Position numbers and translations under genes: made by a program. The notes under the pieces were generated by a model, which saw nothing but the letters and a program-made list of their open reading frames with translations, ran no database searches and was not told where the DNA came from. From Darksidea phi (lineage: Eukaryota; Ascomycota; Dothideomycetes; Pleosporales; Lentitheciaceae), in contig JASJFT010000200.1 in assembly GCA_030770425.1 (NCBI GenBank), forward strand, positions 1 to 64,000: DNA of 64,000 bases, given 5' to 3'. Of this stretch, positions 1 to 64,000 are shown in pieces (position 1 is the stretch's first letter; each line of letters starts with the position of its first letter).

Positions 1-1725
1 ATAGTATTTTATAATATATTAGCTAGTTCTATATATTTAATATTTATTATATACTAGTTATTAGAAAATATCTTCTACGACTACTTCTTTTAGCTCTAAG
101 AGTATTAACTCTTCTATTTCAAGCTCTAGATTTTCTTATTATTAAGAAACTTCCTTAACCTCGTTCTACCTACTAGTATTATACTATATTTTAGGTATTA
201 AGTTAGATTTAATTTTTCTTTTTTTATTATATCTAATTATATTTATACGTTTAGCGCCGTTCTAGCTTCTTATACTTTTTTTTTTTATTATTATATTCTT
301 TAGTAAAGTATCTCTATATATTATAATATAGATATACTTTTTTATCTTAATATTATTTTATTTTATCTACTAGAACTTTCTATAGCTTCTTATCTTACTC
401 GCGTTTTTTATTCTTTAGATATTTCTTTTCCTAAACTATACTAACGTCTATTTTATTATAATCCTTATAGAATCTATACTTTTAAGCTACTTATTCTTTT
501 TTATAGACTTTTATTAGTTTTATAGTATCTTATTTCTTAAATACTTATTTATATAGTCGATTATTAATATAGATTACTATCTTAATTAATTCTACTAGGT
601 CGTTTAATTTTTTAAGTTAAACTAACTTATCTTTAATTAACTTCTTAAGTCTATTATAGTATACGATTATAAAAGATATATTATTCTACTTAATCTTATA
701 CTATAACTATTTAAATTTAATAGTATATATACTTACTAATTTAGTCTATCTTAGCCTTTAGATTTAGTATTTAGTCTACTAGACCTTATTAATATTTTTA
801 AAAACTATATATATTTATTCCTTAAATAAATTCTAATTTTTAAATATTACTTTTATTTCGTTATATTACTTTAATAAGAAGTCCTTATTAGCTATATAAT
901 TATTAATTAGGGGTTATATCTATATAACTACTTTATCTATTATATATATACCTATAATAAGGATCTTATTCTAGTCGCTAGTAAACGTAGTAGAATTAAA
1001 CTAATAGTATAGGTCTAATTATATAAGAAATAGCCTTAAGCCTTTCTTTCTACTATTATATTTCTCTAGTATTAGGATCTTTAACTTTATCCTAAGTCCT
1101 ACTCGTACCTACTATAGTAATTCTTATAGTAATATTATAGTCTACTATAACTTAACTATTTAAGCTACTTATTACTAGATTAGAACTATTAAGTTTATTA
1201 CTAAAGTCTTAGTTATACTCTCTCTAGAGGTATTATATAAGCTAGATAAAGTTACTATATTAATATAACCTTAGTTTAGAGTAGTTAATATATTATATAT
1301 TATATATACCTTTATATAGAATCTAGATTAGGGCTAATAGAATATTTATCGTACTATTAATTTCTAATAGATTAAGATTAAGTTAACGAATTCTATTATT
1401 AGAATAACTACTTAGGAAAAGATTTAATCTTATTTATAAGTATTAGGTAAAGAACTAAAGATTAATTATAAAAAATTAAGATAGAAAACCTAGGAGATCC
1501 TCTACTCTTTTATATCTATTCTACTTTACCTTACTCTACTTACTCTATTCGCTAAGATATAGATTAACTAGATTATTATTAGTTATACTCTATTTACTCT
1601 ATTTACTAAAATATAGATTAACTAGATTATTATTATATAATATTAGATTACTAATTAAGTCTCTATCTTAGCTTTCGACCTTCTTAAGATACCCTATATC
1701 CTATAATTCGTATAGGGTTATAATA
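1..1725 (-). mobile_element. Gypsy-type LTR retrotransposon, truncated copy A (5' LTR plus start of internal region)
   Basis: The reverse complement of this stretch matches the first ~1.7 kb of the complete Gypsy element at 18326-26831. The LTR lies at 1291-1725 (435 bp against 436 bp in the complete copy). The internal 5' region runs from 1290 out of the left edge of the window. The LTR outer end reads gggttataata at 1715-1725, the complement of the tattataac start of the other copies. CpA and TpG are nearly absent, so every frame is full of stops. The copy is dead. It was identified by visual alignment, so point differences were not counted. Confidence 0.8.
1291..1725 (-). repeat. LTR of Gypsy copy A
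   Basis: Minus-strand equivalent of the 436 bp LTRs at 18326-18761 and 26396-26831. It carries the same purine-rich internal tract with tandem agagta/gagtaa words, seen here in complement around 1535-1620. The outer edge is at 1725 and the inner edge at 1291. Confidence 0.75.
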
Positions 1726-2693
1726 AGAAAGTAAGAGAACTAATAGAAGATATTATAGTAAATAACTCTCTATAAGGACTAGAATAGTCTTTAGAAAAGA
1801 GAAAGACTATATTACGTCTACTTCTACTAAAGAACTCTTAGATTATTATTAGCTTAGCTATATATTAAATCCTATATAATTCTACATTCTACTATTACGT
1901 CTTCTTAAGAATTCGTCTTATCTTTATTCGAATATAATCCTTTTACTATCTTAGTATTTCTATACCTATCTACTTATATATATCTTATAATTAAAAAACT
2001 TAATTAGACTCTTAAGCCTATAATAAAAGAGTAGTAAAAGCTTAAGAATAGATTTAGACGGCTAGGATTATATAATAAGCCTAGTAAATAATCTTAATAA
2101 TACTAGAATAAGAAGAATAGGAAGCTTAGCTATAGAATAGGAATAGATATTAACTAATAGTAATATTAATTAAAGGTATTAATTTCTAAACTACTATCTT
2201 TTACTATTAAGTATATAGAGAAACGGCTTAATACTATTATTTAAGAGGATAAGACTTCTTCTTATTCCTATTATACTTAGATATAGGTTTATAGTCTATA
2301 TAATATTTAAAAGCTTCTATAGTATAGGAATTTATTTAATTTAAACGCTATTAAGCTATACTAGCTATAGATAAAGAGATATATAACTAGAAGAGAGGCT
2401 TCTAAGAATAAAGAGAAAGCGATTAGAATATAGAAAAACTACTAGAAGAAACTATCTTAGATTAAGATCTAGGTCTAAATTAAACGAATTCCTATTTATA
2501 TTTAATAGATTATTAAATTAGAAGATAGTAATAAGTATAAAAAGAATAAGCGACTAAGGTAAAATATAGTAATTATAACTATATTATCGAATTAGGATTA
2601 TAATATTAATATTCTTATTAAATAAGAACTTTTAAAATATATCTTTATAATCTATTTATTTATATATAGTATTTATAATAATATACTTTATAA
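1726..2693. other. RIP-saturated AT-rich sequence, family not recognised
   Basis: No open frame of useful length exists on either strand and CpA/TpG are almost absent. A plus-strand reading near 2390-2560 is rich in Lys/Arg/Glu codons, as in the basic tail of a pogo/Fot1-type transposase, but I see no catalytic motif and do not assign it. Confidence 0.5.
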
Positions 2694-2816
2694 GTAAGCT
2701 ATTAATATAAGCGAACTATTAATATAAGTAAGCTATTAATATAAGCGAATTATTAATATAAGTAAGCTATTAATATAAGTAAGCTATTAATATAAGCGAG
2801 CTATTAACCCTATTAA
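2694..2816. repeat. Tandem repeat, ~18 bp unit
   Basis: About seven head-to-tail copies of a unit reading gctattaatataagyra. The copies differ mainly at one site that reads either taa or cga, consistent with C/T transitions from RIP. It lies between the AT-rich block and the Tc1/mariner relic. Confidence 0.75.
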
Positions 2817-2894
2817 CTTTCTAGAACGTATTATTATTAAATTATAATAGCTTAACTAACTATTATTTAATTACTTTATAATAAAGTAGATATG

Positions 2895-3345
2895 GTAGGG
2901 AAGCGCCTACGGGTGGAGCGCGCTAGGAAATCTCTTCGGATTAAGGTTTGATCGTCTAGAGGTACTTCCTTAGGTATACTATTTTATAGACTAGGTAGTA
3001 TAGTATTTAGAAAATAATATCAGACACGCCGTACTTATAGAAGACGGTACTTCTCCGTATACTATAACATACGTGGTATAGACAAGATATACTAGCCTAC
3101 TAATTCTTCGGACCTTAATCCGATTGAGAATATATGGCGGCTGCTAAAGCAAAGAGTAGGTAAGAGGTCTCTACGTACCCTTATAGAGTTAAGGTAGTGT
3201 ATAGAAAAAGAGTAGGTGGCCTTGGAGTTGTCTGATGTCGCTAGATATGTAGGGAGCATGTATAAACGTTGCCAAGCTATAATAGATGCGAAGGGAGGGT
3301 ATACGAAGTGGTTATTTACAGGAAGATATAGATAATTTAAGGATT
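2895..3345 (+). pseudogene. Tc1/mariner transposase relic (C-terminal half)
   Basis: The plus strand at about 3025-3075 reads VLIEDGT, the second-Asp block of a Tc1-like DDE transposase. After a frame change, 3095-3130 reads SSDLNPIENIW, which matches the (S/P)PDLNPIENxW block with the third catalytic residue. The frame runs on to a tga/taa-rich end near 3340, with internal TAG codons where Trp is expected (RIP-type TGG to TAG). Only the C-terminal catalytic half is readable and terminal inverted repeats were not found. It sits directly against the truncated paralogue at 3357-3715 and probably broke it. Confidence 0.75.
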
Positions 3346-3356
3346 GAAAGCTCTTC

Positions 3357-3715
3357 GCTCTAGTATCAAATATATACCATACGTACCTGTATAATAGCGT
3401 CGCCTTAAAGTTATTCATTATGTCGTAGACATTACTACGAATCGCGTCATCAACTCCGTTAATGAAGAGTTCGTATACTCCGCTCGGTATACGAATAACG
3501 ACCCGATGACTTTCTCTACTACAATCATACCTACTCACCCCTGTCGATGGCCGCCAGCTCTGTCGTGCTGGAGTATACGTACCGTGTCTTATCTTTTTTA
3601 CATATCGCGACAGTACCTTATCTCGGCCAAGCTAACGCTCTATCCCATCGTACCCCCCGGTGCCAGCCGAAATCCCGTTTACGGGCCTTACTTAGTTTGG
3701 GGGCGCAACTTTGTC
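3357..3715 (-). pseudogene. Truncated copy of the PD-(D/E)XK-like gene at 36517-37781
   Basis: The minus strand encodes a short stretch (SHRVVIRIPSGVYELFING and the following DDAIRS) that matches the start of exon 2 of the gene at 36517-37781. The sequence 3541-3715 matches the end of its exon 1, so the two exons and the intron between them are both represented. The reading stops near 3357, where the Tc1/mariner relic begins, before the nuclease-like motif. The copy keeps a GTACGT splice donor where the intact gene reads GCGCGT. Base changes are mostly transitions, consistent with mild RIP. Confidence 0.75.
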
Positions 3716-4686
3716 GCTAGCTTACAAGTTGAGTTGGATGTTGCCAATCCGAACCGGCAGGGACTTGTCCCACTGTCCTGACGCGAAGGAGATGCCTTTC
3801 TTGTAGTCTGGCAATGCCTGCAGTATTGATGCGCGGTACGCCGTAATATCCGATAGCGGCGCGCGTTGTGCAGGCAAGATCTAAGGTGGACCCTTATCTG
3901 GTTTGGAACAGGAGTTGTCGATGCAGAGCACCCAGAAGGCGCATGAGCATGGCTGGCATCAGGGCTCAACCGAGTCGAGGAAGGAGCCAGCCTGCATGTT
4001 TCCCTTATGAAGACTCAGCCGTCTAGATAAACTGAATTCTAATCAGAGGGTAGTAACGATATACAGTTCGACTGGAAGGTCATTCCAATAACTGAAGGGT
4101 GGACACTGGTGGGTAATGTTTTCAAACTAGGTCTCTCACTACCAACCCAAAATCCACCGCAAACAGTGGCATGATGGAACAGAAAGTACGTTCAGCCGGA
4201 GCTGATGCCTACATGATACGGCTGAGTGCTGCGGAAGGAAGCCCACCTCACTACACCCTCTCGTTGTAAACCCTCGATCCGTTTGAGCTTAGCGCTAGAG
4301 TCCAAACCCTGTTCTTAGCACCGCCGCCAGGCGTGGACAAGCCTTTCTCAGCGTATGACACGGCGCTTCAGGTAGCGTGGCCCAGCATCCCCGGTAAGAA
4401 AACCCAACGTATGACAGCACGACAACGCTCGCAGGTAATCTTCAGAACTAAGTTGAGGCGGAAAGGAACAACATGACCCGGGCAAGCCGAGCAGCAGCGC
4501 ATCTAGCGGGGCGATATTCCTTTTCTTTCATCAGCGAGCCGGCGCGAAATCAGAAGTCATCATTTCTTATCACAGATCGCCAAATCGGTCAGGCGATCCT
4601 GGGTTGCAAGTCCTCGTCAAACCCGTCATCGATCCCGTCACCAATATCGTTATCAATTCAAACTTGCCGAAATTCCGTTATTTCGT
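3716..4686. other. Intergenic sequence, no convincing gene
   Basis: GC content is normal and a few ORFs of 90-110 codons occur on both strands, overlapping one another. None shows a recognisable domain or a sensible start context. Part of it must hold the 3' end of the membrane-protein gene that stops at 4687. Confidence 0.5.
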
Positions 4687-7017
4687 TCAATACTCCACAT
4701 TGCCCTTCACCTGCATATCATACAGCCTCCTATCGTTTGCCGCAACAATCTGCAACCGGTCATCCCGCACCGCCACACGCACATTCCGCTTCAACGGTCC
4801 CAGAGTATTGATCCCCGCAGTAGTATTAACAAAGTCACCCCCCAATGGTTCCGACTCAAGCGCCAGCGCATTGAGTTCAGTGACCGAACCCCAACTCGAC
4901 GAAGAGTAGCAGCCCTGGCGCAGCAACACGCTAAACAAGACCACCGCAAACAGCACGTACGTAAGCACGATGATGATGGACCACAGCGAGCCCGAGGAGT
5001 CGAAATACGCATACGCGTGCCCGTAGACGGCGACGAACAAGTGGTTGGTCACTGCGCGCTGGCGCACAGCGGCGGTCACGTTGTACGCGTCGCCGCCCGC
5101 ACCGAAGGTGGCGCCCTGCGGGAGGAGAGAGCGCCACCAGGGGCCCATAGCATCCGTGCCATTCCTGTCCTTGACGTCTGTTATAGGGTACGTCAGGGTC
5201 TGCATGCGGGCGAGTCCGTTGCCGACCATGAAAAGGAGGACGGCCTCGAAGCGATTAGCGTACGGAGCATACGCACTCGATTCCTCGCCGCGAGCGCCGC
5301 CGGCGTCGACCAGCTGCTCGAAGACAGTCGAGTTGATCTTGGGAAGAGGGGGGTTGAGCGAGTTGAGCCAGCTGGCTTGAACCGTCGAGTTCGTGGCGGG
5401 ATGGTCGACGTGCTTGATGTTGGTATGTGTATCCGCACCGAACATGAGTGCAGTGGGATAAGTTATGGTGACCCCCTTGTGATAAGTCATTGGTTCGTAA
5501 TGCGTATGCATGGTGCAGCCAACGACGGAATCGGAGGCGCCATTCTGTCCAGGGACCGTGATCAACGCTGCTCCGCTGAAGCCATTTGGCATCTCCATTC
5601 CTATATCATTGGGGCCGTCCCAGCTACCATCAATCCAGTGTAGATGTGGCTGCTGTGTATCGTTGGAGGCAAAATCGCGGCCCATCCATTCGTTCAATTG
5701 GGCGTTGTCGCAAATGTTGGCAGAGTCCTGCGCGGAAGACGACACGGCGGAGGGGAAGTTGACGCAAGTCTTCCCGTCCGGATTTACCACCGTGGTATTG
5801 CAACGGGTAGCGACCCCGGGTGCGAGCGCAATCATACTGTAGTAAATATCTTGGTAGTCTGCAAAATTCGTTTCGCGTCGGCTTTGTGACTCTTGAGCTG
5901 CGCCGTACCAGAGGAAGATGGAACCAGCAAACGCGTGTGAGAGGACGATATTGGGGACGAACATCCAAGACTGTGAGCTCAAAAGATCTGCGCTCTGTGA
6001 GCGAACTGCGAATGCAGGAAATGACTGGACCCCTCGAATAGTCAACGTGAGTCCGCTGGAGGAGATCGCTGAAGGACCAGGGCTATCGCTGAATCGGAGC
6101 AGTTTCAACCAACCCGCAAGCGCTTCCCAGCCGGCTGATGGGCAGTTCTCGTGGTCAGATATTTCACAGTCAAATCCCGGGACGATAGAAGATGAGTTGA
6201 TGACGCTGGGGAAGAGTACGTCCTGCGTGGCGTCAATCCAGACATCGGTCCCGCCCGCAGGCCACCATCCCAGACGAGGCTGCAGTAGAACCGCGGTAGT
6301 TGGTCCGATTAAAGTGGCCAGGATCGTACCAAGTCCGAGAGCCAGGACGAAGAATCCTCGCCGGTAAGCTTGCATGTTCGGCGCCAGGACAACGGACCAG
6401 AACTCTTGGGACAGGGGGTATGTGACGTGACTGAAATCCAGGCTCGAAGCCAAAATGCCAAAGGGGATGCCGCACGAACCGACCAGTTCGTGTCGAACGA
6501 AGGCGAGGATGAAGCGCGCGATAGATGCGACGCATAGCAACTCGACCATTTTAGCGGCAATCTGAAATCCAACCAATTTAACGGAATCGTCCACTGGCGG
6601 GCCGCCGAAGTCGCGTCCAACATAGTGGCCGACCAAGTTGAGGCTGGCGAGTCCGATACCAATTCCGATAGGGATCAAATGGAAGAGGCTCTCGATACAA
6701 AGGTACCAGACACCGTGATAGATGGCGATTTTTCTTTGCTCTCTCTCGGGGCGAAGCTTCAGCTGTCGAATGGATTCGATGGCCACCATCGCCCACCTAA
6801 TGCCCCAAGAGCGTAGGAGATGATGAGCGTAGCCATTGAAACCCGTTCCACTTGACACCGGAGGAGGTACGATTGGTGTTTCTGTTCCTGATATCGCCAA
6901 TATTTCGACATCTGCGGTTTGCTTTTGAGGAGAAGAAGGTCGAGAAGTTATAGTGACGAGCGGTGACTTGCAACTCCCAGCTGGAGTGCTGTTCGATGAG
7001 TTTCGTGTGATAGGCAT
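4687..7017 (-). CDS. Multi-pass membrane protein of unknown function, 776 aa
   Basis: A single uninterrupted minus-strand ORF runs from ATG at 7017 to the stop at 4687. The first ~90 residues are Ser/Pro/Thr-rich and probably cytosolic. Hydrophobic segments follow at about residues 98-130 (ending in a Gly-rich GIGIGLASLN stretch), 150-172 and 220-245. Then comes a long ectodomain of ~430 residues with several N-glycosylation sequons, then a last membrane segment near 690-712 (IIIVLTYVLFAVVLFSVLL) and a ~60-residue tail. The layout resembles the uncharacterised fungal membrane protein at 46221-48666: N-terminal helices, large ectodomain, C-terminal helix, tail. I see no catalytic motif and assign no function. 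No intron is needed to explain the frame. Confidence 0.85.
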   Translation of the reverse strand: MPITRNSSNSTPAGSCKSPLVTITSRPSSPQKQTADVEILAISGTETPIVPPPVSSGTGFNGYAHHLLRSWGIRWAMVAIESIRQLKLRPEREQRKIAIYHGVWYLCIESLFHLIPIGIGIGLASLNLVGHYVGRDFGGPPVDDSVKLVGFQIAAKMVELLCVASIARFILAFVRHELVGSCGIPFGILASSLDFSHVTYPLSQEFWSVVLAPNMQAYRRGFFVLALGLGTILATLIGPTTAVLLQPRLGWWPAGGTDVWIDATQDVLFPSVINSSSIVPGFDCEISDHENCPSAGWEALAGWLKLLRFSDSPGPSAISSSGLTLTIRGVQSFPAFAVRSQSADLLSSQSWMFVPNIVLSHAFAGSIFLWYGAAQESQSRRETNFADYQDIYYSMIALAPGVATRCNTTVVNPDGKTCVNFPSAVSSSAQDSANICDNAQLNEWMGRDFASNDTQQPHLHWIDGSWDGPNDIGMEMPNGFSGAALITVPGQNGASDSVVGCTMHTHYEPMTYHKGVTITYPTALMFGADTHTNIKHVDHPATNSTVQASWLNSLNPPLPKINSTVFEQLVDAGGARGEESSAYAPYANRFEAVLLFMVGNGLARMQTLTYPITDVKDRNGTDAMGPWWRSLLPQGATFGAGGDAYNVTAAVRQRAVTNHLFVAVYGHAYAYFDSSGSLWSIIIVLTYVLFAVVLFSVLLRQGCYSSSSWGSVTELNALALESEPLGGDFVNTTAGINTLGPLKRNVRVAVRDDRLQIVAANDRRLYDMQVKGNVEY

Positions 7018-7578
7018 GCTCTAATAGAAAGGTTCCTGACCATATCTTAGCTCTCCAGATGGGTGTATCGCCTCCGTACTACGCTTCATTTTATGTGTTC
7101 GATCTGTAGAATCAGCTGAAAAACTTAACGAGTACACGCCATGTAGTATTGTTACAAAGCTGCAAGTATGCGACACACATTGAAACGCTTATTCTATTCT
7201 CCCAGGCATACCTTCCTCATTCATCCTACAAGCCGAAAATTCGAGGGGAGTCGAGGGGAGTAGGGCGTAAGTTGGTTGCAAACTAGGACTCGGCTCTGAT
7301 TGGCTTAACCCTGGCCAGGGTCAACTCTTCGGCATTTATTTGGCCCCATTGGGCCCCAGCATGATGATTTAGGTGCGGGATACTGAAACCGAGAAAGGAG
7401 ACCTGACCAATCGGGAAGCGGTTACCCAGCTAATCTGAGGCAAAAGCTGGAACAGGTTGCCTTACGCCCCACGGGCTCCCGAGAGGTCGCTAGCTCGTTT
7501 CAGCTCGTTCAGCAAGTATCTTACTAGCTGGGATACCGGTATGATGATGGTGCGTCAGGTCCATGCACTGGCATAAGC
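7018..7578. other. Intergenic, upstream of the 4687-7017 gene
   Basis: This is the presumed 5' region of the minus-strand membrane-protein gene. Near 7242 a 10 bp word (tcgaggggag) occurs twice in tandem. No other feature was seen. Confidence 0.4.
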
Positions 7579-7860
7579 TTGAAGGCGGACTGGATGAGCG
7601 AATGTCACAGTGATACTGCGAACCATGAAACGAACTCCTTGGACGATGACTGGGACGAAAAGAGCGAGATGGGAGAAGAAGGCATAAAAACGTACGGCCA
7701 GCGAACGCGCAGACCGTGGTTAGAGTCGGACGAAGTGCTTTTACTCTCTTTGAAAGATAAGCAAGGCATGGAGTAGAAGGAGATATATAACCACTTCCCT
7801 GTCGAACGCCTGGCGCGGTACAAGTACGCTACTACACGTTGCGGAAGAAAGATTAATTAG
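7579..7860 (+). pseudogene. SANT/Myb-like domain gene fragment with an in-frame stop
   Basis: The plus-strand frame opens at or before 7579 (an in-frame ATG is at 7594) and encodes an acidic N-terminus. It is followed by RRPWLESDEVLLLSL, an amber codon at 7774-7776, then KEIYNHFPVERLARYKYATTR. This spacing fits a SANT/Myb-like helix-turn-helix, where the amber codon takes the place of the second conserved Trp (GMxWxEI...FP). A single TGG to TAG change, typical of RIP, would explain it. The domain assignment rests on motif shape only. Confidence 0.5.
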
Positions 7861-8191
7861 TAACGCTATTGCGGTCTTCTCCGATCTAGATATCCTATCC
7901 CTAAAGCATTCCTACTTCGGTTGCATTTAGTGCGTTACGTCAATTCTCGGGGAGGCCTGTCGCGCGTCAGCCCCTGCAGCGTCAAAATTTGCCACCGTTA
8001 GGCCTTCAGCGAAGTGGACGAACACCTCGTTCCGCGCTAGGAAGGAGGATGGCCGAGCCGCACCTGCCATAGGGTTGTCCGGTGGCACGTTGAGCATGGC
8101 GTTAGATATGCGATCAGCAGGTCTCACGGTTGGCTTCTGAACTGGAGCAGGTGGATGATAACAGAATGTACATAGCTGGCGCATCGTAACG
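7861..8191. other. Spacer holding a short coding-like repeat
   Basis: A minus-strand ORF (7927-8184, 85 codons) lies here. Its central part, 8035-8110, is the first of three related fragments in the window (see the entries at 29641 and 45241). No complete gene is evident. Confidence 0.4.
8035..8110 (-). repeat. Dispersed coding-like repeat, copy 1 of 3
   Basis: Core aaggaggatggccgagccgc, followed by cacctgccat and agggttgtcc. The same core with minor changes occurs at 29641-29706 and 45241-45286. Read on the minus strand, copies 1 and 3 give MAGA(A/G)RPSS(F/L), so this may be a remnant of a repeated protein-coding element. Confidence 0.6.
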
Positions 8192-8898
8192 TGTCACGGC
8201 TGTCTGTGTAACAGAACGCTTCAGGACTCCGTTCGATGAGGAGATTCCCTAAAAGCAACGGTTAATATGGTGAAACTTAGGAAATGGGGAAACGTTTAAT
8301 CAAGCCTAGTCCCTAGGTGGTCTGTGCCAGGGACTCTCTCTGTATAAATAGCTAGATACTTAGCTTATATAGAAATTAGAGTACTTAGCTTCTTAACTAA
8401 TTACTCTTACTCTTTACTACCCTCGTCGTTAATAACTAATTAACGCTTAGAGAGCTATTATTATTAATATAACTATATAGGAAGACTCCGTAATAATACG
8501 AGTTACTATTTATCTTGAGTCTTAGAGCGACTAGTATGGGATATAGCGGACAAGAGTGGGAAATTAACTATGTCTTCTTCTTCTTCAGCGGCCTACTCCA
8601 CAGCTTCTCCTCTTGATTATGCAAGCCCAAACAAATCGGTATGGTTCGGAGTGATCGAGCTCGAGCATCAGAGAAGAGACCAAAGATGGCAGTTCGGGAA
8701 GTTGATTGCTCTGATTTCTACACAAGCTGAGTATCTAGCTATATATACAGAGAGAGTCCCCAGCACAGGCTACCTAGGGACCAGGCTTGATCAATCATTT
8801 CCCCGTTTCCTCAATATCACCGCGTTAACCGTTGCTTTTAGGGAATCTCCTCATCAAACGGAGTCCTGAAGCGTTCTGTTGTACAGACAGCCGTGACA
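8192..8898. mobile_element. Non-autonomous TIR element with ~170 bp inverted ends
   Basis: The left end reads tgtcacggctgtctg and the right end cagacagccgtgaca. The inverted match continues inward for roughly 170 bp: left 8192-8366, right 8728-8898, including the tccctagg/cctaggga words. Between the arms lie ~200 bp of AT-rich, RIP-affected sequence and ~150 bp of normal composition with an ORF starting MSSSSSAAYSTASPLDYASP at 8570. No transposase motif and no clear target-site duplication were found. A second copy of the left end lies at 35133-35500. The superfamily is not assigned. Confidence 0.8.
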
Positions 8899-9547
8899 AA
8901 AGAGCCCTCAAAAAGAAGGCGAGGACGAGGAAGAAAGGCAGATGAAGAGTCTAGTGTTCCAAATACGAACAAAAGATGCAAGTCATGGAGGCAGACACGG
9001 CAAAGACGGACAGAACAGGCTGGTTCAATCGTACGGGATGGCTACAGCATCTAGTAAAGCGAAACCGTGTACAACACGCGCATGCAATTAAGCTACCGAA
9101 GCAGAACGAACCGAAGCTCAAACAGGCGGCAAAAATTGTTGAGCTACTGGTTGAGAGAAGCGTTGCTGGGTTATCAACGCTTGCGCGTGAGATAAGGCGG
9201 TGGCTGCGGAGTGCTCAGCGAGAGGAGATCGACCAACGACCAATGGCACAGCTGCAGAACTGTTTGTATGCTATTGTCTCGCCAACGAGGAGGCGAGGGC
9301 CGCTAGCAGCAGCAACGACTACGACGACGACAACGACGTGAGTAGCGGGGATAGCGATGCAAGTGAGGGCAGTATACGTCACGATGAAGTAAGCAGCAGC
9401 GATAGCGGTAGTAACCGTAGAAGAAGCCGACATAGACGCAAGCCGGACGTATTTAAAGATGCCCGGGAGCTATTTCCGTGGAAGGGCTCGCAGAAAGAGC
9501 TGGCAAAAGAGAGGACTGTCAACGAGAAGTATTACTATTTTCGCTAG
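8899..9547 (+). pseudogene. Relic resembling fungal OrsD/DUF3505-type (RecQ-helicase-associated) proteins
   Basis: The frame starting near 8976 reads DRTGWFNRTGWLQHL and continues with a helix-rich stretch (KLKQAAKIVELLVERSVAGL) to about 9275. The reading then has to shift frame to continue as an acidic Asp/Ser-rich tract and DARELFPWKGSQKELAKE, ending at 9547. The Trp/Arg block and the terminal FPW block recall the C2H2/OrsD-type proteins that neighbour RecQ-like helicases in filamentous fungi. That is a recollection of family shape, not a search result. An Asp/Asn/Thr codon run (acg/gac repeats) near 9318-9340 marks the frameshift region. Confidence 0.4.
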
Positions 9548-9774
9548 TTAGCTTCTTTCATTTTTACGAGTACTGGAAATGACCCGTTCAGCCGTAGGGG
9601 AACGTTGCGGGCCGGGTCCGAGCTTCGAAAATCAAAACAACCAAAACACCAACATACCAAAACAACACACGTCAAACGTGGGAACAGTCGCATAGCGCCA
9701 CGTATTGCCCTTGTCCTATTCTCCGTCCCCATTTCTCTAATTACTAGTATTGCATTGTGTACTATCTTCGCTCT

Positions 9775-11130
9775 ATGACGGTTGTCGCGCGCCAGGCCGT
9801 ACGGCCTCCGCAGCCTACGAAGCGGTCGTTGCGACGCGAGATCGTGTTTCGACACCCGGGCTACCCCGAACCAAGCAACGTACTACTTCAACTGCACGCA
9901 TCCGATGAACATTCTGATGGTGACGACGATTTGGGCCATGGGCTTCACGCTCAGTTTGCGCTCGATGCGTGCGGCATAGTCGCTGGGAACCGCTGGGACG
10001 GGTGGCTGTCAGAAAGTCGAGAACAAGCAGCGACGCAAATTGACCCGAACACCGTCCTGAGACGAAGGGGCTACTACTTTCACCTTCCGCAATCATCCTC
10101 ATCTGGCGCACCATACTCCGTGGTCCCCAACTTCAGCGAATGGCGATTCCCACACGACGCGTTGCCTCCCCACTGGCAAGCCATAACCCCCGCACCCGCC
10201 GCTCCCGACGAGCGAACCTTCGCCGCCTCGACCCTCAACAACGCTCTATACAAACGTGATGTATCATGCAGGATAACTGGGTGTCAGGAAGGAACCGAGG
10301 TGGCGCACATTTGCCCCAAGTCGGAGAGGGAATGGTGGGTGAAGAATGGCATGTCTGTCTACACCATCAGCACGGAGCAGACGTTAAATCACCCCGAAAA
10401 TGCGCTTCTCCTGCGAAGCGACCTGCATACCGCTTTTGATGACTCCAAGCTCGCTTTTGTCCCCAAGCCAAGCGGGAATGGGGGACATTGCCTTGTGGTA
10501 CAAGCATTCAAGTCCTCGCCTGAACTGGAGCACCTGTACCACAACCGCGAACTCCAGCCTATACGCTGCAGCGTCGAACTTCTTTTCGCACGTTTCGCCT
10601 GGTCCGTGTTCCCACGGCTCGGTGCTTTTCTGCAGGGCCCTCTAGATCGGCGGCTCCGCTTATGGGTTCATACTTCGGCCGAGGAGGGGACACTGTTCGG
10701 TGAGAGTGGATGTGCAGCGTTTCGGCCCAAGGCTATGCGAGGGCGGTCGGAGAGCCCAAAGAAGCGCAAGCCGAATACGGATCCTGAAGATGCGCATGCG
10801 GATGACATCGACTCGATCGGAGACCGTTCTCCAAAGCGACCGCGCGCCTCATCCTCTCACACTACCCAACAGCTCTCCTCGTCGTTCTCATCCGCGCCTT
10901 CGCTGAGCTCGCCGGAGCTGAAGCCGAAGCCGGAGCCCTTGGCATTGCCATCGCTTCGCGAAATGTGGCTCCAACGGGAGAGTCTCCGATCAGACACACA
11001 AAGGACATGGGAGCGGGATAAGGAATGGGCCGAGGAGGTGTGGAATGGAAAGTCGCTGGATGCGGAAGAGGCACAGAAGTTCTTTGAGATCTGTGGTGTA
11101 GAGGTCTTAGATAACGAAGCGGATAACTAG
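9775..11130 (+). CDS. HNH endonuclease-domain protein (HNH_2 type), 451 aa
   Basis: The frame begins at the ATG at 9775 and stops at 11130 without introns. Around residues 160-230 it shows the fungal HNH_2 pattern: Cys pair (SCRITGC), EVAHICPKSE with the catalytic-type His, then NALLLRSDLHTAFDD with the conserved Asn and His. The N-terminal ~150 residues are unassigned. The C-terminal third is low-complexity, rich in Ser/Pro/Lys/Arg (KKRKPN may serve as a nuclear signal), and ends in a charged helix. Many fungi carry several such genes of unknown substrate. The nuclease role is inferred from the motif alone. The start was set at the first true ATG; the frame stays open 18 bp further upstream. 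Confidence 0.85.
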   Translation: MTVVARQAVRPPQPTKRSLRREIVFRHPGYPEPSNVLLQLHASDEHSDGDDDLGHGLHAQFALDACGIVAGNRWDGWLSESREQAATQIDPNTVLRRRGYYFHLPQSSSSGAPYSVVPNFSEWRFPHDALPPHWQAITPAPAAPDERTFAASTLNNALYKRDVSCRITGCQEGTEVAHICPKSEREWWVKNGMSVYTISTEQTLNHPENALLLRSDLHTAFDDSKLAFVPKPSGNGGHCLVVQAFKSSPELEHLYHNRELQPIRCSVELLFARFAWSVFPRLGAFLQGPLDRRLRLWVHTSAEEGTLFGESGCAAFRPKAMRGRSESPKKRKPNTDPEDAHADDIDSIGDRSPKRPRASSSHTTQQLSSSFSSAPSLSSPELKPKPEPLALPSLREMWLQRESLRSDTQRTWERDKEWAEEVWNGKSLDAEEAQKFFEICGVEVLDNEADN

Positions 11131-12411
11131 GGTAAAGTAGATAATACAATATATTACCTAGTCGAGACGAAGGCTGAGTAATCACCCTGCGCATCCTGAC
11201 TCAGACGCTTCGCAAGTAACACCCACTGCAATGCGAAGGGTTCTTCACAGTATGATACTCTCTAAAAGCGTCTTGGTGATATTGGCGGACAAACGGAAGC
11301 ATGCCACGACGATGCAAACATGTGAGACACCTGCCCAGAATCAAGGTTGCTAGCCGGAATGTGCAAAGCCGAACGAATTGAAACGATTCCTAAAATGCTC
11401 AGATGCAGATTGCTCAACGAACTTGACAATCCATAGCATCAAATAAGGTCTTAACACGACAGGACCGTCGAGGTTACCATAGCCACGCGTGTATTAAAAA
11501 GTGGAAAGGCCAGTCATGCGCACATCTCCAGCGCAAATACGAAAGCGGAATAGTCTCTTTTATACGTGATAATACTAGTCTTGTAAAAAGTCTAGGCGGC
11601 TAGGCCTGGTCGCAATGCCCCGCTCGATAAAAAGCGGCTGCTAATTCTTCTTTCGTTTGGCACCAACACATCCCATCCACCGACTTAGTAATATATTTTA
11701 TGTTATTTGTATATTCTTCTTCAACGTCTCTTAATAGCGCTCTTAGACGTATATCCTACTCCTTTATCTTTGCGCTTCTCTTCTCAATCACAGCTTGCGC
11801 ACCTTAGGCTATTAAGGTAACGACTCAACCTTCGTTTACTTCGGGTGTATACGCTAACGACTTCTGCGGAATATAACCCGATTATTACTCGGTTGTCTAG
11901 TTCGACTATACGGCCAATATCCTTTACTCCACCGTGCGCGAACGCCAGTCGCGCTATAGTTGTCGTATATCAGCGTACTATCGTACGCCTAGCTCCTTAC
12001 CCGTTCTAGATCGCCACGTTAATTAACAAGTCTCTATCTAGTCCAAGTGAAGATAGTTTAGCGCTATTAATATCCGCCCAGGTGCTTATCTCTATAGAAG
12101 TCGCGCTTCCGCTCGCCCGTGCCTACGCATTCCTAATAATCTCCCAGTATATCTCTCAGCAACTCTCCCTTAGCCGACTACTTGCCCTTCGAGAAGGCTT
12201 TACGAAGTCCGTTGTCGCGCTTCTTACTCGAGAGATTAGGAAGCTATGCCAGGGGTAATCAAGAAAGGGGAGACCAAGGAGGTGAAATCTACTAACTTTT
12301 TCACCATAGCAGAAGGTGGAACACTTAGTTTTGGAGGTCTATCCCGTGAAATATACAACGATAAAGAGGAGAGAGTAGGGCGCATAGGAGATGGAAGTAG
12401 TATGACAGTGA
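11131..12411. other. Intergenic with a RIP-affected relic at ~11580-12250
   Basis: The first ~450 bp show nothing identifiable. From about 11580 to 12250 the sequence is depleted in CpA/TpG and reads on the plus strand as broken coding-like text (for example SQYISQQLSLSRLLALREG near 12150-12210) with many stops. The family is not recognised. Confidence 0.4.
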
Positions 12412-13143
12412 CTAAAGGATGATCTTGTTATGTGCAGAAAGGAACGGTAACACTAGATTAAGAGCTATGTCAGGACTGTATCGGGGCTCTCCCAGTCCGA
12501 GCCAATTTGAGATCGTAATTCCCTGTCTATATCCAACTCGCACCATCACGTAACAGTCCGCATGTTCCTTAGGTAGGAGCATAGTCACGCAATTGGTGAG
12601 ATCGCTTCCGTTCTCCGATGCCCACAAGTCGCTGCTCGGCATGTTTGTTGCAATTAGGTCAGGGACCTTGATCGTATCGTTGCGCCGCATCACTGAGAAG
12701 GGGGTATAGTTTCCGTCGAGAACTATACCCGTCAGGACTGACCACCTCTTTACCTGTTCGTCTAGGGAGAAGCGTCAATATCTCGGTCGAAATAGATCAC
12801 TCTTGATGGAAAGTCTGAGGCCATACCATTCGCGGATAGAGGTATATTAAGCTGTGAGGCAAGCTCTTGCATAATACTGTTTGGCAAACGCCCATTCATT
12901 TCTATTCCTTTCGATTCTTCCCAGAAGGTCATTAAGGACGTGTTGAGGTGTGTCAACTATGTTGCCTTGAGACCAGACAATGGCGCCTACAAGGACGAAC
13001 GTGGGACCACCTCTGCTGTGGACCTCATGGAAGAACTGTTTGTACTTTTTGCGTTTCGGAGACGATTCTACCCTGCTTAGCAAAGCCACCACGTCTTGAA
13101 CACGGCTGGTTTGGGTACGGTCCAGATGGTTGAGAGCCTCCAA
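12412..13143 (-). pseudogene. Unrecognised coding-like block on the minus strand
   Basis: Three minus-strand open stretches lie in line but in different frames: 12847-13143 (98 codons, includes KRKKYKQFFHEVHSRGGPTF), 12762-12956 and 12412-12693 (93 codons). They could be exons of one gene or a decayed gene. I found no splice pattern that joins all three cleanly and no known domain. Confidence 0.3.
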
Positions 13144-13257
13144 CTTCTTCGCAGTACGGAGAAGCTTATTCCACCCATCCCGATCCCACGAGAGCCCGTT
13201 CGTTTCTTTAATGGCGCAGGCATTGGGGTGAACTGAGTCGCAATCAGAAGCGAAATT

Positions 13258-13305
13258 TGCAGAGCGTGGTGCAGAGTGTGGTGCAGAGTGTGGTGAAAAG
13301 TGTGG
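13258..13305. repeat. Short tandem repeat, gcagagtgtggt unit
   Basis: The unit gcagagygtggt is repeated head to tail three to four times, with one copy reading gaaaagtgtggt. It falls in the region upstream of the minus-strand coding-like block. Confidence 0.6.
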
Positions 13306-13477
13306 TGTGCTGCAGGGACCGGGGTATTAGTAAGACACAATTTTGGCACAAAGCGCGTCTGCACTAGCCAACCGGGGTTCAATAAGCGCACTCGCCTAAG
13401 TCTGTACCCGAATCGCAGCCGATGTACAGCAACACACTAGACAAAACACATCTGCAAATCCCACACAGTGACTATTG

Positions 13478-13747
13478 CTAGCTGGAGCGAAGTTTACAGG
13501 AGGACATTTCCACAATATTCGCCGATACAGTTGGCAAACTTCCAAGCCTAGATGGACGCCATATGCAGTCTACAAGACCCTTCATACCTATAGATATCTC
13601 CGCAATCAAGGGAATGCCGCCGTCATACGTCGAGCCCTTGAACGTCAATCGAAGCCTACTGGATTTACTAGCAAAAGCACTGACATTCGGTATGCAAGCC
13701 TCGCAACAATGCGACAGCCAATGCAGAGGGAACTCGATCATCCACAC
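13478..13747 (-). CDS. Hypothetical ORF, 89 codons
   Basis: An open minus-strand frame with an ATG at its start and no recognisable domain. An overlapping plus-strand ORF of 113 codons (13475-13816) is equally open, so either may be chance. Confidence 0.2.
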   Translation of the reverse strand: MWMIEFPLHWLSHCCEACIPNVSAFASKSSRLRLTFKGSTYDGGIPLIAEISIGMKGLVDCIWRPSRLGSLPTVSANIVEMSSCKLRSS

Positions 13748-14129
13748 ATAGGCCTCGTTTTATTAGCGGGCACACCTTTTAGGACTCTTTTCGCATGCTG
13801 CACGAATGTAAATTAGCATCTAAATACCGTAGAAGTCTGAGATAAATGCTGGCATATACCCCACGACTTAGCTAGATCGAGCTTTCAAGCATCAGAGTGG
13901 TATCGATATGCATAACCCGGCTTCTTCCTAGATTAACAAAGGAAAGCTCATAAAGATAGAGGCGTAAATTTTAGACGACGGGGTGGCTTGAAGCCCGCAG
14001 GGCAAGAGGCGGGAGGTTTCTTCGCAATAGCTCGGTCTGCAAATCGGTCTGCAAGCCCCTTGATCAATCATAGCACTGCTTCCATCCCACCACATCCCCA
14101 AGACCAAAGCTAGTGGCGCCCACCGTATG

Positions 14130-14560
14130 TCCAGCGTGCATGCAGGCCATGAACACGTCCAGGATTATTGCGACTTGACTACTTCGGGCCTTAGAGCATG
14201 CACTGTCGACAATGGAACATCTGCACAATGGAATGCCGCTTCTGCAGACACGCTCCATAGTACTAGGGTGTGCGGATCGAGGGAACAGTACGGCATGGTG
14301 TATGAGACAAGGGGCGAGAAGGGGCGTATAAAGTCAATGATCAAACCGAGTTATTCGTCTTTTATCTCAAAAGCCTCCTCGATCTACAAATCTTGCAAAT
14401 CATTAGCCGCCTGTCACACTTCTTTGTTCGTACCCCTAGGGATATCTCACCATCCTTAACCTTGACCGGACTCATCCTTTCTAGCTCCCTCCGGCAGCAT
14501 AACCATCACTGTCCAGCGAAGCACTCTCCACTATGCCAAAGTAGCTCGAAGCTTTCACCT
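14130..14560 (+). repeat. Duplicated promoter-like segment, copy 1
   Basis: This stretch aligns with 44405-44820. Shared words include gagcatgcactgtcgacaat/gagcatgcattgttgtcgac, tggaacatctgc, cggcatgg, a TATA-like gtataaa (14327 here, 44588 there), ctgtcac(a/g)cttct and a final (c)caaagtagctcgaagctttc at ~14535-14558. Differences are mostly transitions. In this copy a small ORF starts ~300 bp downstream. The role is inferred from the TATA-like word and position. Confidence 0.6.
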
Positions 14561-14843
14561 ACTCACCCCCACATATTACGATAGCCTTAGGTCTGGATAT
14601 GTGCTAACTCTCTATCTTCTTCCTATAGCAGAGCATAGTCGCTTCCCTTCAATCATCATTCTGTAAAGTATTGCTAATTATTACTCTTCTCTAGTGGCTG
14701 GGGACGACAAAGTGTTTGCCCTCATCTCCGCCGAAAGTTAGAGCAAGTAACCCCCATTAACAGACGGTATATTCCTGTTGGCACGGGGACCACCTTAACC
14801 GTTTTTCCACACCTCAACGGCATTGCCAGCATCGCTGCCCATC

Positions 14844-15113
14844 ATGGCGAGCAACCCATCGAATTCTTCCAACGCCGCAGGCACTGCCGCTCCCACAACC
14901 GTTGACGGAGTTAACGGTGGCAGTCACCAACCCAAGAGTGGCACTTCCAACGACAGGCCCCAAGTGGCCTCGGCTCCTACGGCTTCAGCTCCCACGGCCG
15001 CGGCTCCTATTCGCTCTTTACCGGCAAGCGGCTCTGAAACGCAAGGCGTGAATCTCGCACCTTTGGCTCAACGTCCTGCGGCAGATGGAAATGCTAGTGG
15101 TTCGAATAATTAG
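14844..15113 (+). CDS. Small low-complexity Ser/Ala/Pro/Asn-rich protein, 89 aa
   Basis: The ATG at 14844 lies in a good context and the frame stops at 15113. The product has no hydrophobic segment or signal peptide. It is rich in Ala, Ser, Pro and Asn, with an imperfect repeat (ASAPTASAPTAAAP). Such composition is common in disordered fungal proteins but also in chance frames. A promoter-like duplicated segment lies upstream at 14130-14560. Function is unknown. Confidence 0.45.
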   Translation: MASNPSNSSNAAGTAAPTTVDGVNGGSHQPKSGTSNDRPQVASAPTASAPTAAAPIRSLPASGSETQGVNLAPLAQRPAADGNASGSNN

Positions 15114-15627
15114 CTATATTGGGGTGATTGAAGCAATGTTCCTATTGTTACATCAATAACGATTGATTGATTATGTCCTACTCGGTTTCAGCCGCGCTTT
15201 CTCCGAATGAATCAGCACGCCCCACTTCACCACACCAATGGTATAGCCAGCTGTCCCCTTGCCTTTGTGTGGTCCGGCTTCTATCTACGACTATGTACAT
15301 TTCGCCTTAAGAAGTATGTTCCCGTGTTTTTGTTCCCCAAATTACCGTTCCTGTCTGTATGCCGTACATGAAGCCTTGTATTTCTTTACCATTGTGTTGA
15401 GGCTCGTAGAGGCGCTTTGTCTCGTGTGTTGCGACCACGATATCTTCAGTCTCCCCCTAATGCTCAGCTCTCGTTTATGCTAGCTTGCCCTCATGCCCTC
15501 AGGGTTTGGAATATGTTCACTAAGTTCCGTTGTTCTTTAATGTTGTGATGCCGCCCATTAGGTTCCTATGTGGCCCTATGTTCGGCTGTGAATATGGAAG
15601 TATGGTCAGAGCTGGCTGTTGACAGCA
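15114..15627. other. Intergenic, no feature seen
   Basis: Normal base composition. It lies between the small plus-strand ORF and the convergent end of the HeLo gene. Probable 3' untranslated sequence of both. Confidence 0.4.
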
Positions 15628-16464
15628 TCAAAGATTGACCGTCTGACCTCCATGAATAGCCATGTTCGCCGCTTGGTTCGCAATCTTGCTATTGTAATTG
15701 TGGAATGCGGCGCCCTCTTTGTTCTACATCCAAAAGGTTAGCCACCGGGATTTCCTCTTTTGTGTTTCTAATGTACTTACATCGGACCTTATAGCTGCGG
15801 AAATGGCAGCCTCCAAGTCTTTATCTTGGGACCGAACGATGTCGATCAGAACAGACAGAGACTCTACACCAATCTCAGAAACTTCTATCTCGCAAAGTTT
15901 GAGCTGTTCTTGCTTGACAGCTGGAAAGACTTCCGGTAAGTCGCCGACCAGGTCAATGATGTCTTCAATTAACCTCTTGAAATGTTTCTCCTCATACAAC
16001 GCCCACTTCACTTTCTGTAACAGCTTAGTTCCGTTTTGACGCTTAATGGAAAGCTTCCGCATCTTCTTATGTAAGGACTGGCCTAAGTCGTCCATGTCTG
16101 CGTTCACATCGAGGATGGCAAGGTTGGAGTTGTCCGGTTTCACGGAACGCTTATACTTCGCAGAGATTTTCTCGGTATCAGCGAACAGCTCCATGATCTG
16201 ACCAAGCAGCCGTTCTGCCTTAGCTATATCTTCCTGCTGGACTATTGTTTCTTGCAGCGATTGAACTTCTTCCAGGTTGCCGCTCAGACCCACGGCTTGG
16301 CCCCAGCGCGAAAGTCGTAGCCTCGCATTGTCCAATTTGAGCAAGCTGGTCTGGAAATTGGTACCGAAGCTGCGGCCGAGCTGGACATACTCAAAGCAGT
16401 CCACCGCGTTGTTGAAGAGGCCGGCAAGGGCGACGAGGCCGACAGCAAGGCCACCTGTTTCCAT
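15628..16464 (-). CDS. HeLo-domain cell-death effector with C-terminal amyloid-like motif, 259 aa
   Basis: Two exons: 15781-16464 and 15628-15723. The 57 bp intron has a GTAAGT donor, a GCTAAC branch point and a TAG acceptor, phase 0. The start ATG at 16464 sits in ACCATGG. Residues 1-228 are a HeLo domain as in HET-S/HET-s: GLVALAGLFNNAVDCFEYVQ, then LGRSFG and ARLRLSRWGQAVGL, a long helical body and KVKWALYEEKHFKRLIEDI. In HET-S this domain forms a membrane-damaging assembly when a C-terminal prion region is templated. Exon 2 encodes residues 229-259, which contain FHNYNSKIANQAANMAIHGG, a short Asn/Gln/Gly-containing stretch placed where HET-s carries its amyloid motif. The divergent NLR gene carries a matching motif at its N-terminus. 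The length is close to the 289 aa of HET-s. The gene appears intact and free of RIP damage. The role as death effector is inferred from family and context. Confidence 0.92.
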
Positions 16465-17080
16465 GGTGGTGGCTGGTCTAGAAAAGTAGAGACGGGAATA
16501 GACGTATAATTTAAAATAACAGTCCACCGAGGATACGGTTATATTAACTCCAGAAACTCGCTGAGAAGTAACGATGTGTTATAAAGAAGTCGATACCTTG
16601 ACCCAGATCTCTTTCGTTACTGCAGCTGCGGGGCGATGCGCTTTTCAGCTACGGGGTAACGTGTTCCACCACTCAGTAACTCACACCAGGCAGTCACTAG
16701 CCCCAAAAAACCACCAAAAAATCAAAAAATAGCCCCCTGTAACTTCAACAATGGCTTAATAATAAATTCTAAAACTATATATTTAGGTTTTTATATCTAT
16801 TCTATAACTACTATTAGACTCGAGAAGTATTTTATTAAGTAGTTCTAGAGATATAGCAATTTGGCTTGAAATTAAGTCACTGGCTGGTGTGAGTCATTAA
16901 GTGGTGGAACACGTTAAACCTTGAAGCGAGGTCTCACATGACGTTCGCCTTCTCCCATCCTGAGCTGAAGCTGGACGATAGTGCTGCCTTTTAGCCTATA
17001 CAATTCCACTCTGTAAGGCTTGTCTTTGCAACACCCTCGATCAGCCGCTCGGGCGCAATTGTCGCTATGATATCCCGACA
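16465..17080. promoter_or_regulatory. Shared divergent promoter of the HeLo and NLR genes
   Basis: 616 bp separate the two divergent start codons. The head-to-head layout is the usual one for HET-S-like effector and NLR pairs. A MITE occupies 16659-16914, in the middle of the interval. No operator or specific factor site could be recognised. Confidence 0.6.
16657..16916. mobile_element. MITE with ~45 bp terminal inverted repeats and TA target sites
   Basis: The left arm starts acgtgttccaccactcagta at 16659. The right arm is its inverse and ends tggtggaacacgt at 16914, with the inverted match running ~45 bp inward (…actcacacca and tggtgtgagt…). TA flanks both ends (16657-16658 and 16915-16916), as for Tc1/mariner-type insertions. 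The interior is AT-rich and shows RIP-like decay, with no ORF. Confidence 0.8.
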
Positions 17081-18325
17081 ATGAGCGCGTCCCTAGATCT
17101 CCAGCAAGTCAGCTTCACTAACGATGGAGGGAAGGTCGGAATACAGGCCAGCCAATATATTGTGAAAGGGGATAATATCGTGTAGTAATCACAGTCAGAT
17201 CCGTATTCTTGACTTAGCTGACTTAATTCTTTTTTCGCGTTAGAATCGGACACGATCGAGGTCCGCTAGCACTTCTGCCAGATGCGCCAAACGCTGCCTT
17301 CAACGCGTTCGGGAAAGACGACCCTACATGCCTCCTAGGTACTCGAGCTAGCGTTCTTAGCGACATTAGAATATAGATTAATAGAGAAGATAAGCGGTAT
17401 ATCTTCTAGCTAAGTAGCTAGGTAGGTATAGGAAAGTCGATAATTGTATATACGGTCGCCCAGGAATACTATAATAATAACCGACTAGTAGCTAGCTACT
17501 TCTTCTTAAGAGGTGGCGGCGATACTAGTAACGCGATAAAGTTTATTAGTATAATTATTAAGTAACTAGTAGGTAAATTACTAGAGTTTAAAAAGCTACT
17601 TTAGAAAGCCCTATTAGAGGATAAAAGTATTATTCGTCGCGTTTTAAAAGATTAATAGTAGGAACTCGTAACGACGCCGCTATCGTAACTTCTAACTAAC
17701 TCGCTCCCGTTACTAATTATTATAGTAGTTAATATACTAGACGAGTATAATACTAAAAGCGGTATTAGATAGGTAGTATAACTTTTAGCTAGTATTAAAA
17801 ATCTAGATAGGTAATAGTTTTAGGTTTTAATTACGAGTCGACCTAAAGTATCGATTCGTAACGAGTTCTCGCGATTCCTATTAAATAAATAGTAGCTTAT
17901 ACTTTAGGATATATCGCGGCTTATCGTTAATAATCGGTTTAGAAGATAAAGTCGTTATATAGCTTATACGAAGAACTATAGGCCTATTTATCTAGGCCGT
18001 AACTATTTATCGATTTATTTATTAAGGGTTATCCCTTAAGAAGAGGCTTTATATTATTCTCGTAGGCTCCGACTCTACTCTTATATTAAATTATTATATT
18101 ATTAGAATACTAGTCTAGAACGCGGGTTATCTTTAATTCTAGATAGTAGTCGTCTATAGCTTTATCTATAAAGGTATACTAGTTAGATAATCGCTATAAA
18201 TACTTATTATAGGTAATACTATACTAGAGGATTATCTTAACGAGATCTACTTAACTATTCTAGATAATTCTCTACGTACGAGCTTTACTTAATAAGATAT
18301 TATAGACTTTTATAGTATAGTAAGA
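17081..18325 (+). pseudogene. NACHT-WD40 NLR gene, 5' part (motif exon and NACHT domain), RIP-damaged
   Basis: The ATG at 17081 opens a first exon of ~35 codons with FTNDGGKVGIQASQYIVKGD, which aligns without gaps to the C-terminal motif of the HeLo protein. A short intron follows: acceptor TAG at 17241-17243, donor near 17180-17185, where a TAG codon may be a RIP-altered CAG. From 17245 the frame reads LLPDAPNAAFNAFGKDDPTC, the usual lead-in to a fungal NACHT. Walker A is GIGKS (17425-17439), followed by YFFLRGGGD, a Walker B-like VVNILDEYN and ITSRP (~17828). In-frame stops begin near 17367 and are all of the RIP type. The gene is interrupted at 18325 by a Gypsy element and resumes at 26832. 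In HET-S/NWD2-like systems the NLR nucleates the effector after ligand sensing; this copy cannot. Confidence 0.88.
18321..18325. repeat. Target-site duplication, left (taaga)
   Basis: The five bases before the 5' LTR are repeated exactly after the 3' LTR at 26832-26836. Confidence 0.85.
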
Positions 18326-18761
18326 TATTATAACTCTATATAAACTATAGGATATAGAATATTCTAAGAAGGTTAGAAGCTAAGATAAGGACTTAGTTAG
18401 TAATCTAATATTACGTAATAATAATCTATTTAATCTATACCTTAGTAAGTAGAGTAAATAGAGTATAATTAATTATAATCTACTTAATTTATATCTTAAC
18501 GAATAGAGTAAGTAGAGTAAGATAAAATAGAATAGATATAAGAGAGTAAAGGATCTCCTAGATTTTCTATCTTAATTCTTTATAGTTAATCTTTAGTTCT
18601 TTACCTAATACTTATAAATAAGATTAAATCTTTCTCCTAAGTAGTTATTTTAGTAATAGGATTCGTTAACTTAATCTTAATCTATTAGAAACTAATAGTA
18701 TAATAAATATTTTATCGACTCTAATCCGGATCCTATATAAAGGTATATATAATATATAATA
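18326..18761 (+). repeat. 5' LTR of the complete Gypsy element
   Basis: Starts tattataactc and ends aatatataata; the canonical TG...CA ends would read TA...TA after RIP. It matches the 3' LTR over its whole length with scattered C/T and G/A differences. Confidence 0.88.
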
Positions 18762-21700
18762 TATTAACTACTCTAAACTAAGATTATATTAATATAGTAA
18801 CTTTATCTAGCTTATATAATATCTCTAGAGAGAGTATAACTAGGACTCTAGTAATAAACCTAGTAACTCTAATCTAGTAATAAGTAGCTTAGATAGTTAA
18901 GTTATAGTAGACTATAATATTATTATAAAAATCGCTATAATAGATATAAGTAGGACTTAGGATAAAGTTAAAGATTCTAATACTAGAGAAATATAATAGT
19001 AGAAAGAAAGGCTTAAGGCCGTTTCTTATATAATTAGACCTATACTATTAGTTTAACTCTACTATATTTACTAGTAACTAGGATAAGATCCTTATTATAG
19101 ATATATATATAATAGAGAAGGTAGCTATATAGATATAACCCCTAATTAACGACTATATAGCTAATAAGGATTTCTTATTAAAGTAACGCGACGAAATAAA
19201 AATAGTATTTAAAGATTAGAATTTATTTAAGAAATAGATACGTATAGTCTTTAGAGATATTAATAAGGTCTAATAGGCCGAATACTAGATCTAAAGGCTA
19301 AAGTAGACTAAATTAACGAGTATATATACTACTAAATTTAAATAGCTATAGTATAAGATTAACTAGGATAATATACCTCTTATAGTCGTATATTATAATA
19401 GACTTAAGAAGCTAATTAAGGATAAGTTAGTCTAACTTAAAAAATTAGACGATCTAGTAGAACTAATTAAGATAGTAATTTATATCGATAATCGACTATA
19501 CGAATAAGTACTTAAGAAGTAAAATATTATAGAACTAGTAAGGGTCTATAGAAAAGAGTAAATAGCTTAAAAGTATAGGTTCTATAAGGGTTACGACGAA
19601 ATAGACGTTAATATAATCTAAAAAAAGAAATATCTAAAGAATAAGAAATATAAGTAAGGTAAAAAGTTATAGAAAGTTCTAATAAATAAGATAAGATAAT
19701 ATTAAGAAGAAAAAGTATATCTATACTACGATTAATAGAAATACTTTACTAAAGAATATAGCGACGAGAAAAAAAATATAGATAGTTAGAAAGGCGCTAG
19801 GTATATTAATATAATTAGGTAGAGTAAGAAAAGAGCTTTAGAATCTAATTTAATACCCGAATAGTAGTTTAATACTAACGGGTAGGATAAGGTTAAAGAA
19901 ATTACTCGATAATAAGACCTAAAGCTCGAGATAGAAGAACTAAAGCTCGACGAGCTAGATAAGGTTAGTATAGAAGACGTTTTTCAACGATTAGTATATA
20001 ATAAATACTAGAAATATAGAACTAGCTAGTATATCGCCGAATATTATATCGATACTAAGAAACCGATATATATTATAGGAGATCGAGGTTAGTAGATAAT
20101 AGACTAGACCCTAAAACTCTAGGGACTAGAAGATTATAAGATAATCTAGAACTATAATAATATAGACTATAATACGCTATTATAGACGAACTATATAGAA
20201 AATTATAAATATTATACTAGGTAAAAAGAAGAAATTATAATACTTCTAAAAGACCGATTATATATATATCTACGAAACGTAGAATATCTAATAGTAGGAT
20301 ACTATATCTATAATTATAATAATTAGACTAAAGAATATAAAGACTAGAGATAGCTAGAATAGAATAGCTACTACGACGATAAATATAAAAAGTACTTTCT
20401 AATAAAATATACTATAGGACGATAGCTACGTAGACTAACTAGGGTAGATACTAAGAACTATAAGTAGGATATTAACTATAGAATTATATATAAGAAATCT
20501 AACTATAAAGTCTTATATTAGATATACTATAAAAGGGTATATATTCTATACCTAGTATAAAAAGAACTTATAGCTAGAAGAGAAGAGGATATCTTCTACT
20601 AGAATCTTAAAAGAAGGGAATACCTTATAGAGTAGTACGGGTAGTATAGCTATCTAGTATAGAATAGAGATAGTTTAAAGAATCTAAAAATTAGTAAATA
20701 GCTAAGGGCTCTAGATATATAGTAGGGATACTATAATATCTAGAACGATAAGATAAGTATAAAGTCTATTAACTAGGATATACTATTACTAGATAAAGAT
20801 CTAAAAATAGAGCTATAATAGATACTAAGCTAGGAAATACCTTATAGAATCGAAAAAGAAGAAAGTCTAAAGTTAGAATAGTTAGGCGAGTTACCTCTCT
20901 AATAAAATACTTAAAAGATAGAGAATACCCCCAAGGAATAGAACCTCTATAATAATAAACTAAAAAACTAGATTATTATTAACTATACTAAAGTTATACT
21001 AATAAAAGTATCTAAAAGATAACTCTACGAATTATATAAGAGGGTATCTAATAACTAACTAAATTAAAGGTAGACGCGCGGATTTACGAATAGAAAGTCT
21101 AAGCTATTATAAATAGTAAAGTAGAGTTTATACTCCTATTATTAAAATTAGTAAAAAAATATAAGATTTCTTATTAAATTAAAGAAAAACCTATATAAGT
21201 AGACCTTAGAGATAGATTATCTATAAAATATAAAGAAGGTATAATTTACCTTAAAATATAAAAAGTAACTCTAGAGATAGAGAATATTAAAGACTATTAT
21301 AGATTTAATATTATAGAAATCGAAGATACTAATATAATTATTAGTTATAATTAACTAATAAAATATAATTTATAGATAGATTAGAAGCTATATAAAGTAC
21401 TAGGCTATAAATAGGTAGCTCGAGTTATAGAAATTAGAAGACTAGGTAGATCTAGCTATAAGATCTAGTATATATCCTAGAAAGGGAGAATAGATTTAAT
21501 TTTATCTTATAAGATTATAAGAATCTATAAGAAGAATTTATAAAAAGTTAGTATTATTATAGTATAAAGAGTCGCGACCGCGTAGAAAGAACTATAACTA
21601 ATAATATCTTAAAACTATAAGAAATTTTAAGAGCTATTTAAGAAATATCTAGATATAAATTTACTAGAGTACTAGAAATAAAATTATAAAATATATCTAG

Positions 21701-21839
21701 AAAAGGGTATAAAGCTTAAGCCTAGACCTATATACTCGTTAATAGTAGATTAATAAAAAGAATTAAAAGAGTACTTAACGAAGAACTTAGAAAGAGAATA
21801 TATTAGAGAAAGCTAAAGCTCTATAGTATTACTAGTTCT

Positions 21840-22210
21840 ATTTATTTTAAAAAAGAATAGAAAGTTATAACTTTATATAGACTATAGACGTTTAAATAAT
21901 ATTATAAAGAAAAATAAATATCTACTACTATTAATTAGAGAACTTATAGACTAGTTCTAAGGAGTTAAGTAGATTATAAAATTTAATATCTAAGACGGAT
22001 TCTATAGGATTTAAATAGTAGAAGGGTATAAAAAGTATATAGTATTTAAAACCTAATATAGACTCTATAAGTATAGAGTTATACCCTTTAGACTAATAAA
22101 TATACTAGCGATATTTTAGTTAGTTATTAATAGGACGTTAAATAAATACTTAGATATATTCTATATAGTATATCTAGATAATATTCTTATATATAGTAAA
22201 GAAATACTAG
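21840..22210 (+). pseudogene. Reverse transcriptase region of the Gypsy element
   Basis: Readable blocks in one frame are: an LYIDYRRLNN-type box near 21870, YKYRVIPF near 22070, and VYLDNILIYSK at 22168-22200. These are the consecutive conserved boxes of Ty3/Gypsy reverse transcriptase. Stops and the Asp to Asn change in YLDD show it is inactive. Confidence 0.85.
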
Positions 22211-23446
22211 AAGAATATAAGAAATATATAAAGAAAGTATTATAAAAGTTATAGTAAAATAAGTTACTACTTTACCTAGATAAATACGAATTCTATAGAA
22301 TAGAAACTAAATATCTAGATTTTATTATTTTATAAGAAGAAGTATCTATAGACTTTAAGAAAGTATAGACTATAAGAAAGTAGTTAATCCTAATATTAGT
22401 TAAGGATATATAATCCTTTTTAGAATTTACTAACTTCTACTAGAAGTTTATTAAGAATTACTTAAAGACTATATCTCTACTTATAGAGGTAACTAAGAAG
22501 GAAAAAAATTTTTAGTAAAACTAGAAATAATAAGAAGCTTTTAATAAGCTTAAAAGTTTATTTATATTAATACCTATACTATAAATATATAATTTAATAA
22601 AATCTCTTAAAGTAGAGATAGATATATTAGACTACGTATTAGGGATAATACTTATCTAATAAGAAAAAGATAAAAAATAGAGACTAGTATTCTACTACTT
22701 ATATAAGTTTAGTAAGAAAGAAATAAACTATAATATTTATAATAAGAAACTTAGTACTATTATATTAATATTTAAATAATAAAGATTATAACTTATAGAA
22801 GTTAAGTATAAAATTAAGGTTATTATAGACTATTAGAACCTTATAAGTTTTATAACTATAAAGAAACTTAATTAATAATAATTCTAATAGTCGAAATTAC
22901 TAGTAGATTATAACTTTAAAATAAGTTACTAGTTAGGAATACTAAACGAAGTAGTAGATACTCTTAGTAGAAGATTAGATCTTTAAAATATCGATAAACC
23001 CGTTATATATAAACTAGTCCTATAAAAGAAATTAAATAGAACTCTTATATATAACTATATAAGGCTAGCTAAGATTATAGTAGTAGTAGATATTAAGAGA
23101 AAATAAAGGAATAAGATCCGAGAAACTATTAGGGACGCTAATAGAATACTAGAGAAAGATAATATATACTTTAATAAGGAAGAATACTCTACTCTAATAA
23201 ATAACTTAGAAATAAGACCTTATATACTACTAAGCCTTAAAGAAGACTTAATATAGGAAATCTATAAAAGTAAAATACTAGAATATCTAGATATTAACGA
23301 AATAGTTAGATATATAGATAAAGAATATCTACTTACTAATATAAGAGAGAAAGTTTAGAAAGTAATAGATAACTATTTAGAATATTCTAAGAATAAACCT
23401 AAAAGATATAAGCCCTATAGATTACTCTAACTATTAGTACTATCTA

Positions 23447-24589
23447 TTATTATTATTTTTTAATATATAGAGGTATAAAGCTAAAATCTAAAAATTATAT
23501 AAATAGGTATAGCCCTCTACCCGAGTTATATAAAAGTATTAATATATTATTTTATATAATTCGCGCGTTCGATAGTATAAATAGGCCTAGTAGTTCTTTA
23601 GATATACGATTATCGCGTACTACTTAGATTATCTTAAAGGCCGAACGGCGGAACTACTAAGCCCTAATTAGGACTAGTAGCTATAGGACGTTTCTATAAA
23701 ATAGCCTAATATCGAATAGCCTATATATAAGAATATTAAGTACTCCCTCTACTTCCTTACGTATACCTCTACTTACTAAATATAAGATAACTTCCTATAT
23801 CGTCTTTATAGATTACTACTTCGTTCTATTTTAATCTATAGGTATACTTATACGTCGTATTATCCTCTATAACTTTAGAGTAGACGCCGCCTACGTATAT
23901 AAATATCTAGACTACGAACTTAATAATATTATTAACTACAATTATACCTTCTAGAAGGAAGAATATAGTAAGCTTATAATTATAGAGCTATAGCTTACGT
24001 ATATAAAGGGTCGGTTCGTATATCTACTAAATATACTATAAGTAGTATAGGTTTATTAGCTTAGTATCTACTTAATATACGTTAAGGTAGATAAGGATAA
24101 TAAAAAGAACTTTCTTAAATAGTAGCTATTAAAACTAAACTAGCTTACTAAGAATCTTAGGGTTCTATAGAAAGATAAAGTAGCGAATTTTCTAGAGAGG
24201 GATCTCTAGACGAAGGAGAGTATAGAGTATATAGCGAAGGTACTTTAAGCTATCTATAGGTTTTAAGATATAAAGAAGATTAAAGAGATAAAGGCGAAAG
24301 TAATAAAGTAATAAAAGGCCGAAGCGGAGAAGGAGTTAGTAGTATAGGGTAAGATTAATAAAGACTATTCGATTTATATATATAGATTTAAAAGATAGTA
24401 AAAGAAAGAGGAAGAGAAGAAGGGGAATAATTATTAGTATTTTATAGTAATTACTTAGTATTAACGTAGCGGAAATTATTATAGTATACTAATTCTTTCC
24501 TATACTTAGTTAGTAAGATTAAATAAGAGTATATAATAGAATATTATATAAAAGAGTTTATATAACGGCCTAAGTCTAGTACTATCTAT
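23447..24589. mobile_element. Candidate nested insertion inside the Gypsy integrase region
   Basis: The word tagtactatctat occurs at 23434-23446 and again at 24577-24589, flanking ~1.1 kb. The integrase text reaches NKPKRYKPY just before the first copy, and the DDE-core text (DFIVKL, then VIIDRLTK) resumes after the second. The interval holds more CpG-containing words than its surroundings. It may be a nested insertion or simply a long spacer in this family. Confidence 0.3.
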
Positions 24590-26380
24590 ATAACTATAGA
24601 CTTACGTTATAATAGACTTTATAGTAAAGTTACTACTATTATTAAAACTAGAATTAGGAAGATTATATAATACTATTATAGTAATTATAGATCGATTAAC
24701 TAAGGTAGTATACTTTATTCTAATAAATAAAGTAATTATAGTAGAAAATATAGCTTATAAGGTTAAAAGAATACTTATTACTAACTATAGATTATTAGAA
24801 TAGATTCTTATAGATAGAGATAAACTATTTACTTTAAAATTTTAGAGTATACTACTTATAAAACTAGAAATTAAAAGAAAACTATTAACTAGCTTCTACC
24901 TATAGATAGATAGTTAAATAAAACGAATAAACTAAACTCTAGAGAAGTATTTAAGGTTCTACGTTAATAAGTTATAAAATAATTAGATTAAATTACTACT
25001 AATAATATAATTAATATATAATAATAAGAAATTTATAATAACTAAATACTTACTATATTATATAAACTACGGATATAAACTAATAACTTATAGAGATCTA
25101 AAGGATATTAAAAGTATATCTACTAAAGTAGAAGAAAAGATCTATTTAATATAAGAATTATATAAAGAACTTAATATATAAATAGTATATAGAAATCTTA
25201 TAATAGCTAAAATAATAAATAAAAGAAGACTTAAGGGACCGACCCTTAAAAGGGGGGATAAAGTTTTCCTTTTATAATAAAATCTAAAAACTAAATAACT
25301 ATATAATAAACTAGATAATTTATAAATCGAACTATTCAAAATTAAAGAAAAAATAGGACTAGTTAACTATAGGCTAAAGCTAGCTAAAGATATAAGAATA
25401 TACCTAGTATTCTATATATTATTACTAGAACTAGTACTAGAAAATACTAAAGTAGCTACTAATATCGAACTCGAAGATAAGAAGTATAAGGTCGAGGAAA
25501 TCTAGAAATTATAAAGGTTTAGATATTAGTAAAAGTATTTAATTAAGTAGGTAGAATAGTCTACTAGTTAAAGTATATAGAAACTAATTAAGAACTTATA
25601 AAGCTACTAGAACCTAGTTAAGTAGTATTACTAAAGACGCTTAAAGGTAGAGGCTTTTAACTATTTAGAAAAGTAGAAAAGTTAGTAGACTTATATAGTA
25701 AGGGTTACTATAGTAATATAGACGGACTAGAAGAAGTAGACTAAATAGTTTCTATCTATTCCGACTTTTCTAACTTAGAAATTAAGACTAGCTTCTAATT
25801 AAGAAGTTTATACTAATAGATATTATATTAAACTAGTTATATATAGATATACTATTTATAAGTCTAAGTAACTAACTTCTTATTTTTAGTAGACTCTAGT
25901 TTAGATAGGAGTTAAGAATATTCTTTCTTAATATAAGTAAGGGACTTATTAGTTATTACTAGACTATAAGAAATATTCTAAGAGAGATATTTACTATAAT
26001 AAGTAGAAGATAGTAGTATCTTATATTTATAGCTAGTAAATTAATAATTTAAATATAATTAAGCCGGTAGTATTATATAACTAGAATAAAGGATATAGTA
26101 GATAAGACGAAGACGATAAGTTATAGAAGTCTTAGAACCTTTAGATATTATTAGAATCTAGAAGAAAAATAAAGAATAGGGCTTAGATATTTATAAAGTA
26201 GAATACTACCTACTCTTATATCTAGATAGGGGGCGGAATAACTAGAGTACTAGACTAAGAAAAGAATTACTAATACGTATATACGAGTTATAGTATAGTA
26301 TAAAAAGAATTATTAGAGTAGCTAGACTAATACTAAATAGGGTTATAGAAAGAAAAACGTAACTTTAAGAACGAAGCTTC

Positions 26381-26395
26381 GAAGGGGGGAGCGAG
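26381..26395 (+). other. Polypurine tract of the Gypsy element
   Basis: A purine-rich run ending gcgag lies directly upstream of the 3' LTR. It fixes the plus orientation of the element. Confidence 0.75.
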
Positions 26396-26831
26396 TATTA
26401 TAACCCTACGCGAACTATAGAATATAAGATATTCTAAGAAGATTAGAAGCTAAGGTAAGGACTTAGTTAGTAATCTAATATTATATAATAATAATCTATT
26501 TAATCTATATCTTAGCGAGTAGAGTAAATAGAGTATAACTAACTATAATCTACTTAATCTATATCTTAGTAAATAGAGTAAGTAGAGTAAGGCGAAATAG
26601 GATAGATATAAGAGAGTAGAGGATCTTCTAGGTTTTCTATCTTAATTCTTTATAGTTAATCTTTAGTTCTTTACCTAATACTTATAAATAAGATTAGATC
26701 TTTCTCCTAAGTAGTTATTCTAGTAATAGGATTTATTAACTTAATCTTAATCTATTAGAAACCAACGGTATAATAAATATTCTATTAGTCCTAACCCGGA
26801 TTCCGTATAAAGATACGTATAACGTATAATA
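26396..26831 (+). repeat. 3' LTR of the complete Gypsy element
   Basis: Starts tattataaccc and ends aacgtataata, 436 bp. It is slightly less RIP-altered than the 5' LTR, keeping cctacgcgaa where the 5' copy has ctatataaa. Confidence 0.88.
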
Positions 26832-26836
26832 TAAGA
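26832..26836. repeat. Target-site duplication, right (taaga)
   Basis: Exact repeat of 18321-18325, directly after the 3' LTR. Confidence 0.85.
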
Positions 26837-27654
26837 GACGTACTTAGAAGTATTATTATACTTTTCTTTTCTCTTTTAGTTAAGTCGCTAAGTAATTTAC
26901 TATTAAAATTAGAGAAAGAGGTTACTTAGATAATAAAAGATCTTTATATACTTTTAGATATACTAAAGAATATTACCTATACTTTCTATCTATATTATCT
27001 ATTCTTATAAGAATTTCTTCTTAGTAGTTAAAGGTATTACGACTTATACTTTTAGGTAGACGAGAAGTAGATATATTACGCGCTACTTAATAGCTATCTC
27101 CGGCTTTTATCTAAATTACTAAAGTAGGATATTTATAAGCTAAACGCTCCGGGAATACTTATAGCTAAGATCGAGAGTAATCGAGTAGAATAGTATATCT
27201 TACTAGAGCTCTAGTATATATATTACTACTAGGTACGGTATCTCTAGAAGAGCGGTACCCGTCTTTAGAATAGAGATAGAATATACCACTTCTTATAAAA
27301 GTATCTACTCTACTAGCTAGAGGCGCTCGGCTGGATGGGTAAGGTATTAGAAGGAATCTATATAGTATCGGATCTAGAGTCTATAACGGCGATAGTAAGC
27401 AGGCTTAGTAAGGGTAGTATATTTTACTAACGTATATAGTAGAGGTCTAAGTACCGCCGATTATTAGAATATATTTACGACGCTCGGCGATTCGTCCTAT
27501 CTAGCGGGTAAACGATCGAGTATACTCCGCTCTAGATATATAGTAGCGCCCTTATGTTCGTACTAGTGAAGAGTATAATAAGGTAGTAGTTTATAAGCTG
27601 TATACCGGAATGGATAGAATAACTACCGAAGATGGAGAATGATTGGAGCGCGTT

Positions 27655-29035
<1,381 letters not shown>

Positions 29036-29329
29036 GTCGATGAGCCCGTCTCTATCCTTTCCTTTTCTGACGATGGGACTTACCTAAATACCAATTCAGG
29101 ACAGCTACGGATTACAACTAGTCCTAGCAATATAGCTGCTCCTTGTCTGTCTTCTGCTACTTTAGTTTTCGTCAAAAACCGTTGGGTGTGTTATAATAAC
29201 AACGAAGTACTTTGGCTCCCTTCCGGCTATACTCCGAGCGTTGTAGCTGTTCGTAGGAGTACGGTCAGTATTAGGTGTCTATCTAGTCGAGTGTATTTTG
29301 TGGGCTTTGATTTCAGCCATTTTTCTTAG

Positions 29330-30090
29330 CCACCACCCCAACCACCCCATCCACCTCCGTTGTAGAGGAAATCATTTTATACTGGAATAGGTGGCGACTG
29401 CATGAAGTGTCTATCGTTGGATCAATAATGTACTAGCTTTATGTTTATGTTGCGGCTTATTAATATCCGAGCGATTATTAGTTAAACCGTCAGCTTACTG
29501 GATAATAGCAGCTGGCAGAAGCGGTGCCCTGTGTATTGTTTGGTTGCGGGAATAAGAAGGTGAGGATTTGCCTCCGATGGCGCGATTGAGGTACAGGCAC
29601 AAGTACAGGTACATTGCCTGGTCCAGAGGTCTCCTAAATTCGCCACCGCTAGCAAGGAGGACGGCCGACCCGCACCGGATAGAGGGTTGTCTGAGGGGCG
29701 TTGAATATATTCTGTCGTAGAGGAGGAATGAGGTTGAACTAAACATCAGGTATCGCCACTTGTGGCGAGTGGGCGCCAAGAGATTTCGCGGCGAGATCAG
29801 ATTTCTAGATACGGAACAGCTAGAACAAAAGCGATTGCGTTATTTAGCATGGGGCCAATGCCTTGCCCAGACAGCGGGCATGCGAGCCTCTGGTTCCAAG
29901 ATTTAGGTTTCTGTTCCGAACCCCACTGGAAGCTAGTGCAAAACACGTGACTCGGCGTTTTGCTCGGCCCAAACGACTAGCTCATTTCACAACAACAGTC
30001 CATCAACCGCCGTGTCTCACCCTCTATCGCCTTGCCCGCGCCACATCTCCCATTATTCTTCCATTTATTTCACCTCGTCTTCATTCTCTC
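29330..30090. other. Intergenic between the NLR relic and a small ORF
   Basis: Holds copy 2 of the short coding-like repeat (29641-29706). Otherwise nothing identifiable. Confidence 0.4.
29641..29706 (-). repeat. Dispersed coding-like repeat, copy 2 of 3
   Basis: Core agcaaggaggacggccgacc, then cgcaccggatagagggttgt. It matches the copies at 8035-8110 and 45241-45286. Confidence 0.6.
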
Positions 30091-30327
30091 ATGCTGGGAA
30101 AGCGCGCACGTTCGACCAGCTCTGCAACCCGCGCTGCAGCTTCACCCGATAACACTCGACCCGCAAAACGACTGGCACGTTCCATTCAATCCACCGCTCC
30201 TTATGCGGGAACAGACGGCTTCTCTATCGAAAATTTCTGTGGATGCGCCTGTTCTATCAAAGTCCCCCGTGGCCCTCCTGCGTCCGCTCGGATTCGAAAG
30301 TATTTATTCGAGGATGCAAATCCCTAG
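30091..30327 (+). CDS. Small hypothetical protein, 78 aa
   Basis: The ATG at 30091 opens a frame that ends at 30327. The product starts with a basic Ser/Arg/Ala-rich stretch (LGKRARSTSSATRAAASPD) and then ENFCGCACSIKVPRGPP. It has no hydrophobic segment and no domain that I recognise. The frame is open further upstream (to 29863), so the start is uncertain. The chance of a spurious ORF is real. Confidence 0.35.
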   Translation: MLGKRARSTSSATRAAASPDNTRPAKRLARSIQSTAPYAGTDGFSIENFCGCACSIKVPRGPPASARIRKYLFEDANP

Positions 30328-30917
30328 GTTGCCTTGTCCGTGATTTTCACAGACATCTCGACAAATGTATGATAGACTCGCCAAAAGCTGCTGATTTCGT
30401 TGCCCAGAACTCGTCTGCATCCTCTCTTGTCAAGTGTATAGTCTCTAACTAGCCGCAACTGGCCGGACATTGAGGAACGGCCAGATACGGCAGGCTACAA
30501 GGTGAGGCTAAGTCAGGAGAGTGAGCAACAATGGCCTCATCACCCTCTACTATCTGTCACTACCGATAAAGACCAACGGTACACAACCATCAGGACTGAT
30601 TTAACCTCTCAGAGCTTCTTCCTATAGGCCGCTGCCGCTGTCATAAAGTTACGGCATATCATGATCATGTAGGCTCGGGTGGCAGCTGCACTTTTTGCCA
30701 ATACGTCCGTTTCGTACTCGACTTCTGTGATGTACTCGTGACTGTTTACCCTTACTCTACAGGTGTAGCCATATCGACCTCGGTAAGTTTCGCCAAGCGG
30801 ATCCGGCCACCAACGGCGATAACAAAGCCCTAAGTAAGTATTTACTTAGGTCAGGAAGCAAGCAGATATAGGAGCTGCCTCTTTATAACTCTCTGAAACC
30901 GTCAAGTTTTCGTCGAG
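30328..30917. other. Intergenic, no feature seen
   Basis: Normal composition, no ORF of note. Separates the small ORF from the end of the minus-strand WD40 relic. Confidence 0.4.
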
Positions 30918-31952
30918 CTAAACGTTGCATATCCATACTTTTCCAGATCCAACGCCGATACCGATTGTCTTCCCTGATACGGCTGAACATGACGGCCGAT
31001 ACTCCACGAGAAGCCATATAAGGTTCTCTAAATCGTGTGTTATCCATGAATTATCTAGACTCAAGCCTATACCTCGATATGGAGTATTTTGAGAAGCGAT
31101 AACAGTCGATGCTATATTAGAAACCGATGATACATCACAATAATATTACGAATTTCAGTATAAAGATAGGATCAGGTAATATTGAATGAGATATTATAGA
31201 GTACCTTATTAATCTCGAACGTCTGCAGGCACTCGCTACTACTCGCATCCCAGACCTTAACCGTCTTGTCGGACGACCCCGAGGCGAGCCGTATCGAGTC
31301 GTAGGAGAAGGCCATTAAGCAGACCGAACCGCCATGGCCCTCGAGCGTCTGCAGGCACTCGCCACTACTAGCATCCCAGATCTTAACCATGTCGTCGCGT
31401 GACGCTGATACGAGTCGTATCAAGTCGTAGGAGAAGGCGACCAACCGGCAACCACTATGGCCCCGGAACGTCTGCAGACACTGGCCACTACTAGCATCCC
31501 AGATCTTCTCACCACTCCTGGCGTCCCAGATCCTGACCTCGCCGCCGAACGATGCCGAGGCGAGGCGTATCGAGTCGTGGGAGAAGGCGACGGAGTAGAT
31601 AATACAGAGATTAGCCCCGACCCCGAGCGTCTACAGGCACTTGCCACTACTGGCGTCCCAAATCTTAACCATACCGCCCGACCCTGACGCGAGTCGTGCT
31701 GAGTCGTGGGAAAAGTCTACTAACCTGACCCCTAGGGTATGGCCTTTAAGCGTCTGGAGGCAATCGCCACTACTCGCATCCCAGATCCTGACGGTCACGT
31801 CGCTGAACGACGCTAAGGCGAGCCGTATCGATTCGAGAGAGAAGGCGACCGAACTAACCGGAACACTATACCCCTGGAGCGTCCGTAGGCGCTCGCCACT
31901 GCCGGCATCCCAGATCTTAACCATACCGTCGCGTAACGCTGATGCGAGTCGA
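30918..31952 (-). pseudogene. Second WD40-type NLR relic, C-terminal half only
   Basis: The minus strand encodes five or six WD40 blades of a different family from the first NLR: SGECLQTLEGHGGSVCLMAF, then SYDSIRLASGSSDKTVKVWD, in units of about 42 codons. The blades lie in two frames, so at least one frameshift has occurred near 31440 and another near 31640. After the last blade the typical fungal NLR cap is readable (ALYNISF-like, WLLVEYRPSCSAV near 31010), ending at a stop at 30918. No NACHT part is found upstream of 31952. The relic converges on the first NLR gene. Confidence 0.82.
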
Positions 31953-32652
31953 CAAGGGTGATCCGCCGCTCGGGTATTACTTCACCGAATACGCTACTTG
32001 AAAGATAATATATCGCTCTTGGCTTTAGGTCAGCAGTAAGATCGCTAATACGTTGAGGTGATGGCTATGGTTTTCTACTACGCTATATCTTTAAAACCAG
32101 TCTGCAATTTGGCTCGTAGTCACAAGCGCTATTGATTACGCATCCACAAAGAGATTGCTATGGAAACGATTATCTAGCTGCACGGACGCGGCCAGGCTCT
32201 GATGAAGGTGGAAAGAAGAGTTTTTTTGACTATACTACAGCATTATTGCCCGCCGCTGCAGGAAGCCCACATAAGGCGAGCTCTCTAAGTTAGTTAACTG
32301 TTAGCTGCTTTAGATGTCTATATTGAAGGATACGATTTGCTACAAACACGAGTCGGTATGCTAAAGTGCAATAAATTGCGAAATAACCTTGCAATTTAGG
32401 ATACAACTAGAGAGGAAACACTCCTTACGAGCTTCGTAGACTAACTATAAAGAAGAGACTTTAGAGGTCCGAATCATGCCTACCTTGCAAACATAATTCG
32501 TCTCACCCTGAACGGACTACGTTTATGTCTTTCCTTCGGTCGTCTTCTGACCCAGACGTGCGGTCCAAAGGAAAGCCTCAACGCAAGGCATCAAGTGAAG
32601 AAAAGCTTTATCCATATTCTGTTGCGAACCTTTGGCGGACAGCACCGGTATG
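31953..32652. other. Intergenic, no feature seen
   Basis: Normal to slightly AT-rich. Upstream of the WD40 relic and downstream of the P450-like gene, with no domain-bearing ORF. Confidence 0.4.
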
Positions 32653-34179
32653 TTATGTCCCCTCGATCAGATATAGCGTGTCGAAGGCTGCACGGACGGA
32701 TGGCAAAGGTTTCGTTAAGTCTTTATAAGCCTCTTTGCCTTCGAGAACCCATGTCGCAGGTTTTCCCAGCTTCCTGCATATCACACCAGCTAAGAGAGCG
32801 ATCATTTTAAGCCCGAACCCTTGTGTTGAACCTTGACCAGCAGGGCAGAATACGGCAAATGGCATAAAGCCATGCTCTTCTTCGATAATCTTTATATCCT
32901 TGTCTCTCTTCTCTGAACCCAAGTGAGCTCGGATTTTGAGCCATCGTTCCGGTCGGAAACGAAGAGGATCAGAGCCAAAAGAACTACTGCGATGGCAGGA
33001 CTCAATGTCTGCCTTCACATCTTCTCCATTTTCCGTAAAGCGCCTGTATACATGGCGAGTTGGAGGATAGAGACGTAAAGTCTCCTTAATAATATCATTT
33101 GCACCGAATCCGCGAACACCAGGTGTAACGGCAGGTCCTTTGTACTTCTCCCTTGAAGGATCGCTAATGTATTCATCCAGTTCCTTGCACCAGATATCGG
33201 CGTTTTCTGCATTACGGAAGCGAAGTTCGATCACGCAGGCTAGAACCACTCGCCACATTGTCTCGTACGCTGGGAGCAGCCAGTTCATTGGATTTTCTTC
33301 AGGTCTGAGCGGATCCAACTCGTCGGCTTGATCGGGATTATCGGTTTTACATACTGCAATTAGGGCTGCGTGGATATCGGAATTTGACTTCGAGTTCCAT
33401 TCCGGCGGTGTGGCAGTATTATCTTTGGACGCAATCCATAGATCGTTAATTTTTTGTCCAATTAGGATAAGACGCTCCATTGAATCCTCGGTGTTGATAG
33501 CGTTGGCGGAAGTATTAAAGAGAAATCGTAGTGAGACCTTGAGCGTAACAACGCGAACTAGATCCACGATCCTAAGCCTTCTTGTTGGTTGCGAGAGAAT
33601 TTGATCAGCCGAAGATTGCGCCAATTCTCTTAAAGTGCTCCAGTCGCCATCTTTCCCCCTCCAACTCTGCCCATCCACCCCAATCGCGGTTTGCATCTTC
33701 TTCTTCGCATTAGTAACAAACCTGGCATGTACAGTCAGATCTCTTGCAGTGAAGGCATTGTCAATGCCGAAAACTACCGCGACTCGTTTATTTGGACGGG
33801 CACGGGTGGCCTGTCTTTCATCCTGGCGAGTCACCTGTTCTTGACCAACAGGCGTGAATTCGATAACTCCACGATGTTCCTCTTTGGTCTTAGGCTGTAC
33901 GGCCCGAATGGTCTTAGCCTTGTTCTTGTGGACATTGGTTGGATCCATTTTTAGGGTTTTCTTGTGAAGAACGAAAGCCATAACACTGACTGCAAAAATT
34001 GCAATATAGGGCATAACCCAATAACCAAAGAATCCGTCTTTTACCGCATTTTCAAAGACGGCTTGATGCATACTCTCTCGGAAGATAGTAAAAGGCTTGG
34101 TGCAAACTGCCTCGGTTTGTGTGGTCGAGAAGGCGCTTCGATGGAGGTCGATCCTATCCCTGCTAGGACAGGAACTCAT
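32653..34179 (-). CDS. Cytochrome P450-like protein with an atypical heme loop, 508 aa
   Basis: A single-exon frame from the ATG at 34179 to the stop at 32653. A membrane anchor lies near residues 45-65 (YWVMPYIAIFAVSVMAFVLH). P450 landmarks are NPMNWLLPAYETMWRVV in the helix-I region, KETLRLYPP (the ExxR box), DPLRFRPERW (the PERF box) and a Cys loop FMPFAVFCPAGQGSTQGFGL near the C-terminus. The loop lacks the usual FxxGxRxCxG arrangement but keeps F...CPAG, seen in some fungal P450-like families. Heme binding is therefore likely but not certain. The middle is less conserved than in classical CYPs. Substrate unknown. No secondary-metabolism genes lie next to it. Confidence 0.78.
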   Translation of the reverse strand: MSSCPSRDRIDLHRSAFSTTQTEAVCTKPFTIFRESMHQAVFENAVKDGFFGYWVMPYIAIFAVSVMAFVLHKKTLKMDPTNVHKNKAKTIRAVQPKTKEEHRGVIEFTPVGQEQVTRQDERQATRARPNKRVAVVFGIDNAFTARDLTVHARFVTNAKKKMQTAIGVDGQSWRGKDGDWSTLRELAQSSADQILSQPTRRLRIVDLVRVVTLKVSLRFLFNTSANAINTEDSMERLILIGQKINDLWIASKDNTATPPEWNSKSNSDIHAALIAVCKTDNPDQADELDPLRPEENPMNWLLPAYETMWRVVLACVIELRFRNAENADIWCKELDEYISDPSREKYKGPAVTPGVRGFGANDIIKETLRLYPPTRHVYRRFTENGEDVKADIESCHRSSSFGSDPLRFRPERWLKIRAHLGSEKRDKDIKIIEEEHGFMPFAVFCPAGQGSTQGFGLKMIALLAGVICRKLGKPATWVLEGKEAYKDLTKPLPSVRAAFDTLYLIEGT

Positions 34180-35132
34180 ACTGCTCACGTACGTGTAGCT
34201 GGTTGACAAGGATGTATTTATCGCTGCCTGACTAGATTTTTTGCAATGAGAATTTGTATGAGTGAGGAAGGAGGAGAGGCCGTGGAACTTGACGGTCTCT
34301 TAGGGTGGTAAGAGACTGAGACTTGATCGGTCGGTGATAAGGACAGGCCGCGGTTGAGAGCGTCGTTAGAGGACGGAGGTTGCTCTCTATCCCAGCTCAC
34401 GAGAATACGGGGGTTCAACGAGAGGAGAGTCGAAGGCAAAGCTGCAGAGTTGTTAGGTTGAAGTCGTTGGGCAAGTAGAGGTGGCGAGTTGAGGGACAGG
34501 TAAGAGAGAGTGTGTGTATGCAGGAAACTACAGTATCGTGTGAACGGCTTCTATAGCAGCTAGCCAAGAAGAGCTCGCGAAAATAGTAAAAGGCGGATCC
34601 AGATATGTACAAGAGAAACCGTAGAGTATGTGCGTTTTAATCAATCACGCGAGAATATTCTAAACTAAGTCACACTAGCTAGCGCCGCGGCAAAAGCACG
34701 TAAATAAAGTCACCGTTTACTCTTTGCTTATCACTAGTAATTGTAAATTGTTCGTTTGCTCTACCTGGTGCTTATCTATAGCCACGTGCTGACGTGAAAG
34801 CACCACCTTGGTGCGCGGATCCCGGAATTAATAAACTCCAGGACAGCCTCCAACATGGCCTTGTGCCACTTCGGGTACACGTAGCTAGACTTATGGCGTC
34901 GAGAGCAACGGATTGTAGAGCAGATGATAGCAATTCATAGCAAGCGGCAACTCGCTATAGCTGTCCATCATCGTGGTGACCATTTGCAAACTTGGAGCAA
35001 CGTCTAATAACTAGGCTTGTGCTGGCGGCCTACGAACTGTCGCAGGACGCCGAAGACAAGGCACCGCCCTCTACGTAATGGCCGTACAGCTTACCCCTAA
35101 GCAAGCGCGCTTTATCGACGGAATACCTATCA
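34180..35132. other. Intergenic, upstream of the P450-like gene
   Basis: Presumed promoter of the minus-strand P450-like gene, then ~500 bp with no feature until the TIR end at 35133. Confidence 0.4.
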
Positions 35133-35500
35133 TGTCACGGCTGTCTGTGTAATAGAACGCTTCAGGACTCCATTTGATGAGGAGATTCCCTAAAAGTAAC
35201 GGTTAATGCGGTAATACTCAGGAAATGGGGAAACGCTCGATCAAGCCTGGTCCCTAGGTGGTCTGTACTAGGGACTCTCTCTATATAAATAGCTAGATAC
35301 TTAGCTTATATAGAAATTAGAGTGCTTAACTACTAATTCTACGTAATATATAATAGTTATAAGTTCGGATTATAACTAATTACCTTTATCCTCTACTATC
35401 CTTATTATTATTAATTAATTAATATTTAGAGAGTTATTTTTATTAATATAACTATATAGAAAGACTCTATGATAATATAGATTATTATTTATTTTAAGTC
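35133..35500 (+). mobile_element. Left end of a TIR element related to 8192-8898
   Basis: From tgtcacggctgtctg at 35133 the sequence follows the left arm and AT-rich interior of the element at 8192-8898 for about 350 bp, with transitions throughout. No matching right end was found downstream before 36500, so the element is truncated or its other end has diverged. It leads directly into the gene at 35559. Confidence 0.7.
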
Positions 35501-35558
35501 TTAAAATAATTGGTATAAATAACTTTTTATACTTAAAGATAAGACTAAGTAATAAAGT

Positions 35559-36259
35559 ATGCAAAAATATTACAGCAGTTACAGGGTTTCGCTTCAAAAC
35601 GTTGGGAAAGAGATGGATAATAAAAAAGAAAATAGCAGCTCTCTGGAAATACAAATGCTTTCAAAGGCAATAGAGAGAATAGAATCGATGAAGGTGTCCC
35701 TAGAGTCCATGGAAAGGAGAATGCGCAACCTCGAAGTCCGGTTCGAAGCGGTGGCTGCAGAGACGCCCAGGCACTTAGAGGCCCACATACCTTCCAACAT
35801 AAACAGGATACATAGTGAGGAGGCGGGTCTCCCTGCGGAATTAGCGCGCCCACCTACGTCTCAGTTGGAAAACGTCCTTAGGGAAATGACGTCCCGTAGA
35901 AGGAGGGTGCCGTCTTCGCCGGGGACAAGGATGATAGAGATGATGGAGGAAGAAAGAGAAGAACAAGAGCGAGCTTTAGAACAAATCGAAGATCCTTCTG
36001 AAGAGACTAAGCCATGGTATGTTGATTTACTCGTTTTCATGTCACATATGCTTACTTTTATAGTCGTACATGCGCCCAGCCTATTAGCGTAACCCGCTTT
36101 CGTAGAGACCACTTCACTTGGTGCACAATACATGAGCTAATGACGGATGAGGACGGATTTTGCTTGCAAAGTCCCTCGGACGATGCTGCTAAGGAGCTGG
36201 CGAGATGCAGGATTGTACAATGTGGTCCGTATCTTCTACGGCCGTCCATTAATCCATAG
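35559..36259 (+). CDS. Coiled-coil protein with a C-terminal CxxC block, 217 aa
   Basis: Exon 1 35559-36016; intron 36017-36063 (GTATGT donor, TAG acceptor, 47 bp); exon 2 36064-36259. Joining them continues the frame with no loss. Residues ~25-70 form a coiled coil (LSKAIERIESMKVSLESMER). Residues ~120-150 are Glu/Arg-rich. Exon 2 encodes a CRTC pair followed by FRRDHFTWCTIHELMTDEDG and further Cys residues, which could bind a metal. A later start at 35613 is possible. The TIR element end immediately upstream suggests the gene could be element cargo or that the element supplies its promoter. Family not recognised. Confidence 0.6.
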
Positions 36260-36516
36260 CTAATCACATAAACAGACAAGACCGAAGAGGAAGCATACTG
36301 GGCGGAGGTTGAAGAAAATGCGTTGATAGGCGGTGCAGGATTTCGGGAGCCCGGAGAGCCTTATGTTCACTAAAGTGTCTAAGTGAAATGTACCGGATCT
36401 ACATTTATAGGAGCAGCTTGAAGATAGAATTGAGGGCTATCTAGGAGTTTCGAATTGGTAATCTACCGGCCGATAGAGCAGTTCGGCTTGCGGGCATCGG
36501 CGCTTAGCTCGATACC
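36260..36516. other. Short convergent intergenic region
   Basis: 257 bp between two convergent genes. No feature recognised. Confidence 0.4.
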
Positions 36517-37781
36517 TCACTTCGCCCTCTCTTGAAGCCGATGGGACGAAATGCTTCTCATCGACGTATCTTCATAATCAGGGTCATCGTCTGCCATACG
36601 CTTTGCTGCCCTCTCCTCCCGCTCAACATACGTCGCTTCATCACTTGAAGTAATCTCTTCGGGAGGTGTTAGAGACCGCTTCCTCTTCCTGACTCCAGGA
36701 GCAATTGAATGCTGGCCAAGTGATTCCGTTTGTTGTACCTTGCTCTCCGCCGCAGCGAGATATTGACAAAACTGTTCGCTGGAAACGATCAATTCTCGAT
36801 CTTCTTCGCCCATCTCCTTCTGCACCAGTTCTTCGTAGGCAAAATCGCTAAGGTGAAGCCGCAGGCCTGAGTGATCGGTAGGGTTTCCTTGATCGTTACG
36901 GAACGCCTGGCGGGATTGTCAGAACATCAAAGATGAAACGGGCTCATAGAATGTAGCTCACCTGATCTGCTACCTCTTTGACGACCTGTAACTCATCTCC
37001 ATCGGTGGTGTGGACCACACAGGTTCGCCATACCGACAATGTTGCCTTACGCGACTCTTTCTTGCCATACTCTATATCCAGGCCCACAACTACTTGTACG
37101 CTAGCATCTGAGTCTATAAGATAATCTTGTGCTAAACGGTCTAACCTCTTCCTTTTTTGCGAGTATGCAACCTCGATAATAACCCCAGGATATCGTGCAT
37201 TGTCGTGCCAAAAAGAAGCGTCCGGTTCGTACTTCGATTTTGTGTTGGGGGGTGCGTTTTCTACTGGGAAATATATCTCAGTAGATCGGGTCGGGCGCAC
37301 TTTCTGCGCGAAACGAGCTGCTCTGTCTGATCCGCTCCGGATTGCTTTCAACTGACTTCGGATCGCGTCCTCAACCCCCTCGATAAAGAGTTCATGTACT
37401 CCGGTCGGCATGCGAACGACAAGCCGATGAGTCTCTCCGTTGTAATCATACCTACACGAGCCGTCATTAGCCATAGTCTCTAATTTGTTCGGAGCACACG
37501 CGCCGTGTCTTGTCCTTTACGTATCCTGACAGCGCCTTATCTCGGCCAAGCTGACGCTCTATCTCATCATACTCTCCTGGTGCTAGCTGAAACTCTGTCC
37601 ACGGGCCTTGCTTGGTGTGCCTCCCGGCTCGGATGTCCTTGAAGAGCGCGATCACTCGTGGGGCCTGCGCAAAGCGCTTCTCGTCGGTGGGGGGAGGCGT
37701 CAAAGGATGGTTAGCGAAACTCGAAGGTGGTGTGGTGTCTTGGTGTGATGCTAGACGAGTTTGCGACGCAGACATAGCCAT
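36517..37781 (-). CDS. PD-(D/E)XK-like fungal protein, 385 aa
   Basis: Three exons: 37504-37781, 36962-37451 and 36517-36906. Intron 2 (36907-36961) has a GTGAGC donor and a CAG acceptor. Intron 1 (37452-37503) keeps the frame only with a GC donor (GCGCGT) or an alternative inside GTGTGC. The truncated paralogue at 3357-3715 has GTACGT at the same place. Exon 1 is a disordered N-terminus plus GPWTEFQLAPGEYDEIE. Exon 2 holds EPDASFWHD (Asp ~170) and YPGVIIEVAYSQKRKRL (Glu ~186, Gln ~191, Lys ~192), in the order of a PD-(D/E)XK nuclease core. Exon 3 encodes AFRNDQGNPTDHSGLRL and a charged tail with KKRKRS-like basic and acidic blocks. The family is common in Pezizomycotina as unnamed proteins. 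Nuclease activity is inferred only from motif order. Confidence 0.72.
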
Positions 37782-38180
37782 ATATTGCACCGCGTCGCGA
37801 AGTTGCGCAATGGCTATCGCGTAGACTGCTCACGGTTTAGAAGCTGGGCGCGGTGGTTGACTCAGCAACAGCCTTGCAAGCGCCAAGACCTGATGGCGTC
37901 ATTGTGGCTCGTGATGCGCAGGCATGCGAACCCAACAACACCAAGCCAAAATCAGTCGCCGCTTCCGATCCGCGCTGTACCTGCTCTAGCCTACACGGTC
38001 CCTTTCCTGGTTCCTGCCGTGGACCCTTTTTGGCCCTGGTCCCTCACTTCAGTTCGGCCCGGTTCTGCTCTGCCATGAAAACGGTCAGTCAAATGCCATA
38101 CAGGTAGACGAAGGCGTAACTTTGCTCATAATTGTCATGGACTCCATGTGCCCATCGGTGACTCCCGCCAGATTTCTCGT
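37782..38180. other. Intergenic, upstream of the PD-(D/E)XK-like gene
   Basis: No convincing ORF. Contains the start-proximal region of the minus-strand gene. Confidence 0.35.
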
Positions 38181-38480
38181 TCACACAACTCGCACGTCGA
38201 CCCGCTGTCTCACTACGTAGTCACTCTGAATCAATCCAACTCCAACCCTCCTATACTCTCCCTCCATTTCCTTGGTCGGCTTGACAACCAATACGTAGTA
38301 CTCCTTAACAATCTCCTTACACGTCTTTCCAACAACAACACATCGCTCTTCGCAAAGATCCCTACTTTTCTCGTCCTTGCCCTTCTCGACATCATACTGT
38401 ATCCATCCTCTTTCTTCATCGCCGGAATCCAAGACGGTATGTTTCCCATCCAGTTTCATTCCATCCCGGAACTTCCCCAC
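38181..38480 (-). pseudogene. HET-domain protein relic, C-terminal end
   Basis: The minus-strand frame of 99 codons ends EYYVLVVKPTKEMEGEYRRV then GVGLIQSDYVV. This is the usual C-terminal pattern of heterokaryon-incompatibility (HET) proteins (LVV+P...GEYRRVGVG). The upstream part on the minus strand (38480-38700) turns AT-rich and has lost its frame. No HET core is present nearby. Confidence 0.6.
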
Positions 38481-38519
38481 TTCGGCGACCAGTGCGTGTT
38501 TGCGCTTCTTGTCAAACTA

Positions 38520-39900
38520 ATAGAGTAGTATAATCCTATTAATTAAAAATAGTTAAGAAGTATCGATTCAGTAACTAAGAGTAGATCTTAAAGTAAATCT
38601 AGTATTATATAAGTTTCTAATATTACTACGACTCGTAAAGAGAGAGTTACCGAAGGGCTGGACGGGAAAGGTATAGAAGAAGATTCTGAGTAAGTAATTC
38701 CTACACAAACCGTTGGCATTGAAACCGCGACTGCGCACGGATCAATCCCGCCGCACGCGTCCAACGTGCCGACCCCATGTACAGGATGCACCAACGCCAC
38801 GTGCGTGACGATACATTCCGCCGTCTCTGCTTGTACACGGATGCCTCGCGCCATTGCTTCTTTCCCTCTCGCTGCTTTGGTTGGAGAGCTCGACATGTCT
38901 TCCGTCATACTGTGCATTCTTGCGTCTGCACGAGAGCAGCCCAGCATCTCCCTGTCGTTATAGTTTTGCGCCCAGCGTGCCATCAGTATGCGTGCAGTGA
39001 AAGCCTACCGGCTTCTTCAATCTCCGAATCGTAGGTTATCTTCCTTCCGTTCGGCATGTCATCATGGCACATGAAATCTTGATCTGCTATCGTCTCGGGA
39101 GGCAACTGCGGTATCGCAGGCGCCTAGATCAAGATCGATCCCCCAGTATTACACAATCCAATACCTTCGGAGCCATCTGTCCGGACTGCAGCACCGACTA
39201 CGCGGTGCTTCTAAGCTATACGGGGATTCAGACCTGCCTGCAATATGACCAAAGCCCAACCATTCGAACAGCCAGCGATCTTTTAAGCAGAAACTGGCCG
39301 TTGGAACTCCTCTTTGGCACTGCACAAGCATCGTGTCTTTAGATCTATGCAATCACGTTTCTCCAAATACTTTTCCTTGGCGGTCACTCTCATCTCTGCA
39401 TTCCTTGCGAAATCATTTCTGCCAAGTCCAAACGAGCTGCCTTGTGGTCGCCCAACTACTTCAGGGGTTTCCAGACTGTGGGGAACTTCCATGGCAGGCA
39501 CATGGTTGGATTCTTCCCGATCATGTAGACTTACTTGGCGCAATGTGTCTGTACCGAAAGATATTGGCTAGGTTATTTTAGCCTATGCTTGTGCCGTAGC
39601 ATATGCCGGCATGCGAACATCAACCCCCGACTTTCACCATATATTGACCCCTTCATTAAATCATAAACACCTTGGAATCACAGTATTCTGGTTGGCCCTC
39701 TACGGTGACACGAAGAAAGCACCCTTCCAATCCGGTAATTTGGATCGTGGACAGGATCGTCGGGGCCTTTGTACGGCCCCGCACAACTTAATCTGCGGCG
39801 AGATGTAGCCTTGACCAACCTCTGATATAAGAAGCTAGTTGCATGCCCAAAACTGGATGTCAGTCACATTCGCTTTGAACTTTCAGCAACAAACATCGTC
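38520..39900. other. Intergenic with a small AT-rich patch
   Basis: 38520-38640 is AT-rich and RIP-like. The rest has normal composition with overlapping ORFs of 60-130 codons on both strands and no recognisable domain. Confidence 0.35.
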
Positions 39901-41097
39901 ATGTTTTGGAACGCTGTCGCCGCCGGCGCCCTTTTGGGCCAGACTGTCTCCGCGCAGAATGGCAACTTCCTCCGGTTTGGATGCTCGCAGCTCACCGTTG
40001 AGCGTGCCGACCCTCTTGTCAACCCAGGAATGGCTCCATCACCCCACACTCAGTATGCGCTTTGATAATAGCCCATAATCTCCAAGACACTTGCTAACCG
40101 ACCAAGTCAAATCGTTGGCGGCAACTCCTTCAACCTTTCGGTAATATATCCGACCGATTTTCACGGACTCTACTGATACTTTCTAGATGACACCCGTCGA
40201 ATTTGATCCAGTACAGAGGTCCACTTGCACAACCTGTACGTACTCTGAGGACTTGTCCAACTACTGGACTGCCTCGCTGTATTTCCGGTCCCCTGAAAAC
40301 GGCACATATCAGCGCGTCCCGCAATATGCAAACCAAGGTATTCAGCAAGATGGCGGAATGACGGTTTACTACATGAACTACAACGCCGTAAACGGCAAGT
40401 TGACATCGTTCCCCAAGGGCTTCCGGATGATCGCTGGTGATCCCACGAGCAAGAAGAACAACCGTCCATCCATCTGCCATCGCTGTCTCGGCAACGGCGA
40501 GGGCTTCGCGCCATGTGACAGCAAAGACACGGCCGAGCTCCCCTTGAAGTACTGCCCCAAGGGTATCCGTGCGACCATCATCTTCCCTGGCTGCTGGGAT
40601 GGAAAGAACCTCGACTCGCCAGACCACAAGAGCCACGTCGCTTACTCGAATGCCGGCGGCCTCGGCACCTCCAACTGCCCGGCTTCCCACCCCGTGCAAA
40701 TCCCGCAGGTCATGTACGAGATTATGTGGGATACTGGACGCTACAAGAACGATGCGTGGTACAAGGGCAAGCAGCCTTTCGTGTACAGCTTCGGCGACGG
40801 GTATGTCTTGGATGCCGCCCCTCCGCCTCCCGCACAGCGATCATCGTTACTGACGTGCTCAGTGTCGGCTACGGACAGCACGGCGACTACGTCTTCGGCT
40901 GGAAAGACGATGCTCTCCAGCGCGCCATGGACGCCATGCCCAAGGGCAAGTGCGTCAACGCCAACTGCAGTGTGCTCAAGATCCAGTCCGCCAAAGATGC
41001 CATGGCGTGCAAGAAGAAGCAACAGGTTGTCGAGGACGTCGGCACCAATGGCTGGCTCAAGGAGATGCCCGGAGGCGTCATGGTCAACAACGCCTAG
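39901..41097 (+). CDS. Secreted DUF1996-domain protein, 344 aa
   Basis: Four exons: 39901-40052, 40107-40140, 40187-40800 and 40863-41097. All introns have GTATGC/GTAATA/GTATGT donors, AG acceptors and 46-62 bp length. Joining them is in frame throughout. Residues 1-19 form a signal peptide ([19 protein letters not shown]). The mature part opens [20 protein letters not shown] and H-Q-I-V-G-G-N, the DUF1996 start. It continues with [34 protein letters not shown], then [12 protein letters not shown] and DALQRAM near the end. The domain is widespread in secreted fungal proteins of unknown function. The C-terminus has no WSC domain or GPI signal. Confidence 0.9.
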
Positions 41098-41732
41098 GCA
41101 AGCAGACTGCACCAAATAGATAGACTGTCCCGGCAACTCGGCGTGTGATCAGTCTTTCGCCTGTTTCGTAGCGTAGCGGCTTTGTATCTTCTTCATTACT
41201 GAGGCCGTAGGTTCCTTCTCGCCCTTTCTCAGAATTAGAATTTAGCGATCCTTAGCGTGTTTTTTTTTGAGTTTTGAGATGGCTACGTGCTGCGTAACTA
41301 TGCTTCCCGAACCAATAAACGGTGCACTAAAACAACCTCCGTATCCTACACCGGCTTTTGCCGGGCCCCACATCGAGAACTCGTCTACTCGCTTAAGTAT
41401 ACAATATGTGGGGTATGGCGTCGGAGGCGGTTAGAAGTCTCCCTCTTCGGTCTGATTGGCGGCTGGTTTAATTTATATTAGCGCCCAAAGTCGCTGAGTG
41501 CTGTCCGCATGGTCGTCTCGAAGAGTGGTACGCTAGATGTTTGGCGTATTGTTGCGGAAGGGTCGGCGACGTCGTGGCGACGTTACGAGATGCGGTGCAT
41601 AGTGGAAGAGTTGGGGGTACTTGTGGAGATAGCTGCGCGAGCTTTGGGTGGGGAATGTGGAAAAAAAATTGCGAGGGTTATTGTAATCTTGTCTAAGGGG
41701 ATTCTATTGATATTCTGCTTAGAGGCCATGCT
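41098..41732. other. Intergenic, no gene seen
   Basis: Probable 3' region of the DUF1996 gene, followed by normal-composition sequence. A plus-strand ORF that begins at 41509 runs antisense to the HET relic and is discounted. Confidence 0.4.
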
Positions 41733-42200
41733 CTACGCAATCTCAATATTCTGGAGCTTCCCAAATAGTTTGCCGTCTGGCAATGGTCCAAGTACGAATG
41801 CATCGCCCACAAAGCTATACTTCCCACTCTCATGTGTCCTTAGGAGAACGGGCCTGCTAATTCTTGAAATCAAGAAGACATCATCCCCCAGTCTCGCATT
41901 CATTGAAGCCCAGCCCAAGCCCCCACTGGAGCCCATTAATCGCATGCCCATTTCAATCGTTCTTATAAAGCTGGACCACACCCTTTCCGCACGTCTCTTC
42001 AAGGTGCGGATGAGGTATTCATCCGCCGTCCACCAGTTGCGATACCGGAGCGGGTGGGTCCGGGACCACAACTTCTCCAACGTCAGCGACGGCGTAATGG
42101 TATTCGGAAATATCTTCGTCGTGAGTATAGATGTGCGCGTTCCGCAGAGAAGTAACGACAAGATTGTCGTTGGGCTGCTCCTGTGTATAACTGATACTAC
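41733..42200 (-). pseudogene. HET-domain protein relic, C-terminal part
   Basis: The minus-strand frame reads RRAERVWSSFIRTIEMGMRL, then LGDDVFLISRISRPVLLR and YSFVGDAFVLGP before the stop at 41733. The GD-(I/V)F-L...P-(V/L)LR...Y.(F/L)VGDA(F/Y)V.G series is the C-terminal pattern of HET proteins. The HET core is absent. Upstream text (42040-42260) is only partly coherent and then meets an unrelated coiled-coil relic at 42277. Confidence 0.6.
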
Positions 42201-42276
42201 GAACGACATTTTGTAGGTTGAGCATGCCCGCGACTCCGAACATGTCAATCCAGATATTGGCAATGACGCATGCTAT

Positions 42277-42738
42277 CTATGGGGTATACACCTTGCGAGC
42301 TTTGTTCCGTACATAGCCATGGCCTTTAAGCAGCGCAAATATCTTGTGCTGGAGTTCTTCAACCTGCCTAATCGTAAAGTACCCGGCGTTTAGGCCGGCC
42401 GAAGGCTTCCTAAGTTCGTCCTCAGAGTTGGCGCGACCTTTACCAAGCTCGTCGTCGGCATCGTCAGCCTGCTCGGCAGCCCGCTCTGCCCGTGTCTTCG
42501 CGAGGTTCTTAAGCAAAGTATTAATGAAACGAGCCTATTGGTCCCTCTCTTTATCAATACTATTAATACTGTCGATTTTATCTATCTTGGCCAAGCCCTC
42601 GGCGACGTTATTTACATCCCGACGTATACCGGGGGCCTCATCCTCCTTAATAGGACTAATGGCCTGTATAATCATCTCTTGGAGAGCCTGAACCGCTGGC
42701 TTACTGCTCTGCTTGGTAACTTCGAGGTCAGCCTCCAT
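42277..42738 (-). pseudogene. Coiled-coil gene relic with an in-frame stop, family not recognised
   Basis: Two stretches in the same minus-strand frame (42535-42738 and 42277-42516) are separated by a single TAG region near 42535. They encode Ala/Glu/Lys-rich helical text (VQALQEMIIQAISPIKEDEA and RAERAAEQADDADDELGKG), then FTIRQVEELQHKIFALLKG. The TAG is RIP-compatible. The 5' part runs into the RIP-affected block at 42830. It could be a transposon-encoded structural protein; I cannot name the family. Confidence 0.45.
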
Positions 42739-42829
42739 GTCCGCGAGGAGACGGGCGGCTTCGGGGAGGGCATCGGCTCTAGTAAGGTAGGCTGTCTAAG
42801 TAATATCCATAACGAGCCCGCTTAGACGA

Positions 42830-43395
42830 CGAGTATACTCGGGGTACTTCTTAAGTACGGACTAGAATAGTCGACCGAACTAGACGGAATTAGTAGGATT
42901 AGGTATAACCGGAAGTCTAATACTATATAATCTTAGTAAAATCCTTTACGGCCTTCTCCTTTGAGTCGCCTCTATTAGCTTTATAGACTTCGCGGCGGAT
43001 AGCGATTACTCGATTAGTATAATCTCGAGGTATCTTAGGCGTCCGAGGTAGAGTAAGGTTACTAGGGGTAGGCTACTAACGCGGGGTTATATTACTAGTA
43101 GGCATAGAGGTACTTATACTAAGAAGTTAGAGGTAGAGATAATAAGGGAATAGATCTAGAGTAGAAGAACTGGGTTAATAGAAGGTCGATTATTATAATC
43201 GAGTACGTTAGGCTTCTTTATATAAGTAGTAGATTAGAGGAAAAGTATACTAGTATTATACTAGTAACGTACTTTATTATATATTATTACGTTCTAATAG
43301 TAAAATTAATTAATTTTACTTTTTCTTTTCTTTTTCTCTAAAGTAAGTCTAGCGTAGTAAGAATAATTTCTTATACTTTTATATAGTATAAATGA
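42830..43395. other. RIP-affected AT-rich block
   Basis: Few CpA/TpG, no open frames. Probably the remainder of the element or gene relic at 42277-42738. Confidence 0.5.
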
Positions 43396-44404
43396 GAGGA
43401 AAGTCAAGCTTTTGGATGAGATCGTCAGAGACACTACCAGAGAAGACCCCGAAGAACGACCGGATCTAAGTGTCGTGATCCTGAAGTTAGATCAGAATTT
43501 GCAGCATTATGCTGGTGGCCTTGCTACCTTGCTATAGACTCCGCTAGGAAAAATCCACATCATCTGGGTTAAAGCCACCATTTGTCCTTGCCCCTATAGT
43601 AATAATTAGTGCATTGCTAGATCGTCCGAACCTCATCAGTCCTCACCGGGGCCTTCACGCTTTAGATTCGGGTTCTTATCACAACCAGGGAGATAATAAA
43701 GGGCCCCAGTCGTAGAAGCATTTGTTGTAACTGCAGATTGACAGACTCTTTTTTTTTTTTTGCCTTCGCCTCATCGCAAGGCCACGAACGTTCTCGGGAA
43801 TAATGACCACAAGAAGCCACGCGTTCCGTGAAACAATATTGTTAGTCTCTGTGTACGAGGAGAAAGGGTTAGTAGGTTGCGTATTGGCCATACCTTTGCG
43901 ATGGAGGGTTGCCGGTCAAGGACTATCGTCTTCGTCAAGTATCAAGGGAAGGAGAATGCGCATAACAAGTCGTCCGATAAATCGTGCTTAGATGCGGATG
44001 TTGATATTCAAAGATTGAAGGGAGCGAAAAGGTCCGTTACCCCGCCATATTAATAGTGCAGCATGTGATCAAAACTGGAGCCCGACCAACCCCACCATTA
44101 AAGCCCTAATCGGAACAACAGTTGCCGCGTTCATCAGAAAATTTCCGTCCTCACCAAACACCACTCATGCTTCTCATTGTTCACCGTTCATGCCACAAAG
44201 CGCGCTGTGTTTATATTATAAAAGCCAGGCTGCTTTCCGTTCACTTCTAAGCGCAAAATGAAGTGAGCTCGCTTCCGAACTCGCGGCGATATGGAGCGCT
44301 TCTAAGGCCGACACCGAACATCACACTTGCAGCAAGCCTCATCATGCTAGCATGCATATCCGCGTTGTCATCAGCTATGACTTCCTGGCCAAAGGTAAAG
44401 ACCG
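43396..44404. other. Intergenic, no convincing gene
   Basis: Returns abruptly to normal composition at ~43390. A minus-strand ORF of 70 codons (43679-43891) contains a poly-Lys run from a T tract at 43749-43760 and is not persuasive. Confidence 0.35.
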
Positions 44405-44820
44405 CTTACCTTGTGTCACTAGCATGCAAGCTATGAACGAACCTAGGAGAAATGCTTCTGTAACCTGACTCCTTCAAGCCTTGGAGCATGCATTGTTGTC
44501 GACAGTGGAACATCTGCTGCAGTTACTTCTGCAGGCGCTCGAAAGTACGAGGGAGCGGGACGGCATGGGCCATATATGCGAAGAGGTGTATAAATTCTGC
44601 GATCAAAGCCAGTTCCTTACCGTCCACCAAAGCCACTCCTCAACCTACGCCATTCTACAAAGCATTAACTGCCTGTCACGCTTCTCGTAACTACGTCAAA
44701 CCGGTCGTTCGTGACCGCCAACTGCCACCGTTGTGGACCTCCTCCTCCAGCAGTGGGGCCCTCACTATAAGAGTCTGTGCTACAGCAACCTCCGTTTGGT
44801 GTACCAAGGTAGCTTGAAAC
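44405..44820 (+). repeat. Duplicated promoter-like segment, copy 2
   Basis: Aligns with 14130-14560. Contains gtataaattctgc (44588) as the TATA-like counterpart of the copy-1 gtataaagtc, and ends gtagcttgaaactttcgctc. No convincing gene follows in this copy. Confidence 0.6.
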
Positions 44821-44969
44821 TTTCGCTCGTCTTCAGTACGCCGCCAAAGTTACGATCAAGGTGAGAACAAGCAGTGCCCGGTTCTGGATAGTATGTTTAC
44901 AGGCGTAGGACCTTCACTACTTCACGTCCTACTTCCAAGATTCAATCGCTATGTCCCGCGATGAAATGT

Positions 44970-44999
44970 TGTTTGGAGTATTGGACAATACTCCAAACA
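44970..44999. repeat. Perfect 14 bp inverted repeat with a 2 bp loop, plus a third half-copy
   Basis: tgtttggagtattg at 44970-44983 is followed by ga and its exact inverse at 44986-44999. A further half-copy, cactccaaacaaca, follows at 45001-45014. It could be a hairpin or a palindromic protein-binding site. Confidence 0.8.
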
Positions 45000-45240
45000 G
45001 CACTCCAAACAACACGCATATTAAGCGTGATTCATGAATATTCTGTCCACCTGCATAGCGCTTTGCCATACAAGATCTCACCCTCTAGATTGCTGCATGC
45101 AGATAGCCTCGGCACAGGGTTAGACACCCAAACAGGTTTAGCCTCCTTCCGTAACACGCACTCGGTGGCACCATCATTAGTGGAGCGTAGCTGCAGACAA
45201 AGGATACTTCGGCAGCTGCAGACAAAAGATACTTCGTCTC

Positions 45241-45286
45241 ACCACCTCTGGCAAGGAGGACGGCCGACCCGCACCTGCCATGAACT
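45241..45286 (-). repeat. Dispersed coding-like repeat, copy 3 of 3
   Basis: Core ggcaaggaggacggccgacc, then cgcacctgccat. Related to 8035-8110 and 29641-29706. Immediately upstream, agctgcagacaaa-gatactt occurs twice in tandem (45188-45235). Confidence 0.6.
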
Positions 45287-46220
45287 TACGCTGGAGGCGC
45301 TTAGTTTCTCGGGTGGATGAAGAGAGATGTTGGCGTGGGCGTTGGTGTTTCTGAAGGGAAAAACAGGCGAAGAAGCGGTCGCCAAGAGGGTTGAAGCACA
45401 GCCCACGAGCTGATTAGATCTGGAGAGGTTGAAATCTGGAACCTACCCTTGGAACCTGGTCCACTGCGGGGACTAAAAAGTGATCCGCTACAAGACCCAA
45501 AATAGGTCCCTATTGCCAGGTATAGCCCAAGTTCGGATCGCGGCCAGATATTAGGCATGCTTGGGTTGATGTGTCCAGCTCGTTAATGGTCGCAAACATG
45601 CCTAGGTTTTCTGTGGGTGGTCTCGTTTTCGTTCCCGCAGTTGAAGCCTGGTTCAAGCCCAAGATGCAATCTGTTAGGGCTGGACCGTGCTCGGAAACGA
45701 TTTAGCGACGCGCACCCACCATACGACCCCATATCGACCATACGCTACACACCTACGGACACACTTATTCCAACTCTCTCCTTATCCACCCGCAACATTA
45801 GGCGCCACTGGACAACCCTATGGCAGGAGCGGGTCGGCCGCCCTCCTACTAGCGATGGCAGTGGCGCAGGGGTCGACAGGACACAGCCCCCTCTGCCAAA
45901 GTCTCCGTTGCTTACTCCGCCGCGATGTCTGAATTTCTCCTCCCTCCCGCTAAACACCCACCACCTTCACAGGCTACCTCCGAGCGAGCAGAATTTGCGA
46001 CATTTACGTCTAGCAGCTCTTTACCCTATACTTCTTAGCTCACTACAGAGCGGTAGCCTTTATAACAGCATAACAGCGGAGGATATTGCAACTCAAGAAG
46101 TCTAATTCGATGAGCATTACCTCCACTAAAAGTTCACAAGTTTTTTCGCCTTCGGCGCATCCAAACGCTTCACCTACGATACCTTAGCTAGTCATTGTGG
46201 GCCCCGACTCACTCCTAGCC
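45287..46220. other. Intergenic, upstream of the 46221 gene
   Basis: A 162-codon plus-strand ORF (45617-46105) is Pro/Leu/Ser-rich with no domain and looks like a chance frame. Otherwise nothing seen. Confidence 0.35.
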
Positions 46221-48666
46221 ATGCCACCGCCGGACCAACAAACCACCTTTAACACCGACATCTACACGGGCTTCTGGCTCAACTCCTCCCACGGCGCTAC
46301 ACTCACGATAAACCGGCGCAACGGGGGTCTCCTCATCGCCTTCCTGGCGCTGTACATCAGCATGACGGGGACAAGTTTTTGGAAGATCGCTAGGTTCGCG
46401 CTGCATGCGGGGTTCTCGGAAAGGAAGGGCATGGGTGGTATGTACCATCAGCGACAGGCGGTGCTGAGGAATGCGAGGGCGGCGGGGGATGCGGTGGGTG
46501 ATGTGCTGGGTGTGCTGTTTGCGAGAAGAAGACAGGTTCGCAGGGCTGATGCCGGATTGATGCGGTGGTTGGTCGTGGTGGTGGTCGCAGGGTATGTGGC
46601 GTTGGGTTCTGCTGTTGCGGGTATGCGTTTATGATGGTTCATTATTGTGTGGAGGCGTCTTAAGACTGACGGAGTTGTAGGTGTCTTCGCCTCACGGCTA
46701 ACCAGCGGCGACGAAGTCCTACTTTCTGGCCGGATGTGCGCGAATAATCTCAGATCCGAGGATACGTTGCCGCAATATTTAACCGTCCTGCGAAAGATGC
46801 GGGAGAGGAGTTTGGCGTATGCGCGGTCTTGTTATCAGGATCCGTGGGACAACGGATTACCGCAGATTTGCCAGCGGTATACGAAAACGAGACTCGCCTA
46901 CACGGTTGACAGCGACGCTGGATGCCCCTTCGATGACGAGGTTTGTCTGCAGGATTCTGGAAATATTGCGCTGGATAGCGGGTTTGTGGATAGTAGGTTG
47001 GATCTGGGTGTCAATGGTGAGACGAGGTTCTTGCTGCGATATAAGAGTCACTGCGCGCCGTTGAAGACGCAGGGGTACAGCGAAGTGTACAACGATGCTC
47101 AGACTCCTACAGGCAAGGTTATGAGGTACAAGTATGGACGATTCAATATACCAGGTAACGGCGACACCGGGGCGACGAACGACTCGCATGTATACCAGAT
47201 ACCAGTCAAAGACCTGTCATATCTGAAGTCAGTGGGATCTCTCAGGCAATGGCCCGCTGGGGAGTATGCATTAGCGTAAGTTGTCCTTTCCCTCGCTTGC
47301 TGTGCGACTGGATCTCAGACCTGAAGGTCAGCGCGATAATTAATAGCGTCACTGACTCCAGACAGAGGTATGCATACATTGCGAGGCGATAAAAACATCT
47401 TCACGCCAATCACCGAACTGGACCTTCCCGACAGCATCGTATCCCTGCTCTTCCTCAGCTCGCAGGGTGTGATATCAGACCAACCGATCGAGGATCCATG
47501 GTTTAACGCGACTCTCTTGGTGGCCTCCGTCGTCGATGCGTCCAATGCATCGAACACAGCGCAATTGTACACATCAAGCGAGCCAGCGAGTGTGCTAGGA
47601 TGCGCAACACAAATAGACATGTGCAATCCAGCGCTGCCCGAAGGATCGCGCTGCGTCAACGTCAACGGCCCTGTAGACCGCCTGGCCGAAATATGGCAGC
47701 ATCCAGAAGATCTCCTCGCAGCGAAGGGATATCTCACGCTGCTGAATAGCTCGGTCGGTGGTGCAGTCCCACGCCCCGATTGGATATACGGTACTCATGG
47801 ACCGACTGCTCTGCTGGCCAAGTCTACGCAGCTAGAACATATGCAGATTGGCCGGCTTCCTGCGGATCAGTGGCAGCTGGAGATGGAATTTGGCTTCCAG
47901 GCGGTGCTGGCTTCGATACAGAGCGCAGTGGTGGAAGCTTCTATTTACGGGCTGTACTACAATAGTACCGACCCTTGTGGAGCTTGCGAGATGATGTGTG
48001 GTAGCCAGGTGAGCAGGAACAAGGAACATTCACACTTGGAAGCACTTTACTGACCCATCGCAGAAAATCAAATCCACGGCGTTTTACTCGGTCAGCGTGC
48101 TAGGCGTCTCGCTCGTTCTTTTCCTGGGGCTTGCTGTCATGATCATAGCCACCTTCCTCGAATCTCTTGTTCAACTAGCTCTGAAGATTTTCCATGCCAA
48201 AGACGGACGGCTCACGTATGCGTGGTTGGAGTGGCAAAGCAACTCATTCCTTCAGCTGCAGCGTCTGGCCCACGAAGGTGTCGGCATGGGCACATGGTCA
48301 GGAGCCGTCGATAGCGTTCCAGTCAACAGGCCGGGAGAGTTGCTCGGCATGCTGGATATCAGCGACGTCAAACATCCTCGCTTGCAGCATGCGAAACCAT
48401 CGATCGAGCTGGCCTCGTTGGATACTAGAGCAGCAGGGGCAACTGCGCATCGATATTTCGACGGCGACTCCTGGCGCGACGATGTGAGCTACGACCCTGC
48501 ATCGCCAAGGCATTCGGATACTTCGCACATGTTACCTGACGATAGCCGTTTGGCATCAGGGGATCATCGAGCTGCTCTTGCAGAGCGGAGTCCTTCACTC
48601 AACAGCACCATGGTCCCAGCCGGGTACGGGATCTCGTCGAGTGAAGAAGAACTGCTTCGCTTCTGA
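46221..48666 (+). CDS. Membrane protein with large ectodomain, unknown function, 746 aa
   Basis: Four exons: 46221-46620, 46681-47275, 47366-48008 and 48064-48666. Donors are GTATGC, GTAAGT and GTGAGC, with TAG/CAG acceptors. All joins keep the frame. Membrane segments lie near residues 36-55 (GGLLIAFLALYISMTGTSFW), 113-133 (WLVVVVVAGYVALGSAVAG) and 553-578 (SVLGVSLVLFLGLAVMIIA). Between the second and third lies a ~420-residue ectodomain with many Cys and N-glycosylation sequons. The ~165-residue tail is Ser/Asp-rich. Overall layout resembles the 4687-7017 protein. I see no enzyme motif and leave the function open. Confidence 0.85.
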
Positions 48667-48734
48667 TAGACTCCGGAGCACTCACCGCTAGTTGCCGCTA
48701 CCATCATCCCGTTCCTTCTCCTGCTTTGGGAAGT

Positions 48735-48880
48735 TACCCCAGCAGTGGGATAATGCTGGGTATTCGTGTGTGGTTGCTTGTGAACCAAGGACTAGACGTA
48801 CTAAATCTGAAGAGTAACCTGAGTCCTTTGGGTCACCGACGTAGGACACTTGTTGGCAATGCTTCATTGGATTCGCTTGA
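48735..48880 (-). pseudogene. HET-domain relic, N-terminal edge of the domain
   Basis: The minus strand reads SDLVRLVLGSQATTHEYPAL, then SHCWG, the characteristic opening of a HET domain (...YxALSxCWG). The frame runs on only ~16 codons and ends near the 3' end of the 46221-48666 gene, so the rest of the domain is missing. Confidence 0.6.
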
Positions 48881-49019
48881 GTTCTTACTGCAATCATGGG
48901 AGTTGTCACACTGACGAAGCCATGCGCGGAGCAGTGCGAATCGGGGGGTGCAGGCGTGCGAACCCAGCAGCGCTCAAAAGCCACCTTGTGTGCGCTGACC
49001 ATCCCCGCTCGCTAAGCGA

Positions 49020-49363
49020 GCCAACTAACCTTCGTCTACTCTCTTCTTAAGAGAGGCGACTATTCCTACCCGTTCAAGCTTCCTAGAGGCTTTCCCCTAC
49101 GAAGTTTTTCCTTTACGAGGCACGAGATAAATATAGGATAGAAGCAAGCTTTTTAAGAGAAGGGAAGGAGGTACAACATGGGCCTAGTAGATACGTAGGT
49201 ATCTACTCCTAGAGGATCCTCTGCACGGAGGGAGGACAGGCAAAGAAAGGCTAGCATAGCATCTCTCTATGAGAGCAAGATATGTCCATATCTATAGGAG
49301 CGCGTGGCACGTCCCTTATGCTCCACGGGAGGCTCGTTGTAGATAAAATATCTGCAGGACGTT

Positions 49364-49397
<34 letters not shown>
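49020..49397 (+). mobile_element. Possible 3' end of a non-LTR element, ending in an AATC microsatellite
   Basis: A ~350 bp stretch without ORFs, rich in short hairpin-like words (cttcttaagagag; aggtatctactcctagagga), ends in 8.5 copies of aatc at 49364-49397. Some fungal LINEs end in short tandem repeats, but no reverse-transcriptase text is present, so this is tentative. Confidence 0.25.
49364..49397. repeat. (AATC)n microsatellite, 8.5 units
   Basis: An uninterrupted run of the aatc tetranucleotide. Confidence 0.95.
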
Positions 49398-49470
49398 GGA
49401 TGGTTATATCGTGGGTAGGAGGGCGGGGCTCACGACCCGCAGTCGGGAGGATAGGAAAGGTAATAGGATA
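49398..49470. repeat. Dispersed repeat shared with 62833-62905
   Basis: gggcggggctcacgacccgc, followed by agtcgggaggataggaaagg, matches the RIP-altered gggtagcggagcttacgacc and tatagtcggagggatagaag in the right-hand block. This copy keeps its GC content and may show the pre-RIP state. Confidence 0.6.
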
Positions 49471-50108
49471 GCCGTCGTATAATCCCGTTATGTAGCCTGC
49501 ATAGTCTGGCTACGTGAAATACACACCTCCGTCCGACTTACGGGGGGCTCTTTAGTTAACTTTGAACTATCCATCATTTAAAAAGCTTCTTTCAACCGTA
49601 TCGGTCAAATTTTCTTAAGTCTCATACTCACTCTCGTTCGGGTTGACTGTCGCGGCTGTACATTTTAAATCGTACGTTCTGTACTTTTAGACATACCTCT
49701 ATGTTGGATACTGATGGTCTGCGCAATGGAGCGAGGCCGCAGATTCACTTCCGCAGTCCACGAATTATGTGATCCCCTAAGTCCTCACGGCTTCAAGCAT
49801 CTGATTCAATGCAGACATGAATGATATAAACAGTCGGTCAACCTCTACCCACGCCCGCACTAATCGTTTCAGCAATGCGGCAGCGCGGTCACACACCCTG
49901 GATCGTTTTAGCACACACCAGCTGAGACGATTGTCCACGGCAGTGAAATCCACATCATTCGGGGCATCCACCGCAAATAACAATATTCACAACACAGATC
50001 AGCAGATATTTGCGGTTGGTCGCACACATAACTACTAGTAAGCCGATAAACCATCTAAATGTCACGGAATAAACGTCAACATGATCGTCACTTTATTGCT
50101 GGTAAAGA
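49471..50108. other. Intergenic, no gene seen
   Basis: Normal composition with no domain-bearing ORF. Forms the 3' flank of the minus-strand gene at 50109. Confidence 0.4.
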
Positions 50109-51061
50109 CTATGATTTATAGTTTCCATGCCACAGCTCTGCGGGTTCGACCGACTCACTACCCGGTGCCTCCACTGTTGGGTGGTCATGATATACCGGCG
50201 GCTGTATGTCCGTTGGAGTGTACTTGAGTTCTGGCTGTTGATCGCGATCACCACCTTGAACGTGCGCCATATTATCCTTTCCTCTTTTGCCGAGCAGATA
50301 CCACACAAGGGCAGCGCCTAAAGCTATGCCTGCAAGGGGCCCTATCACTACGCCGGCAATCCAAGCCTTGCTCTTCGGGCCTGGCGCAGATGTGATACTT
50401 GTCGCCGCCGGAGATGGTGTCGAGTCCGTAGGAGACGATGTCGCGGTTGTAGGAGATGATGTTGTGGTGGTCATGGATGTTGTTGAGGATGAGGTAGTGC
50501 CTATAGATACTCTTAATAGGAAGATCTCTGGCTTCCGAACGTCGGAAACGTACTGCTTGTGGAAGATTCATCGGGGTCGACAATGTTAACCGCGGCTGAA
50601 GAGATCTGCTGGTCGAATTGAGGATTAGGCTTTGAACCATGAGGAACGAATCGAAATACCCAGACGCTTTCACCTGAGAGTGCAGCGGTAGGTATGTTCA
50701 CTTCTGTCCAGTTGTACGAAAAGACTGTAGTGATATCAACGCCGTCTGCAAAAAGGTTTCAGTCATGCCTATACCGACCGTACAATAGCTGACCGAGCTC
50801 ACCTGCGATCTTGTAATTGTAGTTGCCGTTATGGAAGGTGGTGATCCAGAGATCCACTTGCTGCATATCGCAGGTAGCACAGTATGTACTGAAGGAGTCC
50901 CGAAGGGTTGATTTCCAGACAATGGTGTATGGCTTGCCATTTTGCAAGCTTGTCGACCCGTCCGGGCTGGCGGGGGCTGTCCAGTAATCTTGGACGCTTT
51001 GGCACCTTGCTTGCAGCGAGAGAAATGTAAACAGCAAAACGAAGCAACTAAAGTGTGTCAT
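50109..51061 (-). CDS. Single-pass surface protein with Ser/Thr stalk, 280 aa
   Basis: Three exons: 50803-51061, 50554-50745 and 50109-50500. Intron donors are GTGAGC and GTACGT, acceptors CAG and TAG. Both joins keep the frame. Residues 1-21 are a signal peptide (MTHFSCFVLLFTFLSLQARC). The ectodomain (~22-150) includes SLQNGKPYTIVWKSTLRD and a short CATC pair, recalling fungal Kre9/Knh1-like or Ser-Thr-rich surface domains. A Ser/Thr/Pro stalk follows (residues ~150-190), then a membrane helix (AWIAGVVIGPLAGIALGAAL) and a ~65-residue cytosolic tail rich in Pro, Glu and His. The architecture is that of a cell-wall sensor or adhesin. The exact role is not known. Confidence 0.85.
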
Positions 51062-51785
51062 CTGTTACGCTATGGCGGCACTCGAGGTGAACCGCGACGG
51101 TATGGGGAGCAGTGCGAAGAAGTCATACGTTCGAGCTACGAACCACGTCTGAGTATAAAAGGGAGGTCGAGGTGCGCGTGCGGCACAGTTGCTTACGATT
51201 CTCGCTGCTTTAGTTTGCCGATGGAACGGCTGGTACAACCGTTGTATTTACTTACACAAACTGGAACTATTTTTCCTTAGACGCTGGGGGCAGTGAGATA
51301 AGCGTTTTATGGCCGGGGCAGGCCATTGCACGTAGCCAACGTTCCGCAGGCCACCAACGCCAAGCCGCCTGATTCCATGGGCATGCGGCCCGTACCGGTA
51401 GGGGGCATTCATGATGGCCTCGCCGCCAACGCGTGGTATACATACGAAGCCTCAGCGTGGTATATAGCCGCGTTTTGACTCGTGTTGCTTCTTATATTCG
51501 AACAATTCGCATGGCCTGTTTATGAGCTTACTCCCTATTCTTGGGAAGGCGGTGTTGCGAAATTCGGGTAAGCGTGTCTAGGGCAAAAGCAGCCTGAAAC
51601 ACTGCGCTAGAGCTGTGCCGCAAGCGATTCTGGCCCCGTGAAGCACCTGCTGTGCTAAAGCAGCGCGTCATCGGTCCGTAGAGGACTCGCGCCGCGTCCC
51701 GACACGTTCCTCCCGTTTCTACCTCTCGTCCACCCTAGAAAAACCGCGACTGAGCATCCTCCTCTTCATATTCGCAGAGGCAATC
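51062..51785. promoter_or_regulatory. Divergent intergenic region
   Basis: Lies between the divergent starts of the surface protein (51061) and the GH47 gene (51786). A TATA-like tataaa is at 51156, about 95 bp upstream of the minus-strand start. No other element was recognised. Confidence 0.4.
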
Positions 51786-53558
51786 ATGTTTTTGAGAAGG
51801 TGGAGATGGCCCCTCGTTTCACTCGCCGTAATCTTCCTTGTGATAGTCGCCACATTCTCCCCTCGCCTTTCCCAAGCGCCGAGGCCGATCTTCCCAATAA
51901 GTCATGGACACTTCCCTTGGTCGACAAAAGAGTCTGCAGCCTCCGATGGTTCTACCCACATCTCGCATGCCTGCCCGACAGCACCACCGAGTCCAGCGAT
52001 AAGTCCCGATAGCGAAGGCCGCTTCAACTGGAGAGCGATTCCAAGCCACCATCCGGTCGAACGGTATACTCCATTGCCTTCGGATAGACCCCGGTCGGAG
52101 AGGCCTGCCGTCCAGCATTCGTTCGGTGCAGCATCTGAGAATACCTCCCGCCGGCAGGCCGTGAAAGACACCTTCGAACGATGCTGGAAGTCGTATAAAG
52201 ATCGCGCGTGGGCGCAAGATGAGCTTGCCCCAATATCGGGCGGATCCAAAAAAAGTACGTTCGGAGGCTGGGGGGCTACTCTAGTCGACAGCTTGGACAC
52301 GCTTTGGATCATGGGAATGAAAGACGAATACGCCGAAGCCGTTGATGCCGCTATTGGGATCGACTTTGGGCCCACCAGTGATGGCGAGATCAACATGTTT
52401 GAAATCATCATACGGTACCTCGGTGGCTTCATAGGTGCATACGATGTATCTGGCTGTCACGATGCAGCGCTATTGAACAAGGCTATCGAGGTCGCGGATC
52501 TGGCATACGCCGCATTCGACACGCCGAATCGAATGCTCGTCTCGAGATGGAGCCCACGAAAAGCTGCCGACGGAGAAGAGCAACTACCGGCGGAGTCAAT
52601 GCTCATAGCCGAGGCGGCCTCTGCTAGTGTGGAGTTCACTCGATTATCGCAGATCACTGGGGATATGCGCTATTTTGACGCCATCTCAAGAGTCACAGCG
52701 GTGCTCGATAAGCAACAGGGGTTGACAAAGCTTCCTGGAATGTGGCCAATCAGTGTGAATATGCGCACGCCAGACTTGACTTTCGATGGCTTCTTTGGCC
52801 TGGGCGCAATGGCTGATTCGGCGTACGAATACCTACCGAAGATGTATCAGTTGCTCAACGGGGTCGGGTCTGAAGCAGCTCGATATCGCAAGATGTATGA
52901 GTATGCGATGACCACTGCTATAACGCACACCATGTTTCGTCCCATGGTGGAAGACAAGGCTGATATACTGATCGCCAGTGCTAATGTGGATGGGAAGAGG
53001 AGTGACAAAGGGCAGCATTTGGTGTGCTTTGCTGGGGGCATGTTGGCGCTTGGTGGACGGCTCTTTGAAAACAGAACCCATATGGACATTGGCCTTAGAC
53101 TCTCAGACGGTTGTGCGTGGACGTACAAGAACGCGCCCAACGGAATCATGCCGGAAGTCTTCTCGATGGCGGCTTGCCCTACGTGGGCAGAGTGTGACTA
53201 CGCCCCTCAACCCGGGCCGCGCCCTTTCACCAACCTCGACGACGGCCGATACATCCTTCGGCCTGAAGCGATCGAGTCCATCTTCTACATGTACCGGATC
53301 ACCGGTGACCGCAAATACCAAGACATTGCGTGGGACATGTTTCAAGCAATCGATGCCAACACGCGGACTGAGTTCGCCAATGCTGCGCTATCAGACGTCA
53401 TGAAGTCACCACCGGAGAAGTATGATAGTATGGAAAGCTTCTGGCTGGCCGAAACGCTCAAGTACTTCTACCTTATCTTCAGCAATTCTGATACGATAAG
53501 TTTGGACGATTTTGTATTCAACACCGAAGCTCACCCATTCCGGATACCGCACGGATAG
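51786..53558 (+). CDS. Class I alpha-1,2-mannosidase (GH47), 590 aa
   Basis: A single-exon frame. A short basic N-terminus and one membrane helix (residues ~9-24, PLVSLAVIFLVIVATF) make it a type II ER/Golgi protein, followed by a ~100-residue stem. The GH47 domain starts about residue 120 (RRQAVKDTFERCWKSYKDRA) and shows GGWGATLVDSLDTLWIMG, FEIIIRYLGG, HLVCFAGGMLALG, RPEAIESIFYMYRITGD and the Ca-binding Thr in NTEAHPF at the end. The family trims alpha-1,2-mannose from N-glycans. The essential Glu/Asp blocks appear present and the length is typical, so it should be active. It is likely a core secretory-pathway gene beside the accessory region. Confidence 0.95.
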   Translation: MFLRRWRWPLVSLAVIFLVIVATFSPRLSQAPRPIFPISHGHFPWSTKESAASDGSTHISHACPTAPPSPAISPDSEGRFNWRAIPSHHPVERYTPLPSDRPRSERPAVQHSFGAASENTSRRQAVKDTFERCWKSYKDRAWAQDELAPISGGSKKSTFGGWGATLVDSLDTLWIMGMKDEYAEAVDAAIGIDFGPTSDGEINMFEIIIRYLGGFIGAYDVSGCHDAALLNKAIEVADLAYAAFDTPNRMLVSRWSPRKAADGEEQLPAESMLIAEAASASVEFTRLSQITGDMRYFDAISRVTAVLDKQQGLTKLPGMWPISVNMRTPDLTFDGFFGLGAMADSAYEYLPKMYQLLNGVGSEAARYRKMYEYAMTTAITHTMFRPMVEDKADILIASANVDGKRSDKGQHLVCFAGGMLALGGRLFENRTHMDIGLRLSDGCAWTYKNAPNGIMPEVFSMAACPTWAECDYAPQPGPRPFTNLDDGRYILRPEAIESIFYMYRITGDRKYQDIAWDMFQAIDANTRTEFANAALSDVMKSPPEKYDSMESFWLAETLKYFYLIFSNSDTISLDDFVFNTEAHPFRIPHG

Positions 53559-53783
53559 TCTGTCACTCGCAAAGCCATATACATGACGGAGGCCTATCCG
53601 GGTCATCAACTTAGTATACAAGGTGTCAAACCATCCCACCAAACTCATCCGAGCAACGCGGCAAAAACAACTACTGGGAACCAAACCAGTCGCTCCCGTG
53701 TTGCCGCATCGCAGCTAGAAGACTGTTGCTGCATTCGATGGACGTGTCATGTATATAGCTTGCTCGCTGGTTTTGTCGGTCTG

Positions 53784-53880
53784 TTTCTACAGCGGCCGCA
53801 ACGGCGCCCCTGCAGGTGCTAAATCAACGCGGAGAGACGCGTGATGACCTGTAGGGGCTGTTGCGGCCACTAGTAGAAGT
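53784..53880. repeat. GC-rich inverted repeat ~230 bp after the GH47 stop
   Basis: The arm agcggccgcaac and ccctgcaggt (53791-53817) is inverted as acctgtagggg and gttgcggccact (53848-53871), with ~30 bp between. The arms differ by a few transitions. It could be a small MITE or a hairpin in the 3' region. Confidence 0.7.
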
Positions 53881-56835
53881 ATTTTGACCCTTTTGTAATG
53901 GGGTTTTCCAAAAATTGAGTTATCGCTTTATGTCGTGCTTTTTACGAGTGTGGCTGCGCTAGCGATCTTGTCGTTTTCTCGACCAAGAGCCAAGCCCTGC
54001 TACGATTAGGAGATGAGATTCTAGCCTGCTAAGGTTACGCCATCTGAAAAAAAGCTGTTTGTAAGTTTTAACGGTTGGATTTGAGAGGTGGAATCTCTTT
54101 TGTAGGGTCCGCACGAAACATGGTAGGAGTTTGTACGCAGTATCGATAGACTGATAATATCGTACTTATTTTGCTGCAACTGTATATAAAACGCTTGCAT
54201 AGTCTCTATGACTATGAAGAAGGAATTCTGAATCCGTACGTACATGAGGCTGCCGCTGGCCTGGTCGGAAGGGCACTTCAATATGCTCATCGTCGGTCGT
54301 ATAGCACAAGGAACGCATTAACTCTTCCATAGGCCTTTACAGTGCGGCTGAACTTGCTGCTGTTCGCCGTTTCATGGCGGTGACTTGATAAGTGCAAATG
54401 AATTATTGGCGAACTGTGCATATATATTGCACACTCTTCCGATGATACTGGGACGAGATGGTGTAGCGCAAGTCAACATCAAGTGATGGCACTTCTCAAC
54501 CCGGCTACTAGTCGAGGCATGAACGCCAGTGGCTCGGTCGGAACACCGTACCTAGCATCAGGAGATGAGAAGATAAATACCTACGACTCCCAAGCCTGAG
54601 ACATCCCTCACCCGTTTCTTTACCGCATCATTCCGGTAGCCTTTCTACATCCCTCTGTTATGCACAGACTGTCATTTGCTTCCGCGACCGTGGAGCTGGC
54701 TTATGGATATCGACCTACTTAATCGAGCTCGGGCTCCGAGCCCCGCGCTCCGAGCCTCGTGAACCAAAAGGACTCAATTTCAGTAGCATTAGCTTCTACT
54801 GGAAGAACGATGGGGTTACACTACAGCTCCCTCAGCATACACCTAGTCTCTTGCTTAATCTACAATTATAGTATGTTCAATGACAGGAACTCGGGGCCAT
54901 GTACTATACCGAAATGTCGGTTCTGTAATACGATCATCGAAAAGACAAGCCCGCAAAAGTCCGAGCTAGGAGGTGTTAATACCATCTGCTGTGTGTCCAT
55001 CTCGAGCTCAGCGGTAGCCCCCTGTCCCGTCCGGTTCCGAGAGCACCACAGTTTTTCTCCGCTGTGAGGCCAGCCCTTCTTGTTACGCACGCACACACGC
55101 GGGGGTTGGCCACCCTCCTAGCGAACCTTCCACGATCCTGGTAACAGGGAAACTCGCCAACTATGAATTTTCAGGATTCTGTGGGAGAGCCTTCCGCGGG
55201 GCGCTTGAGCTAGGGCTGGCATGTTGTCGAGAATGAGACTGACGCAGCTTGGAACGCTTGCGTGATTGATCGTACTTGGAAGTGAGCTCGTCGAGCGAGG
55301 TGTCAGTGTCGTCCTGCACCATCTCGTTGGTGTCGTCCTGCGAGGTAAGGACTTCCTAACTTTGAGGCGCCATAATTGAATAGTTGACGTCGAAAAGCAC
55401 CACTGATTCAACCGTCCGTCACGTGCGCAGCCCTTGAGCGCTGCAGTCCGTTCATGGTACCCCCTTGTATTATTCCCCACGCTCAGTACCACACGCCCTC
55501 GCGCCATGCTTATATAAGTTTAGCTGCAGAATTGGATGCAGCTCCGTGCATCTCCGAATGGAGTCTGGAGCTCTTGTTGGCTCCTGCCTTTAGGTTCACT
55601 CGAACACCTCAGGTTCCGTGACCAAGCCTAGGCGTGATTACTAGTTCCTATCCTTGACAACAATGATAGACCCTCGAGCTCTACAAAACCCAGGCATTGG
55701 TTACCGGAGGAGGATCGTTTGCGCAAATGGAAGAATGAAGGCAGGCCTTGGAAATGGATATGCAGTCGTTTTCCGGGCAGATCTCCTGGGGCAGTACGCA
55801 GTCGCTAGTACACGAAGTTGCAAGAGAACGCTTAGACTGGTTCAGCAATCTCCAGTTAAGACTCGTCTTGCGATAGCATCAATATACGTATCTCATACAT
55901 GAAAGTCGCAGGCTGAACCTGCATTTAGTTCTGGAGTCAGTCGAGATGAACGAGACCGAAAATTCCGATATCAATGTGGACGACCCCTCCGTCACTGCCC
56001 TCCTCGATCCCGCCCTTGTCTAAAGGTTGCGCCACAGAAGCAAGAGCAGCACTATGCCCTTCACCAATGTCTCCAGCGAGTCTCTGCAACACCGTCCCCA
56101 TGGAGCCATCCCAGAACCCCTCACTCTCTCCGTCTCTCCCATACCTAATTACATTCCGCCAAAGTCTCAGCGCCTAAAAGATGCCGCTCACACTCCTCGT
56201 CTCGCAGAGACCCAATGAACCAACCTCCGGTCCCAGGATATGCACCGTGTCCCTCCTCCTTCCGCCGTTGTGAGTGACAATACATGTTCGTATGCGCACT
56301 TAGAGCGGTCTACATCGCGTAGGGTGTAGTCCCCCGGGAATGGGCTGCGGGAACATTTTCTGGATGGACGAGGCGGGCGGGGTGATATTGGCTAGTCAGC
56401 AGAGCCAACCGCGCGGATGACGACGGAGTCGAACGTCGGGGGAGGAAGTGTGCGTGTACTAGAGGCCGTGGAGTCGCAGCTTGGCATGCGGAGCGAGAGT
56501 GGGAAGGGAAGGATGGCTGAGGCATCGATTGTTTTGTTATTCGTGCGGAGCCCGGCGCGTGAGACGTGCATTAGTAATCCGCGTGACCGGTGCACTCCCG
56601 AAAAGCGCGGCCAAGCACAACCCCTTTCAACCCATGATCATCCTCATTTCAATGCATCCACGCCCTCGCCTCCAACCACCCTCCTCTCCGGCTATCCTTG
56701 ATCCATCACCAATCTGTCCTTACAAGCTTCTGCTTCAGATCGACTCTCCTGGGCCCTCGTATCACCTCTCCCGGCGATCGCTGACATTCAATCGTTCGGT
56801 CGTAGCCGTCGCCGACGACCAATTTTGAAATATCT
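53881..56835. other. Long intergenic region with one doubtful relic
   Basis: About 3 kb without a convincing gene. A weak plus-strand coding-like reading lies at ~55690-56022 (QALEMDMQSFSGQISWGSTQ, VHEVARERLDWFSNLQLRLV) with two stops. It is unassigned. ORFs at 55118-55507 and 55654-55902 show no domain. Confidence 0.35.
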
Positions 56836-57739
56836 ATGAACGAGTCTGTTATAGAATGGCCACTTGGCTTAGACGGCAAGGATCTGGTTGGCGGAGGCAT
56901 TTCGGCGATTGTCACACGTCTTGATGCCGTTGTCAAGATCTTCGGGCCTTCCGAATTGCACTTTTTGGAAAGGGAGAAGCTCATCTATCAGCGCCTTGGT
57001 CGCGACCACAGCGGTATCGTTCGGTACTTTGGCGCCCTGGAAAACGCTATTATCTTACAGTTTGCGAGCCAGACATCTATCAGGCAATACTTTGCGAGGC
57101 AAAAGAAACAAGTTCCGCTTTCTCTTAGGCTTCGTTGGGTTGAACAACTTATCGATGCCGTTCGTTTTATCCACTCAAAAAGCGTGCTTCATGGGGATAT
57201 ATCGTGTAACAACGTTTTCCTCGATGATAATCTAAATGTTAAGCTGGGTGATTTCGCCGGATCAGCTATTGACGACCTTCCACCGCTCATCTGTTACGAC
57301 ACTAGCCATGAACTTCCTGGCCAAGATATCTCAATAAAAACCGACCTCTTTGCCCTCGGCTCTACTACGTATGAGATTATGACTGGTTCGAAACCATACA
57401 AGGATCTACCCGACCACGAAGTATCTGCTGCTTTCGCTGAGGGTCGCTATCCCGATCTGGAATCGGTTTCTGCCTTTGGGAACATGGTTACGAAATGTTG
57501 GAAACAGAGCTATGCGAGTGCGGAAGAAGCCCTTACAGACGTGAAATTGGAGGGTACGTTCAAATTCCTAAGCTAAAGTGTAAATGCTAACCATTCACAC
57601 AGTTGCTACCATCAAAAGGTGGCACATGCCCCGGGTTCAGATTCTTCTCCGCCAACCACTCTTGTTTCCTTCCCTCCTGGCTGCTGTTTCCCTGATTCCA
57701 ATTGTAGGCTGGGTAAGGCGCTGGAGATTACTTCAATGA
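56836..57739 (+). CDS. Protein kinase-like protein with C-terminal membrane segment, 284 aa
   Basis: Exon 1 56836-57553; intron 57554-57602 (GTACGT donor, TGCTAAC branch, CAG acceptor, 49 bp); exon 2 57603-57739. Without splicing the frame would stop 23 bp into the intron (57574-57576). Kinase landmarks: GGGISAIV as glycine loop (19-26), Lys34 in VVKIF, Glu45/47, HGDISCNN with Asp121 and Asn126, and DFA at 139-141 in place of DFG. The HRD Arg is replaced by Gly. Exon 2 adds a hydrophobic stretch (LLFPSLLAAVSLIPIVGWV) near the end, predicting a membrane tail. The domain is short, about 230 residues. The family is common in filamentous fungi with no named member that I can assign. Activity is plausible, since the catalytic Lys/Asp/Asp are kept. 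Confidence 0.82.
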
Positions 57740-58005
57740 TGCATGTCAGCAAGGTCAACGGCCAATGTCTTCCGTAAACTCACTTGACTGATTAGAGGCG
57801 GACACTGTGGGCATTCGCCCGGTTGTTTAGATGACCCAGTCACAATTACATTCCCGCTTAGGTCTTTTGCTGGGGAAGCATCTGAGCAATAGTGCCCGTT
57901 TTCTTTGGCTTTTTGGCACTCGTCCCATTTCCGCTTGCCTTGAATATGACGAGGCTGAGCTCTGCATTGGTTGTAGTAGAACGATTGGTCTAGGTAGTGG
58001 CACAT
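57733..58005 (-). CDS. Small Cys-containing protein, possibly one exon of a longer gene
   Basis: The minus-strand frame opens at ATG 58005 and includes YYNQCRAQPRHIQGKRKW, HYCSDASPAKDLSGNVIVTG and GECPQCPPLISQ. The text looks like a real fungal coding sequence: conserved-looking Cys spacing and no low complexity. A GTGAGT donor follows directly after LISQ (57784), so the last ~16 codons of the open frame may be intron. A CCAG just before the ATG suggests an upstream exon. Its end overlaps the kinase-like stop by 7 bp, convergent. Family and function not recognised. Confidence 0.5.
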   Translation of the reverse strand: MCHYLDQSFYYNQCRAQPRHIQGKRKWDECQKAKENGHYCSDASPAKDLSGNVIVTGSSKQPGECPQCPPLISQVSLRKTLAVDLADMHH

Positions 58006-58876
58006 CCTGGGAATGGCACGGTGGATTCGAGGCTAATCAATGAATGGCCGTTTAAGATGATTGTATAATGAGATTTTACAAGCGTAGTTGTTGCTGTCTC
58101 TGTAGATATATACTCTGAGCTGGTATGCATGCTTGGCATGCCGTGACGCCCTTAAAGCGGCCGACCGGTGAGCATGCCCACGATCCGTGCCAACACATCG
58201 AGGCTTCCGTCCCGCGTTGACGCAATGGCCTTCGGATTGGTTCTCCTCGTGCGAAAGTCACATCGTTGCAAGCATCATCGGAAAAAGTGAATTGAAACGA
58301 CTGCACTTATTTCTTGGCGAGCGTTTCCTGAATTGGACTAACCTTGATTGAGTAGGGTGTATCGGACGATCGAAGGAGAGCGGATATACAATTCGAGTGT
58401 GCCATTGAGCGCTGATTAGCCAGGCTCAACCTACGGCGAGCATTGAGCTTGCTCAACTGGCGAAGGGTGTGCCATGGCGCGCAAGCTTCCGTGCGGGTCA
58501 TACAAGGCGCGGCTAATCATGGCACCGTGTGTCACTGGCCAGCAAGTAACCAAGTCCAGTTTCCGAAACTTCTTCCCCAAACCTCGTTTATATCGCGAAA
58601 CTTCCGCGTATACATTCTTGATCTTTGCTTGTGGTAATTTTCTTTTGGCCAAATTCTAGAAACTCTTCGCAACTTCCTTCCAACCTCTCCGTCACGCCCA
58701 ACATCAGGCATTTGTGCCCAACTTTCGCTGCTCCCCACATCACTGGTCGTCGCATTAGGGCGTCGCATTAGGCTCTCGACATTGTGAGTCAAAGTTGAGG
58801 CCTTAAGCTTAGGTTTCACTCCTCAAAATACCATATTTCCATGAAGACTTCCTCGGGGCAGAACGACATCTCGATT
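58006..58876. other. Intergenic, no convincing gene
   Basis: Overlapping ORFs of 60-95 codons on both strands, none with a domain. The word ggcgtcgcatta/gggcgtcgcatta is repeated in tandem near 58750-58770. Confidence 0.35.
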
Positions 58877-58901
58877 CCTTTTTTTTTTTTTTTTTTTTTT
58901 T
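58877..58901. repeat. Poly(T) tract at the edge of the AT-rich block
   Basis: A run of more than 20 T marks the sharp change from normal composition to RIP-affected sequence. It could be the poly(A) of a minus-strand non-LTR insertion. Confidence 0.9.
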
Positions 58902-59138
58902 CCCTGAGGAAAAGCTGTATTGCGTAACTATACTATTATAGGGGAGTTTTTCTACTTAATAATAAACTATATATATCTAAAGACTAGTACTAAAATTTTA
59001 ACTATATATAAAAAGAGTAGAACGCTTAATATTAACTAACCGTAGAATAGTAGGTAGCTAATACTAGCTTTATCCGATACAAGTCTTAATACGTAGCCTA
59101 GAGAAAGAGGGTAGAATATAGAAGAGAGGAACTACTAG

Positions 59139-59232
59139 AACTAAGGGATACGAACTAAGGGATACGAACTAAGAGATATAAATAAAGGGATACGAACTAA
59201 GGGATATAAACTAAAGAATACGAACTAAGAAA
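59139..59232. repeat. Tandem repeat, ~15 bp unit
   Basis: About six copies of a unit reading aactaagggatacg, some changed to agatata or gaatacg by transitions. Confidence 0.8.
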
Positions 59233-59829
59233 GTAGTACTTATCTACTATACTAAATAGTTATATACGAAGGTATAAAAGATTATCTATTTAATAATCGA
59301 ATACTATATACTATATAAAGTACGATAAATCGACTAATCTTCTACGATAAGCTAAATATTATCTACTAAACTACGATTATCTACGTTAGCGATATCCTTA
59401 AAAAAGCGAAGGAACGTTTAAAGAAGAAGCTATAAGAATTAAAATTAAGGAATAAGAGGGTAGTAGATCTAGATAGTACTAGAATATTACGTCTTCTTAT
59501 CTTTAATAGCGAGGTCCTTCTTTAGGCGCTCGGTATAGTATATCCGTATTAACGTAGGAATATAACTAACTAGCGATATAGACTTAACTCTAATAAACGA
59601 TACCTTTATTCGCGATTAGAATATAAGACTATAATAGATAATTAGTAATACTAATCTAGATACCTAATTCTTTAAGTCCTTAGTAGAGTATAGAGGATCC
59701 GAATAGCTAGCGAATACCTTAGTAATTAAGGCGGTAATATAAAAGTAAGAGGGAGAGAAGGCTAGTAGAGTTTCGTACTAGAATTAGAAAAGTTTACTAA
59801 TTATTATATAATTAAACTATATAATATTT

Positions 59830-60582
59830 ACCTATAGGTCTTAGTCGAGATACCTAGTAGAGTTAAATTAATAGTATAAGTCTATTTATATAAGGAATAG
59901 CTTTAAATCTTCCTTATTATTATTATATCTCTTAGATATCTTAACTTTTACTTTATTACTAAGTCCTACTTTTATTTATTATAGCGCTTCTTATAGTAAT
60001 ATTATAACTTATTATATCTTTACTATTTAAGCTACTTATTACTATATAAGAGTAGTTAGATTTATTATTAAAGCTTCTATTATACTTTCTCTAAAAGTAT
60101 TATATAAGCTAGATAGAATTACTATATTTAACGTAATCTAGATTTAAGGTAGTTAATATATTATATATTATATATACTTTAATATAGGATTTAGATTAGA
60201 ACTAATAGTATATTTATTATACTATTAGATTTTAATAGATTAAGGTTAAGTTAATAAATTCTATTACTAGAATAACTACTTAGAAAAAGATCTAATCTTT
60301 ATTTATAAGTATTAGATAAGAACTAAAGAATTAATTATAAGGAATTAAAATAGAAAGTCTAAGAGATTCTCTACTTTCTTATACCCGTCCTTATTCCTTA
60401 AGATAGTAGTAGTAGTAACTTCTATAGCTTCTACTACTTCTATAGTAATTATAGAAGTAGTCCTCTTAGTAACTTCTATAACTTCTAAGTTACGTAATAT
60501 TAGATTACTAACTAAATATAGCTCGACTATTCTAGCTATATTAGAGCTTACTCTATACCCTTCTAGTCCTAGGGTTATAATA
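59830..60582 (-). mobile_element. Gypsy-type LTR retrotransposon, truncated copy C
   Basis: Minus-strand match to the start of the element at 18326: LTR at about 60159-60582 (outer end gggttataata) and ~330 bp of internal sequence at 59830-60158. It is more diverged than copy A, with small indels and a taactt/ctactt-rich insertion near 60405-60490. Confidence 0.7.
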
Positions 60583-62832
60583 TTAAGCTTACTTATATTA
60601 TTCTTAAAGATAATTTTATAGTTAATACTTTTTCTTTTAAAGAATAACTTATCTAAGTTAACTTTAAAGAAATAGTTTAGAGTAGCTTCTATATAATCTT
60701 TATAAGAGAGCTTCTTTACTATTATATCTTATATATTCTATTCCTTTAAGTCTTTTAATTATCTATTTCTAATTAATAAGTTAACTTTATATAGATTAGT
60801 AGCTTTTAGTATAATTTCTTTCTTATTTATAAACTTCTATATATTAAAAGACTTAAAAAAATATATATTAAACTTATTACTAGTAGCCTACTCTAGTAGG
60901 TTATTAGGGATAGGTATTACTTTTTTTTTCTTTTTATTATTTTTTTAGTAATCTTATTAGTTTTTCTTAGATTTAGTACCTCTTAAACTATTATTAGTAT
61001 TACTATCTATATTCCTCTATATATTTTTAGAAGTAATTTACTAATTCTCTATTATTTATAGTAGAGCTTTAGTAAACTTATAGACCTCCTTTTAGAGAAT
61101 TATAAGAACTTTAATAGGAATTTCTAAACTAAGTATTAGATTCTTTTTAAGTAAATAGATCTTCTTCTATACTTTAATTTACTAATTAATTAGATTATTA
61201 TAATATAAAGTATTATTCTAGTATTTTAGCTTTAGCTTCGGATCTAGCTTCTCTATAGTAATTAGATTATATTTTATCTACTTTAGAATATCGTTTAGCT
61301 AGTATAAAGTTTAATTATAATAGTTAATTAAGAATTAAATTTACTTAAGGAATTTTCTTCTAAATATTATATTATAATATTTAAGTTTATAGAAGAGAAA
61401 CTAAATAAATATATTCTTTTTCTAAATTAATAGATTAGCTTAGCTAGTTATATCGACTAAATAACTATATTTCCTATTAAATCTATTAAGAGGGATTAGT
61501 TTCTTTAGTTAATAGAAGATAGATTTTAGCTTTTTCTTTACTACCTTTAAATATTTAGAGTAGACTAATAGATATATACTAATACTACTATTTACTAATC
61601 CTCTTAGTTATATAGCTAGACTATTTACTATAAGTTAAATAAAAAGTATAAATAATTTTAAATTAATAAGTTATAGTATCTTAATAAGCTATTAATAATT
61701 AAGAGGTTTAATTACTCCTATATAAACTACTAGGAAGAAACTCTTTCCTAATAGTTTTTATTTTTTAATACTATAGAGGAGGTATTAGAGTTATATTCTA
61801 AACTACTTTCCTCTTTATATAGAGAGTCTAAATAAGCTTCTTTCTTAGAATTATTAGAAAAGATAATATTAATTTTTACTTTTATAATATTTTATATTAC
61901 TTTATATATAATATAATTAGGATAGTTTTACTACTTATTTCTTTTCCTATAATTAAAGTAATAGTCTTACTTTTTATACTTCTTAAAAGAGTAGTTATAG
62001 AGCTTAGATATATTTTTAAAATAAATAAACTTCTTTTTTAATTTATTAGAAAAGGGTCTACTTATAGTTAGCTACTTTCTCTTAAAGATAGCTAATTAGT
62101 TACTTTAAACGAGCTAGATCTTTTAGTACTAGTTATTCTTAAGTAGTACTTTATTAGTTAAAGTTATATATTTATAGAGCTTACTAAAAGTAAAATTACT
62201 ATTATTAAATAGATCTATCTTATTTTTTAGATCGAAGTAGAGCTTATCTATAAATTCTTTATTTTACTAATAGTAAAATAGATAAACCTTTATTATTAAA
62301 TACTTAAAATTTTTAATAAAGTTATTAACTTTACTAAATACGTTTATATATAATTAGTAGAATTTAACTTTTATCTTTTTCTTTACGTAGAGATTTTTAT
62401 AATAGCTTTTAATATATTCTAATAAATCTATATTAAATATAAAGTCTACTTCTTTCTTCCTAAAGTTTAGTTATATTCGAATATAGTCTTTTACTAAATC
62501 TACTAGTTAGGATATAATATAGACTTAATAGATTTTAGCTATCTACTAGAGGATTTCTTATATATACTAGTTCTTATTAATAGTAAGTTTTTATTTTATA
62601 TTATAGAGCTAGTTTTTTAACTTAGACTCTCTATTATTTTTAAATAAAATAGAATCGAGGTAGAATATAGTCTTTCGGGAGCTAAAGATTTATAAGAAGT
62701 TACTCTAGTAGTTCTTTATAATATTCTCCTTCTAAATAAAAATCTATATTCTATTACTTAAAGTAATAGTTATAAATCCTAATAAGACTAATAAGAACCT
62801 TATAGAGTAGATACTATAGTATATAGGTATAT

Positions 62833-62905
62833 TAGAGATAGGGTAGCGGAGCTTACGACCTATAGTCGGAGGGATAGAAGGGAAGGGTTAATAGAATAGG
62901 TAGCT
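62833..62905. repeat. Dispersed repeat shared with 49398-49470, RIP-altered copy
   Basis: gggtagcggagcttacgacc followed by tatagtcggagggatagaag. Compared with the 49 kb copy it shows mainly C to T and G to A changes. Confidence 0.6.
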
Positions 62906-64000
62906 AAAATTAATTAATTAAACTATTTCTTCTATCTACTATATAATAGGATAGATAATAAATACTAGCTAAAGACTCTCCTAGATAATACCCTTTTAGA
63001 GTCCGGCCTAACGTTTTACTACTTATCTAAGCCTTTAATACTCGATTAAGAGGCTCCCTTTACTACTATACTATATTTTCCTTCTTAACTAAAAGAGCTT
63101 AGCCCTCTTAAGCTCTACTACCCGATTAAGTAACTCTATATAATACTAGTACGTTATTAATAGTAAATCCTATTACTAGTCTATTAAGGATCCTTCTTTA
63201 AGTAATCTCTATCTTTAAACAGCCCTCGAGAAGCTATTAATAGACCTTTTATTTCCCTCCTCCTTAGTAAATAGACTATAGTCTAATCTTAATACCTCTT
63301 TCTTCCTAGGATCTTTAATAATAAGTCGGTATAATTATAAAGGTAAGCTTTCTCTAACTAGTCTAATATATTATTATAAAACTAACTAATCTTTAATCTA
63401 GTCTTAACTTTTTAATAGGCTTCCTTACCTTTATATAGTCCTTAAACTCTTACCTAACGACTTTATAATAATATTTATAAATAAGTCTTTAAATACTCTT
63501 ACTTTAACTTCTTTATAGTTAGTAACTAGCTAAAACGTATATAAAAGGCCTCTTCTAATACTCTCTTAAACTCTTTAACTTTCTCCTTATAGCTACTCTT
63601 CTTATCTACTAGCCTAATAGCCTTTTAAGCCTCTAGCTTCTTAGTCTCTAAGTCTCTTACTTCTTCTTCTAGCTATATCTAGTAAGGGCGTTACTATTAA
63701 CCTATCTACGGGTAGTACTACTATAGACGCCTCTAGTAGTAGTAGTAGTATCTAGTACTCTTCTAACTAGCCTCTAGGAGGTAGAAAAGACGACTAAGAA
63801 TCGAAGCTCTATAACTATTCTTTAATAATAGCTAATATTACTATCCTAGAGTAGCGTAAGTTTTCTCTCTTTCTAATTAGTTATTATTTATATTAATTTA
63901 TTAATAATAACCCTATAAGCTAATTAAATTATTAATTAAGCTTTTTAAATTAACTTTAACTAAGATTTCTATAATATTAAGTATTAGGGTATCCCTCTAG

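What the first reader, a model, noticed from the sequence alone, without database searches (positions are those of the whole stretch)
15628..17180. Matching short motifs on a HeLo effector and its divergent NLR: a candidate amyloid-signalling pair
The last exon of the HeLo gene encodes FHNYNSKIANQAANMAIHGG (residues 235-254). The first exon of the divergent NLR encodes FTNDGGKVGIQASQYIVKGD (residues 12-31). Aligned without gaps, 6 of 20 positions are identical (F, N, K, Q, A, G) and two more are I/V swaps. In HET-S/NWD2, HELLP and related systems the NLR N-terminus templates an amyloid fold onto the effector C-terminus, and the genes are adjacent. Position, exon structure, gene orientation and motif match all fit. 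I cannot assign the motif to a named class (HET-s repeat, sigma, PP), so it may be a variant or a new type.
Basis: partly seen in the sequence, partly recalled or inferred. Interest (0 to 1): 0.92.

Follow-up and report, generated by a model that had tools for sequence, protein, structure and literature searches.

The report
Fungal death-switch pair, receptor gene broken
A fungal cell-death gene and the immune-receptor gene beside it carry matching short tags that fit no published class we could test, and similar pairs appear in other fungi, but in this genome the receptor gene has been destroyed by a jumping element and mutation.

Summary
A HeLo gene (15628-16464, minus) ends in its own exon coding FHNYNSKIANQAANMAIHGG; the head-to-head gene at 17081 starts with an exon coding FTNDGGKVGIQASQYIVKGD. 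Alone, the 6/20 match is modest (13 of 5000 shuffles reach it). Homologues make it strong. A conserved tail (named NSK here) ends 21 of the 120 HeLo homologues listed. Two annotated NLRs of other genera start with the window's motif, and an NSK-tailed HeLo lies on a scaffold of exactly the same length in each species. Receptor and effector profiles built without the window align in register (hhalign P=4.6e-8). Neither motif scores against a PP model. Most likely this is a HET-S/NWD2-like switch: the NLR N-terminus templates the effector tail and releases a pore-forming domain. Amyloid formation is untested. Correction: the neighbour is a NACHT-WD40 gene that is dead here, split by an LTR element of at least 8.4 kb and full of RIP-type stops; exon 1 escaped. 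The effector has no detected partner in this genome. I rate it a new variant of a known kind. The receptor motif may already be listed, unpaired, as NLR39 in PMC9815663.

The parts
15781..16464 (-). HeLo effector gene, exon 1 (residues 1-228, HeLo domain)
   Evidence: PF14479 E=1.1e-51; exon limits; a homologue (P0002) matches PDB 2wvn small s protein E=7.1e-38
15724..15780 (-). HeLo intron, 57 nt, GT-AG (predicted)
   Evidence: several metagenome gene calls of homologues run on past the same place as if into an intron (by eye)
15628..15723 (-). HeLo exon 2: C-terminal tail and stop
15646..15705 (-). effector-side motif FHNYNSKIANQAANMAIHGG (residues 235-254)
   Evidence: 57.1 bits against a profile of 19 tails from elsewhere; conserved in homologues
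16657..16916 (.). MITE-like element between the two genes (42-nt inverted ends)
17081..17181 (+). NLR exon 1 (predicted)
   Evidence: two NLR motifs of other genera each hit only this place in the genome
17114..17173 (+). receptor-side motif FTNDGGKVGIQASQYIVKGD (residues 12-31)
   Evidence: 41.9 bits against a profile of the two foreign NLR motifs
17182..17243 (+). NLR intron, 62 nt, GT-AG (predicted)
17244..18328 (+). NLR NACHT region, 5' part, broken by stops and one frame change
   Evidence: matches P0121 residues 6-238 and 250-392 with 27 stops; PF24883 E=1.4e-9 on the part read with X at stops; RIP indices
18326..26695 (.). LTR element inserted in the NLR (direct repeats 18326-18625 and 26396-26695, 91% alike)
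   Evidence: repeat family with 41 matches listed, 40 of 257 candidates scored
26828..27421 (+). NLR NACHT region, 3' part, 13 stops
   Evidence: matches P0121 residues 389-585
27612..28499 (+). WD40 repeats of the NLR, 126-nt period; the repeat search ended at 28500 and the translation shows more

Best explanation
The locus descends from a two-gene cell-death switch that works like HET-S/NWD2. A NACHT-WD40 NLR carries a short motif (NSK) at its N-terminus, and the head-to-head HeLo effector carries the cognate motif on its own C-terminal exon. When the NLR oligomerises, its clustered motifs fold, most likely into a cross-beta arch, and template the same fold in the effector tail; that frees the HeLo domain to damage the membrane and kill the cell. 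Inferred from HET-S/NWD2: amyloid fold, templating, pore formation. In this genome the NLR was split by an LTR element and mutated by RIP, so the effector is now an orphan at the sensitivity used.
For: Tail conserved: 21 of 120 listed HeLo homologues carry it; motif columns average 0.64 against 0.37 in the linker before them. Two annotated NLRs begin with the receptor motif (P0178, P0209; 11 of 20 identical to the window each) and have an NSK-tailed HeLo (P0053, P0033) on a scaffold of the same length (3244807, 2118044). Eight HeLo/NLR pairs share exact contig lengths against a mean of 0.49 per nonzero offset within 200 bp, highest nonzero offset 4; all eight HeLo proteins fall on the NSK side of the tree. 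Cognate motif scores: 0 of 5000 shuffles for both foreign pairs, 13 of 5000 for the window. Profile to profile without the window: P=4.6e-8 over 24 ungapped columns. The receptor profile ranks eight NSK or NSK-like tails next after the receptors among 241 proteins. The two foreign NLR motifs each hit one place in this genome, window exon 1 (E=0.0067, 0.0029). Method control: contig C54 holds a PP-tailed HeLo beside a gene with a PP motif and an NB-ARC-like stretch.
Against: No fibre or templating test was possible. The effector profile scores the window NLR only weakly (2.4 bits, E=2) and an unrelated NLR, P0162, scores above P0178. Own-partner preference ranks 1, 3 and 8 of 19. Contig identity is inferred from equal length; adjacency on the two long scaffolds is not shown. 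Distances of HeLo and NLR correlate over eight pairs (r=0.81, p=0.0018) but less with the window (r=0.49, p=0.017). Only three receptor motifs are known. The AlphaFold model was too poor to use (mean pLDDT 55).
Confidence: 0.72

Rival explanations
1. NSK is a diverged PP (RHIM-like) motif rather than a class of its own; the pair works like PNT1/HELLP.
For: P0178 and P0209 read GxQxG at the core (GAQIG, GIQAG), as do some NSK tails; the receptor profile has a faint match to PP (P=0.0024 over 9 columns); P0116, with a PP-like tail, is the first branch on the NSK side of the midpoint-rooted tree.
Against: NSK tails against PP tails give P=0.11; neither window motif scores against the PP model or PF17046; spacing from F to Q is 10 in NSK and 9 in most PP tails (by eye).
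Confidence: 0.35
2. The motifs are a docking or oligomerisation pair that is not amyloid; the NLR recruits and activates the HeLo effector by ordinary binding.
For: No amyloid evidence was gathered; sequence pairing alone would also fit.
Against: Layout, position and effector domain are those of systems for which amyloid signalling is shown (PMC5485727, PMC4518210).
Confidence: 0.15
3. The resemblance of the two window motifs is chance; the HeLo tail has another role.
For: The window pair alone is only at the 0.003 level.
Against: Two foreign pairs, profile P=4.6e-8, single-place genome hits.
Confidence: 0.04

Closest known systems
HET-S/NWD2 of Podospora anserina (HRAM1)
   Same: HeLo effector with C-terminal motif beside a NACHT-WD40 NLR with N-terminal motif
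   Different: HRAM effectors carry two repeats of 21 residues with a fixed hydrophobic pattern (PMC4518210); here one copy and no such pattern. The receptor is broken here.
PP motif (PF17046, misnamed Ses_B; PMC12261475)
   Same: single copy about 20 residues, GxQxG-like core in some members, found in the sister HeLo clade and in a pair of this genome
   Different: no N-x-G-x-Q-x-G-x-N in the window motifs; no PP profile hit; K-I/V before the core and a G eight residues after Q
NLR39 of PMC9815663
   Same: receptor motif described as G-hydrophobic-Q-hydrophobic-G, length 24, 20 NLRs, filed near PP
   Different: that paper's table lists no neighbours and 2 effectors for it; its profile was not available, so identity with NSK is open
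PUASM and GDQN motifs (PMC9815663, PMC12261475)
   Same: short single motif pairing an NLR N-terminus with an effector C-terminus
   Different: effectors are PNP_UDP and SesA; patterns FxGxGxQxxGxGxF and NxxxGxQYxxxGxGDQNxV are not met by eye

Membership tests
HeLo effector (PF14479) | HeLo domain by curated profile | tested here: met
   E=1.1e-51, 176.1 bits against a cut-off of 23.2
NWD-type NLR | NACHT domain followed by WD40 repeats | tested here: met
   PF24883 E=1.4e-9 on the read-through part; 126-nt WD repeats from 27612; the gene is broken
Fungal NLR/effector amyloid pair | adjacent genes sharing a motif at NLR N-terminus and effector C-terminus | tested here: met
Fungal NLR/effector amyloid pair | amyloid fold and templating | not testable with these tools
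   needs fibre and seeding tests
HRAM (HET-s motif) | two pseudo-repeats on the effector | tested here: not met
   exon 2 codes 31 residues with one copy; no PF11558 hit listed at E<=10
HRAM (HET-s motif) | G19 with hydrophobics at 5, 8, 10, 16, 18 (PMC4518210) | tested here: inconclusive
   by eye, F as position 1 (my register): effector I8 and perhaps A16; receptor V8, I10, I16; G19 in both
PP motif | N-x-G-x-Q-x-G-x-N or profile hit | tested here: not met
   no hit for either window motif with a model of 44 PP tails or PF17046
[quoted passage not shown]
   tail exon of 31 residues, one copy
PUASM | FxGxGxQxxGxGxF with a PNP_UDP effector (PMC9815663) | tested here: not met
   effector is HeLo; pattern absent by eye
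NLR39 (PMC9815663) | its published profile | not tested

The most novel reading that the evidence does not exclude
NSK is a distinct, so far unnamed class of fungal amyloid signalling motif linking HeLo effectors to NACHT-WD40 receptors in Pleosporales and relatives, and this genome shows an effector outliving its receptor: a HeLo protein with intact motif and no detected NLR, which may now act by itself as a prion-like incompatibility determinant, as [Het-s] incompatibility needs no NWD2.
Probability: 0.25. Interest if true: 0.8.

Novelty: new variant of a known kind. Interest (0 to 1): 0.6.

Why it matters
The papers read name few fungal amyloid signalling motifs (HRAM, PP, sigma, PUASM, GDQN). 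A further paired motif would widen the code by which receptors choose death effectors. It sits in a HeLo clade beside a PP-tailed clade, so motif replacement in one effector lineage can be traced. The broken receptor is a natural test of whether HeLo effectors keep a role without their NLR. The motifs are short, so fibre and cross-seeding tests are cheap.

Tried and rejected
AlphaFold of homologue P0053 in an alignment of 31 gave mean pLDDT 55 and was not used for a fold search. A read-through query of the NLR's first 130 residues found one protein of 837 candidates, P0121, which lacks exon 1. Scanning viral contigs with P0121 found no relative. A motif pattern over 48 loci found the motif only in the window copies among plausible hits; the N-terminal stretches of five NACHT paralogues (L040, L041, L043, L044, L045) were read and none showed it. 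HRAM, PP, sigma and PUASM were considered and rejected as in Membership tests. Five motif strings were in no paper of the library; four terms together (amyloid signaling, Dothideomycetes, HeLo, NLR) gave none; none of the 11 papers listed holds the word Pleosporales. Supplements could not be read, so an unnamed earlier listing of the motif is not excluded.

Papers seen: PMC9815663 (abstract, outline, sections 6, 19, 24, 33, 55, passages), PMC5485727 (parts 1-2 of 4), PMC4518210 (parts 1-2 of 5), PMC12261475 (abstract, outline, section 3.3), PMC7885112 (three passages), PMC12258605 (twelve passages). All others: search listings with abstract beginnings only.

Full report
What is there. The window lies in contig C114 of a 51-Mb genome in 477 contigs. 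By content it is a filamentous fungus: its HeLo protein is 84% identical to one of Clohesyomyces aquaticus. The minus-strand gene at 15628-16464 has two exons and codes 259 residues; exon 1 is the HeLo domain and exon 2 the tail. The plus-strand gene starts at 17081 with a 101-base exon coding the second motif, then a 62-base intron. The 616 bases between the ATGs hold a MITE-like element.

The receptor is broken. A metagenome homologue of NLR exon 2 (P0121) matches the window in three stretches: 17242-17937 (its residues 6-238), 17933-18328 (250-392) and 26828-27421 (389-585), with 40 stops in all. Residues 392 and 389 meet, so one insertion explains the gap. Direct repeats at 18326 and 26396 (300 bases, 91% alike) belong to a family with 41 matches listed, 40 of 257 candidates being scored. 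In 200-base windows the (CpA+TpG)/(ApC+GpT) index falls from 1.15 at 17101 to 0 at 17601 and stays there, with TpA/ApT above 1.3, as RIP leaves DNA (RIP signature recalled). Exon 1 and about the first 100 bases of exon 2 keep ordinary composition. WD40 repeats of 126 bases follow from 27612. The gene was thus of NWD architecture: motif, NACHT, WD40.

The effector tail is a conserved motif. Of 464 HeLo homologues (1854 candidates), 120 were listed. Of the 120, 21 carry the NSK tail, some cut short (19 by pattern; P0015 and P0017 added by eye), and 44 a PP-type tail (pattern); the other 55 show neither, many being gene calls that run into the intron. In 18 aligned NSK proteins (window included), motif columns average 0.64, the linker before them 0.37, the HeLo domain 0.74. 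A 78-row tree of HeLo domains splits in two with support 96/95: one side holds 21 of 22 NSK rows (window included), the six tail-less HeLo rows that share contig lengths with NLRs, six ungrouped rows and one PP-like row, P0116; the other holds 43 PP rows and one NSK-like row, P0044. The root is only a midpoint, and since tail-less rows counted as a group of their own the NSK label needs five changes. PF17046, labelled Ses_B, is the PP motif (PMC12261475).

The receptor motif exists elsewhere. A search with P0121 gave 2452 NLRs, 120 listed. At their N-termini two annotated ones, P0178 (Paraphaeosphaeria sporulosa) and P0209 (Byssothecium circinans), begin with the window's motif, 11 of 20 identical to it each. 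Many of the rest are intronless gene calls that would lack exon 1 and cannot be judged; other annotated NLRs in the list begin differently. Contig lengths of the two lists coincide exactly in eight cases, against a mean of 0.49 and a maximum of 4 at nonzero offsets within 200 bp: P0033/P0209, P0035/P0139, P0053/P0178, P0060/P0137, P0063/P0131, P0069/P0132, P0073/P0128, P0107/P0133. Five of these contigs are under 7.5 kb, so the genes are neighbours if the contigs are the same. Only in the first and third pair are both motifs readable.

How good the match is. Pair scores exceed all 5000 shuffles for Paraphaeosphaeria and Byssothecium, and all but 13 of 5000 for the window. Identities over 20 positions are 8, 10 and 6; Byssothecium has HVHG and Paraphaeosphaeria NV.G on both sides. 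Profile to profile, receptor motifs (2 rows) and effector motifs (18 rows, window left out) align over 24 columns with P=4.6e-8; receptor against PP gives 0.0024 over 9 columns and NSK tails against PP tails 0.11. The receptor profile puts eight NSK or NSK-like tails next after the receptors among 241 proteins. Against this: the effector profile finds P0209 (E=3e-4) but P0178 (E=0.33) and the window NLR (E=2) only weakly, and an unrelated NLR, P0162, scores above P0178. The three NLR motifs rank their own effector tail first, third and eighth of 19. HeLo and NLR distances correlate over eight pairs (r=0.81, p=0.0018), less with the window (r=0.49, p=0.017): the window NLR is nearest to partners of another HeLo branch, so pairing is not strictly vertical, or RIP distorts it.

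In this genome. The two foreign NLR motifs each hit one place, window exon 1, and the HeLo tail hits only itself. The first look of that tool passed one candidate in each case, so weaker copies could be missed. Upstream stretches of about 56 of the 155 NACHT matches were held and scanned with the receptor profile; the only hit below E=0.5 was window exon 1. So the effector looks orphaned, within that sensitivity. As a method control, C54 carries a PP-tailed HeLo beside a gene with a PP motif and an NB-ARC-like stretch.

Mechanism. By analogy with HET-S/NWD2 (PMC5485727, PMC4518210), NLR oligomerisation would nucleate a cross-beta fold that templates the effector tail and frees the HeLo domain. 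The analogy rests on layout, motif position and effector domain; folding, templating and killing are inferred. That it works like HET-S/NWD2 is likely; that it is HRAM or PP failed the tests made here. Whether NSK is a class of its own, a far PP variant, or the unpaired NLR39 of PMC9815663 stays open.

Noticed in passing
window 16657-16916: MITE-like element with 42-nt inverted ends in the shared promoter region; 70 matches listed in the genome (40 of 42 candidates scored).
   Followed up: partly
window 18326-26695: The LTRs lie 8070 bases apart here, but about 6.92 kb apart in several other copies, so something of about 1.15 kb may be nested inside this copy.
   Followed up: no
window 1-3000 and 59001-64000: Further AT-rich blocks with RIP-type indices at both ends of the window.
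   Followed up: no
L003 (C54:37101-40706): A canonical PP pair: HeLo with a PP tail beside a gene with a PP motif and an NB-ARC-like stretch.
   Followed up: partly
L043 (C359, NACHT paralogue): The upstream frame reads SGRHNNGTQAGHN, a PP-like core (12.5 bits, E=0.074), so a close NACHT relative may carry another motif class.
   Followed up: no
P0044 (Coniosporium apollinis, partial): NSK-like tail on a HeLo domain that falls in the PP clade: motif exchange or convergence.
   Followed up: no
window 9748-11130: Open frame of 460 codons between stops that looks HNH-endonuclease-like by eye.
   Followed up: no
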